Shown one piece after another: positions 1 through 64,000 of a DNA stretch of 64,000 nt. The stretch is from Alphaproteobacteria bacterium (lineage in GTDB: Bacteria > Pseudomonadota > Alphaproteobacteria > UBA9219). The stretch lies in contig JAMFSS010000009.1 of the NCBI GenBank assembly GCA_026225415.1, forward strand, positions 124,001-188,000, written 5' to 3'. A program made the position numbers and the translations under genes. Numbering within the stretch: position 1 is the first letter of the stretch; every line of letters begins with the position of its first letter. The notes beneath the pieces were generated by a model. The model had not been told where the DNA came from. It saw only the letters and a list, made by a program, of their open reading frames with translations, and ran no database searches.

Positions 1-2
1 CC

Positions 3-614
3 GTCACCGCGGCCAGCAACGCCCAACTCTACACAGTATCGCAATACAACAAAATAAACGCGGCGGCGACCACGGCCGTTAATATCGGTTGGTTACAGGA
101 AAACAAATCCGCGCTGGATGTTTACAGCCAGCTGACGTCTGTCGACAGCGCCGATTTTTATTCCCTGACATTGCAACAAGGCAACAACCTGAAATTTGGG
201 TTCAACACAAAGACAACAACTGACCCTTCGGCCTTGCGCGTCCAACTTTACAACAGCACCGGCACACAAATCATTGCCGACAGCGCAGGCACGCCGGCAC
301 AGCAAGCAGCCTATAAAGCGCTGACGACCACCAATGGCCTGACAGCCGGCGCGGGCAACTATCTTGTTAAAATATCCTATGCCGCCAATGCGCCCAAAAC
401 GGCGCAAACCTATGAATTCGGAATTTATTCGGGTACAGGCTATAACGCATTGTACAAAACGACGGCTTCGCCACAAACGATTGCCAATGCGATTACGGCG
501 GGAACTTATGGCGGCGGGACAAGCAGGTCATCTGCCATCGCCTCTTATCTCACAGCCGAAGCGAATAGTGATACCGACACCAGCCTGTCAACCGCGTTAC
601 AGGCTTTTATTTAA
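3..614 (+). CDS. C-terminal part of a secreted/surface protein (5' end outside window)
   Basis: The frame is open from the left edge of the window to a TAA at 612-614, so this is the last ~203 residues of a longer protein. The visible part is rich in Thr, Ala, Asn, Ser and Tyr with almost no Cys, as in extracellular proteins. One segment (DFYSLTLQQGNNLKFGF, then LRVQLYNSTGTQII and GNYLVKISYA) has the beta-strand pattern of a bacterial pre-peptidase C-terminal (PPC-like) jelly-roll domain. That is a pattern match by eye, not a profile hit. It converges on the next gene with a 4-base overlap. A 6-bp stem (AGGCTT/AAGCCT, 601-618) spans the junction and might act as a weak shared terminator. The full protein's function cannot be told from this fragment. 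Confidence 0.6.
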   Translation, partial: VTAASNAQLYTVSQYNKINAAATTAVNIGWLQENKSALDVYSQLTSVDSADFYSLTLQQGNNLKFGFNTKTTTDPSALRVQLYNSTGTQIIADSAGTPAQQAAYKALTTTNGLTAGAGNYLVKISYAANAPKTAQTYEFGIYSGTGYNALYKTTASPQTIANAITAGTYGGGTSRSSAIASYLTAEANSDTDTSLSTALQAFI

Positions 615-1798
615 GCCTTCTTCACGAGATCGTCGATTAACCAGCCCTGAAACACCGAAACGCCCATTTCGCGCCCCACCGCCAAGGCGCGGTCGTTATC
701 GCATCGGAAAAAGATCAATTTATCGGACGGGATTTGCGCCAACGCCTTGCGAATGACGGGGTCGTTCAGCTGTAACAAACGGTCTTTCGACACATTCAGC
801 TTGAGGGCATCCACCGGGAAAGACCCCAGATTGAGATAGGGCACCATATCCGGCGTCACGCTGTCGATGGCAACGCGGAACCCTTCATGCCGCAGGGCGT
901 CAATCGCGCTGAGGGTCAGCGAAAAATCCTGGAACAAATCACCGCGATGCAATTCAAAACAAATCAGGTGCCGCTGGTCGCGGGGTACGCTGTGCACAAA
1001 TTGCGTAAAGACCGCGCCCATAATGGACGCAATCGACAGATTGAGATGGATGACGCGGCCCGCGATCGTGCCGTAATTCACCGCCAGTTGCGCGAGCAGC
1101 TTCTGATCGAGAATACCGCAGATGGAGAAAAAGAAGTGTTCGGACGCGACCACTTCCAGTTTGGGAAACCGCTCGCGGCGTAAATCTTCGAAACTGATGA
1201 AATATTCTTCGCCCGCCGGTTCCCACCCCGTTTTGGTGTCACGATAAATATGTTGGGTACGGCCATAACGGCGCAAATCGATTTCGCCCAGCAACTGTTC
1301 GATCTGATCGACATTTTTGGCCGTCAGACGGCCTTTGGTGTCATCAATACCGCCGACACTATGCCCTACGTTGGATGCGACGCGCACCGTATCGATATAA
1401 TGGTTGGCCCGTTCGCGCAAAGCCGCATAATTTTCCGGCAGGATATAACTCAAAAGAAATTGATGCTTGCTGTCGCTATGTTCGGTCAGCGCCGCTTCGA
1501 TCGCCTTGGTCGCCACATGGGTTGTGTCATCGGGTTTTTCCCAAATGATAAACGCATCGCCACTCGACATTTCAAAATAAGTGCCTTTGGTCGCTTGCGC
1601 AAAAATCTGTAATTTTTGTTGCGCCGCTTCCAATGCACCGCGCGTTTTGGTCAAACTGTCAATCGCGCCCAAAACAAAATTTAATACGAGGCTGGGAACA
1701 GAGGCGCGGTGCAAATGGCGCACACGCATGATGAAATCCTGTTCGCGCACAAGATCGGCGGGGGTAGCGTTGTTATCTGAAAATTCCCAAACGCGCAT
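611..1798 (-). CDS. Degenerate EAL-domain protein
   Basis: 395 residues, with a good ribosome site (GAGGAAGAGCG before ATG at 1798). Residues ~215-390 follow the layout of an EAL cyclic-di-GMP phosphodiesterase: HLNLS at 251-255, FELH at 281-284, a central strand and helix, LKLN at 332-335, and FQGWLID near the end. The catalytic signature is broken. There is no E-x-L at the domain start, and the DDFG motif is replaced by IDSV (311-314), so metal-dependent hydrolysis is unlikely. It may be a c-di-GMP-binding or protein-binding pseudoenzyme. Residues 1-210 are unassigned and have no membrane segment. It lies 41 bases after trpF, where many alphaproteobacteria carry trpB, so it may be co-transcribed with the pyrimidine/tryptophan genes without a functional link. 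Confidence 0.65.
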   Translation of the reverse strand: MRVWEFSDNNATPADLVREQDFIMRVRHLHRASVPSLVLNFVLGAIDSLTKTRGALEAAQQKLQIFAQATKGTYFEMSSGDAFIIWEKPDDTTHVATKAIEAALTEHSDSKHQFLLSYILPENYAALRERANHYIDTVRVASNVGHSVGGIDDTKGRLTAKNVDQIEQLLGEIDLRRYGRTQHIYRDTKTGWEPAGEEYFISFEDLRRERFPKLEVVASEHFFFSICGILDQKLLAQLAVNYGTIAGRVIHLNLSIASIMGAVFTQFVHSVPRDQRHLICFELHRGDLFQDFSLTLSAIDALRHEGFRVAIDSVTPDMVPYLNLGSFPVDALKLNVSKDRLLQLNDPVIRKALAQIPSDKLIFFRCDNDRALAVGREMGVSVFQGWLIDDLVKKA

Positions 1799-1839
1799 TC
1801 GCTCTTCCTCAACTTCCCCTTCAGTATCACCCTATCGGG

Positions 1840-2484
1840 TTAAGAACTTGTTGCCATAGCATGGGATTTTATAAGGAAATCCTTGATTTTCTGGGGGTTT
1901 TTGTCGCCCGGCGCGTCTTCAACGCCCGAAGACACATCCAAAATGCGCGCCCCGGTTACCGCGGCAGCCTCGGCAATGTTATCGACAGTCAACCCACCCG
2001 CCAGCATCCAGGGCTTGGCGAAACGCACGCCGCGCAGCAACGGCCAATCAAAAACAACCGCGTTACCGCCCGGCAAAGCTCCTGCCTTGGCATCCAATAA
2101 CAAGATATCGGTTATAGATTCATAATGCTGCGCCGCTTCTATATCCGATGATTTCGCGATACCGACAGCCTTTATAACCGGCAGCGCGAATTTATTTTTT
2201 ATGTCGGCGACGCGCTGTGGCGTTTCATCGCCATGCAATTGCAACACACGCAAAGGCGTCGTTCTTAAAATATGCGCCAGCTCATCATCATCCGGATTCA
2301 CAAAAAGCCCGACGGGTGTCACGTCACTATGCAATCTCATCATCAAGGACGACGCCTGTGTTGGCACGACATAACGCGGCGATCTTGGGTAAAAAACAAA
2401 ACCGGCATAGCGCGCACCATGGGATACCGCTGCATCAACCGCATCGGCGGTGCGCAATCCACAAATTTTGACTACTATGCTCAC
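1840..2484 (-). CDS. trpF: Phosphoribosylanthranilate isomerase
   Basis: 214 residues, the normal length of the family. The N-terminus VKICGLRTADAVDAA carries the catalytic Cys of the KICG motif (Cys8). GFVFYPRSPRYV and LQLHGDE are family signatures, and the C-terminal VDNI...LDVSSGVE forms the phosphate-binding end of the TIM barrel. The enzyme converts N-(5-phosphoribosyl)anthranilate to CdRP in tryptophan synthesis in the cytoplasm. Its ATG overlaps the stop of pyrF (ATGA at 2481-2484), indicating translational coupling. No trpB or trpA follows, unlike the usual alphaproteobacterial trpFBA order; a degenerate EAL gene comes next. Confidence 0.95.
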   Translation of the reverse strand: MSIVVKICGLRTADAVDAAVSHGARYAGFVFYPRSPRYVVPTQASSLMMRLHSDVTPVGLFVNPDDDELAHILRTTPLRVLQLHGDETPQRVADIKNKFALPVIKAVGIAKSSDIEAAQHYESITDILLLDAKAGALPGGNAVVFDWPLLRGVRFAKPWMLAGGLTVDNIAEAAAVTGARILDVSSGVEDAPGDKNPQKIKDFLIKSHAMATSS

Positions 2485-3158
2485 GCCAGTTCCGCCGCGA
2501 TGCGTTGCGCGGCCTGTGCCGGATCTTCCGCTTTGGTAATCGGTCGACCAATCACCAGATACGACGCGCCCGCACCAATTGCCTGCCGTGGCGTCAAAGT
2601 GCGCTTTTGGTCATTGGCATCTGCCCATGCGGGGCGAATACCGGGCACCATCAGGATAAAATCCTTGCCCAAAGCGGTGCGCAAAGCAGAGATTTCTTCC
2701 GGTGAACAGATAACGCCATCCATGCCGTTTTCCTTTGCCAAACGCGCCAAACGCACCACTTGTGTTTGCGTATTGGCTTCCTGACCCACGGCGGATAAAT
2801 CTGTTTTATCAAGGCTGGTTAGGACTGTAACCGCAAGCAACTTCGTCTTTTTTTGCGCGGCATCGGCGGCGGCGCGCATCATCGCCGCACCGCCAGAAGC
2901 ATGCACCGTGATAAAAGCCGGCTGCAGCGGCAGCAAAGACTTCACAGCGCCCGCGACCGTATTAGGGATATCATGCAATTTCAAATCGAGGAAAATCGGC
3001 AAGCCTTTTTCCGCCACTGCGCAATATCCTGCCGCGCCATGCGCCAGAAAAAATTCCAGCCCGAGCTTGATACCGCCAACCTTGCCACGCAGTTCTTCGA
3101 TAAGCGCAAGCGCATCGGGTAAATGGGGCGTATCGATGGCGCAAAAAACCTGGTTCAC
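2481..3158 (-). CDS. pyrF: Orotidine 5'-phosphate decarboxylase
   Basis: About 225 residues. The active-site block FLDLKLHDIPNT contains the Asp-x-Lys-x-x-Asp catalytic array, and IKLGLEF supplies the upstream Lys. The C-terminal YLVIGRPIT is the phosphate-binding strand. The enzyme makes UMP from OMP, the last step of pyrimidine synthesis. I place the start at GTG 3158 because GGAG lies nine bases upstream and because GTGA then overlaps the stop of lapA; a TTG five codons earlier (3173) is less attractive. It sits between lapA and trpF in a tightly packed run, a common alphaproteobacterial arrangement. Confidence 0.95.
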   Translation of the reverse strand: MNQVFCAIDTPHLPDALALIEELRGKVGGIKLGLEFFLAHGAAGYCAVAEKGLPIFLDLKLHDIPNTVAGAVKSLLPLQPAFITVHASGGAAMMRAAADAAQKKTKLLAVTVLTSLDKTDLSAVGQEANTQTQVVRLARLAKENGMDGVICSPEEISALRTALGKDFILMVPGIRPAWADANDQKRTLTPRQAIGAGASYLVIGRPITKAEDPAQAAQRIAAELA

Positions 3159-3487
3159 TTGTTTATTCTCCAAAAATTCTTGCGGGGGGCGACGGGCATT
3201 TGGGCACCTGCCGCATTTTGTAATTCACCGATTTTATTGGTCAACACTTCCAATTCTTTGTGAAGGCGGCGCGAACGGAAGCGGTGCCGCAAACTGGCAA
3301 CCCATCCCCACAAACCACCGGCAACAAATCCCACGACCAAAGGCGCCAGCCCCGCCAGATAGAGTGGCACATGAATATCGGCAAAAAACGGCCACAAGGA
3401 TAGAGCAACATCCTGCTGGTTCGACAAAGCGCAAGACAGCGCAAAAGAGAGAACCGCAAATCCAAGAATGGCTGATAAAATTTTCAT
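3155..3487 (-). CDS. lapA: LapA-domain (DUF1049) membrane protein
   Basis: 110 residues. Two hydrophobic helices (about 4-20 and 42-62) are separated by a short NQQDVALSLWPF loop, followed by a basic and coiled-coil cytoplasmic tail (RRLHKELEVLTNKIGEL). This is the architecture of the LapA/YciS family, linked in E. coli to lipopolysaccharide assembly control with LapB. Its ATG overlaps the murI stop and its own stop overlaps the pyrF start. The position directly before pyrF matches many alphaproteobacteria. No lapB is in view, so the exact role here is inferred from the family only. Confidence 0.8.
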   Translation of the reverse strand: MKILSAILGFAVLSFALSCALSNQQDVALSLWPFFADIHVPLYLAGLAPLVVGFVAGGLWGWVASLRHRFRSRRLHKELEVLTNKIGELQNAAGAQMPVAPRKNFWRINK

Positions 3488-4341
3488 GATAGGGAGTTTA
3501 AAGCATTCGCGGCTTTTTCCAAGTGCGCGGCAGAAAAGGCCGTAAGAGCAACTTTATCCGCTATATCCCGCCCCAAAAACCGCGCACCGACACGGGCGAA
3601 ACGCTCGGGCAAATCGCTTACCTTAAATTCATCCCGCCCCGGCTTTGTTTGCGCGTTCAGCATGTTGCGGGCTGCCAACAAACCGGCAACGGCTTTTGCC
3701 GTGACCGATGCGCTGTCGACAATTTTGACATCGGATGGGCATAATTTACGAAAAACGGACACCAGCAACGGAAAATGCGTGCACCCCATCACCAACGTGT
3801 CGTAACCGGCAGATAATTGCGCCAGATAGCGCGACACAATCGCCTCGGCCTCTGCGCCTTCGCACCACCCTTCTTCGGCCAATGCGACCAGCAAATTGGC
3901 CGACAGCATTTGCACATCCGCATCGGTTTTAAGACTGCGGATAACATCGGCATAAACGCCGGAGCGAACGGTGCCCTCGGTCGCCAAAACCGCAATGCGG
4001 CCATTCCGCGTGGCCGCCACCGCCGCTTCGGCGCCAGCTGCGATCACGCCGCAATAAGGCAGATCGCTGACTTCACGTTGCAAAGCGTCCAATGCATGCG
4101 CAGACGCCGTGTTGCATGCCACGACCAGAAACTTGATATGCTGTTCGCGCAACAAACGCGCCGCCGCAACAGTATAACTTTCCACCGCGTGTTTGCTTTT
4201 GGTGCCATAGGGTAAACGCGCGGTGTCGCCCAGATAAATAAAATCTTCATGCGGCAAGGCTTCGCGCAACGCGTGGAAAACGGTTAGCCCACCCACACCG
4301 GAATCGAATACGCCGATGGGGTGGTGATTTACAGACATCAC
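3484..4341 (-). CDS. murI: Glutamate racemase
   Basis: 285 residues. It supplies D-glutamate for peptidoglycan. [12 protein letters not shown] (10-21) is the N-terminal signature with the catalytic Asp/Ser region. VACNTAS (74-80) and MGCTHFPLL carry the two catalytic cysteines, and [10 protein letters not shown] is also diagnostic. Start at 4341 or the adjacent ATG 4338; either overlaps the stop of the upstream aminotransferase gene. The family is cytosolic and PLP-independent. Pairing with an aminotransferase and lapA in one overlapping transcript suggests a housekeeping envelope/amino-acid unit. Confidence 0.95.
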
Positions 4342-5561
4342 GATGCCTTAAACCCATCCTTACGGAACATCTCCTTGATACCGCGTATCGCCTGGCGCGA
4401 ACGCGCTTCATTTTCAATCAATGAAAACCGTACATGCGTATCGCCAAATTCGCCAAACCCGATGCCGGGCGAAACGGAAACCTTGGCATCCAGCATCAAT
4501 TTTTTGGTGAATTCCAAAGACCCCAGATGCGCATAAAATTCGGGAATTTTCGCCCAGATATACATGGCGGCTTTGGGTTTTTCGACCATCCATCCGGCTT
4601 CGTGTAGGCCTTTCACCATAACATCGCGACGGCTTTGATAGATGGCGCATATTTCCTGCACGCATTCCTGTGGCCCTTCCAATGCGGTAATCGCCGCCAC
4701 CTGAATGGGCGTAAAAGTGCCGTAATCATTATACCCTTTGATACGTGCCAGAGCATTGACCAAAACCGGATTGCCGACCATAAAGCCGACACGCCAACCG
4801 GCCATATTATAACTTTTGCTCATCGTAAAAAATTCGACGGCAATATCTTTTGCGCCCGGCACCTGCATAATGCTGGGGCATTTCCAGCCATCGAAACAAA
4901 TATCGGCATAAGCCAGATCATGCACGACATAGATGCCATATTCTTTGGCCAACGCGATGATGCGCTCAAAGAAATCCAGTTCGACACATTGGCCGGTCGG
5001 GTTGGCCGGAAAATTGAGAATGAGCATTTTTGGTTTCGGAATCCGCGACCGTATCGCCTTTTCCAATTCCTCAAAAAAATCGACGCCGGGCAGCATAGGC
5101 ACTTGCTGAATATCTGCGCCCGCCATCACGGGGCCGTAAATATGGATGGGGTAACTGGGGCATGGCACCAAAACAGAGTCGCCGCGATCCAGCACTGCCA
5201 TCATCAAATGCGCGATGCCTTCTTTGGAACCAATCGTGACAATCGCTTCTTTCTCAGGATCCAGATCGACATCATAACGCGTTTTGTACCAGTTGGTGAT
5301 GGCGCGGCGCAAACGCGGTATCCCCTTGGAAACGGAATAGCCATGCGTGTCGGGACGTTGCACCGTTTCCACCAGTTTGGCGACGATATGCGGCGGCGTT
5401 GCGCCATCGGGGTTGCCCATGCCGAAATCGATAATGTCCTCACCGCGCCGACGCGCTGCGAGCTTCAGTTCGGATGTAATGCTGAACACATAAGGGGGAA
5501 GCCGCGAGACACGGGAAAACTCTGTCGGCAGGCTATTATCAACAGGATGACTGTTTGACAT
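4338..5561 (-). CDS. Class I/II PLP aminotransferase (AlaC / LL-DAP-aminotransferase-like)
   Basis: About 407 residues. [13 protein letters not shown], the NFPANPTGQ loop, the [11 protein letters not shown] segment and [13 protein letters not shown], which contains the PLP-binding lysine, identify a fold-type I aminotransferase of the COG0436 group. Close relatives are annotated either as alanine transaminase AlaC or as LL-diaminopimelate aminotransferase; the sequence alone does not decide between them. The frame is open upstream to 5621, but GGAG at 5568-5571 is correctly spaced for ATG 5561 (an adjacent ATG is at 5564), so the shorter form is preferred. It is the first gene of the run aminotransferase-murI-lapA-pyrF-trpF. 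Confidence 0.85.
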
Positions 5562-5661
5562 CATACACTCCACGTTAGCGCCGGAATACGTCCCAGCGAC
5601 GCGCCACATTTGTTGTGACAATCCAAACTAACGCAACAGAAGCAAAAAAGGCAACGGGTTT

Positions 5662-7374
5662 TTAAGCCGTTGTTTTTTTCTTGGCATCCCGTCCCATAAT
5701 AAACCACTGCTGCGCGATACCCAGCAAGTTCGACCATGTCCAATAAATCACCAAACCTGCAGGCATACGCGCCAACATATAGGTGAACAAAATCGGCATA
5801 AACATAAACATCCGCGCCTGCGATTTATCGGGCGGCTGCGGCGACAGGCGTTGCTGCATAAACATACTGATGCCCATTAAAATCGGCCATGCGCCAATTT
5901 GCAGCGCAACCGGTAAATGCACAGGCAACATGCCGAACGCGTTAAACACCGTCGTGGGATCGGGCGCCGACATATCGGTAATCCAGCCATAAAACGGCGC
6001 ATGACGCATTTCGATATTCACATACAAAACCTTGTACAGCGCAAAGAAGATGGGAATTTGAATCAGCATCGGCACGCAACCCGAAACGGGGCTGACCTTC
6101 TCGCGCTTATACAGTTCCATCATCTCCTGGCTCTGGCGCATTTTGTCATCGGCGTAACGTTCCTGCATCGCCTTGATTTCCGGTTGCAACGCCTTCATGC
6201 GCGACATGGAATGGGTCGATTTCAGCGTCAACGGCAGGGTTAAAACTTTCAACAGAACCGTGAACAACAGAACAGCCAACCCAATGCTGCCCACCGCATT
6301 CGCCAACATCGCCAGCAAATACAAAAACGGCTTGGTCATAAAATAGAACCAGCCGAAATCAATCGCGCGGTCGAAATGCGGAATGGAAAATTGATCGGCA
6401 TAGTGATCAAGCAATTTAATCCGCTTGGCGCCCGCAAACAGATGCGTGACATTTTGATAGCTGTCACCGGCTGCGACACTCACCGCATCGCCGCGATAAT
6501 CGCTTTGGAAAAAGCCCATCGTCGGATCTTTTTGATCGGCGCGATTATAGGCGAATTGCGCGGTCAGTTTTTCATCCTGCGCCGGTATCATCGCCACCAG
6601 CCAATATTTATCGGTGATGCCCAACCAACCGCCAACGCTGGCCATCGCTTCCTTGCCGTCATCCATCAGCTTCTTATATTTAAATTCCTGTAATGTGCCG
6701 CCAAGAACGCCCAACCCGCCTTCATGCACAACAGAACGGCCAACCACCGGCGGTATGCCCTGCCGCGCCACGGTGCCGAACGGATACAGCTTCACCGCAT
6801 CGCCACCTTTGTTGGTGACGCGATCGGTGATGGTAAACATGGCGGCATCATCAACCGCAATCGTGCGTTCAAAAACCAAACCTTGTTTGTTATCCCATGT
6901 CAGGCGAACAGGATGATCGGGCTTTAATTGCGCACTGTCGCTTGTCCACAACGTGTCCGCCGTTGGAACTGCCGTTGCCGATGCATCGCCCAGCCAGCTG
7001 AACTCCGCATAGAAAGCCGCATGCGGTTGCGCCGCGCCCGCAGGCGACAACAAAATTATGGCCGGGGAATTCGGGTCTTCGGTTTCGCGGTATTTGACCA
7101 AAGCCAGATCGTCGAAACGCCCGCCCTTAAGGGCGATCGAACCTTCCAATTCCGGCGTCGCAATCGTCACGCGCGGCGCGCCTTTGATCAAGTCGATACG
7201 GTCATGCAATTCCTGTGGCGTATCAACCACCGCCGCAGGCTTGCCCGTTTTGGCGACCTGTTGCGCCAGATAGGCGCTGTGCGCCGCTTCCTGATGCGGT
7301 TTGACATAGAAATACTGGAACCCAAACAGGATACCCAAAGACAACAAGACAGCGAGGAAGAGGTTATTGTTCAT
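5662..7374 (-). CDS. yidC: Membrane protein insertase YidC
   Basis: 570 residues, the length of Gram-negative YidC with a large periplasmic domain. The first hydrophobic helix follows the ATG (NNNLFLAVLLSLGILFGF). The beta-rich P1 domain covers ~50-340, and five helices follow, including FYFMTKPFLYLL and the conserved LKSTHSMSRM loop. The C-terminal block (PILFTYMLARMPAGLVIYW) is diagnostic. The protein inserts and folds inner-membrane proteins with or without SecYEG. Start ATG 7374 is chosen over TTG 7383; no clear ribosome site is seen for either. In most bacteria yidC follows yidD in the rpmH-rnpA operon; here yidD is divergent and rnpA/rpmH are absent from the window. Confidence 0.95.
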   Translation of the reverse strand: MNNNLFLAVLLSLGILFGFQYFYVKPHQEAAHSAYLAQQVAKTGKPAAVVDTPQELHDRIDLIKGAPRVTIATPELEGSIALKGGRFDDLALVKYRETEDPNSPAIILLSPAGAAQPHAAFYAEFSWLGDASATAVPTADTLWTSDSAQLKPDHPVRLTWDNKQGLVFERTIAVDDAAMFTITDRVTNKGGDAVKLYPFGTVARQGIPPVVGRSVVHEGGLGVLGGTLQEFKYKKLMDDGKEAMASVGGWLGITDKYWLVAMIPAQDEKLTAQFAYNRADQKDPTMGFFQSDYRGDAVSVAAGDSYQNVTHLFAGAKRIKLLDHYADQFSIPHFDRAIDFGWFYFMTKPFLYLLAMLANAVGSIGLAVLLFTVLLKVLTLPLTLKSTHSMSRMKALQPEIKAMQERYADDKMRQSQEMMELYKREKVSPVSGCVPMLIQIPIFFALYKVLYVNIEMRHAPFYGWITDMSAPDPTTVFNAFGMLPVHLPVALQIGAWPILMGISMFMQQRLSPQPPDKSQARMFMFMPILFTYMLARMPAGLVIYWTWSNLLGIAQQWFIMGRDAKKKTTA

Positions 7375-7438
7375 TTTATACAATCTGAGGACTGGAAAGG
7401 GCTTTTAGTTACCCGCTATTTGCGGCATAAATTTGACC

Positions 7439-7666
7439 ATGTCCAGCCCCATGACTTGTATTCTACGTGCCTTGATATGGCTCTATCGCCACAGCCTGTC
7501 CTCACTTCTGGGGCGGCAATGCCGTTTTATGCCGACCTGTTCGGCCTATGCCGATGAAGCCTTGCGGGTTCATGGCGCACTTAAAGGCTCCAAACTGGCC
7601 GTGAAACGCCTGTGCCAATGCCACCCATGGGGGAAAAGCGGTTTTGACCCGGTTCCGCCCGCTTAA
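7439..7666 (+). CDS. yidD: Membrane protein insertion efficiency factor YidD
   Basis: 75 residues from ATG 7439, with alternative ATG 7451 after which the sequence matches the family start. [29 protein letters not shown] is followed by a [14 protein letters not shown] ending. The amphipathic N-terminal helix, the CRFxPTCSxYA motif and the CHP...G.DPVP end are the hallmarks of YidD (PF01809). YidD is a small membrane-associated helper of YidC-dependent insertion. It is transcribed away from yidC from a ~65-bp shared upstream region, so the two functionally linked genes could share a divergent promoter. Confidence 0.9.
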
Positions 7667-7705
7667 TAGGTTGCGAAAAAAGGTGTCTGTTTGTATGAAA
7701 CAGAC

Positions 7706-9115
7706 ATGAAAATTCGTCCCATCATTCTGTCCGGCGGCTCTGGCACGCGTTTATGGCCAGTATCCCGCGCCAAAGCCCCCAAGCAATTCGTGCCCCTAAT
7801 GGGCGACGAAAATCTGTTCGCCGCCACGGCACGCAGCGTAAATGACACCAAAATTTTCGCAACCCCCATCATTGTCGGCAACAGCGAACACAAATTTTTG
7901 ATTCACGACGCGTTGGAAGTGGCGAAGATTTCGCCCGAAGCCGTTTTGCTGGAACCGGTCGGACGTAATACCGCCGCCGCCGCTTTGGTCGCCGCTTTGG
8001 TTGAAAAAGATACTGACGTTTTGCATCTGGTTCGCCCCAGCGATCATGTGATTGAGGATTTTCCGGCATGGCACAAAGCCCTCATGCTGGCGGTGCCATC
8101 GGCAAGCGCGGGTAAAATTGTTTTGTTCGGCATCTCGCCCGATTACCCCGAAACCGGTTATGGCTATATCGTGCCGGGTGCGGCAACGGCGCATGCGAAT
8201 GTCAGCGCGATTGCAGAATTTAAAGAAAAGCCGGATGCCAAAGGCGCCGCATCCCTTATTGCGCAGGGCGCATTATGGAACAGCGGCATTTTCCTCTACT
8301 CCCCCCGCACCTTGATTGAAGAAGCCAAAACGCTCGCGCCCGATTTGCTGAAACAACTTCAGGCCGCATTGGATAAAGCCCAAAGCGACGAACGCGGCAT
8401 CAGCCTTGATGCGAAAATTTACGCCGATATTCCGTCAGAACCCTTTGACCGCGTGATTATGGAACACACCAAGCATGGCGCCGTGGTGCCTTGCAGCATG
8501 GGATGGAACGATGTCGGTTCGTGGCAGGCCATGTGGCAAACCGCGTCCAAAGACGCGCATGGCAACGCCATCTCGGGCGCGGCTGTCACGGTTGACACCA
8601 CCAATTCCTATATCCGTTCCGAAGGTCCGACGATTGCCGTGCTGGGCATGGATGATGTGGCGGTGATCGCAACCAAAGATGCCGTTCTGGTGACACCACG
8701 CGCCCGCACACAAGACGTGAAAACGATCGTGGCGGCGGTTGAAAAATCCGGCTCCAACCTTGCGACCGATCATCACCGCGCGCGCCGCCCGTGGGGTGCC
8801 TATGAAACAATCACACGCGGCGCGAATTTTCAGGTCAAACATATCACAGTGCTGCCCGGGCGTTCTTTATCATTGCAAATGCATCATCACCGCGCCGAAC
8901 ATTGGATTGTGGTGGCGGGTACGGCACAGGTGGAAATAGACGATGTTCAAAAACTGGTTTTCCCGAACGAGTCGGTTTACATCCCCAAAGGGTCCAAACA
9001 TCGCCTCACCAATCCGGGAATCGCGGAATTACACCTTATTGAAGTCCAATCGGGCGATTATCTGGGCGAAGATGATATTGTACGATTCGCCGATGTCTAT
9101 GGACGGGCTAATTAG
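7706..9115 (+). CDS. manC: Mannose-1-phosphate guanylyltransferase / mannose-6-phosphate isomerase
   Basis: 469 residues from ATG 7706. The N-terminal ~350 residues are a nucleotidyltransferase: ILSGGSGTRLWPVSR at the start, QFVPLMG, EPVGRNTAAA, PSDH, FKEKPDA and a WNDVGSW motif. The last ~110 residues are a type II cupin phosphomannose isomerase domain (LQMHHHRAEHWIVVAGTA, YIPKGSKHRLTNPG). The product makes GDP-mannose for polysaccharide or LPS synthesis. The domain order is that of bifunctional ManC/AlgA/XanB proteins. It is downstream of yidD and followed by a pilin gene, with no sugar cluster nearby. A 5-codon TTG extension is possible but unlikely. Confidence 0.95.
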   Translation: MKIRPIILSGGSGTRLWPVSRAKAPKQFVPLMGDENLFAATARSVNDTKIFATPIIVGNSEHKFLIHDALEVAKISPEAVLLEPVGRNTAAAALVAALVEKDTDVLHLVRPSDHVIEDFPAWHKALMLAVPSASAGKIVLFGISPDYPETGYGYIVPGAATAHANVSAIAEFKEKPDAKGAASLIAQGALWNSGIFLYSPRTLIEEAKTLAPDLLKQLQAALDKAQSDERGISLDAKIYADIPSEPFDRVIMEHTKHGAVVPCSMGWNDVGSWQAMWQTASKDAHGNAISGAAVTVDTTNSYIRSEGPTIAVLGMDDVAVIATKDAVLVTPRARTQDVKTIVAAVEKSGSNLATDHHRARRPWGAYETITRGANFQVKHITVLPGRSLSLQMHHHRAEHWIVVAGTAQVEIDDVQKLVFPNESVYIPKGSKHRLTNPGIAELHLIEVQSGDYLGEDDIVRFADVYGRAN

Positions 9116-9248
9116 TTCAATTTTGTGATAAATTGGATACGAAAAAACCCCAAGAATCCCTTAAATTCCCCTTAGTTTAACTCCCCGTTAATAGTTTCAG
9201 GGTAAATTTTGCACCATTGTTTCATCAACCCCCCAAGGAGCGTACATC

Positions 9249-9908
9249 ATGATTCACAACCAAACCGCGACGCAATCGCGTATTGCCAAGCGTAAAAAAG
9301 GCTTCACCCTTACCGAAATCGCGATCGTCCTTGGGATTATCGGTCTGATCCTGGGCGCCATCTGGGCGGCCGCTTCGTCCGTTTACGCCAATCTGAAAGC
9401 CAACCAGGCTCAGCAAGGCATTCTGGCCGCTGCGCAATCCGTTCGTTCGATGTTCGCAACTTCGGCCAACACCAACGTCGCCGCGCCAACCAACATCACC
9501 ACACCGGGCATGTTCCCAACCAACTGGGTTAACCCAGCCGTTGCCGGCGTCGTCGGTAACCCTTGGCATGTCAACCCAGCCGCAAGCTATGCTTATGTGT
9601 ATGGTAACGGATCACAGTTTGCTGTTGAAGTCGACGGCATTTCCGACACAGGCTGCGCACAGCTGATTTCGTTCTATGGCTTTAAATCTTCCGGTGCGAA
9701 CGGTGGTTCGGTTCCAGGCCTAGTTGCTAACCAAGTTACTATTGCCGCACCTGTTGCCGGCACAGCAAAGATCGGCGCCACAGCCGTTCCTGCTGCAGCT
9801 TGGGCCAACAGCCCTCCTTTGGTGGCCAACTTCTCTGCAGCATCAGGTTGCACCGGTGGTTCGCTTAACGACAGTATCGCTATCGTATTCGATATGAGCA
9901 TCATGTAA
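9249..9908 (+). CDS. Type IV pilin-like major subunit
   Basis: 219 residues. AAGGAG is at 9235-9240, eight bases before the ATG. An ~18-residue basic leader ends in KKG|FTLTEIAIVLGIIG. This is a class III prepilin cleavage site with Glu at +5 and the hydrophobic assembly helix. The mature ~200-residue domain is rich in Ala, Asn, Pro, Ser and Thr, with two cysteines near the middle (DTGCAQ) and end (ASGCTGG) that could form the D-region disulphide. The long leader and large size recall type IVb pilins (PilS/PilA of thin pili). No pilus assembly genes adjoin it. It has its own strong terminator, consistent with high monocistronic expression. Confidence 0.85.
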   Translation: MIHNQTATQSRIAKRKKGFTLTEIAIVLGIIGLILGAIWAAASSVYANLKANQAQQGILAAAQSVRSMFATSANTNVAAPTNITTPGMFPTNWVNPAVAGVVGNPWHVNPAASYAYVYGNGSQFAVEVDGISDTGCAQLISFYGFKSSGANGGSVPGLVANQVTIAAPVAGTAKIGATAVPAAAWANSPPLVANFSAASGCTGGSLNDSIAIVFDMSIM

Positions 9909-9934
9909 TCCCTTACCGGATTACTTACGGATCA

Positions 9935-9965
9935 GGCGGGAAGCGCAAGCTTCCCGCCTTTTTCT
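9935..9965 (+). terminator. Strong rho-independent terminator of the pilin gene
   Basis: A perfect 10-bp GC-rich stem (GGCGGGAAGC/GCTTCCCGCC) closed by the stable GNRA tetraloop GCAA, then TTTTTCTTT. It starts 26 bases after the pilin stop. Confidence 0.92.
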
Positions 9966-10036
9966 TTGCTTGTTTTCCTCTCCTAAAGGGCGCGGACCCC
10001 AACCGACGAATAATTGGCAGTTACACCTCCGCGGAA

Positions 10037-10084
10037 GCAAAAACTTGGGTTTGCGTTCTTGAAACACAAGCCCTTAGTTTTTGC
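10037..10084. repeat. Dispersed imperfect palindrome, copy A
   Basis: 48 bp beginning GCAAAAACT and ending AGTTTTTGC, with inner arms CTTGGGTTTGCG and ACAAGCCCTTAG. It belongs to the same family as the copies at 17242, 26400 and 46671 and lies alone between the pilin terminator and yifB. Unlike the other copies it lacks the flanking C-rich/G-rich second hairpin. Confidence 0.8.
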
Positions 10085-10195
10085 AGGTAAGGGGTTACGC
10101 AAATAACGGTGAAAGAACAATATCAGCAAATCCCTTTTGCTCTTCCTATAATCATGCTACGCATGAATATGCCCTCCTAACTCTTTCATTTTCCA

Positions 10196-11716
10196 ATGGT
10201 ATCAAGAGTCACCACAGTCGCCTTTGAAGGTACGACAGTTCTGGACATTGATGTTCAGGTGCAGATGTCTTCCGGGCTGCCAAAATTCAATCTGGTCGGT
10301 TTACCTGACAAAGCCGTTGCCGAAAGCCGCGAACGCGTCCGCGCCGCTTTGTTCGCGCTTGGGTTGTCGCTTCCCGCCAAACATATCGCCGTCAACCTCG
10401 CGCCCGCCGATGTCCTTAAAGAAGGCTCACATTTCGACCTCCCTATCGCCCTCGCCCTCCTCGCCGCAATGGGCGTTTTACCCGCCGAAGAAATCGCGCG
10501 ATACACCGCGCTGGGCGAACTCGCCTTGGACGGCGCGATAACGTCCGTGGCCGGCGTATTACCCGCCGCCGTGAATGCCAGCGCCGCAGGGCGCGGGTTG
10601 ATATGCCCCGCCAAAAATGGCGGCGAGGCCGTTTGGGCAGGAGACTTAGAAGTGTTAGCAGCACCTTCCCTGCTCGCGCTCATCAACCACTTTAAGGGAA
10701 CACAGATCCTCACCCGCCCCGAAGCCCGCATTCAAACCGAAGCCGGAAGCCACGCCGATCTGCGCGATATCAAGGGACAGGAAATCGCCAAACGCGCACT
10801 CGAAGTCGCGGCGGCTGGCGGCCATAATTTGCTTATGATCGGGCCGCCCGGTTCGGGCAAGAGCATGCTGGCAGCCCGCCTGCCCGGTATTTTGCCGCCG
10901 CTTGCGCCCGACGAGGCTCTGGATGTTTCCATGATTCATTCCTTGGCCGGATTGTTGGACGAAGGCAAATTGCTGCGCCGCCGTCCGTTCCGCGATCCGC
11001 ACCACTCCGCCTCGCTACCTTCACTCGTCGGTGGTGGCATGCGCGCCAAGCCGGGTGAAATTTCGCTGGCGCATAACGGCGTTTTGTTCCTTGATGAATT
11101 GCCGGAATTTCAACGCGGTACGCTCGAAGCTTTACGTCAACCGTTAGAAACAGGACGCGCCGTTATATCCCGCGCCAATCATCACGTTACCTATCCCGCC
11201 CGCGTACAACTTATCGCCGCGATGAACCCCTGCCGGTGCGGGCATCTGGATGACCCCGCCCGCACCTGTGGGCGCGCACCGAAATGCGCCACCGATTACC
11301 TGTCGCGCATATCAGGCCCCTTGTTCGACCGTATCGACTGTCATGTCGAAGTGCCCGCTGTCAGCGCCGCCGACCTTTCCCTGCCCCCGCCGCGCGAAGA
11401 CAGCGCGATTGTCGCGGCGCGTGTGGCCTCGGCACGCGACATTCAAACCGCGCGTTACAAATCCAACGACAACGCTCCCAACATCCACACCAATGCCGAA
11501 GCCGACGGCGAATTGCTGGAACAAGTCGCAGCACCCGACCAGGCCGGACGCAATCTGTTAACCCAAGCCGCCGAGCAAATGAAACTGTCGGCACGCGGCT
11601 ATCACCGCGTTTTGCGCGTCGCGCGAACCCTCGCCGATCTGGCCGGGCAAGACAGCGTTACCAAGCTTCACATAGCAGAAGCCCTTAGCTACCGCCGCCT
11701 CAATCTCGGCAAATAA
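10196..11716 (+). CDS. comM: YifB/ComM-family Mg-chelatase-like AAA+ ATPase
   Basis: 506 residues, typical of the family. The N-terminal ~190 residues form the ComM-specific domain (GLPKFNLVGLPDKAVAESRERVRAA, then LAPADVLKEGSHFDLPIALALL). The AAA+ module follows, with Walker A GPPGSGKSMLA near residue 217, LFLDELPEF as Walker B, and a zinc-type cluster CRCGHLDDPARTCGRAPKC. The C-terminal ARGYHRVLRVARTLADL is the lid. In competent bacteria ComM is a branch-migration helicase that widens recombination during transformation. No competence genes are in view, and many bacteria carry it as a solitary gene. Confidence 0.93.
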   Translation: MVSRVTTVAFEGTTVLDIDVQVQMSSGLPKFNLVGLPDKAVAESRERVRAALFALGLSLPAKHIAVNLAPADVLKEGSHFDLPIALALLAAMGVLPAEEIARYTALGELALDGAITSVAGVLPAAVNASAAGRGLICPAKNGGEAVWAGDLEVLAAPSLLALINHFKGTQILTRPEARIQTEAGSHADLRDIKGQEIAKRALEVAAAGGHNLLMIGPPGSGKSMLAARLPGILPPLAPDEALDVSMIHSLAGLLDEGKLLRRRPFRDPHHSASLPSLVGGGMRAKPGEISLAHNGVLFLDELPEFQRGTLEALRQPLETGRAVISRANHHVTYPARVQLIAAMNPCRCGHLDDPARTCGRAPKCATDYLSRISGPLFDRIDCHVEVPAVSAADLSLPPPREDSAIVAARVASARDIQTARYKSNDNAPNIHTNAEADGELLEQVAAPDQAGRNLLTQAAEQMKLSARGYHRVLRVARTLADLAGQDSVTKLHIAEALSYRRLNLGK

Positions 11717-11739
11717 GCCCTCTATTACAGCGCTTTGCA

Positions 11740-11758
11740 GCTGTTGCGCCCCAACAGC
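11740..11758 (+). other. Stem-loop upstream of yqeY
   Basis: GCTGTTG (11740-11746), loop CGCCC, CAACAGC (11752-11758): a perfect 7-bp stem between yifB and yqeY with no T-tract. It could be a weak processing or attenuation structure, or chance. Confidence 0.3.
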
Positions 11759-11797
11759 CAACCCCCTACAATGCGCCTTCATTCACAGGAGATACCA

Positions 11798-12259
11798 ATG
11801 TCGCTTCGCGCCCAATTCACCACTGCCCTGAAAACCGCCATGCTGGCCAAAGACGAACGCAGCACCGGAACCATCCGCATGATGATGGCGAAAATGAAGG
11901 ACAAGGACATCGAAGCGCGCCCCAAAGGCATTACCGATGGCATCAAGGACGATGAAATTCTGGCCATGCTGCAGGGCATGATCAAGCAACGCCGCGAATC
12001 CATCACGCTATACCAACAAGGCAAGCGCGAAGATCTGGTGAAGCAGGAAAGCGAAGAAATCGCCGTCATCGAACGCTTTATGCCCAAGCAAATGAGCGAA
12101 GACGAAATGAAAGCCGCAGTTGACACCATCGTGACATCAACCGGCGCGTTATCGGTCAAAGATATGGGCAAAGTCATGGCCGAATTGAAAAAATCCTATA
12201 CCGGCCAAATGGATTTCGCCGCCGCCGGAAATTTGGTGAAGGCGCGGTTGGCGGGATGA
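11798..12259 (+). CDS. yqeY: GatB/YqeY domain-containing protein
   Basis: 153 residues from ATG 11798, preceded by AGGAG (11788-11792). The frame is open 21 codons further upstream, but the family start MSLRAQFTTALKTAMLAKD fits ATG 11798. IEVIxRFMPKQMSEDE and the C-terminal GKVMAELKKSYTGQMD are typical of YqeY, which resembles the tail domain of the GatB amidotransferase subunit and may bind tRNA. Its position just before dnaG-rpoD is conserved in many bacteria, although here a small glyoxalase-fold gene intervenes. Confidence 0.92.
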   Translation: MSLRAQFTTALKTAMLAKDERSTGTIRMMMAKMKDKDIEARPKGITDGIKDDEILAMLQGMIKQRRESITLYQQGKREDLVKQESEEIAVIERFMPKQMSEDEMKAAVDTIVTSTGALSVKDMGKVMAELKKSYTGQMDFAAAGNLVKARLAG

Positions 12260-12705
12260 GAGGCGAGCGTCTTGTAACCAAATTAACGCCAGAATTGTCT
12301 TGTACAGACATCACTAAAAGCTTGTCTTTTTATACTGATGTCTTGGGCTTTTCGGTGCAATACACGCGGCCAGAAGATGGTTTTGCGATGCTTGAACGGC
12401 AAGGCTCTCGTCTTATGCTGGATCAATTACATGCCATTGCCCCAACATCCACAGGCAGAAGCTGGGTTACGGCACCTATGGAATATCCTTTTGGTCGAGG
12501 CATTAATTTCCAAATAGAGGCTACGGATGTTGACGAACTTCACGCCCACGCACAAAAATGCGGCGCAAATATTTACCTGCCAATAGAAGAAAAATGGTAT
12601 CGCGCCGATGATACGGAATTAGGCAACCGACAATTCATAGTTCTCGACCCCGATGGGTACATGCTACGTTTTTTCCAAGACCTTGGCACACGACCAGTCA
12701 AGTAA
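12256..12705 (+). CDS. Glyoxalase/bleomycin-resistance-fold (VOC) protein
   Basis: 149 residues. CTDITKSLSFYTDVLGFSVQY near the N-terminus, FQIEATDVDELHAHAQKCG in the middle, and QFIVLDPDGYMLRFFQDLG at the end are the two beta-alpha-beta modules of the vicinal-oxygen-chelate fold. The length fits the bleomycin-resistance-like subgroup that binds drugs in a dimer cleft rather than catalysing a reaction. Real function and ligand are unknown. Its ATG overlaps the yqeY stop (ATGA), so it is translationally coupled. Codon use is somewhat more AT-rich than yqeY and dnaG, hinting at later insertion into the conserved yqeY-dnaG block. Confidence 0.8.
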   Translation: MRGERLVTKLTPELSCTDITKSLSFYTDVLGFSVQYTRPEDGFAMLERQGSRLMLDQLHAIAPTSTGRSWVTAPMEYPFGRGINFQIEATDVDELHAHAQKCGANIYLPIEEKWYRADDTELGNRQFIVLDPDGYMLRFFQDLGTRPVK

Positions 12706-12716
12706 CAGTAACAGAC

Positions 12717-14615
12717 ATGTCTTTCCCCCCATCCTTCCTCGAAGAAATTCGCAACCGCCTACCCCTCTCGGGGCTGATCGGCTCGCGCGTGCGTTTGGTG
12801 CGAGCGGGGCGCGAAATGAAGGGATGCTGTCCGTTCCATAACGAAAAATCGCCCAGCTTTTACGTCAATGACGACAAGCAGTTCTTCCATTGCTTCGGTT
12901 GCGGCGCGCATGGCGATGCCATCGGCTTCACGATGCGCCATGACCGGCTCAGCTTCCCCGAAGCAGTTGAAGCATTGGCAGGACAAGCGGGTTTGCAAGT
13001 CCCGCGCGACACACCGATTGAACGCGAAAAATTTGATGCCGAAAAACGCTTGCTGCAACTTCTTGACCGCACAACCGCATGGTTTGAAGAACAACTCTTC
13101 ACACCCGCCGGTCGCGAAGCACTGGCCTACCTGCGCAAACGCGGATTATCTGACGAAGCGATAGGCCGTTTCCGTTTGGGCTATGCGCCCAATGATGGCC
13201 AAAGCCTGTTGAAAAAAATGACTAGCGAAGGCTACACGCTGGATGAACTGGCCGCCGTTGGCCTCGCGAAAAAGAGTGAAGAAAGAAACGACCATTATAG
13301 CTTTTTTCGTAACCGCGTGATTTTCCCCGTGGGCGATCGTCGCGGTCGTACCGTTGCGTTCGGTGCGCGTATTTTGGGTGACGGCGAACCGAAATACCTT
13401 AACTCGCCCGACCACGCGTTGTTCCACAAAGGCAAATTGCTCTACGGTCTTTCTCGCGCGCGCACTGCGTTGGCGCAAGGTCAATCGATCATCGTGGTCG
13501 AAGGTTACATGGATGTTATTGCACTCGTGGAGGCAGGATACAGCGGCGCGGTTGCGCCCTTGGGCACAGCCCTGACCGATGAACAAATCCAGATTTTGTG
13601 GAAATTACTACCACCTTCCGAAAACCGCGAAGCATCCCGCGATTACAGTCCTATTCTTTGTTTCGACGGCGACAATGCTGGCATCCGCGCCGCTGCGCGG
13701 GCGGTGGAACGCGCTTTGCCACTCCTCACCTCCGCACAGACATTACGCATCGCAACCATGTCCGGCGCCAAAGATCCTGATGAGTTGATCCGCCAATCGG
13801 GCAAAGGCGCGTTCGATGCGTTACTAAAACAGGCGCAGCCGATGATCGATGTTTTATGGAACATGGCATTGGCCGGTCGCCAGATGCGCACCCCCGAAGA
13901 ACGCGGCGCGTTCAAAGACGTGTTGCGCCAAAAAGTGACACAGATCAAAGACGAACCGCTGCGCCGCCTCTACGGCGAAGAATTTAAAAAACGCATCGAC
14001 GACGCGTTCGGTTGGAAACCGCAAAATTTTACCGCGCAAAAAGGCGGTAAGCGCGATTGGAAAAACCCACAGGCACAACCATTTTTCGGCACGCGCCGTT
14101 TACCACAGAACAAACAAAAATTGATCGGGCGCATTTTGCTCGCGCTCATCATCAACCATCCGGGTTTGTTCGATGCGTTCGGCGAAAATTTCGCGCAATT
14201 GGAATTCCAAACGCCTGATTACGAAAACCTGCGCCAGCGCGTGCTGGATATTCTGTCGCAAGCCGAAACGCCGTTGACCGCTGATGAATTGCGCCGCGCG
14301 CTGTTGCATAACGACGAAAACCCCTTTGGCGACACGCGCAATACCAACCTTCTAGATGAAATCCTGTCGCCCGACACTTACATGCATGCCAAAGCCGCCC
14401 GCCCCGATGCGGCATTGGATGATGCGCGTAAAACATGGGCCGATATCTGGAAATCTTTGGAACAGGAATGGGCGATGGGCGATTATAACGCAGCAGCAGC
14501 CGCCTACCGCGAAAACCAGAACGACGAAAACAAAGCCCGACTGGATGCGTTAAAAACCCGCATGCTCGAAGTCAGCCAGGCGATGACGGATGAATTGGTG
14601 CGAGCGGTGGATTAG
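12717..14615 (+). CDS. dnaG: DNA primase
   Basis: 632 residues. It has an N-terminal CHC2 zinc-binding domain (CCPFHNEKSPSFYVN...HCFGCGAHGDA, residues ~38-66), then the catalytic core with VIFPVGDRRGRTVAFGAR, the TOPRIM motifs VVEGYMDVIAL (ExxxD) and CFDGDNAG (DxD), and a C-terminal helicase-interaction region. It makes RNA primers for replication and partners DnaB. The order yqeY-dnaG-rpoD is the classic macromolecular synthesis arrangement in alphaproteobacteria, though rpsU is absent. The gene starts 12 bases after the glyoxalase-fold gene, with only a weak ribosome site. Confidence 0.96.
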   Translation: MSFPPSFLEEIRNRLPLSGLIGSRVRLVRAGREMKGCCPFHNEKSPSFYVNDDKQFFHCFGCGAHGDAIGFTMRHDRLSFPEAVEALAGQAGLQVPRDTPIEREKFDAEKRLLQLLDRTTAWFEEQLFTPAGREALAYLRKRGLSDEAIGRFRLGYAPNDGQSLLKKMTSEGYTLDELAAVGLAKKSEERNDHYSFFRNRVIFPVGDRRGRTVAFGARILGDGEPKYLNSPDHALFHKGKLLYGLSRARTALAQGQSIIVVEGYMDVIALVEAGYSGAVAPLGTALTDEQIQILWKLLPPSENREASRDYSPILCFDGDNAGIRAAARAVERALPLLTSAQTLRIATMSGAKDPDELIRQSGKGAFDALLKQAQPMIDVLWNMALAGRQMRTPEERGAFKDVLRQKVTQIKDEPLRRLYGEEFKKRIDDAFGWKPQNFTAQKGGKRDWKNPQAQPFFGTRRLPQNKQKLIGRILLALIINHPGLFDAFGENFAQLEFQTPDYENLRQRVLDILSQAETPLTADELRRALLHNDENPFGDTRNTNLLDEILSPDTYMHAKAARPDAALDDARKTWADIWKSLEQEWAMGDYNAAAAAYRENQNDENKARLDALKTRMLEVSQAMTDELVRAVD

Positions 14616-14775
14616 AAATTATACCTTTGCACCAGAAAAACCCCCATCTTAATGAGTTACAACCGCCCCCTTTGACCCAAATCGCGAATCCACACCCAAA
14701 TCTTAACGAATCGACGAAATTTTCTTGCTTTGCGGGGCGTACCCCTTAAAATCCGCCTCGCGAATGCTTAAGTAT

Positions 14776-14803
14776 TTGACGCAACCTGTAAATCCTCTAT
14801 ACA
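14776..14803 (+). promoter_or_regulatory. Candidate housekeeping promoter of rpoD
   Basis: TTGACG (14776-14781), a 16-base spacer and TATACA (14798-14803), 32 bases upstream of the rpoD ATG and inside the 219-base dnaG-rpoD gap. This would give rpoD its own transcript in addition to read-through from dnaG. Confidence 0.5.
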
Positions 14804-14834
14804 CGGCGTTCCTTTAAGGGACGATAGGACAGAT

Positions 14835-17174
14835 ATGGCCACGACCAAAAAATCGGCAAAAAAGAAACCCGCCCCCAAAGCTAAAGCCATCAAGCCGAAG
14901 CCAAAAGCCAAACCCGTGGTCAAAAAACCTGCGGCCAAGAAACTTGCGCCAAAACCGGCAGCAAAATCTCCTTCAAAGACTGTGAAAAAACCTGTGGCCA
15001 AAGCAACCAAGCCCGCCCTCAAAGCGGTGCCGAAGAAAATCGACGTCAAGAAACCAGAAATCAAAAAACCCGAATTGAAAGTTGTCACCGCGAAACCTGC
15101 CGCGCCCGTAAAAGCTGTGGCCGCCAAACCCGCGCCCAAGCCAGAACAAAAGAGCCAGAAAAATTCCGCGCTGGATGACGACGGAAATAAAAACGACGAT
15201 GACAAAGCCGATGGCGCCATCATCGACACGGTGGCCGACGCCATCAAGAAGATGATCAAGAAAGGCAAAGAACGCGGCTATGTCACCATTGACGAAATCA
15301 ACGCCGTTTTGCCGCAGGATAAAATCAATTCAGACCTGATCGAAGACACGATGGCGATGTTGTCCGAAATGGGCATCAGCGTCAGCGAAAGCGATGACGA
15401 AGAAACGCCCAAAGAGGCCAAAGAAGGCGAAGACGGCGAAGAAGATAAAGGCAATGTCAGCGACGAAGCAGGCCGTACCGATGATCCCGTACGCCTTTAC
15501 CTGCGCGAAATGGGCACTGTCGAACTGCTAAGCCGCGAAGGCGAAATCGCGATTGCCAAGCGTATCGAAGCCGGCCGCGAAATGATGATCGGCGGCATTT
15601 GCGAGTCGCCGCTGACCATTCAGGCTATCCTTGGCTGGCATGACGCGTTGAATGACGGCAAGATGTTGTTGCGCGACATTATCGATCTGGAAGCCACCTA
15701 TGGCGGCGCGCCGACCAACGAAGCCGACATGCTGGGCGAAGGCGCAGCGGCAGCCGAACCTGTCGAAGAAGTAGAAAAGCCCGAAGAAGAAGGCGAAGGC
15801 GGTTTCGACGATGAAGAACAGGAAAACCTGTCTTTATCAATGTTGGAAGAAAAATTAAAACCACAGGTCATGGAAACCTTTGGCCAGATCGCCAACGCCT
15901 ATGGCCGTTTATACAAGCTGCAAGCCGCGCGTATCGCCGCCGTACAAAAAGGCGAAGCGCCGACGCCGCAATCGGACAAGAAGTTTGAAAAAACCAAAGA
16001 CGAACTGGTCGATCTGGTTCGCACTGTGCGGTTGAACAACCACCGTCTTGAACAGCTGGTTCAACAGCTCTATACCCTCAACCGCCGTTTGGTCGGCATC
16101 GAAGGCCGCATCCTGCGCCTTGCCATGGATAACGGCGTTGGCCGCGAAGATTTCCTTGCGCGTTATAACCAACATGAACTCGACCGTAACTGGCTGCATG
16201 AAATTTTGCACGGCAAAATGACCGTGCCAGTTAAAAAGGCAGTCATCAAGGGCGCCAAAGCGCCGACGGAACCTGCGCCAAAATTCATCATCCCGAATGT
16301 TAAGGCGTGGACGAAATTCAACGACAAGCATGAAGCGGAAACCGACCGTTTGCGTGCCGAAATCGCATCGATCTGTGACGAAGCCGGATTGCCCTTGGGT
16401 GATTTCAAACGCATCGTGATGACGGTGCAAAAAGGCGAACGCGAAAGCAACCGCGCGAAAAAGGAAATGGTCGAAGCCAATTTGCGTCTGGTTATTTCGA
16501 TCGCCAAAAAATACACCAACCGCGGTTTGCAATTCCTCGATCTGATTCAGGAAGGCAATATCGGTTTGATGAAGGCGGTCGAAAAATTCGAATATCGCCG
16601 TGGTTACAAATTTTCAACCTATGCAACATGGTGGATCCGTCAGGCCATCACCCGTTCGATCGCCGATCAGGCGCGCACCATCCGCATCCCTGTTCATATG
16701 ATCGAAACCATCAACAAGCTGGTGCGTACATCGCGCCAGATGTTGCATGAAATTGGCCGCGAGCCGACACCGGAAGAACTGGCAGAAAAACTTCACATGC
16801 CTTTGGAAAAAATCCGCAAGGTTATGAAGATCGCCAAGGAACCGATTTCGTTGGAAACCCCAATTGGCGATGAAGAAGATTCGCATCTGGGCGATTTCAT
16901 CGAAGACAAGAACGCCGTTCAGCCGTTGGACAGCGCCATTCAGGGCAATTTGCGCGAAACCACGACCCGTGTGCTGGCGACGCTTACGCCGCGTGAAGAA
17001 CGTGTGTTGCGTATGCGTTTTGGTATCGGCATGAACACCGACCATACGTTGGAAGAAGTGGGCCAGCAATTCAGCGTGACGCGCGAACGTATCCGCCAAA
17101 TCGAAGCCAAGGCTTTGCGCAAGTTGAAGCATCCTTCGCGCAGCCGGAAGTTGCGGAGCTTTTTGGATACTTAA
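14835..17174 (+). CDS. rpoD: Primary RNA polymerase sigma factor RpoD with long Lys/Pro/Ala-rich N-terminal extension
   Basis: 779 residues. Region 1.1 begins only at ~residue 129 ([20 protein letters not shown]). Before it lies a low-complexity tail (about 2-110) rich in Lys, Pro and Ala, like a histone H1 tail, then an acidic stretch ([13 protein letters not shown]). Region 1.2 ([16 protein letters not shown]), a long non-conserved region with acidic segment, region 2 ([44 protein letters not shown]), region 3 and region 4 ([30 protein letters not shown]) are all intact. It directs core polymerase to housekeeping promoters. A terminator at 17341 ends the transcript. Confidence 0.96.
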
Positions 17175-17241
17175 TCGTTGGAGAAAGTTTGTTTGTTTTT
17201 TTGTCGAGATTAGAGTCCATACGGATGGACACCCCCTCACC

Positions 17242-17290
17242 CTTGAAAACTAAGACTTACGCCTCAAGAGCGTAAGCCTAAGTTTTCAAG
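17242..17290. repeat. Dispersed imperfect palindrome, copy B, with adjacent second hairpin
   Basis: Arms CTTGAAAACTAAGACTTACGC (17242-17262) and GCGTAAGCCTAAGTTTTCAAG (17270-17290) pair with two mismatches. It is directly followed by a second imperfect hairpin CCTCTCCCC...GGGGTAGAGG (17292-17315) and preceded by CCCCCTCACCC. It lies between rpoD and its terminator. It is close in sequence to copy C at 26400. Confidence 0.85.
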
Positions 17291-17340
17291 CCCTCTCCCC
17301 CTCGCGGGGTAGAGGAAATTCTAATTTTGGTCACAACCAT

Positions 17341-17377
17341 AAAAAAGCCCATTCGTTAATGACGGATGGGCTTTTTT
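17341..17377 (+). terminator. Terminator after rpoD
   Basis: AAAAAAGCCCATTCG, loop TTAATGA, CGGATGGGCTTTTTT: a 15-bp stem with one T-G wobble and a T-tract. The A-tract on the other side makes it usable in both directions. Confidence 0.88.
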
Positions 17378-17477
17378 CTTTGGCAGGTTAGGGGTGGCGA
17401 TTAAAATTTGATTTTATGGTTTAGATATGTGATTTTTCCCTTGAATTATGGTTACGGTCTATGATATAAACCACGCC

Positions 17478-17918
17478 ATGAATAATGATGCAGAAGCCAC
17501 TTTGATGCGGCGCGACATGGATGTGATTATTAAGCAGTGGCGTAACCTGAAGACGTTCCCGACACCGCGCGGGTGGATTTACGCCTTGCGGATGGCATTG
17601 GGGATGACGGCGGCCGATCTGGCCAAGCGGATGAAGCAGTCGCCGATTAGCATTGTGTCGTTGGAGGCATCGGAAGCCAGGGGCACCATTCAGCTATCGA
17701 CCCTGCGCAAGGCGGCAAAGGCGATGAATTGTACGGTCGTTTATGCGGTCGTTCCCCGTTATTCGTTGGAACATATCGTGAAAAACCGGCGGCAACGGAT
17801 TGCCATGAAAGATTTGATGCCGATTATGGGCAGCAAAAGCATTCAAGAATGCAGGGAGTTGCTGCGCGATTTCACCAAGAGAGTTAAACGCAAGCGGGTT
17901 TGGCGGGAGTTGGATTAG
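17478..17918 (+). CDS. Mobile mystery protein A-type XRE regulator
   Basis: 146 residues from ATG 17478 (in-frame ATG 17448 possible). The order is a helical N-terminus, then PTPRGWIYALRMALGMTAADLAKRMKQSPISIVSLEASEARGTIQLSTLRKAAKAMNCTVVYAVVPR. This is a helix-turn-helix of the XRE type with the GWI.A.R.ALGMT and EA.GTI.L.TL..AA.A..C..VYA signatures of mobile mystery protein A (TIGR02612). That family normally precedes mobile mystery protein B, a Fic/DOC-domain protein, in mobile islands and behaves like an antitoxin/regulator. No Fic gene follows here; instead a convergent gene overlaps its last 35 bases. It probably represses its own promoter. Confidence 0.8.
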   Translation: MNNDAEATLMRRDMDVIIKQWRNLKTFPTPRGWIYALRMALGMTAADLAKRMKQSPISIVSLEASEARGTIQLSTLRKAAKAMNCTVVYAVVPRYSLEHIVKNRRQRIAMKDLMPIMGSKSIQECRELLRDFTKRVKRKRVWRELD

Positions 17919-20085
17919 CACCTTTACTAACAGGACGATCTGGATTGATAAGCCCATAATGCTTTTTGAATTCTGCTAATGATGTCCCTTTCCAATGAGC
18001 AAGCCCCCTAATACCGTATCTGAAAGCCTTATCAATTTTTGCACCAGAATCCCATTCAACTATTGACCATTCATTATTGGCATCCTTGTCCCATAAAATT
18101 TTATCGCGCATGGAAAAATATCTGCCTGCCCCGTTAATCTCTAATTCCCGTTCGAAAAACATTTTTTGCAAATAGAGAACTCTTTCATCAGTAAGGCGTT
18201 TGGTCTCACTCTGCCGACTTATTTGCAGCCCATAATGCTCAAGAAAATTGGCAAGCGACATTCCCTTACCCTTCCAATGAGCAAGTCCACGTCCACCAGA
18301 GAAAAGCGCCGCATTAATATTTACACCAGACTCTTCGACTATGTACCATTGTTCGTTAGCATCCCTATCCCATAAAACTTTATCACGGTCAGAAAAATAT
18401 CTGCCTGCCCCGTTAATCTCCAATTCCCGTTTGAAAAACATTTGTTGCAAATACAGGATTTTTTCATCACTTAGGTGCTTAGCCTCACTCAATAAACTTA
18501 CTCGTAATCCATAATATTCGAGAAATTTAGGTACAGAAGAACCTTTCCAATGAGAAAGGCCTCGCCTTCCTTCCCGAAGGCTTTCGTCAATCATATAACC
18601 AGATTCACCTTCGACAATCACCCATTGACCATCACCATCCCTGTCCCACAAAATTTTGTCTTTTTGCGCGAAATACCTACCCACACCATTAATTTCTAAT
18701 TCATGTTCAAAGAACATTTTTTGTAGGTGCAAGATTCTATCATCACTGAGGTGTCTAGCCTCACTTCGCTGGCTAACTTGCAATCCATGATGTTCGAGGA
18801 ATCTGGCAAGTGTCATCTTTTTGCCTTTCCAATGGGAAAGACCACGCGCACCTTTGGCGAAGGCAGTATCAAGACCCGTGCCGGTTTCACCCTTAACCAC
18901 AATCCATTGCCCATTAACATCTTTGTCCCATAAAGTTTTATCTGACAAAGAAAAATATCTACCCGTACCATTGACTTCTAATTCACGTTCAAAGAACATT
19001 TTTTGCCAGTGAAGCACCTTGTCATCCGTAAGGAGTCGAGCTTCACTATGCAAACTTACGCGCAAACCTTGGTGCTCAAGGAATCTGGCAAGTGTCATAT
19101 TTTTATCTTTCCAATGGGAAAGACCACGCCTGCCATGTGTTAGAGCATCATTAATAGTCGATCCCGTTTCACCTTCCACCCTGCACCATTGCCCTTGGGC
19201 ATCCCTGTCCCACAAGATCTTATCTGTTTTCGCAAAATATTTGCCCTTACCCACGGTTTCAAGTTCATGCTCAAAGAACATTTTTTGTAAATGCAGAATT
19301 CTTTCGTCACTCAACACTCTATCAATAGATGCGACCCTTCCCAATAAAAGATCGGTTATTAGAGAAAGCCACGCACCCTCTTCATCATAATGAAGGACTT
19401 GAATATCTGAATTACTTTTTAATTCATTTTTTGTTGTTGATGCCCAAAATCCTAGCGGCTTGATAGATTGAGAAATAAATACCGCTTCACCAATTTGATC
19501 ACAGATAGCAATTTGCTTACCTAAACTCTGGATCTCAACAACAGTATAAGGCTCATTGCGCAACATATGAATAGCAACTACACCGCGATACACCCGGAGG
19601 TCATCGGCGCGAATACCTATTGTCAGTAAATTTGATATAAGTTCATTCGTTTTAGGTGCTGTTTGAAGTTTGAACTTTTTTTTGCCCTTACCAGGCAAAA
19701 CAGGAATATACGTTTCTGCCGATGGAATAATACAATCCTGGACAGACTGAATATCCGCACCGCCATTTTCGAGCAATTGCCAGATATTGTCAGAGAGGCT
19801 TTCGTGCCGCCGCTGCACAAAAGCAAGGAGATCAGCGATTGTCATACGATTTGTTGCGATATTTGCAGCTTCAGCAAACTGAATTTCAACCGCACGTGTA
19901 AAGGAAACCGCCGAATGTGTAGCCCAGTTACTCATAAAATTTTCGAGTTCAGTCAGTTTCTCGGATACCGCCAGCCCCGAAACTGCAGATAAATTATAGG
20001 CATGGATGGAGCGCCAAGCCTCCGTGCGCAATTCACGGTAAATCGTGATGATTTCAGCGGGAAGTGTTAATTCATTTCTTGGCAT
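17884..20085 (-). CDS. Large protein with five tandem ~93-residue repeats, function unknown
   Basis: 733 residues from ATG 20083-20085 (AAAGGA upstream). Residues 1-257 form a unique region, with a small domain around VYRGVVAIHML...ISQSIKPLGFWAST (165-217). Five tandem repeats then start at residues 258, 352, 446, 538 and 631. Each begins L(S/T)D(E/D)(R/K)(I/V)L, continues QKMFFE(R/H)ELE, YF..DK.LWD.D...W..V, and G.RGL(S/A)HWKG, and ends (T/S)LA.FLEH.GL. There is no signal peptide or transmembrane helix, and the tail is Pro/Lys-rich. The (G.RGL....SLA.(F/L)L) core resembles long repeat arrays I recall from planctomycete proteins of unknown role; this is a recollection, not a search result. 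The DNA is AT-richer than its neighbours. The 3' end overlaps the mobile mystery gene. Confidence 0.8.
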   Translation of the reverse strand: MPRNELTLPAEIITIYRELRTEAWRSIHAYNLSAVSGLAVSEKLTELENFMSNWATHSAVSFTRAVEIQFAEAANIATNRMTIADLLAFVQRRHESLSDNIWQLLENGGADIQSVQDCIIPSAETYIPVLPGKGKKKFKLQTAPKTNELISNLLTIGIRADDLRVYRGVVAIHMLRNEPYTVVEIQSLGKQIAICDQIGEAVFISQSIKPLGFWASTTKNELKSNSDIQVLHYDEEGAWLSLITDLLLGRVASIDRVLSDERILHLQKMFFEHELETVGKGKYFAKTDKILWDRDAQGQWCRVEGETGSTINDALTHGRRGLSHWKDKNMTLARFLEHQGLRVSLHSEARLLTDDKVLHWQKMFFERELEVNGTGRYFSLSDKTLWDKDVNGQWIVVKGETGTGLDTAFAKGARGLSHWKGKKMTLARFLEHHGLQVSQRSEARHLSDDRILHLQKMFFEHELEINGVGRYFAQKDKILWDRDGDGQWVIVEGESGYMIDESLREGRRGLSHWKGSSVPKFLEYYGLRVSLLSEAKHLSDEKILYLQQMFFKRELEINGAGRYFSDRDKVLWDRDANEQWYIVEESGVNINAALFSGGRGLAHWKGKGMSLANFLEHYGLQISRQSETKRLTDERVLYLQKMFFERELEINGAGRYFSMRDKILWDKDANNEWSIVEWDSGAKIDKAFRYGIRGLAHWKGTSLAEFKKHYGLINPDRPVSKGANPTPAKPACV
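17938..19314 (-). repeat. Five tandem ~280-bp coding repeats inside the 733-residue gene
   Basis: Units in gene direction: 19314-19033, 19032-18751, 18750-18475, 18474-18196 and 18195 to ~17938, with periods of 94, 94, 92 and 93 codons. Conservation is visible at the DNA level (for example the GAACATTTTTTG- and CCATTGA-type segments recur), pointing to duplication within the gene. Units 2 and 3 are closest to each other in the MTLARFLEHHGLQVSQ region. Confidence 0.85.
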
Positions 20086-20170
20086 ATGAGTTTTTCCTTT
20101 AATTCGTATGTTTTAAGTGAACAAAAGGCTGGCAACAAGGAGAAAGAATGGTTTCAAAATAGATTAAACC

Positions 20171-20214
20171 ATTGATTGCAAAATGATTCCCATGTTCAGT
20201 TTGGTTAATAAATT
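20171..20214 (+). promoter_or_regulatory. 44-bp element upstream of fhs, duplicated at 22993
   Basis: 39 of 44 bases match 22993-23036, with an invariant 15-base core TGATTCCCATGTTCA and a shared TTGGTTAAT. It ends 30 bases before the fhs ATG. Equal placement before two genes suggests a shared promoter/operator; a recombination scar flanking fhs-cysK is the alternative. Confidence 0.55.
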
Positions 20215-20244
20215 CTCATCGCAACCGCTTGAGGACTGCCGTTT

Positions 20245-21912
20245 ATGACAAAACCCGATATTACGATTGCGCGTGAGGCCAAGTTGCTGCCGATTGAACA
20301 GATTGGTGCGAAGATTGGTATTCCTGCTTCGGCTCTTTATAATTACGGGCCGCACAAGGCCAAGGTGACGTTGGATTTTATCAAAACATTGCCCGCCAAA
20401 TCAAAGGGTAAGTTGATTCTTGTGACCGCCGTTAGCCCGACACCGGCGGGCGAAGGCAAAACGACCACCACGATTGGTTTGGGTGACGCCCTTAACCGCA
20501 TCGGCAAAAACACCATCATTTGTTTGCGCGAGCCTTCGCTGGGCCCCTGTTTCGGGATGAAGGGTGGTGCGACCGGCGGCGGTAAGGCACAAGTTGCCCC
20601 GATGGATGAAATCAATCTGCATTTCACCGGCGATTTCCACGCCATTACATCGGCCAATAATTTGCTCTCTGCTTTGCTCGATAATCATATCTATTGGGGA
20701 AATACACTGGGCATTGATGTTTCCAAAATCACCTGGCGCCGCGCTATGGATATGAATGACCGCGCGTTGCGGCAAATGGTCGTGGGGCTCGGCAATAATG
20801 GTATGACGCGTGAAGACGGGTTTGACATCACGGTGGCATCGGAAATTATGGCGATTTTCTGCCTCGCCACATCGTTGGAAGATTTGGAACAACGGCTTAA
20901 TCGCATTATTGTCGGGCGCGATACGAAGAAAGAAAATGTAACCTGTCTGTCGTTGCAAGCCGCGTCGGCCATGACCGCCCTGCTGCGCGATGCGTTTCAA
21001 CCCAATCTGGTGCAGACATTGGAACAATCGCCTACCCTTATCCATGGCGGGCCATTTGCCAATATCGCGCATGGCTGCAATAGTTTGATGGCGACACAAA
21101 CGGGTTTGCGTCTGGCGGATTATGTGGTGACCGAAGCCGGTTTTGGCGCGGATTTGGGCGCGGAAAAATTTTTGAACATTAAATGCCGTCAGGGCGATTT
21201 AACGCCTGATGCGGTTGTGGTGGTGGCCACCGTCCGGGCCTTGAAAATGCATGGCGGCGTTGCGAAAAAAGATTTGGGTGATGAGAATGTTGCCGCCGTT
21301 AAAAAGGGTGCCGCCAATCTGCAACGCCATATTGAGAATATGCAGAAATTTGGTTTGCCGGTGAGTGTGGCGATCAATCATTTTACGACTGACAGTGTGG
21401 ATGAAGTGCAGGCCATTCAGGATGTGTGTGCGGCGCTTGGGGTGCGCGGGTTTTTGTGCCGTCATTGGGCCGATGGGGGCGCGGGCGCGGAAGATTTAGC
21501 GCGGCATGTGGTGGAAATGGTTGAAAGCGGTACGGCGCGTTTCCAACCTTTGTACCCCGATGCTCTTTCGCTGGTTGATAAAATTAAATGTGTGGCGCGG
21601 GAGATTTACCGCGCGTCTTCGGTTGATTTTTTGCCTGCTGCTTTAAAAAAGTTAGAGAATTATCAGGCCGAAGGTTTTGGCGCATTGCCCGTTTGCATGG
21701 CCAAAACACAATATAGTTTTTCTGCCGACCCCACATTAATGGGTGCGCCTGAAGGGTTTGTTCTGCCGGTACGCGATGTTCGGCTTTCTGCCGGTGCGGG
21801 TTTTGTCGTCGTTCTCTGCGGTGAAATCGTCACCATGCCCGGGTTGCCCCGCGAACCCGCCGCGCATAAAATCTGTGTCGATAAAGACGGATTGATTCAA
21901 GGGTTGTTTTAA
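20245..21912 (+). CDS. fhs: Formate--tetrahydrofolate ligase
   Basis: 555 residues, the family length. [21 protein letters not shown] (~65-85) is the ATP-binding P-loop, and [23 protein letters not shown] and [12 protein letters not shown] are signature blocks. The enzyme makes 10-formyl-THF from formate, ATP and THF, feeding purine synthesis and fMet. With folD at 38.7 kb the window holds both routes to 10-formyl-THF. The ATG at 20245 has GAGGA 14 bases upstream, a wide spacing. The start and end codon usage is ordinary for this genome. Confidence 0.96.
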
Positions 21913-21952
21913 GACTAGGCTTCTTTATCGTTTCATATTGCCAGGGATTTCC

Positions 21953-22960
21953 ATGACCGTCTATGCCTCTATCCTCGACACCATCGGCAAAACGCCCTTG
22001 ATCCGCGCGCCAAAAATCACCGCCGGATTGGATGCCGATATTTTGTTGAAACTGGAATTCTTTAATCCGTTGGGCAGTGTCAAAGACCGTATCGGCAAAG
22101 CGATGATCGAAACCGCCGAAGCCAAGGGTTTATTGAAACCCGGCATGCATGTTATCGAACCCACTTCGGGCAACACCGGCATCGCGTTGGCGTTTATCTG
22201 TGCCGCCAAGGGATACAAGCTTACGCTGACCATGCCCGAAACCATGTCACAGGAACGACGCACCTTATTGTTGTTGTTGGGAGCCGAACTTATCCTGACC
22301 CCCGGCGCGCTCGGTATGCGCGGCGCGATTGCCAAGGCGTTGGAGCTGGCATCCACAATGCCAAACGCGTTTATCCCCGCGCAATTTGATAATCTGGCCA
22401 ATCCGGCGGTTCATGAACAAACCACCGGCCCCGAAATTTGGGCGGATACAGATGGCAAAGTTGATATTGTCATTTCCGGCGTTGGCACCGGCGGCACTTT
22501 GTCGGGCGTTGGCAAATTTTTGAAATCCAAAAAACCTTCGGTCATGATGGTCGCCGTCGAACCCGAAGAATCGCCCGTACTTTCCGGCGGCAAAGGCGGC
22601 CCCCATAAAATTCAGGGTATCGGCGCGGGGTTCATCCCCAACACGCTGGATAAAACGCAAATTGACGCGGTGGAGAAAGTGAGCAGCGCCGACGCGCTGG
22701 CCGAAGCCCGCCGTATTATCCGCACCGAAGGCATCCCCGTGGGCATAAGCGGTGGTGCCGCAATGGTGGCCGCCTTGCGTCAGGCCGCACTGCCCGCCAA
22801 TAAGGGCAAGACCATCGTGGTGATTATGCCCAGCACGACCGAACGGTATCTGTCGACCCTGTTGGCGGAACAGGAACGCGCCGCCGCGGCGGCATTAACG
22901 CCCGTTACGCCAAGCGACGCGTTTTTGGAACAGGCCGGGAAATTATACGGTCTTATTTAG
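21953..22960 (+). CDS. cysK: Cysteine synthase A (O-acetylserine sulfhydrylase)
   Basis: 335 residues from ATG 21953. [33 protein letters not shown] (with the PLP-forming Lys), the [11 protein letters not shown] loop, and the [17 protein letters not shown] phosphate-binding segment identify a fold-type II beta-replacement enzyme. [15 protein letters not shown] closes the active site. It makes cysteine from O-acetylserine and sulfide; the C-terminal ~25 residues (Ala-rich, ending GKLYGLI) are slightly longer than in many CysK proteins. It sits 40 bases after fhs on the same strand and is probably co-transcribed with it. Confidence 0.93.
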
Positions 22961-22992
22961 TTGTGGATATCAGACCGTTTCCGAATCGAATC

Positions 22993-23036
22993 ATTGATTG
23001 GAAACTGATTCCCATGTTCATATTGGTTAATGAATT
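22993..23036 (+). promoter_or_regulatory. Second copy of the 44-bp element, upstream of the phosphatase-like gene
   Basis: 39/44 identical to 20171-20214. This copy also contains a short dyad GGTTAA...TTAACC (23026-23042). It ends 33 bases before the likely GTG start at 23070, almost the same distance as the first copy to fhs. Confidence 0.55.
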
Positions 23037-23069
23037 TTAACCAGTTCTCATGAACAAAGGTTGGTCGCC

Positions 23070-24014
23070 GTGAACGAAAAATTCGCCGAGTTGGGTACCC
23101 CGCGCCGTATTTGGACAATCTCTGCCATTCATGGCGATATTGACCGCCTGACCACTTTGCATGACCATCTCGCGACCCGTTTTCAGGTGCGCGACCGTCT
23201 GGTTTATCTGGGCAATTATCTGGGCGTTGAATCCCGCCACAATGCGGCGGTGATGGATGAAATTCTGGCGTTCCGCGCGGCTTTGCTGGCCAAAACCGGT
23301 GTTGAACCTTCGGACATCACCTTCCTGCGCGGCCCTGCCGAAGAAGCGTGGCAGCGTTTATTGCGTTTGCAATTCGCGCCGTTGCCGCACCAGATGTTGG
23401 AAAAACTTTTGGCTTCCGGCGTTGAATCCTATTTGCGTTTGTATGGCGTCAGCGTCAATGACACGCGTTCTATCGCCCGCGCTGGTAGCCTTGCCATCAC
23501 GCGTTGGACGAATAATTTACGCGCGTTGCAACGCAATGCGCCCGGCCATGAGAAATTGATGTTTTCGACCCGCCGCGCGGCATATACCAATGCCGGTGGC
23601 GATCAAAAGCGTTTGTTGTTGGTTCCCGCCAGTTTTGATGCCAACCGTTCGCTGGATGACCAAGGCGAGGCTTTGTGGTGGAGCGCATCACCGTTTAGCG
23701 TCACGGGTCGTGCGCAAGCCGCCTATAACCGCATTGTGCGCGGTTTTGACAGCGTGAATGGTGGCGCGGATTTGGATGATTTGGCAGTCACGTTAGATGG
23801 CGGTTGCGGCCGTGGCGGCCCGTTGGTTTGCGGTTGCTTTACGCCTGCGGGCAAGCTTGTCGATCTTATCGTCACCGGTGGACGCGGAGCGATTGAATCC
23901 GTTCCCTATGAACGCGAAGCGGCCAATGATTTCCATAACGAACCGCAACAACAGCAAAAAGCCGCGCCGACTGTTGTTATTGCAGGTTATGAAGCACGGG
24001 TTGGCGTGGCATAA
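23070..24014 (+). CDS. Metallophosphatase-fold protein with altered metal-binding motifs
   Basis: 314 residues from GTG 23070 (AAAGG nine bases upstream; TTG 23061 is the alternative). The N-terminal third follows the PP2A/ApaH-type calcineurin layout: WTISAIHGDIDRLTTL in place of the D-x-H-G(D) motif, LVYLGNYLGVESRH in place of GDYVDRG, and FLRGPAEEAW in place of the GNHE motif. Several metal ligands appear lost (Asp in motif I, Asp in GDxxD, Asn-His in GNHE), so hydrolase activity is doubtful. The rest is unassigned, with GGCGRGGPLVCGCF near the end where catalytic homologues have a His-rich strand. Family knowledge allows Ser/Thr or Ap4A phosphatase roles, but here a pseudoenzyme is the better guess. 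Confidence 0.6.
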   Translation: MNEKFAELGTPRRIWTISAIHGDIDRLTTLHDHLATRFQVRDRLVYLGNYLGVESRHNAAVMDEILAFRAALLAKTGVEPSDITFLRGPAEEAWQRLLRLQFAPLPHQMLEKLLASGVESYLRLYGVSVNDTRSIARAGSLAITRWTNNLRALQRNAPGHEKLMFSTRRAAYTNAGGDQKRLLLVPASFDANRSLDDQGEALWWSASPFSVTGRAQAAYNRIVRGFDSVNGGADLDDLAVTLDGGCGRGGPLVCGCFTPAGKLVDLIVTGGRGAIESVPYEREAANDFHNEPQQQQKAAPTVVIAGYEARVGVA

Positions 24015-24021
24015 GGCGGCT

Positions 24022-24603
24022 TTATGCTACCGCTAGTTTTGACCGCGCTGCTGCCATAGAGGCTCTGCGTTCAGAAATATAATCTTGGGTTCTTTGCGGA
24101 AGATGAGGCTGCATATCCTCATATAAACCTTCGAAATCTGAACCATTGTTAAAACTTCCAACCGGAGCTGGGAAATAAATTGTGGCATCATTTTTTGTAT
24201 GCACATACTCCAAAAGCAAATTGATAAATTGTGAATAATCCCCCGTTGTCCCAGAATTATCAATAACATGGTTGCTAGACAACCATTCAAGATGGATAGC
24301 GCTACGAGCTAACTCGAATTCGTATCCACAATTTTCAGTTTTCATGTCATTGAGCCACGCTTGATTGACGTGCTCTCCATCCATAGTATCCCCCGTCAAT
24401 ACACGAATCCGGCAAAGCAATTCTTTTTGTGTTTTTCCGAAAGCCATAGCGAGTTCCATCATATTTGGCAAAGCCGCTTCGGCATCAGCGCCATGGCGCT
24501 CAGGTTTCAAAATATTCGTAAGATCAGCGGCGCCTTCTTTATTAACAGCAAGGGCAAGTTCGGACGAAAAAAGCGAACCGTCTAAAATTTTTGAAATATT
24601 CAT
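24022..24603 (-). CDS. Hypothetical protein
   Basis: 193 residues from ATG 24603, chosen because GGAG sits seven bases upstream; the frame is open further (to 24693), but that extension has no ribosome site. The protein is soluble, acidic and mostly helical in appearance. MMELAMAFGKTQKELLCRI is a probable amphipathic helix, and an Asp/Asn-rich segment (SSNHVIDNSGTTGDYSQF) lies in the middle. No family is recognised. The gene is AT-richer than flanking lysS and converges on the phosphatase-like gene with a 7-base gap. Confidence 0.6.
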   Translation of the reverse strand: MNISKILDGSLFSSELALAVNKEGAADLTNILKPERHGADAEAALPNMMELAMAFGKTQKELLCRIRVLTGDTMDGEHVNQAWLNDMKTENCGYEFELARSAIHLEWLSSNHVIDNSGTTGDYSQFINLLLEYVHTKNDATIYFPAPVGSFNNGSDFEGLYEDMQPHLPQRTQDYISERRASMAAARSKLAVA

Positions 24604-24714
24604 TTGCAATCTCCATTTAATATGCGGATGAAAGAAACTAATCATAAACAAATGCAGGGCGCAAGCACTCGTTATAGTTAACGCAGCGATCAACTACAAT
24701 AAACATGAAGAGGT

Positions 24715-26343
24715 TTAAATATCTAACAATTCCAAAGCAACGCCGCGATCGATGGCCCACAGAAATGTGGAAAGTCGTGGCCCCGCGTCGCGCGACACCA
24801 ACAGATTATAGACATCTTTGAAAAAGGCGCGTTGCGCTTGCTTGGTGGCTTTTTCATCCAGCGTTTCGTCTTTGGGTATCGCGTAAACCTGTTCCTCCAA
24901 CAAAGTGATGTCGGAAAGATTGCCCGATAACAAATCGCGCAATGTTTTGATGTGGGCGCGACGTTTGTCATCCATTTTGGCGGCGTAATCCTTGTTCGCA
25001 TCACCGCGCAAAGCCACGATTTCTTCGGGGTTATGGTTTTCGAGCCAGGCGCGGGCTTTGGGAAGACGCGCGGCAATCGATTCCGCACTGCAGGCGATAT
25101 CCGATTTTTCGGCCAAGGCGCGTAATTTTTCGCTGTCCCATTGCGTGATTTGCCCCAGCGCCACCACTTGTTTGAACGCAATCGGCGCGGGCGCATTTTT
25201 TTTCACACCGCTGAATTCCAGGATTTTCTGGCGATAGGTCGATGCTTCGCCTTTTTGATAGGCTGCCACTTCGCGGTCAAATTCGTCATATTGGCGGTAT
25301 ACTTCGGTGTCGAACGCCAAGTTAAACGACTGCATCGGCGCGCGGCGCATATAAAGCCATTTCAATAATTCCGGCGTATAGATTTCCAGCAATTCGCCCG
25401 GCGTAATGGCATTGCCTTTCGACCCGGACATTTTACCCTTTACGCCCTGAATGCCGATAAATTCGTACATTTGCCCCACGGGCGGTTTGCGTCCAAACAA
25501 CTGGTGCGAAACTTCAGATGCCACCGTATAACTACCGCCGGGCGTCATGTGGTCTTTGCCGCCGGGTTCGAAATGCACTTGCTCCATGCCCCACCGCATC
25601 GGCCAATCGAATTTCCATTGCAGCTTGACGATCGGCGTTTCCTTGAAATCGATCTGTTCTTGTTGGCCGGTGATTTTACAGCGATAAGTCAGTTTCGTGC
25701 CGCCGTCATAAGACAGTAATTCCGTCGCATCCATGCCGGTGAAACGTGAATAAATCGCCAAAGGCGAATTTTCCCGACGGAAAACGGTGGGATCGATTCC
25801 TTTTTCCTCGTTCGCTTTGTCGGTCATGAATTGCAGCAGGATATCATTTGCCTTTTCCCTGTTTTGCAGGACATAAGCAAATTGTTCCGCATAACGACCC
25901 GATTGATGTTCTGGCGTTTGGTAACGATAATCGAGCAATATGCCCAATTTCTGCATCGCTTCTTCAAATGGCTTCTGAAAATGCGCAGCATAGGATTCTT
26001 CCTGGCCGAACGGATCGGGAACCGCTGTGTAAGGCTTGCCGATATGTTCCTTAAAATTTTCCGGTACGCCTGCGGGTACTTTGCGGAAACGGTCGAAATT
26101 ATCCCACGAAAAAAGCATACGTGTTTTTTTGCCGCGTTTTTGTAATTCGAGCGCCACCGCATAGGATGTCGCGACATCGCGCAGATTGCCGAAATGGACG
26201 GGGCCGGAGGGGCTTATGCCTGCCGCGCAAGTGTAAAGTGCTTCATCGGGGAATTCGGCCAAAATTTTGTCGGCGGTTTTGCCGACCCAGAGGTCGTTTT
26301 CTTGATCATTGGTATCGATGGGCGATTGAGACACGAAGAGCAT
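24715..26343 (-). CDS. lysS: Lysyl-tRNA synthetase, class I
   Basis: 542 residues. The class I signatures are clear: GPVHFGNLRDV (HIGH equivalent) near residue 50 and KMSGSKGNAI (KMSKS equivalent) around residue 300. Rossmann-core and C-terminal helical anticodon-binding segments follow. Archaeal-type class I LysRS is characteristic of alphaproteobacteria and spirochaetes, whereas most bacteria use class II, so the gene supports the taxonomic reading. It charges tRNA-Lys in the cytoplasm. The ATG at 26343 is 55 bases from palindrome copy C, which lies upstream in its promoter region. Confidence 0.95.
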   Translation of the reverse strand: MLFVSQSPIDTNDQENDLWVGKTADKILAEFPDEALYTCAAGISPSGPVHFGNLRDVATSYAVALELQKRGKKTRMLFSWDNFDRFRKVPAGVPENFKEHIGKPYTAVPDPFGQEESYAAHFQKPFEEAMQKLGILLDYRYQTPEHQSGRYAEQFAYVLQNREKANDILLQFMTDKANEEKGIDPTVFRRENSPLAIYSRFTGMDATELLSYDGGTKLTYRCKITGQQEQIDFKETPIVKLQWKFDWPMRWGMEQVHFEPGGKDHMTPGGSYTVASEVSHQLFGRKPPVGQMYEFIGIQGVKGKMSGSKGNAITPGELLEIYTPELLKWLYMRRAPMQSFNLAFDTEVYRQYDEFDREVAAYQKGEASTYRQKILEFSGVKKNAPAPIAFKQVVALGQITQWDSEKLRALAEKSDIACSAESIAARLPKARAWLENHNPEEIVALRGDANKDYAAKMDDKRRAHIKTLRDLLSGNLSDITLLEEQVYAIPKDETLDEKATKQAQRAFFKDVYNLLVSRDAGPRLSTFLWAIDRGVALELLDI

Positions 26344-26399
26344 CCTTTGATTTATAAAATTTAGAGCATTTTTAGATCAAGTGAGCGTACCCCCCACCT

Positions 26400-26445
26400 G
26401 CAAAAACTAAGACTTACGCCCAAGAGCGTAAGCCTAAGTTTTTGC
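26400..26445. repeat. Dispersed imperfect palindrome, copy C, with adjacent second hairpin
   Basis: Arms GCAAAAACTAAGACTTACGC (26400-26419) and GCGTAAGCCTAAGTTTTTGC (26426-26445) pair with two mismatches. They are followed by CCTCCCCC ACAGA GGGGGGAGG (26448-26469), the second hairpin seen with copies B and D. It sits between the lysS start and the icmB stop, both on the minus strand. Confidence 0.85.
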
Positions 26446-26541
26446 TTCCTCCCCCACAGAGGGGGGAGGGCACCTTCAACTGCCCTTTTTGTTCTTATTT
26501 GGAATGATAGCTTTTTTATTTCCTTGGTCAATGAAAGGAAA

Positions 26542-29535
26542 TCAGCCTTTACCCATCACTTTGGAGGGATCGGCATGGGCGAAATTGATCAATTCCTGTG
26601 CCAATTCCTGTATCACCACCGATGTCGCGCCGGATTCGACTTCGCCCCGTTCGGTGCGCAACACCACACGGCGGCGTATTTCCTGCCGCGCCGAACCGCC
26701 GGGGAAATATTGCCCCAGAATGCGCCGCCCGCTGGCCGCGCCCAAGGCGGTGTAGAGGAGATTACGCAAAGTCACATCTTCAACCGAAGTGGACAGTGCC
26801 CACAGCTCGATCGGCCCCAGCGTATTCACCAGATGTTGTTCATACCGTCCTTCGTTGGTCGACAGCAAAAGCAAAACCGGCGCGCCTTCCTTGCGCGGCC
26901 CCGTCAAACGGTAACGCATGACCCAACGCGCGGTATCCGACAAACCGAAGCGTTGCGCCGTGTCGGAAATCGCGCGTTCGGAAACAGCCGTACCGCATAT
27001 CCAAACACCTGTGGCCAGATCAACCATGTCTTTGGTGAAATCGTCCAGCAGCTGGGACGCCAAAACAATCTGCACGCCCCATTTACGGCCTTCGCGTACA
27101 TCGCGGATAACCTGCGCGCGAACGGCATTCGTCTTGCTGGTGCGGTGGAATTCGTCAAAGCAAATACGTTTCGGCGTTTCGCGGATATCGCGGATACGCG
27201 CTTCGTGATAGGCGTGATATTTTTCCGGCACCGACCGCAACATATCGGGCCCCAGCCACCAGCTGCGCACCATCGCGTGACGCGCCAACATATACATGAT
27301 GGCGGTTTGGCGGTCTGCTATTGCGTCGCCTTGCGGCGCTACGTCTTGCAAATCGATCGCGGCAATACGCGCACCGCCGATATCGAAACGGGTGATGGAA
27401 GCCAGAATGGGGAATTCGCGAACGGCGGAGGCGATCATACGTTCAAACGCATGAATAACTGTTTCTGCCGATGCCCCGATTTGCGTTTCTTCTAATAACG
27501 CGCGAATTTGCGGACGACGGGCGGCGGTGACGGCATCCACCAAGGTGGGTGCCGCATGCCGTTGTGCAATCATCGCGGCGTGGTGGGCGCCGTGGTCAAA
27601 CAACGCATCGACGACATCCCACCAATAGGGATCAGATGGCAAATGAATATCATGCGTCGCAAGCGCTTCATCGACTTCGCTTTCGATGCGCACCAGATAA
27701 GGGCGCGGTTCGGTGTTCGCGCCGCTGTCGTCGCGCCAGCGATACATTTCGTCGATGCAAAGCCCGACCAGCTGGGTCATGCCGTCATAGGGTTCCATCT
27801 GCCCGGGCGAGGTACAAAGCAGCGTGATGAGTTCGGTTAAGTATGCGCGTTCTTCCGGCAAAGGATAACGACACCCCAATTGGGTATCGAAAGGATTGAC
27901 CGCGTAATCGGGTGTCATGCGCAATTTGAAATGCAGCGCTTCGTGGCGGCGTTCCAACGGCAACGCGTCGCGGATAAGCGAGATAAGACCCGATGAAGAC
28001 GGCCCGATATCAAGGATGGAGACAAACGGCAATTTGGTTGAACCGGACGTTAAAACCGTCCCCAAATTCAGCGCGTTCATCAAAACCGATTTACCCGCGC
28101 CCGGTTGCGCAAAGATGAGATCGAACCATAAGGATGTCAGGCTTGACCCCGATTGATAGGGCCAGATGCGGCCATCGGGCGAACGAAAAATAACCGACCC
28201 TTCGTTAAACGGCGAAGACGCGCGTTGCCATGGCAGCAATTTGACGGTTTCAAAAAACGGCATGATAACCGGCGGTGCCGTTGACGCGCACGCAATGCCC
28301 AAAGCCGATGACATGACCACCGCCAAGGGATCGCCGCCCGCGGATGAGGCCTGGCAATAACCCCAGGATTCCACCGCCTGTGTCATGGCGCCCAAACGCG
28401 TTTCCAATAATTTGCGGTCGGCCTGCGGCGCATAGGTTGCGAGCGACATGCGCATTTTCACGACAGGCTCGCTTTGCGATAATTTTTGCAATGCCAACAG
28501 CGATTCACGGATTTGCTTATTGACCTGATTGGTGAAACCCAACACGCCGGAGGCAAAAGCGCGGAAAGCAGAGCCTTGCGCGCCCGCGCTTTCGATCAGG
28601 AAAGAAATACGGAACGGGATATTGTTATCGATCAGGCGGTTTAACAGTTGGGGAAACGGCGAAGGTTCCGCCGGTGCCAAAGTCATATCGACCCCGCCCC
28701 ACAATAAATTGCCGATACGCACCGCCGTGGTTGAAACCTGCGCGGCATCGCCCACGCATAATTGTTGGCGGATGGGCGGCCATAAAAGATCGGATGCGTC
28801 ATTGCCGCCGCGTTGCGGCGCGCGCGGCAACAAAGGATCGCCCGGCAAATTGGCGCGCCATTCGTCATTGGCCAGATGGGGGTACAGGCTGCCGCGAATG
28901 GCGGCGAGGGCTTCGTGCGTCGATAGAACTTCGGCCTTCATCCCTATTTCTTCTAACGCGCTGGCGATTGATGAAACATAGCTTTTGTGGCGCGTACGCA
29001 TGGCATCCAACGCCTGCATCGGGAATTGCGCGCCGGGCGCCACGACCCATTTCTTTTTGCCGCGATGCTTGATGGCTTTTTCCAGATCGGTTTTGGTCAA
29101 GACCGATGGCCGCGTCCACAACACCAGATAGATTTCTTCATGCGCCATAAAACGCGCCAGATTGCGGCGGCGTTCATTCAGCAAATCCTCCAGATCGATA
29201 TCCATGGCGCGCATCGCGCTGCGGTTGGTTTTCATCACGCGGTCGATATCGGCGCCGACCATCGACGGGTCGCGCATGAAATAAACCTGCATCGCGTAAC
29301 CGGGGCGGTCGAACCGCGAACCCAGTTTCAACGTCGCCTGATCGATGATCCATTGATATTCGGCATCGCCGATAATTTGCCGCGCACCGAACAGTTTAAC
29401 CATGCTGACCAACGAACCGTCATCGGCCACAAGCGTCATGCCGTCATCCGCCGTTTCCAGACGAATGAAGGATTCCACCGGTTGACGCAGCCCCATCATC
29501 AGGGACGCTATGGTTTGATCAAAAATCTCAAGCAT
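26542..29535 (-). CDS. icmB: IcmB/DotO-type type IVB secretion ATPase
   Basis: 997 residues, close to Legionella IcmB (about 1009). The N-terminal half resembles VirB4/TraU-type ATPases. A Walker A motif QPGAGKSVLMNAL lies near residue 475, and a later KRICFDEFHRTSK serves as Walker B. The sensor-like block KWGVQIVLASQLLDDF completes the ATPase. IcmB is a cytoplasmic-face ATPase of Dot/Icm (IncI-like) type IV secretion or conjugation. No other dot/icm/tra gene adjoins it; lysS and phaR flank it, so the remaining components must be encoded elsewhere. Codon usage matches the core genes, which suggests a long-resident locus rather than a recent mobile insertion. Confidence 0.85.
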   Translation of the reverse strand: MLEIFDQTIASLMMGLRQPVESFIRLETADDGMTLVADDGSLVSMVKLFGARQIIGDAEYQWIIDQATLKLGSRFDRPGYAMQVYFMRDPSMVGADIDRVMKTNRSAMRAMDIDLEDLLNERRRNLARFMAHEEIYLVLWTRPSVLTKTDLEKAIKHRGKKKWVVAPGAQFPMQALDAMRTRHKSYVSSIASALEEIGMKAEVLSTHEALAAIRGSLYPHLANDEWRANLPGDPLLPRAPQRGGNDASDLLWPPIRQQLCVGDAAQVSTTAVRIGNLLWGGVDMTLAPAEPSPFPQLLNRLIDNNIPFRISFLIESAGAQGSAFRAFASGVLGFTNQVNKQIRESLLALQKLSQSEPVVKMRMSLATYAPQADRKLLETRLGAMTQAVESWGYCQASSAGGDPLAVVMSSALGIACASTAPPVIMPFFETVKLLPWQRASSPFNEGSVIFRSPDGRIWPYQSGSSLTSLWFDLIFAQPGAGKSVLMNALNLGTVLTSGSTKLPFVSILDIGPSSSGLISLIRDALPLERRHEALHFKLRMTPDYAVNPFDTQLGCRYPLPEERAYLTELITLLCTSPGQMEPYDGMTQLVGLCIDEMYRWRDDSGANTEPRPYLVRIESEVDEALATHDIHLPSDPYWWDVVDALFDHGAHHAAMIAQRHAAPTLVDAVTAARRPQIRALLEETQIGASAETVIHAFERMIASAVREFPILASITRFDIGGARIAAIDLQDVAPQGDAIADRQTAIMYMLARHAMVRSWWLGPDMLRSVPEKYHAYHEARIRDIRETPKRICFDEFHRTSKTNAVRAQVIRDVREGRKWGVQIVLASQLLDDFTKDMVDLATGVWICGTAVSERAISDTAQRFGLSDTARWVMRYRLTGPRKEGAPVLLLLSTNEGRYEQHLVNTLGPIELWALSTSVEDVTLRNLLYTALGAASGRRILGQYFPGGSARQEIRRRVVLRTERGEVESGATSVVIQELAQELINFAHADPSKVMGKG

Positions 29536-29652
29536 TACAGTGCGATAGGTTGAACGAAAGGGGAAAGATACCCCCTAACTGTAGAGCCTATTTAATGAAG
29601 AAATAGCTAATAGAATAAGGAGAGAAGAACGAGAAAAGAAGAGCGAAATCCA

Positions 29653-29671
29653 AGGGCTACCCTCTAGCCCT
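29653..29671 (-). terminator. Possible terminator after phaR
   Basis: AGGGCTA CCCTC TAGCCCT, a 7-bp perfect stem between phaR and icmB. Read on the minus strand it is followed by a pyrimidine-rich but not T-only stretch, so termination would be weak. Confidence 0.4.
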
Positions 29672-29700
29672 GCCCTTCCTCGTCCTAGTCTCTGTTCTTT

Positions 29701-30480
29701 TTAAGCCTTATTCTTCGCCAGATCCGACAGCTGACGTTGCAAGGCCGCGATTTTATTCTGCACATCATCGCCGGTGACGGGATTTTGCGCGGCGGCTGCG
29801 CGGCTGGTTTCCACTGTCGGGATTTGCGTTACGCGCTTGCCCGCGATCGAGGGGGTAAAGGCCGCTTCTTCGGCTTCTTCCTGTTGCTCAAGCCTGGTTG
29901 ATTTTTTTTTAGCCGCCGGCGCTGGCTCGGCATCTTCATCCGTTTGCGCAACCGGGGCTTCTTCGGGCGGCGCGGAACCTTCTTCGGAAGAAGTCGTTGG
30001 GTTGCCTTCGGTGCCGGGCACCGCAAACGGCGTGAACATCTTCATCGTGCGTTCGAACATGGCCATGTTTTGCTTGCTCATCTGCTCCAGCGTATTGCCG
30101 AAGGGAAAAATGCCGCCAAGGGTCGTTTGGAAATAGTCGCGGATTTGATCCTGATTTTTCGTCAGCGATTGCATGCTGTGTTCCAGATATTTGGGCACAA
30201 GCCATTGCATATTGTCGCCATAGAAGCCGATCAGCTTGCGCAAGAAGGCGACGGGCAACAGATTTTGCCCCGATTTGCCTTCTTCTTCGACAATGATCTG
30301 GGTCAACACGCTGCGGGTAATGTCATCATTGCTTTTGGCGTCATAGACGTTGAATTCAATGCCTTTTTTAACCATTTCGGCGAGGTTTTCCAGCGTCACA
30401 TAAGTGCTGGTCGCGGTGTTATACAGCCGGCGATTGGCGTATTTTTTGATGACCACGGTTTCGTTGTTGGACGTGCTCAT
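29701..30480 (-). CDS. phaR: Polyhydroxyalkanoate synthesis repressor PhaR
   Basis: 259 residues. The N-terminal DNA-binding domain (VVIKKYANRRLYNTATSTYVTLENLAEMV, residues ~8-36) and the following PHB-accumulation domain (VLTQIIVEEEGKSGQNLLP...FLRKLIGFYGDNMQWLVPKYLE) are diagnostic. The second half is a low-complexity Ala/Pro/Glu segment with a short C-terminal coiled coil (KIAALQRQLSDLAKNKA). PhaR represses phasin and PHA genes until it binds nascent PHA granules. It is divergent from the PHA-type pair at 30.8-32.3 kb across an unusual repeat block, which places its natural target promoter next door. Confidence 0.92.
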   Translation of the reverse strand: MSTSNNETVVIKKYANRRLYNTATSTYVTLENLAEMVKKGIEFNVYDAKSNDDITRSVLTQIIVEEEGKSGQNLLPVAFLRKLIGFYGDNMQWLVPKYLEHSMQSLTKNQDQIRDYFQTTLGGIFPFGNTLEQMSKQNMAMFERTMKMFTPFAVPGTEGNPTTSSEEGSAPPEEAPVAQTDEDAEPAPAAKKKSTRLEQQEEAEEAAFTPSIAGKRVTQIPTVETSRAAAAQNPVTGDDVQNKIAALQRQLSDLAKNKA

Positions 30481-30563
30481 GGAAAAACCTTCCCGACTGG
30501 TTAAATTATGGTTAATTTCTGACAGGTTGCGGGGGGAAGTTCAAGGGGAAAGATTTGGAGGGG

Positions 30564-30587
30564 AGAGGAGGAGGAAGGGGGAGGAAG
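30564..30587. repeat. Left arm of a perfect 24-bp inverted repeat (purine-rich)
   Basis: AGAGGAGGAGGAAGGGGGAGGAAG, the exact reverse complement of 30772-30795. It is part of a purine-only tract running from about 30556 to 30650. Confidence 0.9.
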
Positions 30588-30600
30588 GAGGAGGGAAAGG

Positions 30601-30627
30601 AGTGAAGAGGAGTGAAGAGGAGTGAAG
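30601..30627. repeat. Decamer tandem repeat
   Basis: AGTGAAGAGG twice, then AGTGAAG: 2.7 copies inside the purine tract. Confidence 0.85.
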
Positions 30628-30668
30628 TGAGGGAAGTGAGAGAGGGAACGATGGCATTATCCCGCTCT

Positions 30669-30758
30669 CTTCTGCTTCTGCTTCTGCTTCTGCTTCTGCT
30701 TCTGCTTCTGCTTCTGCTTCTGCTTCTGCTTCTGCTTCTGCTTCTGCTTCTGCTTCTG
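30669..30758. repeat. Hexanucleotide microsatellite (CTTCTG)15
   Basis: Fifteen exact head-to-tail copies of CTTCTG (90 bp) and a partial sixteenth. It is enclosed by the 24-bp inverted repeat arms and by purine (left) and pyrimidine (right) tracts in the phaR/PHA-gene divergent promoter region. Open frames through it (poly-Leu on +, Gln-Lys on -) are judged artefacts. Confidence 0.95.
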
Positions 30759-30771
30759 CTTCTCCCTCCCT

Positions 30772-30795
30772 CTTCCTCCCCCTTCCTCCTCCTCT
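30772..30795. repeat. Right arm of the perfect 24-bp inverted repeat (pyrimidine-rich)
   Basis: Exact reverse complement of 30564-30587, ending 35 bases before the ATG of the next gene. Copy changes in the enclosed hexamer would alter the arm spacing by multiples of six. Confidence 0.9.
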
Positions 30796-30829
30796 TCCCT
30801 CTCCTCTCCTTTCATGCTTTCATACGCGC

Positions 30830-31222
30830 ATGACCGATAAACAACCGAATTTTTCCGAATTGAACCAGCTGGCGATCGAGGCTTGCGATATGTGGCAGGA
30901 GCATCTGTCGACACTCGCGCGTAACCCCGACGCGCGTTCCGAGCTGACCCGTTTTCTGGAGCCCCAGCGTCGTTTGTTCGCCGATTGGGCCAACATGATG
31001 CAGCAGAGCGCGAATGCCGCCCCCCAACAAGCCGCCACACAGCCCCATGACACAACAGAATCCACGCCCGCCCCAACCACCGCTTCACCGGCATCGGGCG
31101 GGGTTGCATCTGGCGACGACCCTCTCCGCGTTGCTCAGCTTGCCCTCCGCGTGGCCGAACTTGAAAAACGCCTCGCCAAGCTTGAGTCCAAATCTGCAAG
31201 CCCTCGCAAAACTCAGCAGTGA
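30830..31222 (+). CDS. Small helical protein, probable PHA synthase accessory/phasin-like
   Basis: 130 residues. The N-terminal half is amphipathic-helical (LNQLAIEACDMWQEHLSTLA...FLEPQRRLFADWANMMQQ). An Ala/Pro/Thr linker follows, and the last 25 residues form a leucine-heptad coiled coil (VAQLALRVAELEKRLAKLE). This layout is like PHA synthase subunits PhaE/PhaR(Bacillus) and phasin-type proteins that contact PhaC or granules. That is an inference from architecture and from the overlapping PHA-synthase-like gene. The gene overlaps the next one out of frame by up to 176 bases. The pyrimidine tract occupies its 5' leader, so no classical ribosome site is seen. Confidence 0.65.
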   Translation: MTDKQPNFSELNQLAIEACDMWQEHLSTLARNPDARSELTRFLEPQRRLFADWANMMQQSANAAPQQAATQPHDTTESTPAPTTASPASGGVASGDDPLRVAQLALRVAELEKRLAKLESKSASPRKTQQ

Positions 31223-32255
31223 ACATCCTGACCTGACACCCTATCTGACGCGCGAGATGGCTTTGCGCGCCCGCAATTTTATGCAGGGCATAACGGCGTA
31301 TCGTAAACATGCCACGCGGCGCGGCGATGAGTCCGCGCCCGTGATATGGCAATCGGGCAGCACGAAATTGCGCGATTACGCGCCGAAATCATTGGTTGCG
31401 CCTGTGGTGTTGGTGGTGCCGTCTTTGGTCAATCGTTTTACGATTATGGATGTGCAGCCCGACCATTCTTTTTTGCGCATGCTGGCGCTACACGGGTTTC
31501 GTCCCTTGGTGGTTGATTGGGATGAGCCGGGCGAGGCCGAAGAAAATTTCACCGCGGGTGATTATGTGACACAGCGTTTGATACCGGCGTTGCAAATCGC
31601 AGCGGCGGAAAGACCCGCGCATATTTTGGGTTATTGCATGGGCGGGTTGTTGGCATTGGCTTTGGCCACCCTTGTGCCCACCCAAGCGCGCAGCCTGTCT
31701 TTGTTGGCGACGCCGTGGGATTTTCATGCCGGTTTTGCCGCGACAGGACAAGAGGGCGCGGCGTTGGAAGAAAAATTAAAAGTCTTTTTGGCAGGTGACG
31801 CGTTTTTATCCGCCGAAGTGATGCAAAGCGTTTTTACATCGTTTCAGCCTTTGCATGCGTTCCGTAAATTCTCGACATTGGCCACGCAAATGGAAAAAGG
31901 CGAAGATGTTTCGCGTTTTGTTTTGACCGAAGATTGGTTGAATGACGGCGTGAATTTATCTGCGCCCGCCGCGCGTGAATGTTTTGGCGATTGGTGCGCG
32001 CGCAATGTGACCGCCGCGAATAAATGGCGCGTGGGCGGCGCGGTGATTGATCCGCGCAAGCTGACGCTGCCCGCCTATGTGGTGGTGCCGGGGCGCGACC
32101 GGATTGTGCCGCCGGAATCCGCCATGCCTTTGGCGCATGCTTTGTCGCATGCAATTCGGCACGAACCGATGATGGGGCATATTGGCATTATGGCGGGTAG
32201 CGATGCGCCGGAGCGTGTTTGGAAGCCTTTGGTGGGGTGGTTGGGGAAGCATTAA
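31047..32255 (+). CDS. phaC: PHA synthase-like alpha/beta hydrolase
   Basis: About 402 residues if ATG 31047 is used; the frame is open to 31014, and the true start could be later. AHILGYCMGGLLALALA carries the lipase-box variant G-x-C-x-G with the catalytic Cys of PHA synthases. VVVPGRDRIVPPES supplies the Asp and MMGHIGIMAGS the His, so the triad is complete. The segment ARNFMQGITAYRKH and PLVVDWDEPGEAEENFTAGDYV fit the PhaC core. It is shorter than class I PhaC and closer to class III or the PhaC-like proteins of Rhodospirillales. It polymerises hydroxyacyl-CoA into polyester granules. The 5' part overlaps the upstream small gene in another frame. Confidence 0.8.
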   Translation: MTQQNPRPPQPPLHRHRAGLHLATTLSALLSLPSAWPNLKNASPSLSPNLQALAKLSSEHPDLTPYLTREMALRARNFMQGITAYRKHATRRGDESAPVIWQSGSTKLRDYAPKSLVAPVVLVVPSLVNRFTIMDVQPDHSFLRMLALHGFRPLVVDWDEPGEAEENFTAGDYVTQRLIPALQIAAAERPAHILGYCMGGLLALALATLVPTQARSLSLLATPWDFHAGFAATGQEGAALEEKLKVFLAGDAFLSAEVMQSVFTSFQPLHAFRKFSTLATQMEKGEDVSRFVLTEDWLNDGVNLSAPAARECFGDWCARNVTAANKWRVGGAVIDPRKLTLPAYVVVPGRDRIVPPESAMPLAHALSHAIRHEPMMGHIGIMAGSDAPERVWKPLVGWLGKH

Positions 32256-32336
32256 GCATAATTCTGCATTGAGGTTGGCAACAGAAAGTGTCTTATTAGG
32301 GCATTCTGCAAGCTTGATTGAACAAAGGAAGACCCC

Positions 32337-32762
32337 ATGAATTTTGATGTCGATTATATTAATGATGTCTTTATACCAACCAGCATGATTTGTCACAGAG
32401 CCTTATATGTGTTGGGTGAACGCGTTTGCGATCTGCAGAAGAAGGACACCCGCAATCAGCAAGAACAAGAAGTTATCAAGAAAAAATGTGCCCTGATTGA
32501 GGTAAAACGATCTTCTTTGTCCCTGTCGATGCTTCAACTTCATGGTTCCATGCTCGATGGCATAGAAGAGAATAAAGTTCATCTCGGGCGAGAGGCGAAG
32601 CCGATCCCTTGCCTGCGCCAGGGGCGGCGCCCCTCAGAAAGACGGGATGCGCATCCTCGCCGTTATCATCGCGAAGCTGGGTGCGGCGGAGTGTTCCCGC
32701 GAATAGCGAAACGAACAATTAATAAGATCTATTTTAATAGATTAATTATTGTTGGTGAATAA
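32337..32762 (+). CDS. Hypothetical protein with a GC-rich inserted C-terminal segment
   Basis: 141 residues, with AAAGGAAG before the ATG. Residues 1-80 look like a genuine small helical protein (DVDYINDVFIPTSMICHRALYVLGERVCDLQKKD...). From ~82 on the DNA turns abruptly GC-rich (about 32580-32710), with a palindrome AGGGGCG/CGCCCCT (32621-32635) and Arg-rich translation, then returns to AT-rich. The second part may therefore be an inserted repeat element read in frame rather than original coding sequence. No family is recognised. It lies in an AT-rich islet after phaC. Confidence 0.45.
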   Translation: MNFDVDYINDVFIPTSMICHRALYVLGERVCDLQKKDTRNQQEQEVIKKKCALIEVKRSSLSLSMLQLHGSMLDGIEENKVHLGREAKPIPCLRQGRRPSERRDAHPRRYHREAGCGGVFPRIAKRTINKIYFNRLIIVGE

Positions 32763-32852
32763 TAAATAAATTTAATTCAGCGTAATCTTTTTGACTTACT
32801 AAATAGGTTGGCCTAGGATTACAAGAAATATCAACAGTGAAGTGGGGGCAAA

Positions 32853-33029
32853 ATGGGGGAATTATTGGCGGACATCGCTGGAGGGGCAGCGTGCTTCCTA
32901 GCAGCATGTGCGATCACCATATGTGGGATTACAATGACTGTTCCAAAAGGTTCGAAAGGTATGGTCGGCATGAGGCCAATGCAAACAAAAAAAGACTCAT
33001 CGCCACCAATTTCTTATAACTACGATTAG
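32853..33029 (+). CDS. Possible 58-residue single-pass membrane protein
   Basis: ATG 32853 with GTGGGGG just upstream. The translation begins MGELLADIAGGAACFLAAC and continues AITICGITMTV, a credible transmembrane helix (~5-30), followed by a Lys/Gly-rich tail ending SYNYD. It is preferred over an overlapping 60-residue frame at 32837, whose composition looks random. No homologue is recalled. Confidence 0.4.
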   Translation: MGELLADIAGGAACFLAACAITICGITMTVPKGSKGMVGMRPMQTKKDSSPPISYNYD

Positions 33030-33459
33030 TGGAAGCAATAATCGTAATTGCAAGAAGGTAATTTCCCTATATAATGAGGGAGAATTTTTGCGCAAATTAT
33101 AGGGAAAGATACAAAAATAAGACAAGAAGTCAAGGTCGCCGAGACCGCAACTGAAATTGGATAAAGCTTCTGTGATGCCATTGATTGTCTAAATACTTTT
33201 ATTATTTTTCTGGAATCTCTAAATAAATATTTATATTTATTAGTGGATTTATTTTTTTCTCTTCTTTTTATTGGTGAAATCATTCTGCGTCTTTTGGAAT
33301 TAATGTAGGAATAGTAGCTGCGCATGGAAAAAAGATTATAAGATATTATTATCCCCAACCACGAATATAAATACTCATGATTCGAAAATAATTTAAAGCC
33401 ACCTCCGAGGGATTTTTCCATGAAGTCACCGAGGTAATAAGGAAGAAGGCCTAGGAATA
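33030..33459. other. AT-rich stretch without a convincing gene
   Basis: About 430 bases of very AT-rich DNA. A minus-strand frame (33026-33421, 131 codons) exists but is Lys/Tyr/Ser/Ile-rich with no ribosome site, as expected for AT-rich non-coding DNA. No hairpin or repeat stands out. Confidence 0.5.
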
Positions 33460-33702
33460 ATGCAGCCTCACCAATCTCTTGAATATTTTCTATTTCTTAT
33501 GACTATCGAAGATTTATTAGGAGGCATCTACGAAATCCTTATTGATACGCCAATGAACGCGTTTGAAAAATTTGAAGATAGATCCCGCGATGAACGTATA
33601 TGTCTTGGACCGAGTGAACGACTTCTCACACTTCTTGATCACCCAATCAGAAACCCCATACCGCGAACAAAAAAGCCAACGGGGCAAGCATTAGAGGCTT
33701 GA
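33460..33702 (+). CDS. Hypothetical small protein
   Basis: 80 residues, with AGGAATA directly before the ATG. The sequence LEYFLFLMTIEDLLGGIYEILIDTPMNAFEKFEDRSRDE has a plausible helical hydrophobic/acidic pattern, then a proline-rich end. No family is recognised. It lies between the AT-rich stretch and a 23-bp tandem repeat, and could be the remnant of a longer gene. Confidence 0.4.
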   Translation: MQPHQSLEYFLFLMTIEDLLGGIYEILIDTPMNAFEKFEDRSRDERICLGPSERLLTLLDHPIRNPIPRTKKPTGQALEA

Positions 33703-33705
33703 AAA

Positions 33706-33751
33706 AAAGAAACTGGATCCCAAATAGCAAAGAAACTGGATCCCAAATAGC
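33706..33751. repeat. Perfect 23-bp tandem duplication
   Basis: AAAGAAACTGGATCCCAAATAGC occurs twice in direct succession (33706-33728 and 33729-33751), just after the stop of the 80-residue gene. Confidence 0.95.
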
Positions 33752-33942
33752 TTTGCATTTTCAGCCCCCCCTTTTAGGCGGTTCTGAAAAAGCAAAACTT
33801 CTGGGATGACGAAACGGTGGATGGAAGTGAAAACCGCATATTAACCATAATAAAGTGGGTCGGAAACTATTGCCTGCGTTGATTGGTGTGAGTGTGTCCT
33901 GTATGATAGGCCGCGAAACAAACCGGATAACAAGGACATATT

Positions 33943-35076
33943 ATGAACAGAATGGAAATCGCCGATAAGTTTTTTACCGTTGCGTGGGGCAAATTGCCGG
34001 GCGGCAATCCGTTGCAAGATGAACAGGCCGTTAAAGATTTTGGCAAAAACATTTTGCGCGCTTATGAAGCGCTTTCTGAAACAGACAAAGCGAAAGCCGA
34101 TGCGGTTTGGCAAAAATGGATGGGGAAAGCCAATGAGGCAAGCGTAGCGTTGCCCTATCAAACGCCTGCCGAACGTTTTAACGGCAATTTTCCTTCATTT
34201 GATTTTGAAGAATCGGACATTATTATCAACCATACGCTGGCGAACGCCATCGCGCAAAAAAACCCGACCCTGCTTTTGACCGGCGGCGGTACGGGCAGCG
34301 GCAAAAGCACTTTGTTGAGCAAGCTTATCAAAGAAGAAATGCCGCATGCCGTTTTGCTGGACCCCGATGAAGGGGTTCTGGAAAATCACGGGCCTTATTT
34401 ATGGGCGCGGGCGGTTTTGAAAATGGCGTTGGGCAAGCCCGTTGCGCCCGGCGCGTCTGTCGAAGAAATCATTGCACAACGCAACGAATGGCGTTTGCCA
34501 GCCTATGACATTTTCCGCGCCGCGTCGAACGCCATTAATACCGAGATTGCGAGCGAGGTCGTTGCCAAGGGTTATGACGCCGCGTTTGGTTTTACGGACA
34601 TCAAGGGTGATGGCTTTGCCGTTCAATTACCTGCCTATAAACAGGCGGGCTATAAACTGGATTATGTGGCCGTTTTCGCCCGTTTGGATGTGCGCAATGC
34701 GTTGGAAAACTATCGCGAGCGCCCGGCAGACCCCGCCGACCGCGTGAACAAGGTGCGTGATTTTATAGGCGCTTTGCCGGATTATCTCGAGCTTTGCGAC
34801 CGCACGCGCTTTTATATCGCGGATCACGGCCACCAGTTTACGCAGGTTGCAACAAGCGAAAAGGGCAAGGATGTTGTGCTTAACCACAGCCCTTCTATGG
34901 CCGCGATTTATGACATGATGTTGGTTGAGCAAACCCGCGCCGTTGTGAGCGACAAGCCAGAGATGGGCAAAGCGATTGGCGATAGTTTCAGGTTTTTGAT
35001 TGAGACATTCGAGGCGCCGCATGTGGCGGCCGCTTATCGCGAGCCGGTTGTGCCACCGTCAATATTGAAGCATTAA
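33943..35076 (+). CDS. Zeta-toxin-like P-loop kinase
   Basis: 377 residues, with AAGGA seven bases before the ATG. After a helical N-terminal ~100 residues comes LLLTGGGTGSGKSTLLSKL (~110-128), a Walker A typical of zeta-toxin/UDP-GlcNAc kinase and related P-loop kinases. It is followed by AVLLDPDEGVLENHGPY and TDIKGDGFAVQL (possible Walker B/substrate loops). Zeta toxins phosphorylate UDP-sugars and stall wall synthesis; here no epsilon-like antitoxin precedes or follows, and the protein is longer than classical zeta toxins, so it may be a different nucleotide/sugar kinase. Codon usage resembles core genes, unlike the AT-rich islet before it. Confidence 0.7.
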   Translation: MNRMEIADKFFTVAWGKLPGGNPLQDEQAVKDFGKNILRAYEALSETDKAKADAVWQKWMGKANEASVALPYQTPAERFNGNFPSFDFEESDIIINHTLANAIAQKNPTLLLTGGGTGSGKSTLLSKLIKEEMPHAVLLDPDEGVLENHGPYLWARAVLKMALGKPVAPGASVEEIIAQRNEWRLPAYDIFRAASNAINTEIASEVVAKGYDAAFGFTDIKGDGFAVQLPAYKQAGYKLDYVAVFARLDVRNALENYRERPADPADRVNKVRDFIGALPDYLELCDRTRFYIADHGHQFTQVATSEKGKDVVLNHSPSMAAIYDMMLVEQTRAVVSDKPEMGKAIGDSFRFLIETFEAPHVAAAYREPVVPPSILKH

Positions 35077-35259
35077 GTTTTGGATTGGGATTTTGTGATG
35101 TGCGTCTGACGAAGATGAAGTCCCGCCTCACCCCCACACTCATTTGCTCTTACTGATAATGCCGGATTTCCCTGCGGAAATGCAACCGCCACTCTTTATG
35201 GCAACAGCAGTTCCGCGCCCCCCCGTAAAAACGGGTGGAGAAGGGTTTAAGCATTCCTC

Positions 35260-37662
35260 TCATTCCTCGTTTACATTGCGGCCATAGATTTCGCGTTTGC
35301 CGGTAGCGTTGGCGGAGCCGATGAGGCCTTCGCGTTCCATGCGTTCGACGAGGTTGGCGGCTTTGTTGTAGCCTATCTGCAACTGACGCTGGATGAAGCT
35401 GGTGGAGGCTTTGCGTTCGCGTAGCACGATGTCGACAGCTTTGTCATACAGCTCGTCCCCGCTGCCTTCGCCGCCGCCAAAGATATCATTGCTATCGCCG
35501 CCGCCGCCCGCGCTGGAGCCGTCATCTTCAGTGACTTCGTCGAGATATTCGGGCTCGCCCTGGGATTTGAGGAACTTCACAATGGCTTCGACTTCATCGT
35601 CGCGCACGAAAGGCCCGTGGACGCGGGTGACGCGCCCGCCGCCCGCCATATAAAGCATGTCGCCCTGCCCCAGCAATTGTTCCGCGCCCTGTTCGCCCAA
35701 AATCGTGCGGCTGTCGATTTTCGATGTGACCTGGAACGAGATACGCGTCGGGAAATTGGCTTTGATTGTGCCGGTGATGACATCGACCGACGGGCGTTGC
35801 GTTGCGGTCATGATATGGATGCCCGCCGCGCGCGCCATTTGCGCCAGACGCTGAATAGCGGCTTCGATTTCCTTGCCGGCCACCATCATCAGATCGGCCA
35901 TTTCATCGACGATGACGACGATGAAAGGCAGTTCGGTTAAATCCAACGGTTGTTCTTCGTAAATCGGTTTACCCGTTTCGCGGTCGAATCCGGTTTGGAT
36001 GGTGCGCATCAGATTTTCGCCGGATTTGGCGGCATCGCGCAGGCGCATATTATAGCCGTCTATGTTACGCACGCCGAGTTTCGACATGGCGCGGTAACGT
36101 TCTTCCATTTCGCGCACGGTCCAACGCAGCGCCATGATGGCTTTCTTCGGTTCGGTCACCACGGGGGCGAGCAAATGCGGGATGCCTTCATAGACCGACA
36201 ATTCCAGCATTTTCGGGTCGATCATGATGAAGCGGCATTTTTGCGGCGGCAGGCGATAGAGCAGCGACAAAATCATCGTGTTGATGCCGACCGATTTACC
36301 GGAGCCGGTTGTGCCCGCGATCAGCAGATGCGGCATTTTGGCGAGATCGGCGATGACCGAACCGCCCGCGATATCTTTCCCAAGCACGAGCGGCAACACG
36401 GCCTTGGTGTCGTTATACGCGTCGCTTTGCAGAAGTTCGCGTAAGTATACGGTTTCGCGTTTGGCGTTTGGCAGTTCGATACCGATGACATTGCGCCCCG
36501 GAACAACGGCGACGCGCACCGATGCTGCCGACATATTGCGGGCTATATCATCGGCGAGAGAGATAACGCGGGCAGCGCGTGTGCCGGGCGAGGGTTCGAG
36601 TTCGTAGAGCGTGACGACAGGGCCGGGGCTGACTTTGATGATCTGACCGTTGACGCCGAAATCATCGAGGACGGTTTCGAGCAGCTTGGCGTTTTTCTCA
36701 AGCGCATCTTCGGAAATGGTGGTGGACGGGTTGCGGGCGGATTCCGGCCATTGCAAAAGTTCGAGCGGTGGCAACGCTTGGTCGGCATCGCCGCGCAGAG
36801 CAAGGCGGGCTTGGCGGGCAGTGGCTGCGGGACGTTTGACAAGAGGGCCGGTTTTTTGTTTTTCGATGCGTGCGGATTTGCGCGGCAGCGGTTCGCTTTC
36901 CATTTCCTCTGCGTGTTCTTCTTCCTGTTCGGGGATTTCTTCTTCGTCTTCCAGATCGTCTGTTTCGTCGATATCGCTGTGTTCACGACGCAGCAGGGAA
37001 AGCAATCCGCGCATAACGCGGTGGGTGGCATGCGCGATGACGCTGGCGGTTTGGTGCAGGAAATAGGCGACCATCTGCCATTCGTCGACCGTGAGCGCAC
37101 AGGCCAGATAGGTGGCGACTAAGGCGGCGATGATAAAAAGGGGGGCGATAAGCGCCGCGCCCCACGGGTGGGGCAGAAATGCGGCCAGATTGCCGCCGAT
37201 GATTTTGCCGAAGGCACCGTCACGCGCCGCGCCTTCGAGCGGCAGACCGAGGCCGAGCGAGCCGATAGCAATACCGACGCACAGCATCGCGCCGATGCCC
37301 GCGAGGCAACGCCAGCCCAGCATTTCAAGCCCGCCATCGGATGCCACGCGCCAGCCCCATGCGGCGATGATGAGGGGCAGCAACGCGCCGCCATAGCCAA
37401 CATATTGCCACAGGATATCGGCGCCATAAGCGCCCCAGATACCACACACATTATGGATATCGGTAGAGGATGCCAGCGCTGTGTTCCATGACGGGTCGCG
37501 CGGCGAATAGGACAGCAAGGCGAGCGCCACGCCGAGCGCCGCCGCAATGATGATGCCACCACCGAAAATACGCGCAAAACGCAGCATGCCTTCATATAGC
37601 GAAGGCGGGAGCAGCGCCGAATTTTTCTTACGGCTGCGGGAGCGGACAAGGGTGCGTGGCAT
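35260..37662 (-). CDS. ftsK: DNA translocase FtsK
   Basis: About 800 residues from ATG 37662 (a TTG eight codons upstream is less likely). The N-terminus is basic (RSRSRKKN) and followed by four transmembrane helices (~30-190). An acidic/basic low-complexity linker ([22 protein letters not shown]) leads into the RecA-like motor with [18 protein letters not shown] (Walker A) and [15 protein letters not shown] (Walker B). The C-terminal winged-helix gamma domain ([28 protein letters not shown]) reads KOPS sites. It couples chromosome dimer resolution and segregation to the division septum. Confidence 0.96.
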
Positions 37663-37743
37663 TACTATATATGTCGTTAGAATCAATGAGGGGGAAAGTT
37701 TATCCGGTAAATGTTAATGAAAATAGAATTTAGGGAATAACAA

Positions 37744-37771
37744 AAAACCCGCCTTTTGGGGGGCGGGTTTT
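37744..37771 (-). terminator. Terminator after the HU gene
   Basis: AAAACCCGCC (37744-37753), 8-base loop, GGCGGGTTTT (37762-37771): a 10-bp stem followed on the minus strand by TTTTTTG. It separates the HU gene from ftsK. An imperfect second stem (AAGCTT...AAGCTT arms, 37815-37858) lies directly after the HU stop. Confidence 0.85.
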
Positions 37772-37856
37772 CGTTATTTTTCTGGATCCTTCTACGCCAA
37801 GGCTTCGAAGGATAAGCTTGTTTCTAAGCTCGCGTAAACGCTCGCTAAGAAAAAGC

Positions 37857-38156
37857 TTACTTACCAACCGCTTCCTTGAGTTCTTTGGCGGCGCGGAAAG
37901 CGATCTTCTTCTTTGCGGGAATTTGGATCGTTTCGCCGGTCGCAGGGTTGCGGCCGGTGCGTGCGGCGCGCTTCTTGACTTGCAGAATGCCCAGACCAGC
38001 CAGACGCAGGCGGTTGCCCTTCTTCAGGCTCTTGACAATCAGGGTAACCAGATCATCGCAGATGATTTCGTTCGCCAGCTTTTTCGAGAGCTCATGCTTC
38101 TCGGCAAGCTCTGCTGCGAGCTGCTTCAAGGTGACGGTTGGTTGTGCAGTTGCCAT
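37857..38156 (-). CDS. HU-family DNA-binding protein
   Basis: 99 residues from ATG 38156 (a second ATG four codons upstream, 38168). RAARTGRNPATGETIQIPAKKKIAFRAAKELKEAV is the DNA-binding beta-arm and C-terminal helix of the HU/IHF family; the N-terminal half is the helical dimerisation body (LKQLAAELAEKHELSKKLANEII). The GKRNPATGE-type arm favours HU over IHF. It bends and compacts DNA. It is upstream of ftsK on the same strand but has its own terminator, so it is probably expressed alone. Confidence 0.9.
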   Translation of the reverse strand: MATAQPTVTLKQLAAELAEKHELSKKLANEIICDDLVTLIVKSLKKGNRLRLAGLGILQVKKRAARTGRNPATGETIQIPAKKKIAFRAAKELKEAVGK

Positions 38157-38416
38157 AGGTGGCTCCATATTTAGAGGTTGAAACTGTCGTTACCTAAGCC
38201 GAATTTTTTTGGCTTGGCAAGCGAAAGAAGCACATAGAACAAGGGTTTTTCGCCTTATGACTAAAAAGAGATTTTGCCGCACACCTTATAGAAAGGCTTT
38301 GACAGCGGGCGCTGGCGATAATGCGGCGGGTGGGGTTTTCTGTTTTTCCATCTCTTGCGTTGCAACATAAAAAGCCTTATAAATAAGCGTTTTCTGCAAC
38401 TTAGTAAGGGTTCTTC

Positions 38417-38716
38417 ATGCCAATTGGTAACGCGTTGATTGCGGCTTTTCTTGAAATCACCTATGCGGTTTTGAACTTTTTTGTCTGGGCTTTGATTGTC
38501 GGCGCTGTCCTTAGCTGGCTGGTCGCGTTCGGCATTGTGAACCCCTATAACCGCTTTGTTAACGCTGTTAGCGACATGATCGCCCGAATCACCGAGCCTT
38601 TGCTGGCGCCCATTCGGCGGATGTTGCCACGAACGGGGGCGGTGGATTTGTCGCCGCTGATTCTGATTTTCATCATCTATTTCCTGCAATCTTTTATTCG
38701 GCATTTGGTGTTCTAA
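38417..38716 (+). CDS. yggT: YggT family membrane protein
   Basis: 99 residues with two hydrophobic helices (~9-40 and 74-98). The signature [14 protein letters not shown]...[30 protein letters not shown] is the YggT motif with the EPxLxPIRxxLP loop. The family is implicated in osmotic resilience and membrane organisation but is not biochemically defined. Its stop is followed after one base by folD, a common alphaproteobacterial pair. Confidence 0.93.
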
Positions 38717-38717
38717 G

Positions 38718-39572
38718 ATGGTCATGATTATAGACGGCGCAGCGGTCGCCAAGCGCATACGCGCGGAGTTGGCGCAACAGGTTTTGGGTGAGAAATTATC
38801 GCCGGGTTTGGCCGTGGTGTTGGTGGGCGAAGACCCCGCCAGCCAGGTGTATGTGCGCAACAAATCACGCGCAGCATCCGAAGCGGGGATTGAATCCTGG
38901 CAACACACCTTGCCCGCAGAGACAACGCAGGCGGAATTATTGGCGTTGGTTGATAATTTGAACAAAGACGCGAAGGTGCATGGGATTTTGGTGCAGTTGC
39001 CCCTGCCCCGCCAGATTGATGCGCAGACTGTTATCGCCGCGATTTCGCCCGACAAGGATGTGGATGGGTTTCATCCGGTCAATGCGGGGCGGTTGAGTTT
39101 GGGGTTGCCGAGTTTTGTTCCATGCACGCCGCAAGGTTGCATGATTTTGTTGCGCGAGGCGTTGCCGGATTTGGCGGGCAAGCGCGCGATCGTTCTGGGG
39201 CGGTCGAATATCGTCGGCAAACCGGTTGCGCAATTATTGTTGCAAGCCGACTGCACCGTGACGATTGCCCATTCGCGCACACGCGATCTGGCCGGGGAAT
39301 GCCGCCGCGCCGATATTGTGATTGCCGCGATTGGCAAGCCGGAATTTGTGAAGGGCGATTGGATTAAAGAGGGTGCTGTTGTGATTGATGTCGGCATCAA
39401 CCGGATTGATGATGTGGTAAATACGGGCAAAACCAAATTGGTTGGCGATGTAGATTTTGCCGAAGCATCGAAACGCGCAGCCGCCATTACCCCGGTGCCG
39501 GGTGGCGTCGGCCCCATGACGATTGCGTGTTTGTTGCGTAATACGGTTTTGGGTGCGCGGCAAGCGGGTTAG
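38718..39572 (+). CDS. folD: Bifunctional methylenetetrahydrofolate dehydrogenase/cyclohydrolase
   Basis: 284 residues, standard length. [21 protein letters not shown] carries the catalytic Tyr-x3-Lys; [11 protein letters not shown] and [16 protein letters not shown] are family signatures, and [18 protein letters not shown]-type (here [15 protein letters not shown]) binds NADP. It interconverts 5,10-methylene-THF and 10-formyl-THF, complementing fhs. It ends with a 4-base overlap with the convergent methyltransferase gene, leaving no room for a separate terminator. Confidence 0.96.
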
Positions 39573-40627
39573 GCGGCAAAATTTTGTCCGCCAGACACCA
39601 AATTATTTTCTAAAATTTGGCACTGATCATCTTTTAACAAATAGAGCATCATGCCTGTTTCATGCTCCCATTGTTGAACGGGCTTTAAGCCCGCGCGTTG
39701 AACACATTGTTCAAAAAAATCGCGGCCAAATTTATAGGAATTGCATAAATGGATTTTTTGCCCTTTGTGAATATGGCGTGGAAACCCACCAAGTTCAAAA
39801 GTTTGGGCTTCTCTTGCAACAGCCACGCTGGCCAACAAATGGTTTTGAGGAAAAAATTCAACATCATAATCAAACAAGGTAGGATCAAAATTCTTCACCG
39901 GTAATTCCTGTTTCATGCGTTTTAACATACCCAGGCAGAAACGTTCTGTTGCAGGCGAAACATAGGCCGACTTTAAAAAATCTGAATTTTGGTTTGTGTC
40001 GATTGTTAAAAGCAACCAGCCATGCCCACATAATTGCGAAAGGTATTTCATTACGTTGATAAGATTGTATCCTATATTTTGGTCGGCAATAGCCCCGTCA
40101 ATATTACCCAATGTAAGCCCGTTCATAACCCCAAGCGCGGGAGATTGTTTGGCTATTTTTTTGTTGGTAAGAAAAAATAAATCAATCTTCTCTGTTTTTA
40201 TGGCAAGACTTTCTTCAAACTCAGAAGATAATCGCTTTATTTCTTCGAGCGCCCTGTCACAGAAATCAACACCAATATAATTTTGTGACTCCAATAACTG
40301 CGTGATAGGCAATGCGTAACGCTTGAAAGAAACATCTCCGCCAGCACCAAGATCAATATAGTCTGTGCCTTTTGGAATACCCCATTTATCGATATCTAAA
40401 GCTGCTTGCTTGATTAGCGCCAGATCACCCTTAGGGGGATAATATTTTTCATTATATTCAATATAATTACCCCAATTCTTTCCATCATATAAATATTTGC
40501 CGCAACAACCTGCCTTTGGGGCGTAACCTGACGCATCGGGAAACAAGCCCATCATATCGTCAAGAAAATCTTCATCATAAAGGGGCTGTTTATCAATTAT
40601 TCTTTGCCTGTGTATTTTGCCCTTCAC
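39569..40627 (-). CDS. EgtD-like histidine N-alpha-methyltransferase family protein
   Basis: 352 residues from GTG 40627, chosen because AAAGGAGG precedes it and GTGA overlaps the stop of the upstream regulator; the frame is open to 40672. [37 protein letters not shown] is the SAM-binding motif I of the Methyltransf_33/EgtD family, preceded by [15 protein letters not shown]-type sequence (here [14 protein letters not shown]). The C-terminal part ([37 protein letters not shown]) follows EgtD topology. EgtD trimethylates histidine for ergothioneine, but the substrate here is unproven and no egtB or egtE partner is present. AT-rich for this genome. Confidence 0.65.
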
Positions 40628-41298
40628 GTCTCCTCCTTTGTTCGCAGCGAAGGAATATGGGCGAGCTCCCAAATTTCATCGAATTGCGCACAATAAGTTG
40701 AGGAAATGGCTGGCGATGTTACCAGAATGATTTTAGGCGCTGGGTCAGCATCAAACGTAAAAATGCAAACGGTATCCCCAAATATATAATAAGGCACTGC
40801 AGCCGGTATATTAGAAGGATACCATCTATAGTCCGCGTAATTTGTGCTGATAAAATTATTATCGCCATCTTTTAAAATAGCGCGCACATAAATATCTTTT
40901 TTAGTTTTCACTAAATTTGCCATTCGCAAACGATGCATATCGGCAATCTTAGGTGCATATTTTTCGAGGGCATTTTCCTCTATACCTATTTGGCGAATGA
41001 TGCCACCGGAGGATTGCGCAAATGAAAAAACGCTTTCCGAGAAACGAGCGAGCCCTCTTTCTCCGTTCAATACTTCGACGCCTTCGGGACGAAAGCGCAC
41101 GCCTTCATTTTCCATAAACTCGATGCGCTTTTCATCGAAAACGCGGCCAATATCCGCAATCGTTCCTTCGCGCGGTTGCACCGAACCGTCTTCGATTTTG
41201 CTGATGCCTTGTTTGGTCAGGCCTGCTGCGACAGCAAGTTCGTCCTGGCTGATATCCAGTAAGGCGCGTGCGGCACGGATTTGGCGACCTGTGATCAC
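40624..41298 (-). CDS. XRE-family transcriptional regulator with C-terminal ligand-type domain
   Basis: 224 residues from GTG 41298. Residues 1-60 are a helix-turn-helix: ITGRQIRAARALLDISQDELAVAAGLTKQGISKIEDG. The remaining ~150 residues form an alpha/beta domain (QIGIEENALEKYAPKIADMHRLR, ... VPYYIFGDTVCIFTFDADPAPKIILVTSP) reminiscent of the effector domains of TrmB-like or PLD-fold sensors; this is a loose resemblance. It overlaps the EgtD-like gene by GTGA, so the two are co-translated. A 231-bp AT-rich gap separates it from a divergent pair of tiny genes it may also regulate. Confidence 0.75.
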   Translation of the reverse strand: MITGRQIRAARALLDISQDELAVAAGLTKQGISKIEDGSVQPREGTIADIGRVFDEKRIEFMENEGVRFRPEGVEVLNGERGLARFSESVFSFAQSSGGIIRQIGIEENALEKYAPKIADMHRLRMANLVKTKKDIYVRAILKDGDNNFISTNYADYRWYPSNIPAAVPYYIFGDTVCIFTFDADPAPKIILVTSPAISSTYCAQFDEIWELAHIPSLRTKEET

Positions 41299-41529
41299 AA
41301 TAAATACCTATTTCCTTTGCCTATCATCCGAAGATGAGGCGATTATGGTTAACAAATCGTAACTATGTATATTTTCTCTATTACATGTTTATTATTTTCA
41401 TTCAAGGTCAATTATTAGTGGACGAAAGTATATTTATACCTTATAACATCATCACGAAACGGGCCATAAATCGCCCCCAAATTACAATAAGTTATTGATA
41501 TTAAACGAAATTATATATCGGAGAAAGAA

Positions 41530-41694
41530 ATGACTGATTTCAACACCTATACGATGCGCCACGGTGAAGCCAGTGCCCAGAGCCTGATTGAGCTGATGGA
41601 ACGCAACGAGGGGTTGCGCCATAAAATCGACGCAACTTTGGAAGATCGTTGGAATGCGGTTATGATGGACACACCTTTGAAGAAAGCCGCCTGA
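41530..41694 (+). CDS. 54-residue hypothetical protein
   Basis: ATG 41530 preceded by GGAGAAAG. The product MTDFNTYTMRHGEASAQSL... is helical, with LIELMERNEGLRHKIDATLEDRWNAVMMDT as a charged amphipathic stretch. No family is recognised. It is followed after two bases by the 84-residue gene and is divergent from the XRE regulator. Confidence 0.6.
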   Translation: MTDFNTYTMRHGEASAQSLIELMERNEGLRHKIDATLEDRWNAVMMDTPLKKAA

Positions 41695-41696
41695 TC

Positions 41697-41951
41697 ATGT
41701 CGAACGAAATCATGCCTATATATGTGAAGATATCCGGCGACAGCGATGAAACGCTGAACGAGCTGGAGCTTACTTCTATCTATGCGTTGCTGGCATACAC
41801 CGCGCATGAACATAAGATTAGCGAAGAAACTATTCGCCAGATTGTCACGCAACATTTCGGCGTGGAAGATGTGACCAAATTACCGATGACCAAATATGAC
41901 GAGGTGATTAAATTTCTGGTCGATATTCAGGTTGAGATGTTTATGAATTAA
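41697..41951 (+). CDS. 84-residue hypothetical protein
   Basis: ATG 41697, two bases after the previous stop; the frame is open further upstream but inside the previous gene. MSNEIMPIYVKISGDSDETLNELELTSIYALLAYTAHEHK is followed by ISEETIRQIVTQHFGVEDVTKLPMTKYDEVIKFLVDI. The predominantly helical, acidic sequence resembles small phage or plasmid accessory proteins, without a nameable family. It overlaps the convergent TMEM175-type gene by four bases. Confidence 0.65.
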   Translation: MSNEIMPIYVKISGDSDETLNELELTSIYALLAYTAHEHKISEETIRQIVTQHFGVEDVTKLPMTKYDEVIKFLVDIQVEMFMN

Positions 41952-42592
41952 GCTACGCCCTGACAAGTTTTGGCGTGATAAATTAACATGAATATAAAGA
42001 GCGCGATCGCCAGCACCGGATGCACGAACCAGCCCAATAACGCCGCGATTGCATAAGACACCACCCCCACCACCGGACGATATTTTTGTTTTGCCACCAG
42101 TTCGGGGTTGATGTTGGGTTGAAGCAATTCGGGATGCCGCGACAGATACGGAAACGCCGGCAGCCACGCCGCGGACATCAATCCGGCGACGATGGCGTAG
42201 AGCACCACAGCGGCCTTTTCATCGTTCAAGTCACCGCTGCGAAACGCATCGGCCATCACGCCGGTTGGAAAGGGCAACAAGGCTATCATCGCCAACCCGA
42301 AAAGATTCATGGCGTTGAATGTCAGGTCGACTTTGCGGATAAACAGAAAAAGCCCATGATGGTTAAGCCAGATAATGCCGACATACAAAAAAGCCAGCGC
42401 ATAGGCAAAATAGGACGGCCACATTTGCAGAAGTTCTTCGGCCAGATGTCCGTGGACTGACGGCGGGCAATGAATTTCCAGCACCATTAAAGTGACAACG
42501 ATAGCAAAGACACCATCGCTGAACATTTCGACGCGGTCTTTTTCGGCAAGGCTGGATTCGCGATTGGATGACATAACGCCATGTAAGGCCAT
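41948..42592 (-). CDS. TMEM175/DUF1211 family potassium channel-like protein
   Basis: About 214 residues from ATG 42592, or 208 from ATG 42574; the frame is open to 42688. The diagnostic RVEMFSDGVFAIVVTLMVLEI motif near the N-terminus (R-x3-FSD in helix 1) lines the pore of TMEM175-type K+ channels. Four to six hydrophobic helices follow (FAYALAFLYVGIIWLNHHGLF, LFGLAMIALLPFPTGVM and others). Bacterial members form tetrameric leak K+ channels in the inner membrane. No ribosome site clearly settles the start. It is flanked by small genes of unknown function. Confidence 0.8.
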   Translation of the reverse strand: MALHGVMSSNRESSLAEKDRVEMFSDGVFAIVVTLMVLEIHCPPSVHGHLAEELLQMWPSYFAYALAFLYVGIIWLNHHGLFLFIRKVDLTFNAMNLFGLAMIALLPFPTGVMADAFRSGDLNDEKAAVVLYAIVAGLMSAAWLPAFPYLSRHPELLQPNINPELVAKQKYRPVVGVVSYAIAALLGWFVHPVLAIALFIFMLIYHAKTCQGVA

Positions 42593-42654
42593 GAATCGGG
42601 CTGTTGCAATCAATAATAAAGTCTTCAGGATCGCCAATAATGGCGGAAAAATAG

Positions 42655-42683
42655 AAAGGGAAGCCTGTAAGGCTCCCCTTTTT
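42655..42683 (-). terminator. Bidirectional terminator downstream of the 49-residue gene
   Basis: AAAGGGAAGCC (42655-42665), loop TGTAA, GGCTCCCCTTT (42671-42681): an 11-bp stem with one mismatch and T-rich ends on both sides. Confidence 0.7.
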
Positions 42684-42705
42684 CGCATCGCTTACGCGCT
42701 TCGGC

Positions 42706-42855
42706 TTATGCCGCGGCTGTTTTGGCCGCTTCCGTTGCTTTGTCAGCTTCGGCTTTCTTTTGCTCTTCCGTTTTTTGTTCCGGCGCAGCGTTTGGCGTCG
42801 TCACTGGCTTTTCTTGTTCGGGCAAAACGCTTGCGGGTGTGGAAGATGATGTCAT
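42706..42855 (-). CDS. 49-residue Ala/Glu/Lys/Pro-rich protein
   Basis: ATG 42855 with AAAAGG eight bases upstream. The translation opens MTSSSTPASVLPEQEKPVTT and runs into an EQKTEEQKKAEADKATEAAK-type charged helix ending TAAA. Its composition suggests a disordered or coiled small protein. A terminator hairpin follows the stop. It sits between the porin gene and the TMEM175-type gene, both on the same strand. No family is recognised. Confidence 0.5.
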   Translation of the reverse strand: MTSSSTPASVLPEQEKPVTTPNAAPEQKTEEQKKAEADKATEAAKTAAA

Positions 42856-42938
42856 TAAAGTACCTTTTCGGTATCGCGGCAATGATTTGCCGTTGGACTC
42901 TATGTGGGAAGAGCAGGCGGTGATTACAAGGGACGCGC

Positions 42939-44279
42939 TTAATACGCCAGATGCAACCGAACCGCGTAAAAATTGATGGGGCCGCGCACCGCGTCATAGG
43001 CCGGATTGGTGATGCGTTGGTAATCGCCGGTCATATCCACGCCTTTGATGATTGAGGCTTTGTAATAGGCTTCGATGATTTCCTCGCCCGCATAGGATGG
43101 CAATTGGCCGTCGCCGATCAAGATGCCCTGCCCGCCTGCCGCGAAGTAATTACGCGCATCGGCGGAGATATCATTGAGCGCGCCTGCCAGGCCGAAGGTG
43201 TCGTCTTCGCGGTTCCAGCGTGTGCCTTTTAATGACAGACCGCCGGACAGAGAACGATTGATTTCGGTGAATTCGTAAGCTTCCTTGGTGCCGTCATTCA
43301 AACTGAAACGCGCGAAGGCGCCAAGATCGGGCAGGATTTGTTGTTCGGCATTCAAACCGCCGCCGGGGCGCGTTTGCCAATGGCGAACCGATGCCGTGTT
43401 GGGCGTTGAGCCCGTTTGTTGCGCCAACGCCAACGCGTCATTGTACGATCCCATATCGGCGGCGCTGACGAAAAGCAACGCTTTGATCTTGCCGGGCGCA
43501 TCGAGAATTTCGTGGCGTTCTTCCAGTTCGGTGACGGTTTGGTATTGGCCGAAACCGCGTTGCAGATATTCGTCATTCGGTTTGCGCGACATATCGAACA
43601 GCCCTTGGCGCAGCGTCCAGTTGCCTTGATTCCATTCGACCGCGCCACCATAGGTATAGCCCCATGAGTCGGCGGCGTAATCGAACGCGCCCATATCGAT
43701 GATCGACCAGTTGAGGAAATCGGCGCTGGGGTCGTGTGCGTAACTATTGTTGTCGAAAATATCGACCGCCGAAAATTTGCCGAAGGTCAGCATGACGTTA
43801 TTTTCGTCATGGGCGGTCGTGACCTGATTGGGCGCATCGTCTATGGATTTGCTTTCGCCGCCCAGATTAAAGGTGTAGCGGCCAAAAGCGCGTTGCAAAC
43901 GGAAATAGGGATCCAGCTTGCCGACTTTGCCGGCCTCGCCATTCACATAGCCGGCGGTGCCCACCGTATCGGACACGCCAAAACCCTGATCCATTTCGGG
44001 GTTGGCATAAAGTTCGAGATCGTCATATTTGACACCCATGAACAGAGTCGCGACTGTACCGGATGCCGATTGGCCGTGTGATTTCATGCTGTTGGGGCCA
44101 TCGGGTATCGCGCTGGAAAATTGCGGGTGGCCTTGCAGCGTATAGATGCCTTGCGCATGCAGGCTGTACCAGCTGGGCGCGTCGTCGGTTTTTGTATCGG
44201 GTTGAGGTTGCGCGTCCTGTGCCAGGACTGGCCAAGCGGCGAGAAGCGCGAGCAGGAAAACCGCGTTTGATTTGAACAT
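42939..44279 (-). CDS. Carbohydrate porin (OprB-like)
   Basis: 446 residues. A clear signal peptide (NAVFLLALLAAWPVLAQ|DAQ) is followed by alternating aromatic/polar beta-strands ending in a terminal strand INFYAVRLHLAY, as expected of outer-membrane barrels that are recognised by BAM. GGESKSIDDAPNQVTTAHDENN, GGAVEWNQGNWTLRQGLFDMS and EEIIEAYYKASIIKGVDMTGDYQRITNPAYD match the OprB carbohydrate-selective porin layout. It would admit sugars across the outer membrane. It is encoded next to two small lipoproteins. Confidence 0.8.
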   Translation of the reverse strand: MFKSNAVFLLALLAAWPVLAQDAQPQPDTKTDDAPSWYSLHAQGIYTLQGHPQFSSAIPDGPNSMKSHGQSASGTVATLFMGVKYDDLELYANPEMDQGFGVSDTVGTAGYVNGEAGKVGKLDPYFRLQRAFGRYTFNLGGESKSIDDAPNQVTTAHDENNVMLTFGKFSAVDIFDNNSYAHDPSADFLNWSIIDMGAFDYAADSWGYTYGGAVEWNQGNWTLRQGLFDMSRKPNDEYLQRGFGQYQTVTELEERHEILDAPGKIKALLFVSAADMGSYNDALALAQQTGSTPNTASVRHWQTRPGGGLNAEQQILPDLGAFARFSLNDGTKEAYEFTEINRSLSGGLSLKGTRWNREDDTFGLAGALNDISADARNYFAAGGQGILIGDGQLPSYAGEEIIEAYYKASIIKGVDMTGDYQRITNPAYDAVRGPINFYAVRLHLAY

Positions 44280-44353
44280 TTTGTACCTCGCGGTCTTACC
44301 CGAAATTGTGTTTCGGGGGCGGTTTTGACTGACGAGGGGATTTTTAGCAAGCT

Positions 44354-44932
44354 TTAATTGAATGAAATGAGGATGCCGTACAGATCATCGACATAATCAT
44401 CCGTTATTTTTGACAAAAGCTCGGGCGGGCTGAGGGTGGTTGTGAACAGCGAGGAAAGGCTGGACGGCGATGGGCCGTGGGCATCGAGGAAAGTGGCCGA
44501 GAGCTCTTGACCCGTTGCGGCATCCAAAATAATGATTTTCATGCGCACCTGATTGGCGGATTTGAACAGGCCTTTTTCCGATTGGCTCCATTGGGTAAGG
44601 GTCGGCACGACGATATAGCCGTAATCGTTTTTGGCGATGGTGTCTTTCAGCTCATCGAAAGAATGATAATCGGCGGTGTAGACATCAACAATTCGCGCTT
44701 CGCGCGAGAAGGACGCGTCGATGATGCGGGCGGCATCGACGCCGGATCCTTTGGTGATTTTGCCGGCAATGCCGCCATCTTTGGGCGTTATCACAAGAAC
44801 GGGGCGTGTTTCATCGAGGCGGGCTTCGGCGCGTTCGGTGCCGCCGGTTTCGATGTGGTTATAGGTGTTGGCGGAGCAGGCGGTGATGAACAGCAGAGCA
44901 AGCGATACAAAGAATTTTGTTTTAGCTTTCAT
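44354..44932 (-). CDS. DUF4823-type lipoprotein
   Basis: 192 residues from ATG 44932 (GGAG six bases upstream; an ATG four codons earlier is less likely). The signal peptide ends at lipobox LFITAC. The mature part shows ARIVDVYTADYHSFDELKDTIAKNDYGYIVVPTLTQWSQ, which matches DUF4823 lipoproteins of unknown function. RMKIIILDAATGQELSATFLDAHGPSPS is also family-like. It would be anchored at the inner or outer membrane facing the periplasm. It is adjacent to another lipoprotein gene upstream and the porin downstream. Confidence 0.7.
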   Translation of the reverse strand: MKAKTKFFVSLALLFITACSANTYNHIETGGTERAEARLDETRPVLVITPKDGGIAGKITKGSGVDAARIIDASFSREARIVDVYTADYHSFDELKDTIAKNDYGYIVVPTLTQWSQSEKGLFKSANQVRMKIIILDAATGQELSATFLDAHGPSPSSLSSLFTTTLSPPELLSKITDDYVDDLYGILISFN

Positions 44933-44947
44933 AGCATTCTCCATTTG

Positions 44948-45400
44948 TCATTCTGTCGCTTGCAATGGCGCAATTCCACCCAACAATTCGTCAATCATTG
45001 GGTTGATAATTGTGCGTGTTGAATCCCACTTGGAGAAATTAACACCTCCATTAGGGGGAGAATTTCGGTCAGCAGCCCCTATGAGCTGGTCTTTTTTATA
45101 CACAGCCAAATGAACGCCCGTTAAAACTCTTACATAAGCCCAACCTTCTCTGGCTGTATATGTAAGGCGATAACTACAACTTGAAGGGACATCCGCATAT
45201 ATCTTCGTAATAATACCATGCCGAGAGAAGCCTTCCTGAAGAGCATCCGTAAATTGGGGGACAATAACTTTGGAGTTCCGTTCAATACATATTTCTGTGA
45301 TTTTGCCCACCGACACGTCAATAGGTTGGACGGAAACAGTTGAACTACATCCAACAACAAAAATTAAACAACCAAGAGTGGCAAGCACATTTCTTTTCAT
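44948..45400 (-). CDS. Small lipoprotein, Sbal_3080-like
   Basis: 150 residues. Signal peptide and lipobox (CLIFVVGC|SS). The mature portion carries ITEICIERNSKVIVPQFTDALQEGFSRHGI, then SCSYRLTYTAREGWAYVRVLTGVHLAVYKKDQLIGAA, a pattern I associate with Sbal_3080-family lipoproteins. The biochemical role of that family is unknown. AT-richer than the neighbouring ape operon. It lies 15 bases upstream of the DUF4823 lipoprotein and is probably co-transcribed. Confidence 0.65.
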   Translation of the reverse strand: MKRNVLATLGCLIFVVGCSSTVSVQPIDVSVGKITEICIERNSKVIVPQFTDALQEGFSRHGIITKIYADVPSSCSYRLTYTAREGWAYVRVLTGVHLAVYKKDQLIGAADRNSPPNGGVNFSKWDSTRTIINPMIDELLGGIAPLQATE

Positions 45401-45442
45401 CCAAACCTCAACACATTAAAAACAACCTATGATTGTTTATCA

Positions 45443-45461
45443 CCCTCTTTCACAAAGAGGG
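45443..45461. repeat. C-rich/G-rich hairpin at the 3' end of the beta-lactamase-fold gene
   Basis: CCCTCTTT, loop CAC, AAAGAGGG: a perfect 8-bp stem continuing into GAGAGGG. It is the same sequence style as the second hairpin next to palindromes B, C and D. The stop codon of the beta-lactamase-fold gene (45450-45452) lies inside it. Confidence 0.7.
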
Positions 45462-46772
45462 AGAGGGAATTTGGGGCGATTCGGTTGGGAGCGGCCAGTA
45501 ACGCAGGCCGAGCAACAGCTTGTGCCCCACGGTGTTATCCCAGTTAAAGCTGTTTTGCAGGACAACCACCGCCGTGTGGTGCGTGGAGTCGATGCCGAGA
45601 TAGCTGGTATAGCCTGCGACCACGCCGATTTGATAGGCGATCGGTTGCCCCGCCACATCATCGACAGCCCAGGCGATGCCCATCGCTTCTTTGGGGCGCG
45701 GGAAACGGATTTTGAGATTATCGGATAAAATTTTATTAAGCGGTTTTTTATCGCCGATATGCGCATCGGCGAACACCAGCAGATCATGCGCGGTGGAATG
45801 AAGGGCTGCCGAGCCACGCATGAAGCCGGTGAAATCCCAATCGGGTGTTGGGTCACCGCGCGGGATGAACATCGGTTCGTCGCCCGCATAGCCATAGGCG
45901 CGCGTGGCGTTGCAGGGCAGTATTTCAGGTGTATAGCCGGTGCAGGTCAGGCCAAGGGGCTGGGTGATGGTTTTGGCCAACAACGCATCGACCGACTGAC
46001 CCGTTCGTTGCGCGATGATGGTTGCGAGCAAGCCGTAGCCGATATTGGAATAGCGCGGTTGGCCTGCATTATCGGCCTGAAAACTGGCCAGATAATCCAT
46101 GACATAAGCATTGTCGAAATGGCCATAGAAGCTTTCGCCGTCAAAAAGATAGGCGAGGAAAGAACCGAGCGTTTGCAGCGTGACCGGTTGGCGCGGTAAG
46201 CCGGAAGTGTGGGTGGCGAGTTGCAACACGGTGATTTTTTTGGCGTCGTCGCTGAGCGTTGCTTGGGGTAAAAGCGTTTCAAGCGTTTGATCCCAAGACA
46301 GCACACCCTGATTAACCAGTTGCGCGGTGATGGCGGCCAGAAAACCTTTGCTGAGCGAGCCAACGGCGAACAAGGTGTTTTGTGTGGGCGGCGCATCGGT
46401 ATTTTTATCGGCAATGCCATAGCCGAAGAAACGCATGGAATGATCGGGCAGCAAAAGGCCGACCATAACGGCGGGTGTGTGATCGCTGTCGACCATCGGC
46501 GATACCAGCGCATCGACATTTTGTCGCAATGTCGCGGGCGACATCGATTTTATGGTGGCGATGTTATCATCGTTGACGCCGGTGGTGGAGAGATTGGCGC
46601 AGGCGGTGAGGGATAAGCCGAGCAGCAGAAGAGTGTGTCGTATGCAACGGGCATGCCCGCCCCCCCATCTGCAAAAACCAAGGGCTTGCGCCCAAATGCG
46701 CAAACCCAAGTTTTTGCCCCCTCCCCCGCGAAGGGGGAGAGGGTTCTTGCTCTCATTTTCTTTTTCTCTCAT
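45450..46772 (-). CDS. Beta-lactamase-fold serine hydrolase, lipoprotein
   Basis: About 440 residues if ATG 46772 is used. The lipobox SLTAC places Cys at 46599-46601, but no good start sits immediately before the signal helix (CIRHTLLLLGLSLTAC). In-frame TTG codons at 46703 and 46709 lie inside palindrome copy D, and ATG 46772/46805 lie beyond it. The catalytic S-x-x-K is in VGSLSKGFLAAI and the Y-x-N in RYSNIGYGLLA, both typical of class C beta-lactamase/EstB-type enzymes. These include D,D-peptidases and esterases. It may be a lipid-anchored esterase or peptidase acting on envelope material, downstream of the ape operon. Confidence 0.75.
   Translation of the reverse strand: MREKENESKNPLPLRGGGGKNLGLRIWAQALGFCRWGGGHARCIRHTLLLLGLSLTACANLSTTGVNDDNIATIKSMSPATLRQNVDALVSPMVDSDHTPAVMVGLLLPDHSMRFFGYGIADKNTDAPPTQNTLFAVGSLSKGFLAAITAQLVNQGVLSWDQTLETLLPQATLSDDAKKITVLQLATHTSGLPRQPVTLQTLGSFLAYLFDGESFYGHFDNAYVMDYLASFQADNAGQPRYSNIGYGLLATIIAQRTGQSVDALLAKTITQPLGLTCTGYTPEILPCNATRAYGYAGDEPMFIPRGDPTPDWDFTGFMRGSAALHSTAHDLLVFADAHIGDKKPLNKILSDNLKIRFPRPKEAMGIAWAVDDVAGQPIAYQIGVVAGYTSYLGIDSTHHTAVVVLQNSFNWDNTVGHKLLLGLRYWPLPTESPQIPSPSL
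46671..46717. repeat. Dispersed imperfect palindrome, copy D, at the 5' end of the beta-lactamase-fold gene
   Basis: Left arm GCAAAAACCAAGGGCTTGCGC (46671-46691) and right arm GCGCAAACCCAAGTTTTTGC (46698-46717), followed by CTCCCCC GCGAA GGGGGAG (46722-46740). Its arms match copy A (CTTGGGTTTGCG) better than copies B and C. Confidence 0.85.
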
Positions 46773-46805
46773 TTTTCTCTCATTTATTCTCATCTTCGCT
46801 CTCAC

Positions 46806-48029
46806 TTAAATGCGTTTGAAAATCAGGGAGGTGTTGATGCCGCCAAAGGCGAAATTGTTGGACATGATGTAGTCGACATCAAGGCTGCGCGGGGTGCCCA
46901 TGATGTAATCGAGTTTGGCGCAACGGGTATCGACATTTTCCAGATTGGCGGTGGGGCAAAACCATTTGTCGCGCATCATTTCAATCGACAGCCACGCTTC
47001 GGTCGACCCGCAGGCACCCAGCGTATGGCCGAAATAACCTTTGAGCGAATGGATGGGGATGCGCGAACCGAATACGGCATGTGTCGCGATGCTTTCCGCG
47101 ATATCGCCGCCTTCGGTGGCTGTGCCATGGCCGCTGACAAAACCAATGGCATCGGGCGTTAGTTGCGCATCTTCCAAGGCCAGCTTCAACGCGATCTGCA
47201 TGGTTTCCGCCTGGGGCGCCGTGACATGGTTGCCGTCGGAGTTGGAACCAAAGCCGACAAGTTCGGCATGGATTTTTGCGCCGCGCGCCACCGCATGTTC
47301 GTATTCTTCCAACACCAAAGTCGCAGCGCCTTCGCCGATCACCAGCCCGTCGCGGTCGCGGTCATAGGGGCGCGGTGTCGTTTTTGGCGCGTCATTCTTT
47401 GTGCTGGTGGCGTACAGCGTGTCGAAGGTGGCGGCGTCTGTTATATCCAATTCCTCTGCGCCGCCCGCGATCATCATATCGGCTTTGTTCCATTTGATGG
47501 CTTCATAGGCGTAGCCTATCGCCTGACTGCCTGATGTGCAGGCGCTGGATGTCGGGATGATGCGCCCCGTGATGCCAAAAAACAGGCCGATATTGACGAC
47601 CGTTGTGTGCCCCATCATGCGGATATAATTGGTGGCGTTCAGATGTTTGGATTCGCCGTTCATTTTAAGTTCGTAGAAACCAAGCACCGCATCAGGCGTG
47701 CCATAGGAAGACCCATAGGCCGCGCCCATGCGCCCCGATTGCACCAACGGGCTGCCGGTCAAACCGGCATCGGCCAAAGCGCGTTCGGAGGCGAACACGG
47801 CCATTTGCGCGACGCGCCCCATGGTGCGCATTTTTTTGCGAGGGTAGATGTCTTCGACAGAAAAATTTTCGACCGGTGCGGCGAGGCGCGTGTTAATGCC
47901 GGTATAGCATTCCCAATCGGGCATTCTTTTAATACCGGTGTGGCCTGCGGCGAAATGGGCGCGGATACTTTCCCACTCATTGCCCAAGGCCGTGACGCCG
48001 CCCATGCCCGTAACGACAACGCGCCTCAT
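46806..48029 (-). CDS. apeR: Aryl-polyene beta-ketoacyl-ACP synthase ApeR (FabF-like)
   Basis: 407 residues from ATG 48029, which overlaps the apeQ stop (ATGA); the upstream open extension lies within apeQ. Residues follow a KAS II: PTSSACTSGSQAIGYAYEA with active-site Cys164, GHGTATEGGD and GYFGHTLGACGSTEA with the two catalytic histidines. In characterised aryl-polyene systems ApeR is a homodimeric ketosynthase thought to start the chain or act early, while ApeO elongates with ApeC. It is the last gene of the operon. Confidence 0.88.
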   Translation of the reverse strand: MRRVVVTGMGGVTALGNEWESIRAHFAAGHTGIKRMPDWECYTGINTRLAAPVENFSVEDIYPRKKMRTMGRVAQMAVFASERALADAGLTGSPLVQSGRMGAAYGSSYGTPDAVLGFYELKMNGESKHLNATNYIRMMGHTTVVNIGLFFGITGRIIPTSSACTSGSQAIGYAYEAIKWNKADMMIAGGAEELDITDAATFDTLYATSTKNDAPKTTPRPYDRDRDGLVIGEGAATLVLEEYEHAVARGAKIHAELVGFGSNSDGNHVTAPQAETMQIALKLALEDAQLTPDAIGFVSGHGTATEGGDIAESIATHAVFGSRIPIHSLKGYFGHTLGACGSTEAWLSIEMMRDKWFCPTANLENVDTRCAKLDYIMGTPRSLDVDYIMSNNFAFGGINTSLIFKRI

Positions 48030-48751
48030 ACCATCCCGCCATTCACGGAAATAACCTGACGGGTGATATAGCTGGCGGCATCGGAACAAAGGAACGCGAC
48101 TAGGGTCGCGACTTCGTCGGGCGTACCCATGCGGCGCATCGGCACGATATTTTCGATATCGGCGGGTTGGATGCCGGATGTCATTTGCGTTTCGATGATG
48201 CCGGGCGCGACGCAATTGACCGTGATGTGGCGTTTGGCGAGTTCTATCGCCAAGGCTTTGGTCGCGCCGATGATGCCAGCCTTGGCCGCGCTGTAATTAA
48301 CCTGGCCGCGATTGCCGACCAGACCCGAAACGGAAGACAGCGTGACGATACGCCCGCCCTTGCGCGCCGACACCATAGGCATGACCAAGGGGCGCAGCAC
48401 GTTATAAAAACCATCGAGATTGGTGTTGATCACATCGTCCCAATCACTGTCTTCCATCGCGGGGAAAGCATTATCGCGGGCAATGCCTGCGTTAAGCACG
48501 ATGCCATAATAGATACCGTGGGTTTCGGTATCGCGTTGCAGGGTTTCAAGACATTGCGCGCGGTTGGAAATATCGAAGGACAGCAACCGCGCCTGTGCGC
48601 CCGCCGCCATAATTTGGCCAAGGGTTTCCTGTGCACCTTGTTCATCCTGCCCATAATGCAGCGCGAGCGAAAACCCATCACGCGCCAGATGCAATGCGAT
48701 GGCGCGGCCAATGCCTTTGCTGGATCCTGTCACCAAAATGGTTCTGCTCAT
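48026..48751 (-). CDS. apeQ: Aryl-polyene 3-ketoacyl-ACP reductase ApeQ (FabG-like)
   Basis: 241 residues, classical short-chain dehydrogenase. TGSSKGIGRAIA (8-19) is the NADP-binding Gly motif, LNAGIARDN the structural NAG, and Ser ~141, Tyr153 and Lys157 (VNYSAAKAG) the catalytic residues. It reduces the beta-keto group after each condensation on ACP. Starts three bases after apeP ends and overlaps apeR. Confidence 0.92.
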   Translation of the reverse strand: MSRTILVTGSSKGIGRAIALHLARDGFSLALHYGQDEQGAQETLGQIMAAGAQARLLSFDISNRAQCLETLQRDTETHGIYYGIVLNAGIARDNAFPAMEDSDWDDVINTNLDGFYNVLRPLVMPMVSARKGGRIVTLSSVSGLVGNRGQVNYSAAKAGIIGATKALAIELAKRHITVNCVAPGIIETQMTSGIQPADIENIVPMRRMGTPDEVATLVAFLCSDAASYITRQVISVNGGMV

Positions 48752-48754
48752 TCT

Positions 48755-49183
48755 TTATCCTTGTTCATCCGGTTGATACAGGTTCAGTTGCGCCGTGGCA
48801 ATTTCCTGATTATTGCAAACTATGCGGCAATCGAAAACACCCATTCCATCCTGACGGAAGATTTCGGTGGCATGGATATGGAGGGTGTCGCCTGTTGTAA
48901 AATGACTTTGCGTGGCGTGAAAATTGCGGGTGCCGAGCAGGAAACCCAAACGCGGCGGTTGGTTATGCGCCAGCGCTTCCAGCCCCGCATAGACACCACA
49001 GCTTTGCGCCATATATTCAAGCCCAACATAACTGGGGATACCTTTTTCGGCGTGAAAAGGGCTTTGGGCATTTGGGGTGAGCGCGGTGGTGATTTTGGTT
49101 TTTTCATAAGCAATGACTTTGTCCAGCAACACCATCGGCGGTGCGTGCGGCAAAAGCGTTTCGATGGGTGGAAAAGGGGTCAT
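48755..49183 (-). CDS. apeP: Aryl-polyene dehydratase ApeP (hotdog fold)
   Basis: 142 residues from ATG 49183, overlapping the apeO stop. IETLLPHAPPMVLLDKVIAYEKTK matches the ApeP/3-hydroxylacyl-ACP dehydratase family; YVGLEYMAQSCGVYAG is the hotdog central helix. With ApeI it forms the dehydratase that introduces the conjugated double bonds. Other open codons upstream lie inside apeO and are discounted. Confidence 0.85.
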   Translation of the reverse strand: MTPFPPIETLLPHAPPMVLLDKVIAYEKTKITTALTPNAQSPFHAEKGIPSYVGLEYMAQSCGVYAGLEALAHNQPPRLGFLLGTRNFHATQSHFTTGDTLHIHATEIFRQDGMGVFDCRIVCNNQEIATAQLNLYQPDEQG

Positions 49184-50352
49184 GCGGTTCTGCCGAATAT
49201 AAGCGTGGCGTTGCTGCCGCCGAAGCCGAAGGAATTGCTGAGCATGGCGAGCGGTTTGTTTTGTGGCAACGGTGTTTGCGGTGAGACAAAGGTTAGCGGT
49301 GGCAAGGCGGGGTCGCACACCCCATCCCACTTGTGCGGCGGCGGGAAGCCGGTGGTTGTTTCAGGATTGAGCGTGAGCCACAGGAATGCGGCTTCGCACC
49401 CGCCGGTTGCGCCCAGCATGTGGCCGGTGAGGGCTTTGGTGGAGCTGCACGGCGTTTGCGTGCCGAAAATTTTGTGGATCGCTTTGGCTTCCATCGCATC
49501 ATTAAGCGGCGTGGCGGTGCCATGCAGATTGATATAGGCGATGTCTGCGGGTTTCAATTTTGCATCATCTAAGGCTTGTTGCATCGCGCTTTGGGCGCCC
49601 CTGCCATTGGGGTCGGGAGCCGTGAGGTGATGCGCGTCCGATGTTTCGCCGATGCCAAGCAATTGCACAGGCGAGGGATCGCGGCTGAGCAGAAACGCCG
49701 AAGCGCCTTCGCCAATCGTAATGCCGTTGCGGTTAACGCTGAACGGGTTGCATTTTTTATCGGAGAGCAATTCGAGCGAATGAAACCCATTGAGGGTCAT
49801 GCGGCAGAGTGTATCCGCGCCGCCGACAATCGCCGCATCTGCTATGCCGGAATTGATGAGGCGGCGGGCGGAGGCGAAGGTTTTGGCGCTGGAGGAACAG
49901 GCGGTGGCAATGGTATAGGCGATGCCGGTAAGCCCGAAATAATGCGCAGCGAAAGATGACAGGTTGCTGATTTCCTGTTGGCGGTAATGGAAATTCTCTG
50001 GCCATACCCCCGTTGCGTGATGCGCGGCCAGCGCGGATTCGCCGTCGGAAATCCCCGATGTGCTGGTGCCCAAAATAACCGCGATGCGGTCGCGGCCATA
50101 TTTTTGGATGGCAATTTCAACTGAGGGCGCGATTTCATCCAGCGCCAGTTGCATCATTCGGTTATTGCGGCAATCGTATTCTTGTAAGGTTGCGGGCAGG
50201 TCGCCCGACACCGCACCGACATAAAATGATTTTTCCGGCACCAGATCGTTGCGCAAGGTGAGCGCATCTGTGCCCGCGGCCAATGCGTGTGCCGTTGCGG
50301 TTTTGCCGCGCCCCAGGCAGGTGACGATGCCGCAGTCATTGACAAATATCAT
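49180..50352 (-). CDS. apeO: Aryl-polyene ketosynthase ApeO
   Basis: 390 residues from ATG 50352, in ATGA overlap with the preceding exporter gene. IATACSSSAKTF carries active-site Cys152; LHGTATPLND and KALTGHMLGATGG carry the catalytic histidines; FGFGGSNATLIFG closes the fold. In characterised clusters ApeO pairs with the Cys-less ApeC (chain-length factor) and elongates the polyene on ACP. The catalytic residues are intact here. Confidence 0.9.
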   Translation of the reverse strand: MIFVNDCGIVTCLGRGKTATAHALAAGTDALTLRNDLVPEKSFYVGAVSGDLPATLQEYDCRNNRMMQLALDEIAPSVEIAIQKYGRDRIAVILGTSTSGISDGESALAAHHATGVWPENFHYRQQEISNLSSFAAHYFGLTGIAYTIATACSSSAKTFASARRLINSGIADAAIVGGADTLCRMTLNGFHSLELLSDKKCNPFSVNRNGITIGEGASAFLLSRDPSPVQLLGIGETSDAHHLTAPDPNGRGAQSAMQQALDDAKLKPADIAYINLHGTATPLNDAMEAKAIHKIFGTQTPCSSTKALTGHMLGATGGCEAAFLWLTLNPETTTGFPPPHKWDGVCDPALPPLTFVSPQTPLPQNKPLAMLSNSFGFGGSNATLIFGRTA

Positions 50353-53261
50353 GGCGATGTTTCCACCGATTGGATTTCGAAATGATAGCCCCATGCCAGA
50401 TTGCGGTAGACGATGGTGGTATCCCAGATATTCTTTGTTTGCGGATTGTAATCCGCCTGCCAGATTTTTTTATTGTCTTGCACGATTGTGCGGTTATGCG
50501 CGGTTGCGACAAGTTTGCCGCCGGACAGGGATTGTTGCACGATCATTGCAGGCCAATAGAGAAGCACGATATCGCCCAGAATATTTTCAGGGTGCAGCGT
50601 GGGCGGAACCCAGGATGCCGTTTCATAATGAATATCGTTTGGTGTCCAGTCGATCGTCATGAGCTTGCGCCCCATCAGATCGAGCCCGACCAGCAGGAAA
50701 TGATTTTGTGTGGCGTTGATATGCGCTTCGAACGCAAAAACCTGGTCGCCGTAATGCGCGGTGACCATTTGCGTGGCTTCTACTGTGCGGCCAAGCGTGG
50801 CTGGATTGGGGAGGGTAAGCGTCAAATTTGGCGCGAGCGGGACGATGTTGGTTGGTGTTTCTGTTGGGGCGGAGGCGCAGGCGGCAAGAAGCATGATGAA
50901 CGCAAGCGGGATAAGGCTATGTAAATTATTTTTTTTGCCCCCCCCTCTTTCTATCCAACGTGCCATCGGGGCAAAGAGATAGGAAAACAAAATGCCCAAG
51001 CTCATGGTTGATCCAAAATTATGAACAGCCGTCACCTGACTGAGCGCCAGAAGCCCAAAGGAAAGAAGCGCGGTGCAGGCCGCCATGGTTACCGCGAAAA
51101 TCGTGACCGGTTTGCGCGGGCCGGATGTTTCGGCGCAGAACACGGCATAATCGACGCCGACCGACAACACAAGCACCAACGCCATCGCATCGAAAAAACT
51201 GAAGGCGCTGCCCGTCAGGCTGCGCAAGGCGGGCGCAAGGCAGACGGCCATAAGCGGTGGCACCATTATCCATAGACCTTTGCGGAAGCCGTAGCGATAG
51301 ACCAAAAGCGGCGCCATAAGAAGCGCCGAGAGCGCCAGCAGGATAAGCGCACGATTGCGGTATTTTGCCAGCAGCGTGCTGAAATCATGGGCGGGATCGA
51401 CATAGCGCACGCCGGTGATGCCCTGTGCAGCAGCCGCAACGATATCCGGTTGGGTGACGGCATCCAGTGACACCAGATGAGTGACTTTGTTTTCGTTTTT
51501 ATTAATCAGCAATGTTGAGAGAAAAGCGGGAAGCGTGTTTTGTTTTTGCGCCGCATCGATGGTGAGATAGGGCGTTTTATTATCGGGTGTTTCGGGTTTG
51601 TCCTTTAAACCAAGCTGGGTGGTTTGTTGCGTTAGCAGGGGTTGATAGAGTTTTGTTTGTTGTAGTTTTCTGTTTTCATCCTGTCGGGATTGGGACGGGA
51701 TAAAACTGGCCGGTGATTGGAAGCCCGATAGAGCGCCGGATGCCACAAGCGGGCGCAGTTTTTCGGCGAGCTGTTCTTCCGCCTGAAGCGCAGTTTCGTC
51801 TGTTGGGGCTTCGACGATAAAAAACTGGCTGCCCGCCTTGGTACCGATGCGTTTTTGGATTTCGGCTTGCTCTGCCACCAGATTGGGCGCGAGCGATTGC
51901 ATGCGCCGCACATCATCATCGCTGTGGAAACGGGTGGCACCAGCAACGCCCAGTAGAAAAACAAGCATGAGAAGCGCGAGCCGTTGTTTGTGGTAAGCCG
52001 GATTTTCCCAAAAAGATAAAAAATATGTGGCGAAGATATGCAAGGGTTGGCGGCGCGGCGGAATGGTTTTTTGATCGAGAAACGGCACCCATAAAACGAC
52101 CGTGAGCCATGAGGCCAGCAACCCCACGGCGGAGAAAGCTGCGATTTGATGCAGACCTGGAAAAGGCGCGAGCATCAGCGTGAGATAGCCGATGATGGTT
52201 GTGGCCGCGCCCAGTGTGATGCCGGCGAAGACGCGTTGGAGCCTTTGGTGGGGCGTGCCGATGGGCTGTGTAAATATTTCGCTGCAATATTGCAAACTGT
52301 AATCGACGGAAACGCCGATGAGGCTGATGCCAAACAAGAGTGCGCCGACATGCAGCTCGCCGAAAATCCATAGGCTTGTGGCGAGCGCGACGCCCACGCC
52401 CACGCCGATGACCAATAGACTGAGCAACAAAGGGCGAACGGCGCGGAACATGCCGATGATGAGCAGCAAAGTGCCGAGGGTTGAGATGATGCTGATGGCG
52501 GTGGTTTCACCCATCGCCTGTTGTGCCCCCGCATGGGCAAAAAACACCGCGCCCAGATGCAAAATTTCAAGCGTGGGGTATGTGGCGCGCAGTGATTGCG
52601 TGGTGTTATCAAATGCCGCGACGGTTTTTTTCTGGCTATCGAGCGCGAAGGCGGTATCGTTGATTTGTCCTGCCACCAAAACCCATGTCACGCCTTGATC
52701 CTGTAACGACAACAAACCGTCATCAAGCGACAGGCGCGACAAAGGGATGGGCAGACCGGTGAGAAAAGAAGGCATGAGCAAAAACGGATCGCCATGCAGC
52801 AATTGGGCATTGGCGAAACCGATGCCGCCATAAATTTGCGCCAATGCGCGGGTGGCTATGCCCTGCCCGCCGTTTGAGTGCGATAATGATGCGCGGTCTT
52901 CATCCGACAATAATCCGGCGCGATAAGGGTAATAGAACGCGCCCATTTGTTTAAGTTGGTTTTGGTCAAGATTGCTTAAAGGTAAATCATAATGGCCGGA
53001 GGCGTTGAGTTGTTGCGCCAGCGCTTGCGCAGCGGCACGCGCATTGTTTCTGTCGTGGTCGCCGACCAAAAAAACAACATGGCGCGACAGAGATTGCGTG
53101 ACGATATCATTGGTGCGTTTAATAGCGGGATTTTGTTCTTCCTGCGGCAGCAAGGCCATCAGATCACTTTGAAAATTGAGGCCGTGGATGAGGCGCAGGG
53201 AAAGTGAGCCCCCAGCCACAAGCACGAAAACCAGCCAGAGAAGAGCGGCCGAGCGCTTCAT
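50349..53261 (-). CDS. apeM: MMPL-type exporter fused in frame to a DUF3261 lipoprotein (ApeM-ApeN-like)
   Basis: 970 residues. Residues 1-770 are an RND/MMPL transporter: an N-terminal helix (ALLWLVFVLVAGGSLSL), a periplasmic domain, a helix bundle, a second periplasmic domain and a second bundle. From ~780 a lipoprotein signal (LIPLAFIMLLAAC, Cys795) and a DUF3261-type domain follow (FAFEAHINATQNHFLLVGLDLMGRKL, IWQADYNP). These two proteins are normally separate genes in aryl-polyene clusters. The junction lies at a homopolymer, C8-G-T8 on the plus strand (50929-50945), that is G8-C-A8 in coding sense (residues ~773-779). One added base there would stop translation at once (TAA), so the fusion may be real, phase-variable or a base-call artefact. 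Role: moving the polyene lipid outward. Confidence 0.75.
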   Translation of the reverse strand: MKRSAALLWLVFVLVAGGSLSLRLIHGLNFQSDLMALLPQEEQNPAIKRTNDIVTQSLSRHVVFLVGDHDRNNARAAAQALAQQLNASGHYDLPLSNLDQNQLKQMGAFYYPYRAGLLSDEDRASLSHSNGGQGIATRALAQIYGGIGFANAQLLHGDPFLLMPSFLTGLPIPLSRLSLDDGLLSLQDQGVTWVLVAGQINDTAFALDSQKKTVAAFDNTTQSLRATYPTLEILHLGAVFFAHAGAQQAMGETTAISIISTLGTLLLIIGMFRAVRPLLLSLLVIGVGVGVALATSLWIFGELHVGALLFGISLIGVSVDYSLQYCSEIFTQPIGTPHQRLQRVFAGITLGAATTIIGYLTLMLAPFPGLHQIAAFSAVGLLASWLTVVLWVPFLDQKTIPPRRQPLHIFATYFLSFWENPAYHKQRLALLMLVFLLGVAGATRFHSDDDVRRMQSLAPNLVAEQAEIQKRIGTKAGSQFFIVEAPTDETALQAEEQLAEKLRPLVASGALSGFQSPASFIPSQSRQDENRKLQQTKLYQPLLTQQTTQLGLKDKPETPDNKTPYLTIDAAQKQNTLPAFLSTLLINKNENKVTHLVSLDAVTQPDIVAAAAQGITGVRYVDPAHDFSTLLAKYRNRALILLALSALLMAPLLVYRYGFRKGLWIMVPPLMAVCLAPALRSLTGSAFSFFDAMALVLVLSVGVDYAVFCAETSGPRKPVTIFAVTMAACTALLSFGLLALSQVTAVHNFGSTMSLGILFSYLFAPMARWIERGGGKKNNLHSLIPLAFIMLLAACASAPTETPTNIVPLAPNLTLTLPNPATLGRTVEATQMVTAHYGDQVFAFEAHINATQNHFLLVGLDLMGRKLMTIDWTPNDIHYETASWVPPTLHPENILGDIVLLYWPAMIVQQSLSGGKLVATAHNRTIVQDNKKIWQADYNPQTKNIWDTTIVYRNLAWGYHFEIQSVETSP
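50929..50945 (-). repeat. G8-C-A8 homopolymer at the apeM/apeN fusion junction
   Basis: In coding sense GGGGGGGG C AAAAAAAA. Slippage of a single base changes the frame between transporter and lipoprotein. Confidence 0.95.
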
Positions 53262-53860
53262 GGTTGCACAGATGCGAAGGCGCGTTTCTCTGCCGCCGTT
53301 GACACGTCGGAAATCATTTCATTGGAGAAAACCAGATTGTCGGAATCGCCATCCGGTTTCTGCATAACGACAGTATCGACAAAACGGTGCCCATTGATTG
53401 TGATGACACTGAACGGCATGGCGGGATTATCACTCTGGATAGGGGTTAGCGTGACCTGCCAATTTTGCGCATCACCCTGCCGCACAACCGTGAAATCGCT
53501 TTGCAACGCCGCCCAATTGCCGGTTAATGCCCCGCCCAGCGTGTCGTAAAGATGTTGCATGAAGGGTATTTTTTGTGACGGCAACCGCATGACCGCATTG
53601 CCATTCACATTCTGCACCAATCCCGCCGGTGTGATGATTGTCGTTGTGGGGAAAGGTTTTTCAACCGCCCAGATAAGCCCCAGATGGGGCGCGACCACGA
53701 AATGCCCCTGGGCATTCAGGGGGCCGGTAAAGCCTTGCAGATGACGTTGTTCGGTGAAATGCCCCCGCAGAATTTCAGTGTCGCCGATCATTGTTTGGTC
53801 AGCCTCCGCGGCCATTGCCGCAGGCGATAGGAAGAGAAGCGCGAGGATAAGAAAACGCAT
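53258..53860 (-). CDS. apeL: LolA-like outer-membrane lipoprotein carrier ApeL
   Basis: 200 residues from ATG 53860, overlapping the previous stop (TAATG). A signal peptide (MRFLILALLFLSPAAMA) precedes a LolA-type fold: GHFTEQRHLQGFTGPLNAQGHFVVAPHLGLIWAVEKPFPTTTIIT in the N-terminal half. It probably shuttles the lipid-anchored polyene through the periplasm to the outer membrane, by analogy to LolA and to the export genes beside it. Confidence 0.85.
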   Translation of the reverse strand: MRFLILALLFLSPAAMAAEADQTMIGDTEILRGHFTEQRHLQGFTGPLNAQGHFVVAPHLGLIWAVEKPFPTTTIITPAGLVQNVNGNAVMRLPSQKIPFMQHLYDTLGGALTGNWAALQSDFTVVRQGDAQNWQVTLTPIQSDNPAMPFSVITINGHRFVDTVVMQKPDGDSDNLVFSNEMISDVSTAAEKRAFASVQP

Positions 53861-54264
53861 TACGCCACCCCTGTTTTGCCGGTCAATGCCGTGGGGGATT
53901 CCAGGCACAGTTCATGCGTCGTGGCATCGACCGCGACTTGGGTTGTGTGCGCTTTGGTCAGGGTTTCGCCCGTGATGGTGTCTTTAATCTCATAAGAAAT
54001 TTTCAAACGGTTGGCGGATTCCACGATGGTGGCCGACACTGTGAAGTCTTGGTGGAATTTTATCGGGCGGATATATTTGATTTGCATATCGACAATCGGC
54101 CAGACATAACCCGACGCCTGCATTTCAACATAGTTATAACCGATTTTATCCAGCAAGGCGCAACGCGCCTGTTCCAGAAAACGCGCATAATGCCCATGCC
54201 ACACGACGCCCATCGGGTCGAGATCGTAAAATTGCGCGGTGAGCGTAATGGTGGTTGTGATCAT
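53860..54264 (-). CDS. apeK: 4-hydroxybenzoyl-CoA-type thioesterase ApeK
   Basis: 134 residues. QFYDLDPMGVVWHGHYARFLEQAR is the 4HBT signature with catalytic Asp. It likely hydrolyses or edits thioester intermediates of polyene synthesis. Overlaps apeJ by ATGA. Confidence 0.88.
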   Translation of the reverse strand: MITTTITLTAQFYDLDPMGVVWHGHYARFLEQARCALLDKIGYNYVEMQASGYVWPIVDMQIKYIRPIKFHQDFTVSATIVESANRLKISYEIKDTITGETLTKAHTTQVAVDATTHELCLESPTALTGKTGVA

Positions 54265-55883
54265 GTGTTGTCGGCCCAGAAGTCAAAAAAATTGTACCAT
54301 TGGAAAGGGTCTTGCATCGCATAATGCTCCAGCCGCGCGGCATAACGCGCCACATAATGGCGTACGCCTTCGGCGCGTGTGGCACGTGGCAAATCGATCG
54401 TTTCGGCAAAGCGTTCCATGGTCAGATTATAACCCTGCCCATCTTGCATGCAGAAGAGTAAATAAACGGGACATTCAAGCAACGCGCCCATGATCCAAGG
54501 GCCTTGGGGAAAGGCGGCATTTTTGCCGAAAAAGGGAACCGCAACACTTTGGTCGCGGCTGAGCACCGAAACGCGGTCGCCGGCAATGACAATCCATTCG
54601 CCGTTTTCCACGCGTTGTTTGAGGTTGATGATGGTATCGGGCCCTATTTCTGTGACTTGAATCAGGCGCGTGGTAGCATCGGGATTAAAACGGCGGATTA
54701 TGCGGTTATAATTTTCGGCGTGGCGCGTGTGAACCAGAATAGTAAGACGGTCGCGGGTTTTTTTATCCAATACCGCGCGCGAAATATCGACATTACCCAA
54801 ATGCGAAACCACCACCAGCCCGCCGCGCGGATCTTCTGTAATGCTGGCCAGTTCTTGTGGGTTTGCGCTGGTGATGTTTTTTGATGTTATACCGCCCTGC
54901 CATGCGATTAACACATCCAGGGTGCGGGTCGCGAAATTGATGTAGGGGCGGAGGCTTTCGGCAAGAGTGGGCTTGCGTTTCAGAACGCGGGTTAGAAATT
55001 CTTGTGAGGCATTGCGTTGTTTTTTCCCGAACAGGAAGAAATAAAACACAATCGGCAACAGGATCAAACGGCATGCGGTGCGCCCCAACAACCGATAAGC
55101 CGCCGCACAAAACACAAGACCAGCATAACTGCCCCGTTCGGCAAGATGCGCCCAGTGGTCGGTTTTTGTTCGGGGGATAAAACGCCATGCCAGCATGCCG
55201 AAAAAAAAGCGCGCATGCATTTTGGTAATGCGCCAATTATCGCGCCAGACATGGAAATTGGAAGTATTATCGGGCGGATAAATAACCCTGACCGGCAACA
55301 TGATAACATCGATGCCACGCCAGAAAAGCCGCACCATAATTTCGGTGTCGAATTCCATGCGTTGGCCGATGGCGTGATCGGCCATTATGTCACGCGTGGG
55401 TTGGAGCGGATAAACGCGGAACCCGCACATGCTATCGGTGATGCGGAAAGAAAGCGTTTCGATCCAGACCCAGATATGCGTGGCCCAGCGCCCTATTTTG
55501 CGGCCCAGCGGCACCGTTTTATCATAAACCGGTTGGCCGCTTATCAGCGCGCGGGAATTTTCTGCCGCAAGTTTCAAAAGCTGTGGCAAGGCCGACAGAT
55601 CATGTTGGCCATCGGCATCCACTTGCACCGCATGGGTGAACCCCGCCGCCAGCGCCAGGTGAAAACCAGCCATAACCGCCGCGCCCTTGCCTTGGTTATG
55701 CGTCAACCGGCACAGGGTTATCTGTTGCGTTTCATTTTGCAGACCGGCGATGTGGGTACGCGCCGGTTCTGTGCTCCCATCATCCACAATAAAGACGGGC
55801 AGATTCTGTTCGCGCAGGCGGGTGACAATATCGGGCAATTTTTTATAGTGGTTATAAGTGGGGATGATCGCGCAGATTTTCAT
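54261..55883 (-). CDS. apeJ: Glycosyltransferase 2 - lipid A-type acyltransferase fusion ApeJ
   Basis: 540 residues. Residues 1-230 are a GT-A glycosyltransferase: CAIIPTYNHYKKLPDIV, VFIVDDGSTEPAR, and AVQVDADGQHD as the DxD motif. After a membrane helix near 275 (ILLPIVFYFFLFG), residues ~290-540 form a LpxL/HtrB-type acyltransferase: VVVSHLGNVDISRAV supplies the H-x4-D-type motif, followed by the WIVIAGDRVSVL and VPFFGKNAAFPQGP blocks. ApeJ proteins attach sugar and acyl groups that anchor the polyene in the outer membrane. Confidence 0.85.
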   Translation of the reverse strand: MKICAIIPTYNHYKKLPDIVTRLREQNLPVFIVDDGSTEPARTHIAGLQNETQQITLCRLTHNQGKGAAVMAGFHLALAAGFTHAVQVDADGQHDLSALPQLLKLAAENSRALISGQPVYDKTVPLGRKIGRWATHIWVWIETLSFRITDSMCGFRVYPLQPTRDIMADHAIGQRMEFDTEIMVRLFWRGIDVIMLPVRVIYPPDNTSNFHVWRDNWRITKMHARFFFGMLAWRFIPRTKTDHWAHLAERGSYAGLVFCAAAYRLLGRTACRLILLPIVFYFFLFGKKQRNASQEFLTRVLKRKPTLAESLRPYINFATRTLDVLIAWQGGITSKNITSANPQELASITEDPRGGLVVVSHLGNVDISRAVLDKKTRDRLTILVHTRHAENYNRIIRRFNPDATTRLIQVTEIGPDTIINLKQRVENGEWIVIAGDRVSVLSRDQSVAVPFFGKNAAFPQGPWIMGALLECPVYLLFCMQDGQGYNLTMERFAETIDLPRATRAEGVRHYVARYAARLEHYAMQDPFQWYNFFDFWADNT

Positions 55884-56230
55884 GATGCCCTGCCCGCTTT
55901 GAAATGGCCGGAGGACATCAGATCATCGCCCGAGTGGTAGGCGAAAGAAAGTTGATTTTTGTTTGCGTCGAATTGCAAAGTCAGCGCGAGAGGAAGCGCA
56001 GGGCGGATGATATTTTTGAATTTCACCTGAAAATTTTGGGTATGAATGTTTTGCAACCCCAGATGAAGTGCAGCCAGACGCACCGCCCAGTCTATTTGCA
56101 CAACCCCGGGCAAAATGGGGTTGTGGGGAAAATGGCCGTTGAAGGCTTCATGTGTGGGCGCGAGTTCGAGCGTTAATATAATGTGATGCGGGTGCGGTTG
56201 GGTTGTCACGGTAACGGAGGGGAGTTTCAT
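55880..56230 (-). CDS. apeI: Aryl-polyene dehydratase ApeI (FabZ-like)
   Basis: 116 residues. FNGHFPHNPILPGVVQIDWAV carries the active-site His and the PGV turn of FabA/FabZ hotdog dehydratases. It pairs with ApeP to dehydrate beta-hydroxyacyl-ACP. Overlaps apeH and apeJ. Confidence 0.87.
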   Translation of the reverse strand: MKLPSVTVTTQPHPHHIILTLELAPTHEAFNGHFPHNPILPGVVQIDWAVRLAALHLGLQNIHTQNFQVKFKNIIRPALPLALTLQFDANKNQLSFAYHSGDDLMSSGHFKAGRAS

Positions 56231-57534
56231 GCACCCTCTTTGAACAGGTTGCGCAGTTCATCTTCATTATGTTTGCCCAGATTGCGCGTGGGTAATGCGT
56301 CGACAAAGCGCCATTGGCGGGGGATTCCCGCCGGTTCCTGGGTTTCAGCGAGATACGCGCGTAGCAGGCGGCCAAAGCGGAACGCGCCCATTTCGGCAAG
56401 TTGGATATGGCCTTGGTCATTAAGCGTTAAGGCCGCCGCAAGTGTGTCGGTTGGCAGCATGACGGCGGCTGCGTTTTTGATGAACGGTATGTGTTCAAGC
56501 GATTGTTCGACAGAGGCCAGCGCGATGCGTTTGCCTTCGATTTTGGCGATGCGATCGCCGCGGCCACGGAAATGGAAACCTCCTTTGACCGGCTCGACGA
56601 TGTCGGATGTTTCAATCCATGTATCGCCCGCAAAAACTGACAGGATTTTTAACGCGCCTTGGTCATCGCACGTCATTTGCACGCCGGGTAAAAGCTGCCA
56701 TGGTTCCGCACCGGTTTTCTGGTTGCGCGTGGCGATGGCACCGGTTTCGGTGCTGCCGAAAATCTCTTGGGGCGTTATGCCGAATATTTTTTCCGACATT
56801 TGGCTGGCGCGAAGCGGCAACGGTGAACCTGCGGAGAAAATATGTTTGGGTCGGTGGATTGGCGCAAGCGGTGTGATGCCGTCGAGCCTGTCCAGATGCG
56901 CGGGACTGCTGATAATCACGGCATCGGGCGTAAGCGCCGCGAGCAGCATTTCCCACACATAATGCATGTCGGCGGTAAAGGGGCGCGCCGCCATAAGAGG
57001 CCACAAAATTTTGAAGGTCAGCCCGTAAATATGTTGGTGGGACACGGTTGCAAAGACTGTGCCCGTGTTTTGTCCCCAAAGATCATTTAAAACAGCGATT
57101 TCTTGTTCCAAATTATGGAGTGTTTTTGTGATTTTTTTGGGTGTGCCGGTTGTGCCGGAAGTCAGGAAAATAAGTTGTGGTGTATGCGGGTTAAGGTCGG
57201 TGATTTTTGTTTGTTGTGTGCCGTAATCGGCGACCACCGCATCATCAACCAGAACATCAAATTCATTTTGCAGGGATTGGATCGTTCCTGTTTGTCCGTT
57301 GGGTGGCAAAATAATTTGTGCGCCCGCATGCAACAGCCCGAACAGGCCGACCGCAAACAAATAGCTGTCGGCGCACACCAAGGCCGCGCGTTGGTGTGCG
57401 GCGAAACGCGCAGCGGCATTGGTGACATCGTTGTGGAATTGGGTGAAATCAATCGCGGTGCCGTTGCGGAAAGAAACGACAGGGTTATCGGTGCGTGTTT
57501 GCGTGAGCAAGTTGGATAAGGAGATAAGCGTCAT
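56227..57534 (-). CDS. apeH: AMP-forming acyl-ACP/CoA ligase ApeH
   Basis: 435 residues from ATG 57534 (ATGA with apeG stop). LIFLTSGTTGTPKKI is the AMP-binding P-loop, IFGSTETGAIA the A5 motif and GRGDRIAKIEGKRIALA the hinge/A8-type segment. It activates the starter acid (4-hydroxybenzoate in characterised systems) onto ACP. With no ammonia-lyase here, the starter would have to come from central aromatic metabolism. Confidence 0.88.
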   Translation of the reverse strand: MTLISLSNLLTQTRTDNPVVSFRNGTAIDFTQFHNDVTNAAARFAAHQRAALVCADSYLFAVGLFGLLHAGAQIILPPNGQTGTIQSLQNEFDVLVDDAVVADYGTQQTKITDLNPHTPQLIFLTSGTTGTPKKITKTLHNLEQEIAVLNDLWGQNTGTVFATVSHQHIYGLTFKILWPLMAARPFTADMHYVWEMLLAALTPDAVIISSPAHLDRLDGITPLAPIHRPKHIFSAGSPLPLRASQMSEKIFGITPQEIFGSTETGAIATRNQKTGAEPWQLLPGVQMTCDDQGALKILSVFAGDTWIETSDIVEPVKGGFHFRGRGDRIAKIEGKRIALASVEQSLEHIPFIKNAAAVMLPTDTLAAALTLNDQGHIQLAEMGAFRFGRLLRAYLAETQEPAGIPRQWRFVDALPTRNLGKHNEDELRNLFKEGA

Positions 57535-58091
57535 CGCTTTATCCTTTTTCGTACAATCCATTCGCCCGCGAAGAGAGCGCCCATCAAAAGATAGGATAGA
57601 AGGCCGTTCCATAATGTCCAATCTGCGAGTGTTCCCCACAAGGCAAGGGCGGCAGAGATTGCGGCATTGATGAGCAGAAAACCCGTCCAGATAATCGTGA
57701 CTTTGCGGGTATAGGCAACCCCCGCCGGTGGCAGATCGGGTTCGGATAAACGTGCGATGCGTTCAACAAGACTGGGCGGAAACACAAGTGAAAGCCCGAA
57801 CATAAAAGCGACCGACAGGCTGATGAGCACCGGATAGGCTTTGACCGCCATCACAGGTTTTAAGAAAAACAAAAAGAGGAGCAAGAGTGCGGCGACAAGG
57901 AATGTTTTTTGCCAAAGTTTCGCGTTAGGCGCGTGCCGCATGCCCCATAAACGCAAAGCCACCAGCACCATACCGATCAGCACCATATAAGAGGGCGACC
58001 AGAAGGCCATGCCGAAATAGACAAGGAACGGATAAAGAATCCCGCCACATGCGGCGACGACAAGCCACGGATTAAGTTGAGGCCGTTTCAT
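57531..58091 (-). CDS. apeG: COG4648 membrane protein ApeG
   Basis: 186 residues from ATG 58091, overlapping apeF by 20 bases. Five to six hydrophobic helices are visible (PWLVVAACGGILYPFLVYFG, VAALLLLFLFFLKPVMA, VTIIWTGFLLINAAISAAL and others). The family is confined to aryl-polyene-type operons and its role is unknown; a membrane scaffold for the enzymes is often suggested. Confidence 0.82.
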   Translation of the reverse strand: MKRPQLNPWLVVAACGGILYPFLVYFGMAFWSPSYMVLIGMVLVALRLWGMRHAPNAKLWQKTFLVAALLLLFLFFLKPVMAVKAYPVLISLSVAFMFGLSLVFPPSLVERIARLSEPDLPPAGVAYTRKVTIIWTGFLLINAAISAALALWGTLADWTLWNGLLSYLLMGALFAGEWIVRKRIKR

Positions 58092-58335
58092 TGTGCGCCA
58101 ACAATTTTTCGATGCAATCGAGGACATCCCCCACGGTGCGGACAGTCTTAAAATCTTGCGGCGCGACGCGTTTGCCGGTTATCGCCTGAATTTTAATGAC
58201 CAGATCGACGGCATCAATCGAGTCCAAACCCAATTCTTCAAACAGCTTGGCATTTTCGGTTATTTTCGATGCGGGGATTTCAAAAAGTTCTTCCAGTGTT
58301 TCCGTTAATTTGGCGAGGATTTCGGCGCGGGTCAT
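58072..58335 (-). CDS. apeF: Acyl carrier protein ApeF
   Basis: 87 residues, acidic four-helix pattern with ELGLDSIDAVDLVIKIQ; Ser39 would receive the phosphopantetheine arm from the divergent transferase at 60111. Overlaps apeE (ATGA) and apeG. Confidence 0.92.
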   Translation of the reverse strand: MTRAEILAKLTETLEELFEIPASKITENAKLFEELGLDSIDAVDLVIKIQAITGKRVAPQDFKTVRTVGDVLDCIEKLLAHNETAST

Positions 58336-58622
58336 GACACGCCTTCTTTCTGTGCCAGAATGAACAGCGCGAGCGCGTGGATGCTACCGAAATGGGCTTT
58401 GACTTCGTCGGTCACGGTGGCGATTTTCACATTATGGCGTTTGCGCAACATTACGCCGAGTTCGAGCGCGTCGATCGAGTCCAGCCCCAACCCTTTGCCC
58501 GCGCCAAAAAGCGGTTCGACACTATCGATCTGTTCGGGGGTGATATCTTCCAGATGCAGCGCGTCGATGATTTGCTGTTTAAGCTCGTGCTCGAGCGTCT
58601 GAATGTCCAACGAGGTCGGCAT
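58332..58622 (-). CDS. apeE: Acyl carrier protein ApeE
   Basis: 96 residues from ATG 58622. KGLGLDSIDALELGVML holds the modifiable Ser49. The more usual acyl carrier of growing chains in characterised systems. The start overlaps the end of apeD by 44 bases. Confidence 0.9.
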   Translation of the reverse strand: MPTSLDIQTLEHELKQQIIDALHLEDITPEQIDSVEPLFGAGKGLGLDSIDALELGVMLRKRHNVKIATVTDEVKAHFGSIHALALFILAQKEGVS

Positions 58623-59358
58623 AATAAAGTTCCAATGATTCCACAAGCTTGCGGGCGTCGATGCTGCGGCGACCATACAGGGAATAATCTTGCGCGTCCA
58701 GACACTTACCAAAGCTTACACGAAAAATGGGGTTGGGCGAGGACACATGCCACCAGGGTTCGCCTTTGTATAAAAAAGGCGGCGTGCAGGTGATCGCGAC
58801 GCATTGGATAGAGGCGTTGGTAAGGGTCGCGACATTGGCAAAACCCCTTTGGAAATGTGGGTTTTGGCCGGGCGGGGTGCGCGTGCCTTCGGGGAAGATG
58901 ATGAGGCATCGGCCTTGGTGGAGCGAGGCGCGGCAGGCTTCGATAAAATCTTCGGGGTCGAGATCATTGCGGATAAATCCCGCGCGGCGCATCAGGATGC
59001 CCAGCAAGGGGTGATTCCATAATTCATGTTTCACGATACATTGGGCGCGCGGGATATAGGCCATGAGAATCACGACATCCAGCAAGGAGGGGTGATTGGC
59101 GATGAGCATTTTGCCTTCGCAGCCCGCAAATTTTTCCGCATGGGAAATGTCGACGGAAACCCAACGGCAATGATGCAACATGCCAAGATAAAAACGGAAC
59201 GAGGCGCGGATAAGATTTTGCGCATGTTCGGGTTTACGGCCCAGACAAAGCCCAAACAAGGGGATGAGCGTGATAGCCAACAACCCCCCGCCCGCAAAAA
59301 TAACCGTAAGCGCCCATAATTTGCCGATGAGAAGCCAGAGGCGTTTAAGCATGCGCAT
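58579..59358 (-). CDS. apeD: PlsC-type acyltransferase ApeD
   Basis: 259 residues. An N-terminal membrane helix (IGKLWALTVIFAGGGLLAITLIPLFG) is followed by ANHPSLLDVVILM (N-H-x4-D) and IIFPEGTRTPPG motifs of 1-acylglycerol-phosphate acyltransferases. ApeD is needed for joining the polyene to its lipid anchor. It overlaps apeC (14 bases) and apeE. Confidence 0.88.
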   Translation of the reverse strand: MRMLKRLWLLIGKLWALTVIFAGGGLLAITLIPLFGLCLGRKPEHAQNLIRASFRFYLGMLHHCRWVSVDISHAEKFAGCEGKMLIANHPSLLDVVILMAYIPRAQCIVKHELWNHPLLGILMRRAGFIRNDLDPEDFIEACRASLHQGRCLIIFPEGTRTPPGQNPHFQRGFANVATLTNASIQCVAITCTPPFLYKGEPWWHVSSPNPIFRVSFGKCLDAQDYSLYGRRSIDARKLVESLELYYADLVGHSDARARA

Positions 59359-60022
59359 GGCGTGTCCAATGCCATTGGCGGTTGGCGTTTATCGATATGG
59401 TTTCTTTGGCGTCGCTTTGGAGGAAGTTTATAAAATCCTGCGCGTGGTTTGTGGTTTGTGGGTTTTGCGATGCGGCGGCTTTTGTTTCGACGCGGAATTC
59501 ATCGCCGGTTTTTTCTGCGCCGAGCAAGAGAACCAGCGCGATGGGTTGATCTGTCGTTTCATTAAATGTGGCATACGCGCCCGGCAACACATCATCGAAA
59601 TGAATGAGCAGAACAGGTTCTTGGGGGTTTTCGTGCAGGCAACCCAGGGCTTCGATAAGACCAAAGCAAAAACTTTCTGCACCGGAGGCGACGGCCGTAT
59701 GGCCGCGCTGGTTATTTTGCGCGATGGAGAGGAGGCCGATGAGGGCGTGGTGAACAGAAAGTGTGAAATCGGCGGGTGAAGTTTCTTGTTCTTGCACAAC
59801 GGAATCCAGCAAGGACAAAGTGCGGCTGAATTCCCCGTGGCGCGAGGACAGGATGAGGCGTGATGCGGCGGCTTGGGGGAATTGCCATGCCATGCCCAAC
59901 GCTTTTTGCCCCACAGGCGTGATGCGTCGCCGCAAAAGGGGCGGCGTGGCAGGGGGCGCGGCATCGGGGCTGGCGAGATTCCAGGCCTTCCAATCGCTGA
60001 TATAAAAACCGCCTGTGTTCAT
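59345..60022 (-). CDS. apeC: Chain-length factor ApeC (ketosynthase-like, no active-site Cys)
   Basis: 225 residues, matching the shortened N-terminal ketosynthase-like (PF13723) family. SSRHGEFSRTLSLLD and FTLSVHHALIGLLSI follow the KS fold, and GAESFCFGLIEALGCL stands where the catalytic Cys helix would be. ApeC partners ApeO as a chain-length factor. First gene of the 15-gene operon; its upstream region (88 bp) is shared with the divergent phosphopantetheinyl transferase. Confidence 0.85.
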   Translation of the reverse strand: MNTGGFYISDWKAWNLASPDAAPPATPPLLRRRITPVGQKALGMAWQFPQAAASRLILSSRHGEFSRTLSLLDSVVQEQETSPADFTLSVHHALIGLLSIAQNNQRGHTAVASGAESFCFGLIEALGCLHENPQEPVLLIHFDDVLPGAYATFNETTDQPIALVLLLGAEKTGDEFRVETKAAASQNPQTTNHAQDFINFLQSDAKETISINANRQWHWTRHAHA

Positions 60023-60110
60023 GTGAAGGGGAGCCCTTTATTATGCTTGCCGCAGGGGTGTTTTATGCCTCATTCTGCACAGCAAGCAAACCCTGTTTTC
60101 ACGGCCAGAA

Positions 60111-60686
60111 ATGATGCGCCACAAAGTAATGCTTAGCGGTACGATTGAGGCCGAACGGTTGATAGAAACATGGGCAACGCCGGAAGATGGGGTCGGGGCC
60201 GCAAGGCGGCACGACCCGGCGCGCAAGCATGATTTTCTTTTAACGCGGGCTGCTCTGCGTGAGATTTTATATGAAATGACGGAACGCAACCATTGGTCAT
60301 TTCGTGCCGATGCCAAGGGCAAGCCTTTGGCGATTTCTTTGGCGGGTGACGTTGCGCCGCATATTTCCTTGTCGCACACCAAGGGCATGATTGCCGTTGC
60401 GGTGTCGATGCGCCATCCCGTGGGTATTGATATTGAGAAATGGCGTGTGCGGGATTTTGCGGCGTTGGCCGCGTATGCCTTTACATCCTTTGAAGCGGAT
60501 CATGTTGCGCATGAGGGGCAAACGGCGTTTTATCGTTTATGGACGATGAAGGAAGCGCAGGCTAAGGCGTTGGGAATTGGCGTTTTGGCGGCGTTGGAGG
60601 AAAATATTTCCGCGCAGGCGGGGTGGGGTATTTTTTATGAAGAGCCTTGCGCGGGATACAGCCTTTCGATTGCGACAAAAATTTGA
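60111..60686 (+). CDS. 4'-Phosphopantetheinyl transferase
   Basis: 191 residues. PHISLSHTKGMIAVAVS, PVGIDIEKW (Mg-binding Asp-x-Glu) and FYRLWTMKEAQAKALG (W-x-x-KEA) are the three Sfp/AcpT-family motifs. It converts apo- to holo-ACP and is the natural activator of ApeE and ApeF; comparable transferases are part of aryl-polyene loci. It is transcribed away from the operon, from a ~90-bp gap, so both directions may be co-regulated. A bidirectional terminator follows. Confidence 0.9.
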   Translation: MMRHKVMLSGTIEAERLIETWATPEDGVGAARRHDPARKHDFLLTRAALREILYEMTERNHWSFRADAKGKPLAISLAGDVAPHISLSHTKGMIAVAVSMRHPVGIDIEKWRVRDFAALAAYAFTSFEADHVAHEGQTAFYRLWTMKEAQAKALGIGVLAALEENISAQAGWGIFYEEPCAGYSLSIATKI

Positions 60687-60695
60687 CGCAAAAAA

Positions 60696-60730
60696 CCCCG
60701 CATCCTGCACAGATGCGGGGCTTCTTTTTT
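60696..60730. terminator. Bidirectional terminator
   Basis: CCCCGCATC, loop CTGCACA, GATGCGGGG, then CTTCTTTTTT; a preceding A-tract serves the minus strand. It separates two convergent genes. Confidence 0.9.
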
Positions 60731-60740
60731 CGCGATGTCT

Positions 60741-61238
60741 TTAGGCAGCGCGAATAGCGGCGCCTTCCGACATTAAAATACGACGCGCGGTTTGCGTTTG
60801 CGCATCATTTTTGGTGTGGGCGATGATCACGGCCTTACCGGCTTTGATTTCGCTTTCGTAGCGCGAGGCTTCTGCCGCCGAAATACCGGCTGCCGACAAG
60901 GCGCCCGCCAGACCGCCGATAGCCGCGCCAGCGCCCGCACCCGCCAGAACGGCGATCAAGGGGCCAGCGACAAACAGCGCCATGCCGGGGATGAGGACGG
61001 CACCGATTGTGGTGAGCCCCGCCAGAAGCCCGCCCAGAACGCCGCCTGTGCCGGCACCGATGGCGGTGTCGACAACGGCGCGGTCGCCGGTATCCTTGGT
61101 CGCGGCCGAAAAATCCCTTTTGGCATTATCGGACATGATCAGGCTGATATCGTCTTTGGTCAAACCGGCTGACAGCAATGCAGAGATTGCGTGGTTGGCG
61201 AGAGGTGCCGTTTCAACGGTTCCAATAACTTGTGGCAT
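60741..61238 (-). CDS. Glycine-zipper-rich stress/membrane-type protein
   Basis: 165 residues. Residues ~55-120 form a Gly/Ala-rich hydrophobic block with glycine-zipper spacing (GAGTGGVLGGLLAGLTTIGAV, AVLAGAGAGAAIGGLAGALSAAG). The N-terminus (VIGTVETAPLANHAISALLSAGLTKDDISLIMS) and C-terminus (YESEIKAGKAVIIAHTKN...ARRIL) resemble GsiB/YflT-type general-stress proteins (DUF1269-like). A membrane-linked stress protein is likely; details are unknown. Confidence 0.65.
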   Translation of the reverse strand: MPQVIGTVETAPLANHAISALLSAGLTKDDISLIMSDNAKRDFSAATKDTGDRAVVDTAIGAGTGGVLGGLLAGLTTIGAVLIPGMALFVAGPLIAVLAGAGAGAAIGGLAGALSAAGISAAEASRYESEIKAGKAVIIAHTKNDAQTQTARRILMSEGAAIRAA

Positions 61239-61448
61239 GGGTGTCTCCTTTTATGGGGGGGAAGATAGATCGTTTCTCAACGTCCCCCTTTTTTCATAAA
61301 GATCAAATAGCAAGCGCCACACGCGCCTATATGTTTTTGGTGATGTATCTGTCTTTATGGTTTCTTTATATGAGGTCGCCGATTTGTGCGCGAATTCTTA
61401 TATCGGGCGGGCTATGCCTTGTTTCCCACCTCTGAAATGGAGAGAAAA

Positions 61449-61520
61449 ATGCGCAGTCTTATAATGTATTTGCTCGGTGTGCCCGTTGGGTTTATCATCT
61501 TGTATAATATTTTGACCTAA
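61449..61520 (+). CDS. 23-residue single-helix membrane peptide
   Basis: GGAG lies five to six bases before ATG 61449 (an in-frame ATG at 61437 would add four residues). MRSLIMYLLGVPVGFIILYN ends in ILT: one hydrophobic helix of the 'MRxLxxxLLGxPxxxIIL' style that recurs as tiny proteins in Proteobacteria, by my recollection. It sits in an otherwise empty 334-base gap before the response regulator. Confidence 0.5.
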   Translation: MRSLIMYLLGVPVGFIILYNILT

Positions 61521-61572
61521 GCCGCTTTGCGAATTTGCGAAAAAATCCTTTAACCAAAATAGTGGCGCGCCT

Positions 61573-62292
61573 ATGCAAGAAAAGAAAAACACCATCCTGA
61601 TCGTTGATGATGAAGAGCAAATCCGTAAAATGTTGAACATTTTTCTGGATGCTGCCGATTTCAAAGTCGTGGAAAGCGAAAATGGCAAACAGGCTATCCG
61701 TATGGCCGCATCGGTGAAACCGGATTTGATTATTTTGGATCTGGGTCTGCCCGATATGGACGGCAAGGAAGTTGTCACCGCTTTGCGCCAATGGGCGCAA
61801 ACGCCGATTATCGTTTTGACCGTCCGTTCGGATGACAGTGAAGTTTCGGCTGCGTTAAATATGGGCGCGGATGATTATGTGACCAAGCCTTTCAGCGCCG
61901 ATGTTTTGTTGGCGCGCATTAACGCCAATTTGCGCAAAAACGCAGTGCGTGAAGCGGGCGAACCCAATCTGGTCAATGGGCCGATTTCGATGGATTTGGT
62001 GCGTCATGAAGTTTTCATTGATGGCGAACGCATTTCTTTCACGCCGAAAGAATATGATTTGTTGCGTTATTTCCTGTTGAACCGTGGACGCATGTTGACG
62101 CACAAGCAGATTTTGAAAGAAATCTGGGGTGCGGCGCATACTGAAGATACACAATATCTGCGGGTTTATATCGGCCAGCTGCGCGAAAAACTGGAAACAG
62201 TCGCGAACCTGAAACATATCATTGTTTCGGAAGCGGGCGTTGGTTATCGCATGGATGTTTGCGCTGCGGTGCCTGCCACCAGCGCGGCATAG
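61573..62292 (+). CDS. kdpE: OmpR/PhoB-type response regulator (KdpE-like)
   Basis: 239 residues. The receiver domain has ILIVDDEEQIR, the phosphoacceptor Asp in LIILDLGLPDMDG, Thr in IVLTVRS and Lys in YVTKPF. The C-terminal winged helix includes ISFTPKEYDLLRYFLLNRGRMLTHKQIL and LRVYIGQLREKLE, best matching KdpE, the potassium-uptake regulator. No sensor kinase kdpD or kdpFABC lies in the window, so the symbol is a similarity call. A strong terminator follows. Confidence 0.8.
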   Translation: MQEKKNTILIVDDEEQIRKMLNIFLDAADFKVVESENGKQAIRMAASVKPDLIILDLGLPDMDGKEVVTALRQWAQTPIIVLTVRSDDSEVSAALNMGADDYVTKPFSADVLLARINANLRKNAVREAGEPNLVNGPISMDLVRHEVFIDGERISFTPKEYDLLRYFLLNRGRMLTHKQILKEIWGAAHTEDTQYLRVYIGQLREKLETVANLKHIIVSEAGVGYRMDVCAAVPATSAA

Positions 62293-62313
62293 ATAACCTC
62301 AGAGTTTTCTTCG

Positions 62314-62347
62314 CCCAAGCCCATGAAACAAGGGGCTTGGGTTTTTT
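62314..62347 (+). terminator. Terminator after the response regulator
   Basis: CCCAAGCCC (62314-62322), loop, GGGCTTGGG (62333-62341), then TTTTTT. Confidence 0.9.
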
Positions 62348-62502
62348 ATGCATTCTTATCCGGACTCTGGCGAAGCGCCCTTACGCAATAGAAGTCGTTT
62401 TTAGGAAATGTTTATTTCCTGGCACGCGCCGCCGCCTCGCTTTCTTACGGAAGCGCATGCTTTACTTTCTTGGTCTTGATGAAGAATGATTTTGAGGAAG
62501 CG

Positions 62503-63171
62503 ATGATTAAGAAATTGAAAAGGACGGTTGCCACCTGCGGATTTATGCTTTTAACGGCGGGGTCTGCTTTTGCGTTTGGCACGACCAGCACCGAAGCCGT
62601 TGTGACGACAGCAGACGGACAGCCGGTTGCCAACAGCGCCGGTAATTGCGTGCGCACCCGTTGGGAAAACGGACAGGATTATTGCAACGCGGTTGTTATT
62701 GAAGCCAAGGTTCAGCCCCCCGCTCCTGTTGTTGTACCCGCCCCTGCGCCTGTGCATATTTACACGCCCGCGATGGCCAGCGAAGAGGATCGCACCGTTT
62801 ATTTTGCCTTCAATGATTATGGTTTAACGCCGCAGGCACAGCAAAAACTGGACAGCCTGTCGGACATCCTTAAATCATCCAGCAATGTTAAAGCCGCACA
62901 CATTGTCGGTTTTGCCGACCGTCTGGGTTCGACGAATTACAATGAAGCGCTTTCGCATAAACGCGCAGAGGCAGTGAAGAACTACATCGTGTCGCGCGGT
63001 TATGTGAACACGGATGTTGCCGAAACGCGCTGGGTCGGCAAGTCGCAACCCTCTGCGGTCTGCGCCAAAAATCTTTCCCGCATTCAGTTGATTTCCTGCC
63101 TGCAGCAAGACCGCAAGGTAGAGGTTGAAATTGAAGTTGTTACCCCCGCAAGCGTAACGGAGCAGCGCTGA
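62503..63171 (+). CDS. OmpA-family outer-membrane/peptidoglycan-binding protein
   Basis: 222 residues from ATG 62503 (GAGGAAG just upstream). A signal peptide (TVATCGFMLLTAGSAFA|FG) is followed by a short NCVRTRWENGQDYCNA cysteine pair, a Pro-rich linker and an OmpA C-terminal domain: VYFAFNDYGLTPQAQQKLD and IVGFADRLGSTNYNEALSHKRAEAVKNYIVSRG. The domain binds diaminopimelate in peptidoglycan, tethering the outer membrane. The absence of a barrel suggests a Pal-like or periplasmic tether. Confidence 0.88.
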   Translation: MIKKLKRTVATCGFMLLTAGSAFAFGTTSTEAVVTTADGQPVANSAGNCVRTRWENGQDYCNAVVIEAKVQPPAPVVVPAPAPVHIYTPAMASEEDRTVYFAFNDYGLTPQAQQKLDSLSDILKSSSNVKAAHIVGFADRLGSTNYNEALSHKRAEAVKNYIVSRGYVNTDVAETRWVGKSQPSAVCAKNLSRIQLISCLQQDRKVEVEIEVVTPASVTEQR

Positions 63172-63220
63172 TTTTATGCTCCGACCACTCTGAACCCAAC
63201 TTAACTTAAGGAGAAGAACC

Positions 63221-63565
63221 ATGTTTTCCAACACCACAAAGACCGCCGCCAACGAAACCGAAGACCATGCACGCAAGACCGCGCATGCCGCAGAACGCAC
63301 AGCACGCAACGGCAAGATTGATCTGGAAGATGCCGCCAATAGCAGCATCGGCGATGTGATCAGCGATTTGGCCGATAACGCTTCGGATGTTGCCAATAAA
63401 TACGGCAAGAAGGCGCGCCGCGTTTATGATGATGTCGCAGAACAGGCATCGGATCATACCGATGCGTTGATCAAGGAAGTCAAACGGAATCCCATCCGCT
63501 CTGTTTTGATTGCCGCATTCGGTGGTTATGTGTTGAACGCCATCACGCGCCGCAGCAGCAAGTAA
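63221..63565 (+). CDS. YqjD/ElaB-like (DUF883) protein
   Basis: 114 residues, with a GGAG ribosome site. Highly charged amphipathic helix (ADNASDVANKYGKKARRVYDDVAEQASDHTDALIKEVKRNPIRSVLIAAFGGY) with a terminal membrane helix: the DUF883 layout of E. coli YqjD and ElaB, which sit in the inner membrane and bind ribosomes in stationary phase. Confidence 0.7.
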   Translation: MFSNTTKTAANETEDHARKTAHAAERTARNGKIDLEDAANSSIGDVISDLADNASDVANKYGKKARRVYDDVAEQASDHTDALIKEVKRNPIRSVLIAAFGGYVLNAITRRSSK

Positions 63566-63590
63566 GTATTGTTAAAAAGGAATCGCCGCC

Positions 63591-63983
63591 ATGTCACTGA
63601 TAACGAAGATTATCGGAACGCTTGCCGTAAGCCGCGGCATGTCGACTCTGACACCCTTGATCCTTCGTTTGTTGGCCAACATGGCGGCGATTGCCGTTTG
63701 CGTTGTTGTCGCCATTGTGACTTTGTGCATGTTGATCATCAACGGCGCATGGATTTTGCATTACGAGCTTCTGGCATCCGGCTTTGATGCCGAGGGGGCG
63801 GCGTTAATAACATCGGGCGTTTTGAGTGTGCTTTTTATCCCCTGTGCCGTCGCAGGCCGTATTTTTTATAACCGGCACATCCTTATCAGCGATCGGTTGA
63901 TAGATATCCACACCCACAGCGAAAACCCGATCTTCCGCGTGGCGTCTTCATTTCTGGACGGGTTTGAACGACGTTCGGCCTGA
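63591..63983 (+). CDS. Small membrane protein, YqjE/holin-X-like
   Basis: 130 residues with two to three hydrophobic helices (AVCVVVAIVTLCMLIINGAWILHY; ALITSGVLSVLFIPCAVAG). Encoded 25 bases after the DUF883 gene, as YqjE follows YqjD, so a functional pair is likely. Family assignment is tentative. The window ends just after it. Confidence 0.6.
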   Translation: MSLITKIIGTLAVSRGMSTLTPLILRLLANMAAIAVCVVVAIVTLCMLIINGAWILHYELLASGFDAEGAALITSGVLSVLFIPCAVAGRIFYNRHILISDRLIDIHTHSENPIFRVASSFLDGFERRSA

Positions 63984-64000
63984 CCCAGAGCGGCCATTAA

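Follow-up and report, generated by a model that had tools for sequence, protein, structure and literature searches.

The question raised by this locus is what a protein made largely of an unnamed tandem repeat does in an alphaproteobacterial genome. The window analysed here, a stretch of 64,000 nucleotides, contains an intact gene for such a protein (Table 1), with an AGGA motif at 20095–20098 on the minus strand, 9 nt 5′ of the ATG. The five repeat units begin at residues 258, 352, 446, 538 and 631, giving spacings of 94, 94, 92 and 93 residues, and the fifth is ∼92 residues long. This periodicity is mirrored in a self-comparison of the protein, where the top lags were 94, 185, 279 and 188 residues. 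The ORF list and the self-comparison thus bear out the initial annotation, which had described a 733-residue frame with five tandem units, both in its coordinates and in its unit lengths.

Table 1. Coordinates of the repeat gene, its parts and its neighbour in the window
Feature	Position	Strand	Basis
Intact CDS, 733 aa, N-terminal domain and five tandem repeats	17884..20085	-	ORF list, ATG start
N-terminal domain (residues 1-257)	19315..20085	-	Found in one other protein (G026)
Conserved alpha/beta core (residues 132-228)	19402..19692	-	Alignment to P0003
Repeat unit 1 (residues 258-351)	19033..19314	-	
Repeat unit 2 (residues 352-445)	18751..19032	-	
Repeat unit 3 (residues 446-537)	18475..18750	-	
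Repeat unit 4 (residues 538-630)	18196..18474	-	
Repeat unit 5 (residues 631-722)	17920..18195	-	
HTH protein resembling mobile mystery protein A, convergent with the repeat gene	17448..17918	+	TIGR02612 match

Compared in pairs, the units are 50–67% identical in protein sequence and only 58–70% identical in DNA; dN among them is 0.25–0.46, while dS ranges from ∼1 to saturated. The low dN against a dS of ∼1 or saturated, together with the divergence in DNA, indicates that the units are old, selected duplications, which disposes of the concern that the repeats might be an artefact of assembly. Purifying selection has acted on the units since duplication, as seen from the comparison of dN with dS, although this signal could predate arrival of the gene in its host.

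The initial annotation had also attached the gene to a mobile island through the neighbouring regulator, and this connection proved weak. The HTH protein matches TIGR02612 with 107 bits, below the cut-off of 122.6. It therefore resembles protein A of the mobile mystery A/B module (TIGR02612/TIGR02613), but no Fic (mobile mystery B) partner adjoins it, and its own genome has only sub-cut-off B matches, far away. In the sister genomes G011, G016 and G023, a Fic gene comes immediately after a true A gene. The HTH gene is host-like in composition (GC 53%, GC3 68%), unlike the repeat gene, which has a GC of 42% and a GC3 of 36% against ∼52% and 56–68% in its neighbours, in line with the low GC noted at the outset. 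The two genes are convergent, overlap at their 3′ ends by 35 bp and do not form an operon. Given the host-like GC, the sub-cut-off score and the missing Fic gene, there is no need to assume that the HTH gene and the repeat gene arrived together; their adjacency is a weak link and not evidence of a shared island.

Several other features of the window were recorded. An inverted repeat of 21 nt, near-perfect (90% complementary) and with a loop of 7 nt, lies at 17242–17290 between rpoD and the HTH gene and occurs once in the window; a separate terminator-like hairpin is found at 17341–17377. Further away, a 223-residue ORF at 24022–24693 (−), in a stretch of lower GC, has no Pfam match at E 1. A 377-residue protein encoded at 33943–35076 (+), within a low-GC stretch at 32–35 kb, has the P-loop GGGTGSGKST and by eye resembles a zeta-toxin-type kinase. 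At 39569–41298 (−), an XRE-type HTH gene overlaps a gene that looks, by eye, like a methyltransferase of EgtD type, and this pair sits where the GC of the window is lowest (40–42 kb, 42%).

Searches with the 733-residue protein gave no family match in Pfam, NCBIfam, PADLOC or PDB sequences, and its PHROG matches were all sub-threshold. The supposition that the family is unrecognised was therefore correct for all of the libraries searched. The PADLOC models of known anti-phage defence proteins did not match, nor did the HA (PF03457) profile, and none of the parts of a type ISP enzyme (Mrr-like nuclease, SF2 translocase, methylase, target-recognition domain) was found in the protein.

A kinship with planctomycete arrays, suggested in the initial annotation, proved to be real. 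Pfam and NCBIfam hold no model for the planctomycete-type repeat. Our query was a consensus of this repeat, and only its database matches were used as evidence. It retrieved 21 loci, nearly all named Planctomycetota, from which 114 units were cut to build an HMM, with the window sequences left out. This HMM scored 48.1 bits against the whole window protein and 54.2 bits against its repeat part, compared with a maximum of 7.1 bits over 1,500 shuffles (500 full and 1,000 preserving internal repetition). It also scored 119.8 bits against P0001, encoded elsewhere in the same genome, 61.0 against P0002 and 24.5 against a protein of G026. The reciprocal search was significant, and profile–profile comparison with the planctomycete units gave a probability of 98.9% for 13 alphaproteobacterial-type units and 93.9% for the five window units alone. 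On these sequence comparisons, the window repeat is a member of the planctomycete RGLPGG repeat family. Among 149 genomes sampled from the planctomycete phylum the array was found in two, one of which was the centre genome of the query, and no shared partner genes were seen adjoining six planctomycete loci, inspected by eye as ORFs without family annotation.

The planctomycete ‘RGLPGG-SLA-LL’ arrays have in common with the window units an L(T/S)..(I/V)L start, RGL and SL(A) near the end, and the same variable columns. They differ in length, the window units having 92–94 residues against ∼73 in the planctomycete units; in the window units the hairpin is longer, and helix 1 is followed by an insert of 6 residues. 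The tryptophan of the family's GETW motif is a glycine in the window units, and the window protein is also set apart from the planctomycete arrays by its N-terminal domain.

An AlphaFold model of units 2 and 3, built from 94 aligned pairs, reached a pLDDT of 89.3, with most unit residues above 90; the pTM of 0.57 reflects the loose coupling of the units. Each unit is predicted to form a long helix 1, a beta hairpin, helix 2 and a short helix 3. At E 0.001 the two-unit model had no match in the PDB (Foldseek and VIA-align) or in BFVD (Foldseek), and its best VIA-align matches, with Z of 2.3 and 2.1, were noise. The repeat fold may be new, though a missing PDB match is no proof of this. In the window protein six columns (29, 44, 52, 53, 56 and 60) have five different residues in the five units, and four of these fall on one side of helix 2, with a spacing of i, i+1, i+4 and i+7/8. 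When the families are aligned on their motifs, the variable helix 2 columns of the window correspond to planctomycete columns 37, 38, 41 and 45, among them the three helix 2 columns that vary most in that set. In the model this side of helix 2 may resemble a recognition face, and may equally be any exposed face. Variation on a surface helix is also seen in many protein-binding repeats.

Elsewhere the array is fused to an enzyme. An SF2 helicase, absent from the window protein, stands N-terminal to the array in four proteins: P0001, L027, L038 and G915. P0001, from contig C4 of the 2.02 Mb genome that contains the window (G000; L006:3888–8015), is 1,375 residues long, and in it a ResIII/DEAD SF2 helicase (E 3.6e-14) precedes five units. 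L027 combines Mrr_cat_2, ResIII and Helicase_C with six units, L038 has SF2 and six units, and G915 SF2 and four. Whilst the chassis of L038 and G915 are related (43% identity over 898 residues), BLASTP among the helicase parts of P0001, L027 and L038 found no convincing similarity, so the repeat is carried on at least three chassis. P0001 also extends at its C terminus for another ∼400 residues that match no Pfam family, and the repeat region of its gene has a GC of 41% where the flanking genes have 53–54%.

The L027 enzyme allows the position of the array to be compared directly. Its residues 1–641 are 52% identical to a plasmid-encoded Mrr–SF2 enzyme of Rhodococcus qingshengii, and at the same joint L027 continues with its six repeats, from residue 650, and the Rhodococcus enzyme with eight HA repeats (PF03457), from residue 648. 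Both are tandem arrays directly behind an SF2 helicase; on this 52% identical chassis the repeat thus fills the place of the HA array, without detectable sequence kinship to it. No HA matches were found in P0001, L027 or L038. Homology of the repeat to HA was rejected, hhalign giving a probability of 0.2% against 12 real HA units. A search of ten repeat-carrying genomes found no HA either, but it was also silent in control genomes and proves little. The literature offered no paper on the function of HA, nor an explained function for the tail arrays of SF2 restriction helicases.

PADLOC assigns the L027 chassis to a restriction enzyme–methyltransferase (E 7e-143), and its more distant relatives are type ISP restriction-modification enzymes, which have a methylase and a specificity domain at the position of the array. 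The mechanism of the type ISP enzymes LlaGI and LlaBIII has been described (PMC7049714, PMC4872093). Their Mrr-like nuclease and SF2 translocase are homologous to the L027 chassis, at about 36–38%, whereas their methylase and target-recognition domain are missing from L027. The record containing L027 (CALQJI020000040.1) is titled as a Klebsiella pneumoniae MAG, yet its repeat content clearly marks the contig as foreign: the repeat enzyme is of planctomycete type, and the bin has probably been mislabelled.

The reading that we favour, and to which we give about an even chance, is that the window protein would be a nucleic-acid-binding array freed from its helicase, acting as a solo DNA-binding accessory factor. 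The repeat would be a portable nucleic-acid-binding module, with DNA the most likely ligand, that as a rule makes up a C-terminal array on SF2 restriction-type helicases, where related enzymes have HA repeats or methylase and target-recognition parts. In the window gene the array, with neither helicase nor nuclease, would work from behind a different N-terminal domain, and that domain would supply the output, by contacting a partner or by making a second contact with DNA. If binding is specific, the variable side of helix 2 could be the reading face. The basic character of the arrays (the stand-alone arrays have a pI of 10.2–11.9), the swap at the HA joint, the confident fold of the unit and the shared variable columns of helix 2 all count for DNA binding. 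Against it count the almost neutral pI of the whole protein (7.1, with 8.7 for its repeats) and the lack of a PDB-named DNA-binding fold; nor is a partner gene visible.

For the N-terminal domain, Pfam had nothing below E 0.06, its profile matched only its own genome among 398 genomes of the phylum, and in the planctomycete loci there were chance-level matches only. The one other protein found to contain it, P0003, lies at a contig end in G026 and has the window-type N-terminal domain followed by one planctomycete-type unit; its residues 122–220 align with residues 132–228 of the window protein (30% identity over 99 residues, E 4e-16). A model of the domain had a pLDDT of 46 overall and ∼62 over residues 145–250. 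With VIA-align, the top matches to residues 141–250 of this model were three entries of the TnsE C-terminal domain, with Z of 7.7, a level (7–8) that is typical of unrelated best matches and hence background, and two entries of the MotA C-terminal domain matched the N-terminal domain with Z of 6.5 and 6.3. Neither TnsE nor MotA entries were among the best 50 Foldseek matches listed. The C-terminal domains of TnsE and MotA are DNA-binding domains, and the modelled likeness to them is a weak lead only.

Of the alternatives, the one that survives best, and which we nevertheless consider unlikely, is that the array is a protein–protein scaffold, with units that bind peptides or each other and an array that tethers partners; on the helicases it would be a tail for oligomerisation or for docking a partner. 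The variable face of helix 2 would suit protein recognition equally well, and the units of the window protein are less basic than those of planctomycetes. However, the strongly basic pI of most arrays fits nucleic acid better, as does the finding that on restriction chassis the array stands in for HA, methylase and target-recognition modules.

It is also conceivable, though distinctly improbable, that the protein is an anti-phage factor which cooperates or competes with the SF2 helicase on contig C4, in that the shared array would let both read the same DNA sites, one protein serving as a marker or regulator while the other would be the engine. Within the genus both arrays are confined to this genome, both genes have a low GC at the repeats (41–42%), and elsewhere the repeat is found on a restriction-type chassis. 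Set against this, the units of the two proteins are ∼28–35% identical to each other, compared with 50–67% within the window protein, the genes lie on different contigs with no adjacent defence genes, and G026 has a similar protein of N-terminal domain plus repeat with no helicase fusion found by profile. More generally, the support for a defence-type role is indirect, because it comes from the same repeat tailing restriction-type SF2 helicases elsewhere, and any part of the window protein in defence would be conjectural. No defence or mobile genes were recognised adjoining the window gene, the C4 locus, the G026 locus or the locus in G031, a genome from another family of the same order that encodes a 315-residue protein of three units. 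Thus the suggestion of an accessory factor in defence against phage is retained as regards ‘accessory’, and its neighbourhood gives no backing to the defence part.

The gene is accessory and sporadic: it is missing from nine congeners and almost throughout the order, and its composition is an outlier. A 13-unit profile matched two of 33 genomes of the order and, among 385 genomes of the class, only the genome of the window itself. No close relatives were found by peptide pattern in the genome and viral contigs searched, nor by tblastn of the whole protein against plasmids and phages. A third genome match, in G194 (E 5.7e-4, two stops), was set aside. An empty site at fhs was sought by synteny across the congeners, and none could be demonstrated because the neighbours of fhs differ in each of them. 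The gene was probably acquired horizontally. Of the first interpretation as a whole, then, the planctomycete kinship, the unlisted family and the accessory nature are kept, and the link to a mobile island is weak.

Such a solitary gene, an outlier in composition without an orthologue in nine congeners, might be a mere passenger, an acquired orphan that has no role in its host and is heading for decay. We think this a poor explanation, as the frame is open over its full length and preceded by a ribosome-binding motif, and the units have been under purifying selection since duplication, though this last signal could be older than the arrival. Very improbable, finally, is an undescribed modular DNA-recognition array, read out unit by unit through helix 2 and passed around between restriction helicases, stand-alone arrays and regulators such as the window gene. 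A variable helix 2 face is seen, a TALE-like code of one unit per base is hypothetical here, and position-matched conservation of units among L038, G915 and L027, which would be a sign of a fixed code, was not clear.

For the favoured solo DNA-binding factor, the window protein matters because a second, unrelated array at the HA joint now comes with an enzyme-free version, a small soluble object on which the job of the array can be tested. If the array does not bind specific DNA, the window gene is an unexceptional accessory gene whose repeat has no name. If it does, this would explain how the helicases choose their targets, and the repeat would be a new modular DNA-binding repeat.

Follow-up and report, generated by a model that had tools for sequence, protein, structure and literature searches.

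Can a hexamer array set in a long hairpin between a repressor gene and its probable target act as a slippage-driven switch, or is such a block a by-product of mutation in a permissive gap? The question arises from a 64,000-nucleotide stretch of DNA from an uncultured Alphaproteobacteria bacterium (hereafter the window, to which all coordinates refer unless a locus is named), in which (CTTCTG) copies lie between phaR and the PHA genes. The genome of 2.02 Mb was sampled as stretches amounting to 0.79 Mb (about 39%), and the gap was compared with those of relatives.

The phaR-phaE gap and the anatomy of the hairpin block

The phaR gene and a short PhaE-like open reading frame are divergent and separated by an intergenic gap of 349 bp. 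The features of the gap and its flanks, from left to right, are:

29701 to 30480, minus strand: phaR, PHA synthesis repressor of 259 aa (TIGR01848 at 149.8 bits, cut-off 109; PF07879 and PF05233)
30498 to 30545, minus strand: putative promoter/operator of phaR, a conserved block that has two TGGTTAA copies and ends in TTCAAG (alignment of seven species)
30556 to 30649, plus strand: purine-rich left arm (GGAGGGG...GGGAAC), the top purine tract in the 0.79 Mb of genome
30564 to 30587, plus strand: left half of a perfect 24-bp inverted repeat
30567 to 30594, plus strand: perfect 12-bp mirror repeat with a 4-bp loop
30650 to 30664, plus strand: hairpin apex, with no purine or pyrimidine bias (from the fold)
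30669 to 30763, plus strand: perfect (CTTCTG)15.8 array, its first part pairing with the left arm (repeat detection and fold)
30764 to 30812, plus strand: pyrimidine-rich right arm
30772 to 30795, plus strand: right half of the perfect 24-bp inverted repeat
30815 to 30823, plus strand: predicted extended -10 of phaE, TGC TTTCAT, six bases before the ATG (layout shared with relatives)
30830 to 31222, plus strand: short PhaE-like ORF of 130 aa (weak TIGR01834 match, E = 0.0033, far below the cut-off; position between phaR and phaC kept in relatives)
31104 to 32255, plus strand: class III-like PHA synthase PhaC (TIGR01836, E = 1.9e-39, below the cut-off)

This gene order (phaR, PhaE-like, PhaC) recurs in many relatives. 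The start of PhaC is uncertain, the frame being open from an ATG at 31014, and may be a TTG near 31104. The PhaE-like and PhaC frames share more than 100 nt (31014-31222), a stretch in which the PhaC frame of congeners retains M(A/G)TTLSALLSLP-like residues. Elsewhere in the window, a 997-aa frame adjoining phaR (26542-29535, minus strand) gave a weak match to the type IV secretion ATPase TraC (E = 0.00022), a zeta-toxin-type kinase domain (PF06414) was identified in a 377-aa protein at 33943-35076, and a 282-bp unit is tandemly repeated in 2.4 copies at 18622-19295.

The perfect inverted repeat (AGAGGAGGAGGAAGGGGGAGGAAG, 30564-30587, complementary to 30772-30795) is nested in 39-nt arms that are 92% complementary (30558-30596 and 30763-30801), and the whole paired block is wider still, running from 30556 to 30812. 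Its left arm of 94 nt is one near-continuous purine tract, which is followed by a pyrimidine tract from about 30665 to 30812. The hexamer array within the latter measures 95 nt, is 100% perfect with zero mismatches, and includes 15 full copies that span 30669-30758. When the arms were shuffled within their own composition, none of 4000 trials reached a 24-bp match (mean 10.4-10.7, maximum 22), so the pairing exceeds what would arise as a by-product of purine/pyrimidine composition. The original prediction, which had described a perfect 24-bp repeat enclosing (CTTCTG)15, flanked by purine and pyrimidine tracts and located between phaR and the PHA genes, was borne out on all these points, with TIGR01848 over its cut-off on the left and the PhaE-like ORF and PhaC on the right.

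Folding of 30540-30840 as RNA gave -155.6 kcal/mol (z = -6.0), and the single-strand DNA fold gave z = -4.8. The predicted fold joins the initial hexamers of the array to the inner left arm in an interrupted duplex, from which the surplus hexamers bulge out; we infer that the array is an expanded piece of the pyrimidine arm. Formation of H-DNA calls for a mirror-symmetric purine tract of at least 10 bp with a short loop. The mirror repeat (GGAGGAGGAAGG-GGGA-GGAAGGAGGAGG) has 12 bp and a loop of 4, its significance being weak (25 of 1000 shuffles were equally good), and could by its sequence form such a structure. The folds and the mirror repeat agree with the cruciform or triplex potential earlier ascribed to this DNA, and slippage and non-B DNA are both plausible at the block. 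No other site with three CTTCTG copies in a row was found in the 2.02-Mb genome, no second perfect array of this size was present in the examined 0.79 Mb, and a DNA search of the arms against the rest of the genome returned no match except to each other.

Promoter elements, spacing and the reach of hexamer slippage

Both conserved promoter elements (30498-30545 and 30815-30823) lie outside the block. The element on the phaR side was the sole portion of the gap recovered by DNA search in congeners. Two copies of TGGTTAA, about 12 bp apart upstream of phaR, are conserved in seven species; this duplication is a candidate operator or promoter core, and TTCAAG is a possible -35 (CTTGAA on the minus strand). 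Ahead of phaE, a TGN-TNNAAT-N6-ATG layout was found in the window and in several relatives. Given an extended -10 only six bases before the ATG, phaE transcription probably starts at or next to the start codon, and a leaderless mRNA is predicted, a kind of transcript known in Alphaproteobacteria (PMC7566282). A generic sigma-70 scan of the region found no promoter; the promoter assignments are based on conservation, and the transcription starts are predicted.

The arrangement bears directly on the proposal that the block is a contingency locus, in which hexamer slippage would tune the divergent phaR and phaEC promoters via spacing, supercoiling or non-B DNA. The long perfect array, the strong fold with its mirror repeat, and a site flanked by the promoters of a regulator gene and of the genes that it probably controls are all in keeping with it. 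However, the array is at least 50 bp from either element, so that six-base steps leave the -35/-10 spacing unaltered, and it falls neither inside nor between the predicted elements of a promoter, nor in a coding frame. As the elements are outside the block, a change in copy number does no more than bring the two promoters closer together or further apart, and their separation varies freely: the phaR and phaE start codons are 349 bp apart here and about 122, 175 and 192 bp apart in congeners. Since relatives do not hold this spacing constant, its variation argues against tuning by six-base steps, and the block is not conserved in the 102 phaR loci compared. Overall, a contingency locus is unlikely. 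The earlier claim that slippage shifts promoter elements is not supported, given their position, and copy-number tuning of the PHA genes is likewise unsupported; a repeat that stands out in a promoter gap should not be taken for a switch if it does not include the promoter elements.

The array could instead act through PhaR itself, since it offers about 15 TGC in a row, one every six bases, as a graded operator or sponge. PhaR from Paracoccus and Rhodobacter is reported to bind TGC-rich regions, with an affinity possibly set by their number (PMC10888616), which favors this reading. Against it, the consensus proposed for Bradyrhizobium PhaR is TGCRNYGCASMA (PMC6201568), of which GCN3GC is an alternative published form, whereas the array gives GCN4GC in one direction without a GCA partner. 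Within 30481-30829 no TGC-N3-GCA and no TGCNNNGCA were found, and no match to the consensus with two mismatches was listed; the block itself carries neither TGC-N3-GCA nor TGCRNYGCASMA. The array is missing from relatives that have the same PhaR, and a PhaR half-site function is very unlikely. The interpretation first put forward is partly supported overall: the hairpin and H-DNA potential and the uniform array speak for it, and the shifting of promoter elements is not supported.

A coding role was likewise weighed for the small ORF 30651-30833 (MALSRS-Leu32-...), which overlaps the phaE start through ATGA and might encode a leader peptide. It has an open frame preceded by a purine-rich stretch, and hexamer steps would keep that frame; yet an open frame is expected of a pyrimidine tract, which has no stop codon in any frame. 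Moreover, the conserved -10 would put the phaE transcription start after this ORF, and no counterpart was noticed in the gap sequences of relatives, making a leader peptide extremely improbable. An ORF on the minus strand (30657-31352) was considered and rejected.

Gene-gap hairpins in this genome and in relatives

Purine or pyrimidine tracts scoring at least 22 were far more numerous in the 0.79 Mb (n = 25) than in a Markov shuffle (n = 1). All adjacent tract pairs within 250 bp (4/4) were ordered purine-then-pyrimidine, with no pair in any other order; the same order was seen in the adjacent pairs of congener G005 (2/2), and no tract pairs were seen in the samples of genomes G002 and G003. 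A looser scan yielded 15 purine-then-pyrimidine sites versus 5 in reverse order. With complementarity of at least 18, 5 purine-first and 3 reverse-order sites were obtained, of which the reverse-order ones are further long inverted repeats (L135 and L136). Long inverted repeats with pyrimidine-first arms in the same genome are located at L135 11121-11927, L136 17874-18018 and L143 7953-8098 (CCCTCTCCC...GGGAGAGGG; AACCTGTTCG...), and apparently represent different repeat families.

The fold-backs formed by purine/pyrimidine tracts sit in gene gaps, and their arm sequences are unrelated. The gene context of the other hairpins comes from a simple ORF rule, by which some fell within ORFs that are possibly spurious. 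The hairpin at L133 2868-2953 lies between convergent genes, and those of L127 and L163 lie between co-directional genes. These settings favor a reading of such hairpins as bidirectional terminators or insulators that stop antisense or read-through transcription between genes; the purine-then-pyrimidine order would also suit a hairpin whose 3' side is pyrimidine whichever strand is read. At the phaR-phaE gap, however, the genes are divergent, and no transcript calls for termination there. A scan of the block detected no terminator-like site, and the block lacks the GC-rich hairpin followed by a T run of intrinsic terminators, and the block is absent in close relatives, so that a terminator or insulator is improbable here.

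In congener G005 the phaR-phaE gap holds a different hairpin, composed of GGGACTA-like units, with diverged copies elsewhere in that genome; in G022, from the same family but another genus, it holds a GGATTCA-type hairpin, with several copies elsewhere. An inverted-repeat scan of G003 revealed hairpins of AATGTAG/AATGGAA type, located away from this gap. The hairpins of congeners are built of short, often seven-base, repeats. Across 102 phaR loci, an ungapped scan singled out just two gaps with a clear long inverted repeat, this one and that of G022; its count of three is a lower bound that includes one weak, chance-like match, and the imperfect hairpin of G005 is missed by such a scan. The block is a member of a lineage-specific class of gene-gap hairpins, in which the architecture (purine arm first) is kept and the sequence is not.

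The lineage repeatedly evolves long gene-gap hairpins with the same purine/pyrimidine order and unlike sequences. It is a good natural system in which to ask if palindromes of this kind simply result from slippage and fold-back replication, or are maintained for the DNA structure that they form. The fixed order, together with the recurrence of unlike hairpins in the gap of two relatives, could reflect selection for structure rather than drift. In the stronger form of this idea, which we regard as decidedly unlikely, purine-then-pyrimidine hairpins would be a selected class whose sequence turns over fast while structure and polarity are kept; a cruciform or triplex would insulate neighboring promoters from each other's supercoiling, and repeat number would be a slowly changing setting.

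Origin of the block and comparison with known repeats

The block is probably a mutation-generated extragenic palindrome with little or no promoter role, and it looks more like mutable filler than a tuned switch. As such a palindrome, with low-complexity and partly tandem-repeated arms, it would fill a non-conserved gap between conserved divergent promoters, and would have grown by strand slippage in short repeats and by fold-back events in which one arm served as template for the other. Slippage would recently have expanded the pyrimidine arm to give the (CTTCTG) run, whose 100% uniformity is as expected of recent or ongoing slippage. Persistence may be explained by a gap that tolerates changes in length and by the lack of a detectable SbcD hairpin nuclease, for which no match was found in this genome and none over the cut-off in the 29 genomes searched. 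SbcCD cuts long hairpins in E. coli, where an interrupted palindrome of 246 bp folds into one each time it is replicated (PMC3315005). As SbcD went unreported in the Caulobacter control as well, the lack of it does not set the hairpin lineages apart and would be permissive, not causal. Loss of mismatch repair as the cause of the array was not supported, MutS being present in the genome. The effect on phaR and phaE would probably be small, consisting at most of promoter separation and local supercoiling. We infer, in sum, an origin by slippage and fold-back, ongoing instability and a weak regulatory effect.

REP elements, which are mobilized by RAYT transposases, are also extragenic palindromes. 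A RAYT/REP origin was rejected, given that this genome (G000) has neither a cognate Y1 transposase (no PF01797 match) nor near-identical dispersed copies. The TM-ECO intrastrand triplex motifs are intergenic, purine/pyrimidine and triplex-capable, and have been linked to local instability (PMC4666352); they differ in their fixed layout of 9-nt C-rich, G-rich and G-rich segments, whereas here a 12-bp mirror lies inside a much longer hairpin. The TAACTGA heptamers of Beggiatoaceae (PMC4679880) resemble our case as lineage-specific intergenic short tandem repeats, but are direct repeats of one unit and not hairpins.

The closest known kind is that of the intergenic heptamer repeats and inverted pairs of Xanthomonas. 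The heptamers are GGGAATC in Xanthomonas and GGGGA(C/T)T in Nostoc, each of two Xanthomonas genomes has 70-75 convergent pairs arranged as inverted repeats, repeat length varies strongly between close species, and no function has been found (PMC4692102). In contrast to these, the block has near-pure purine/pyrimidine arms that consist of mixed purine repeats, the unit of its long array is a hexamer and belongs to the pyrimidine arm (CTTCTG, at a single locus) instead of a GGGAATC-like heptamer with many copies per genome, the hairpins of this genome share no unit, and the block is without dispersed copies; its position between divergent genes is under-represented for the Xanthomonas repeats. 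As in Xanthomonas and Nostoc (PMC4692102), it is made of short, G-rich tandem repeats in a gene gap, and, as in Xanthomonas, these are convergently paired with the purine/G-rich arm first.
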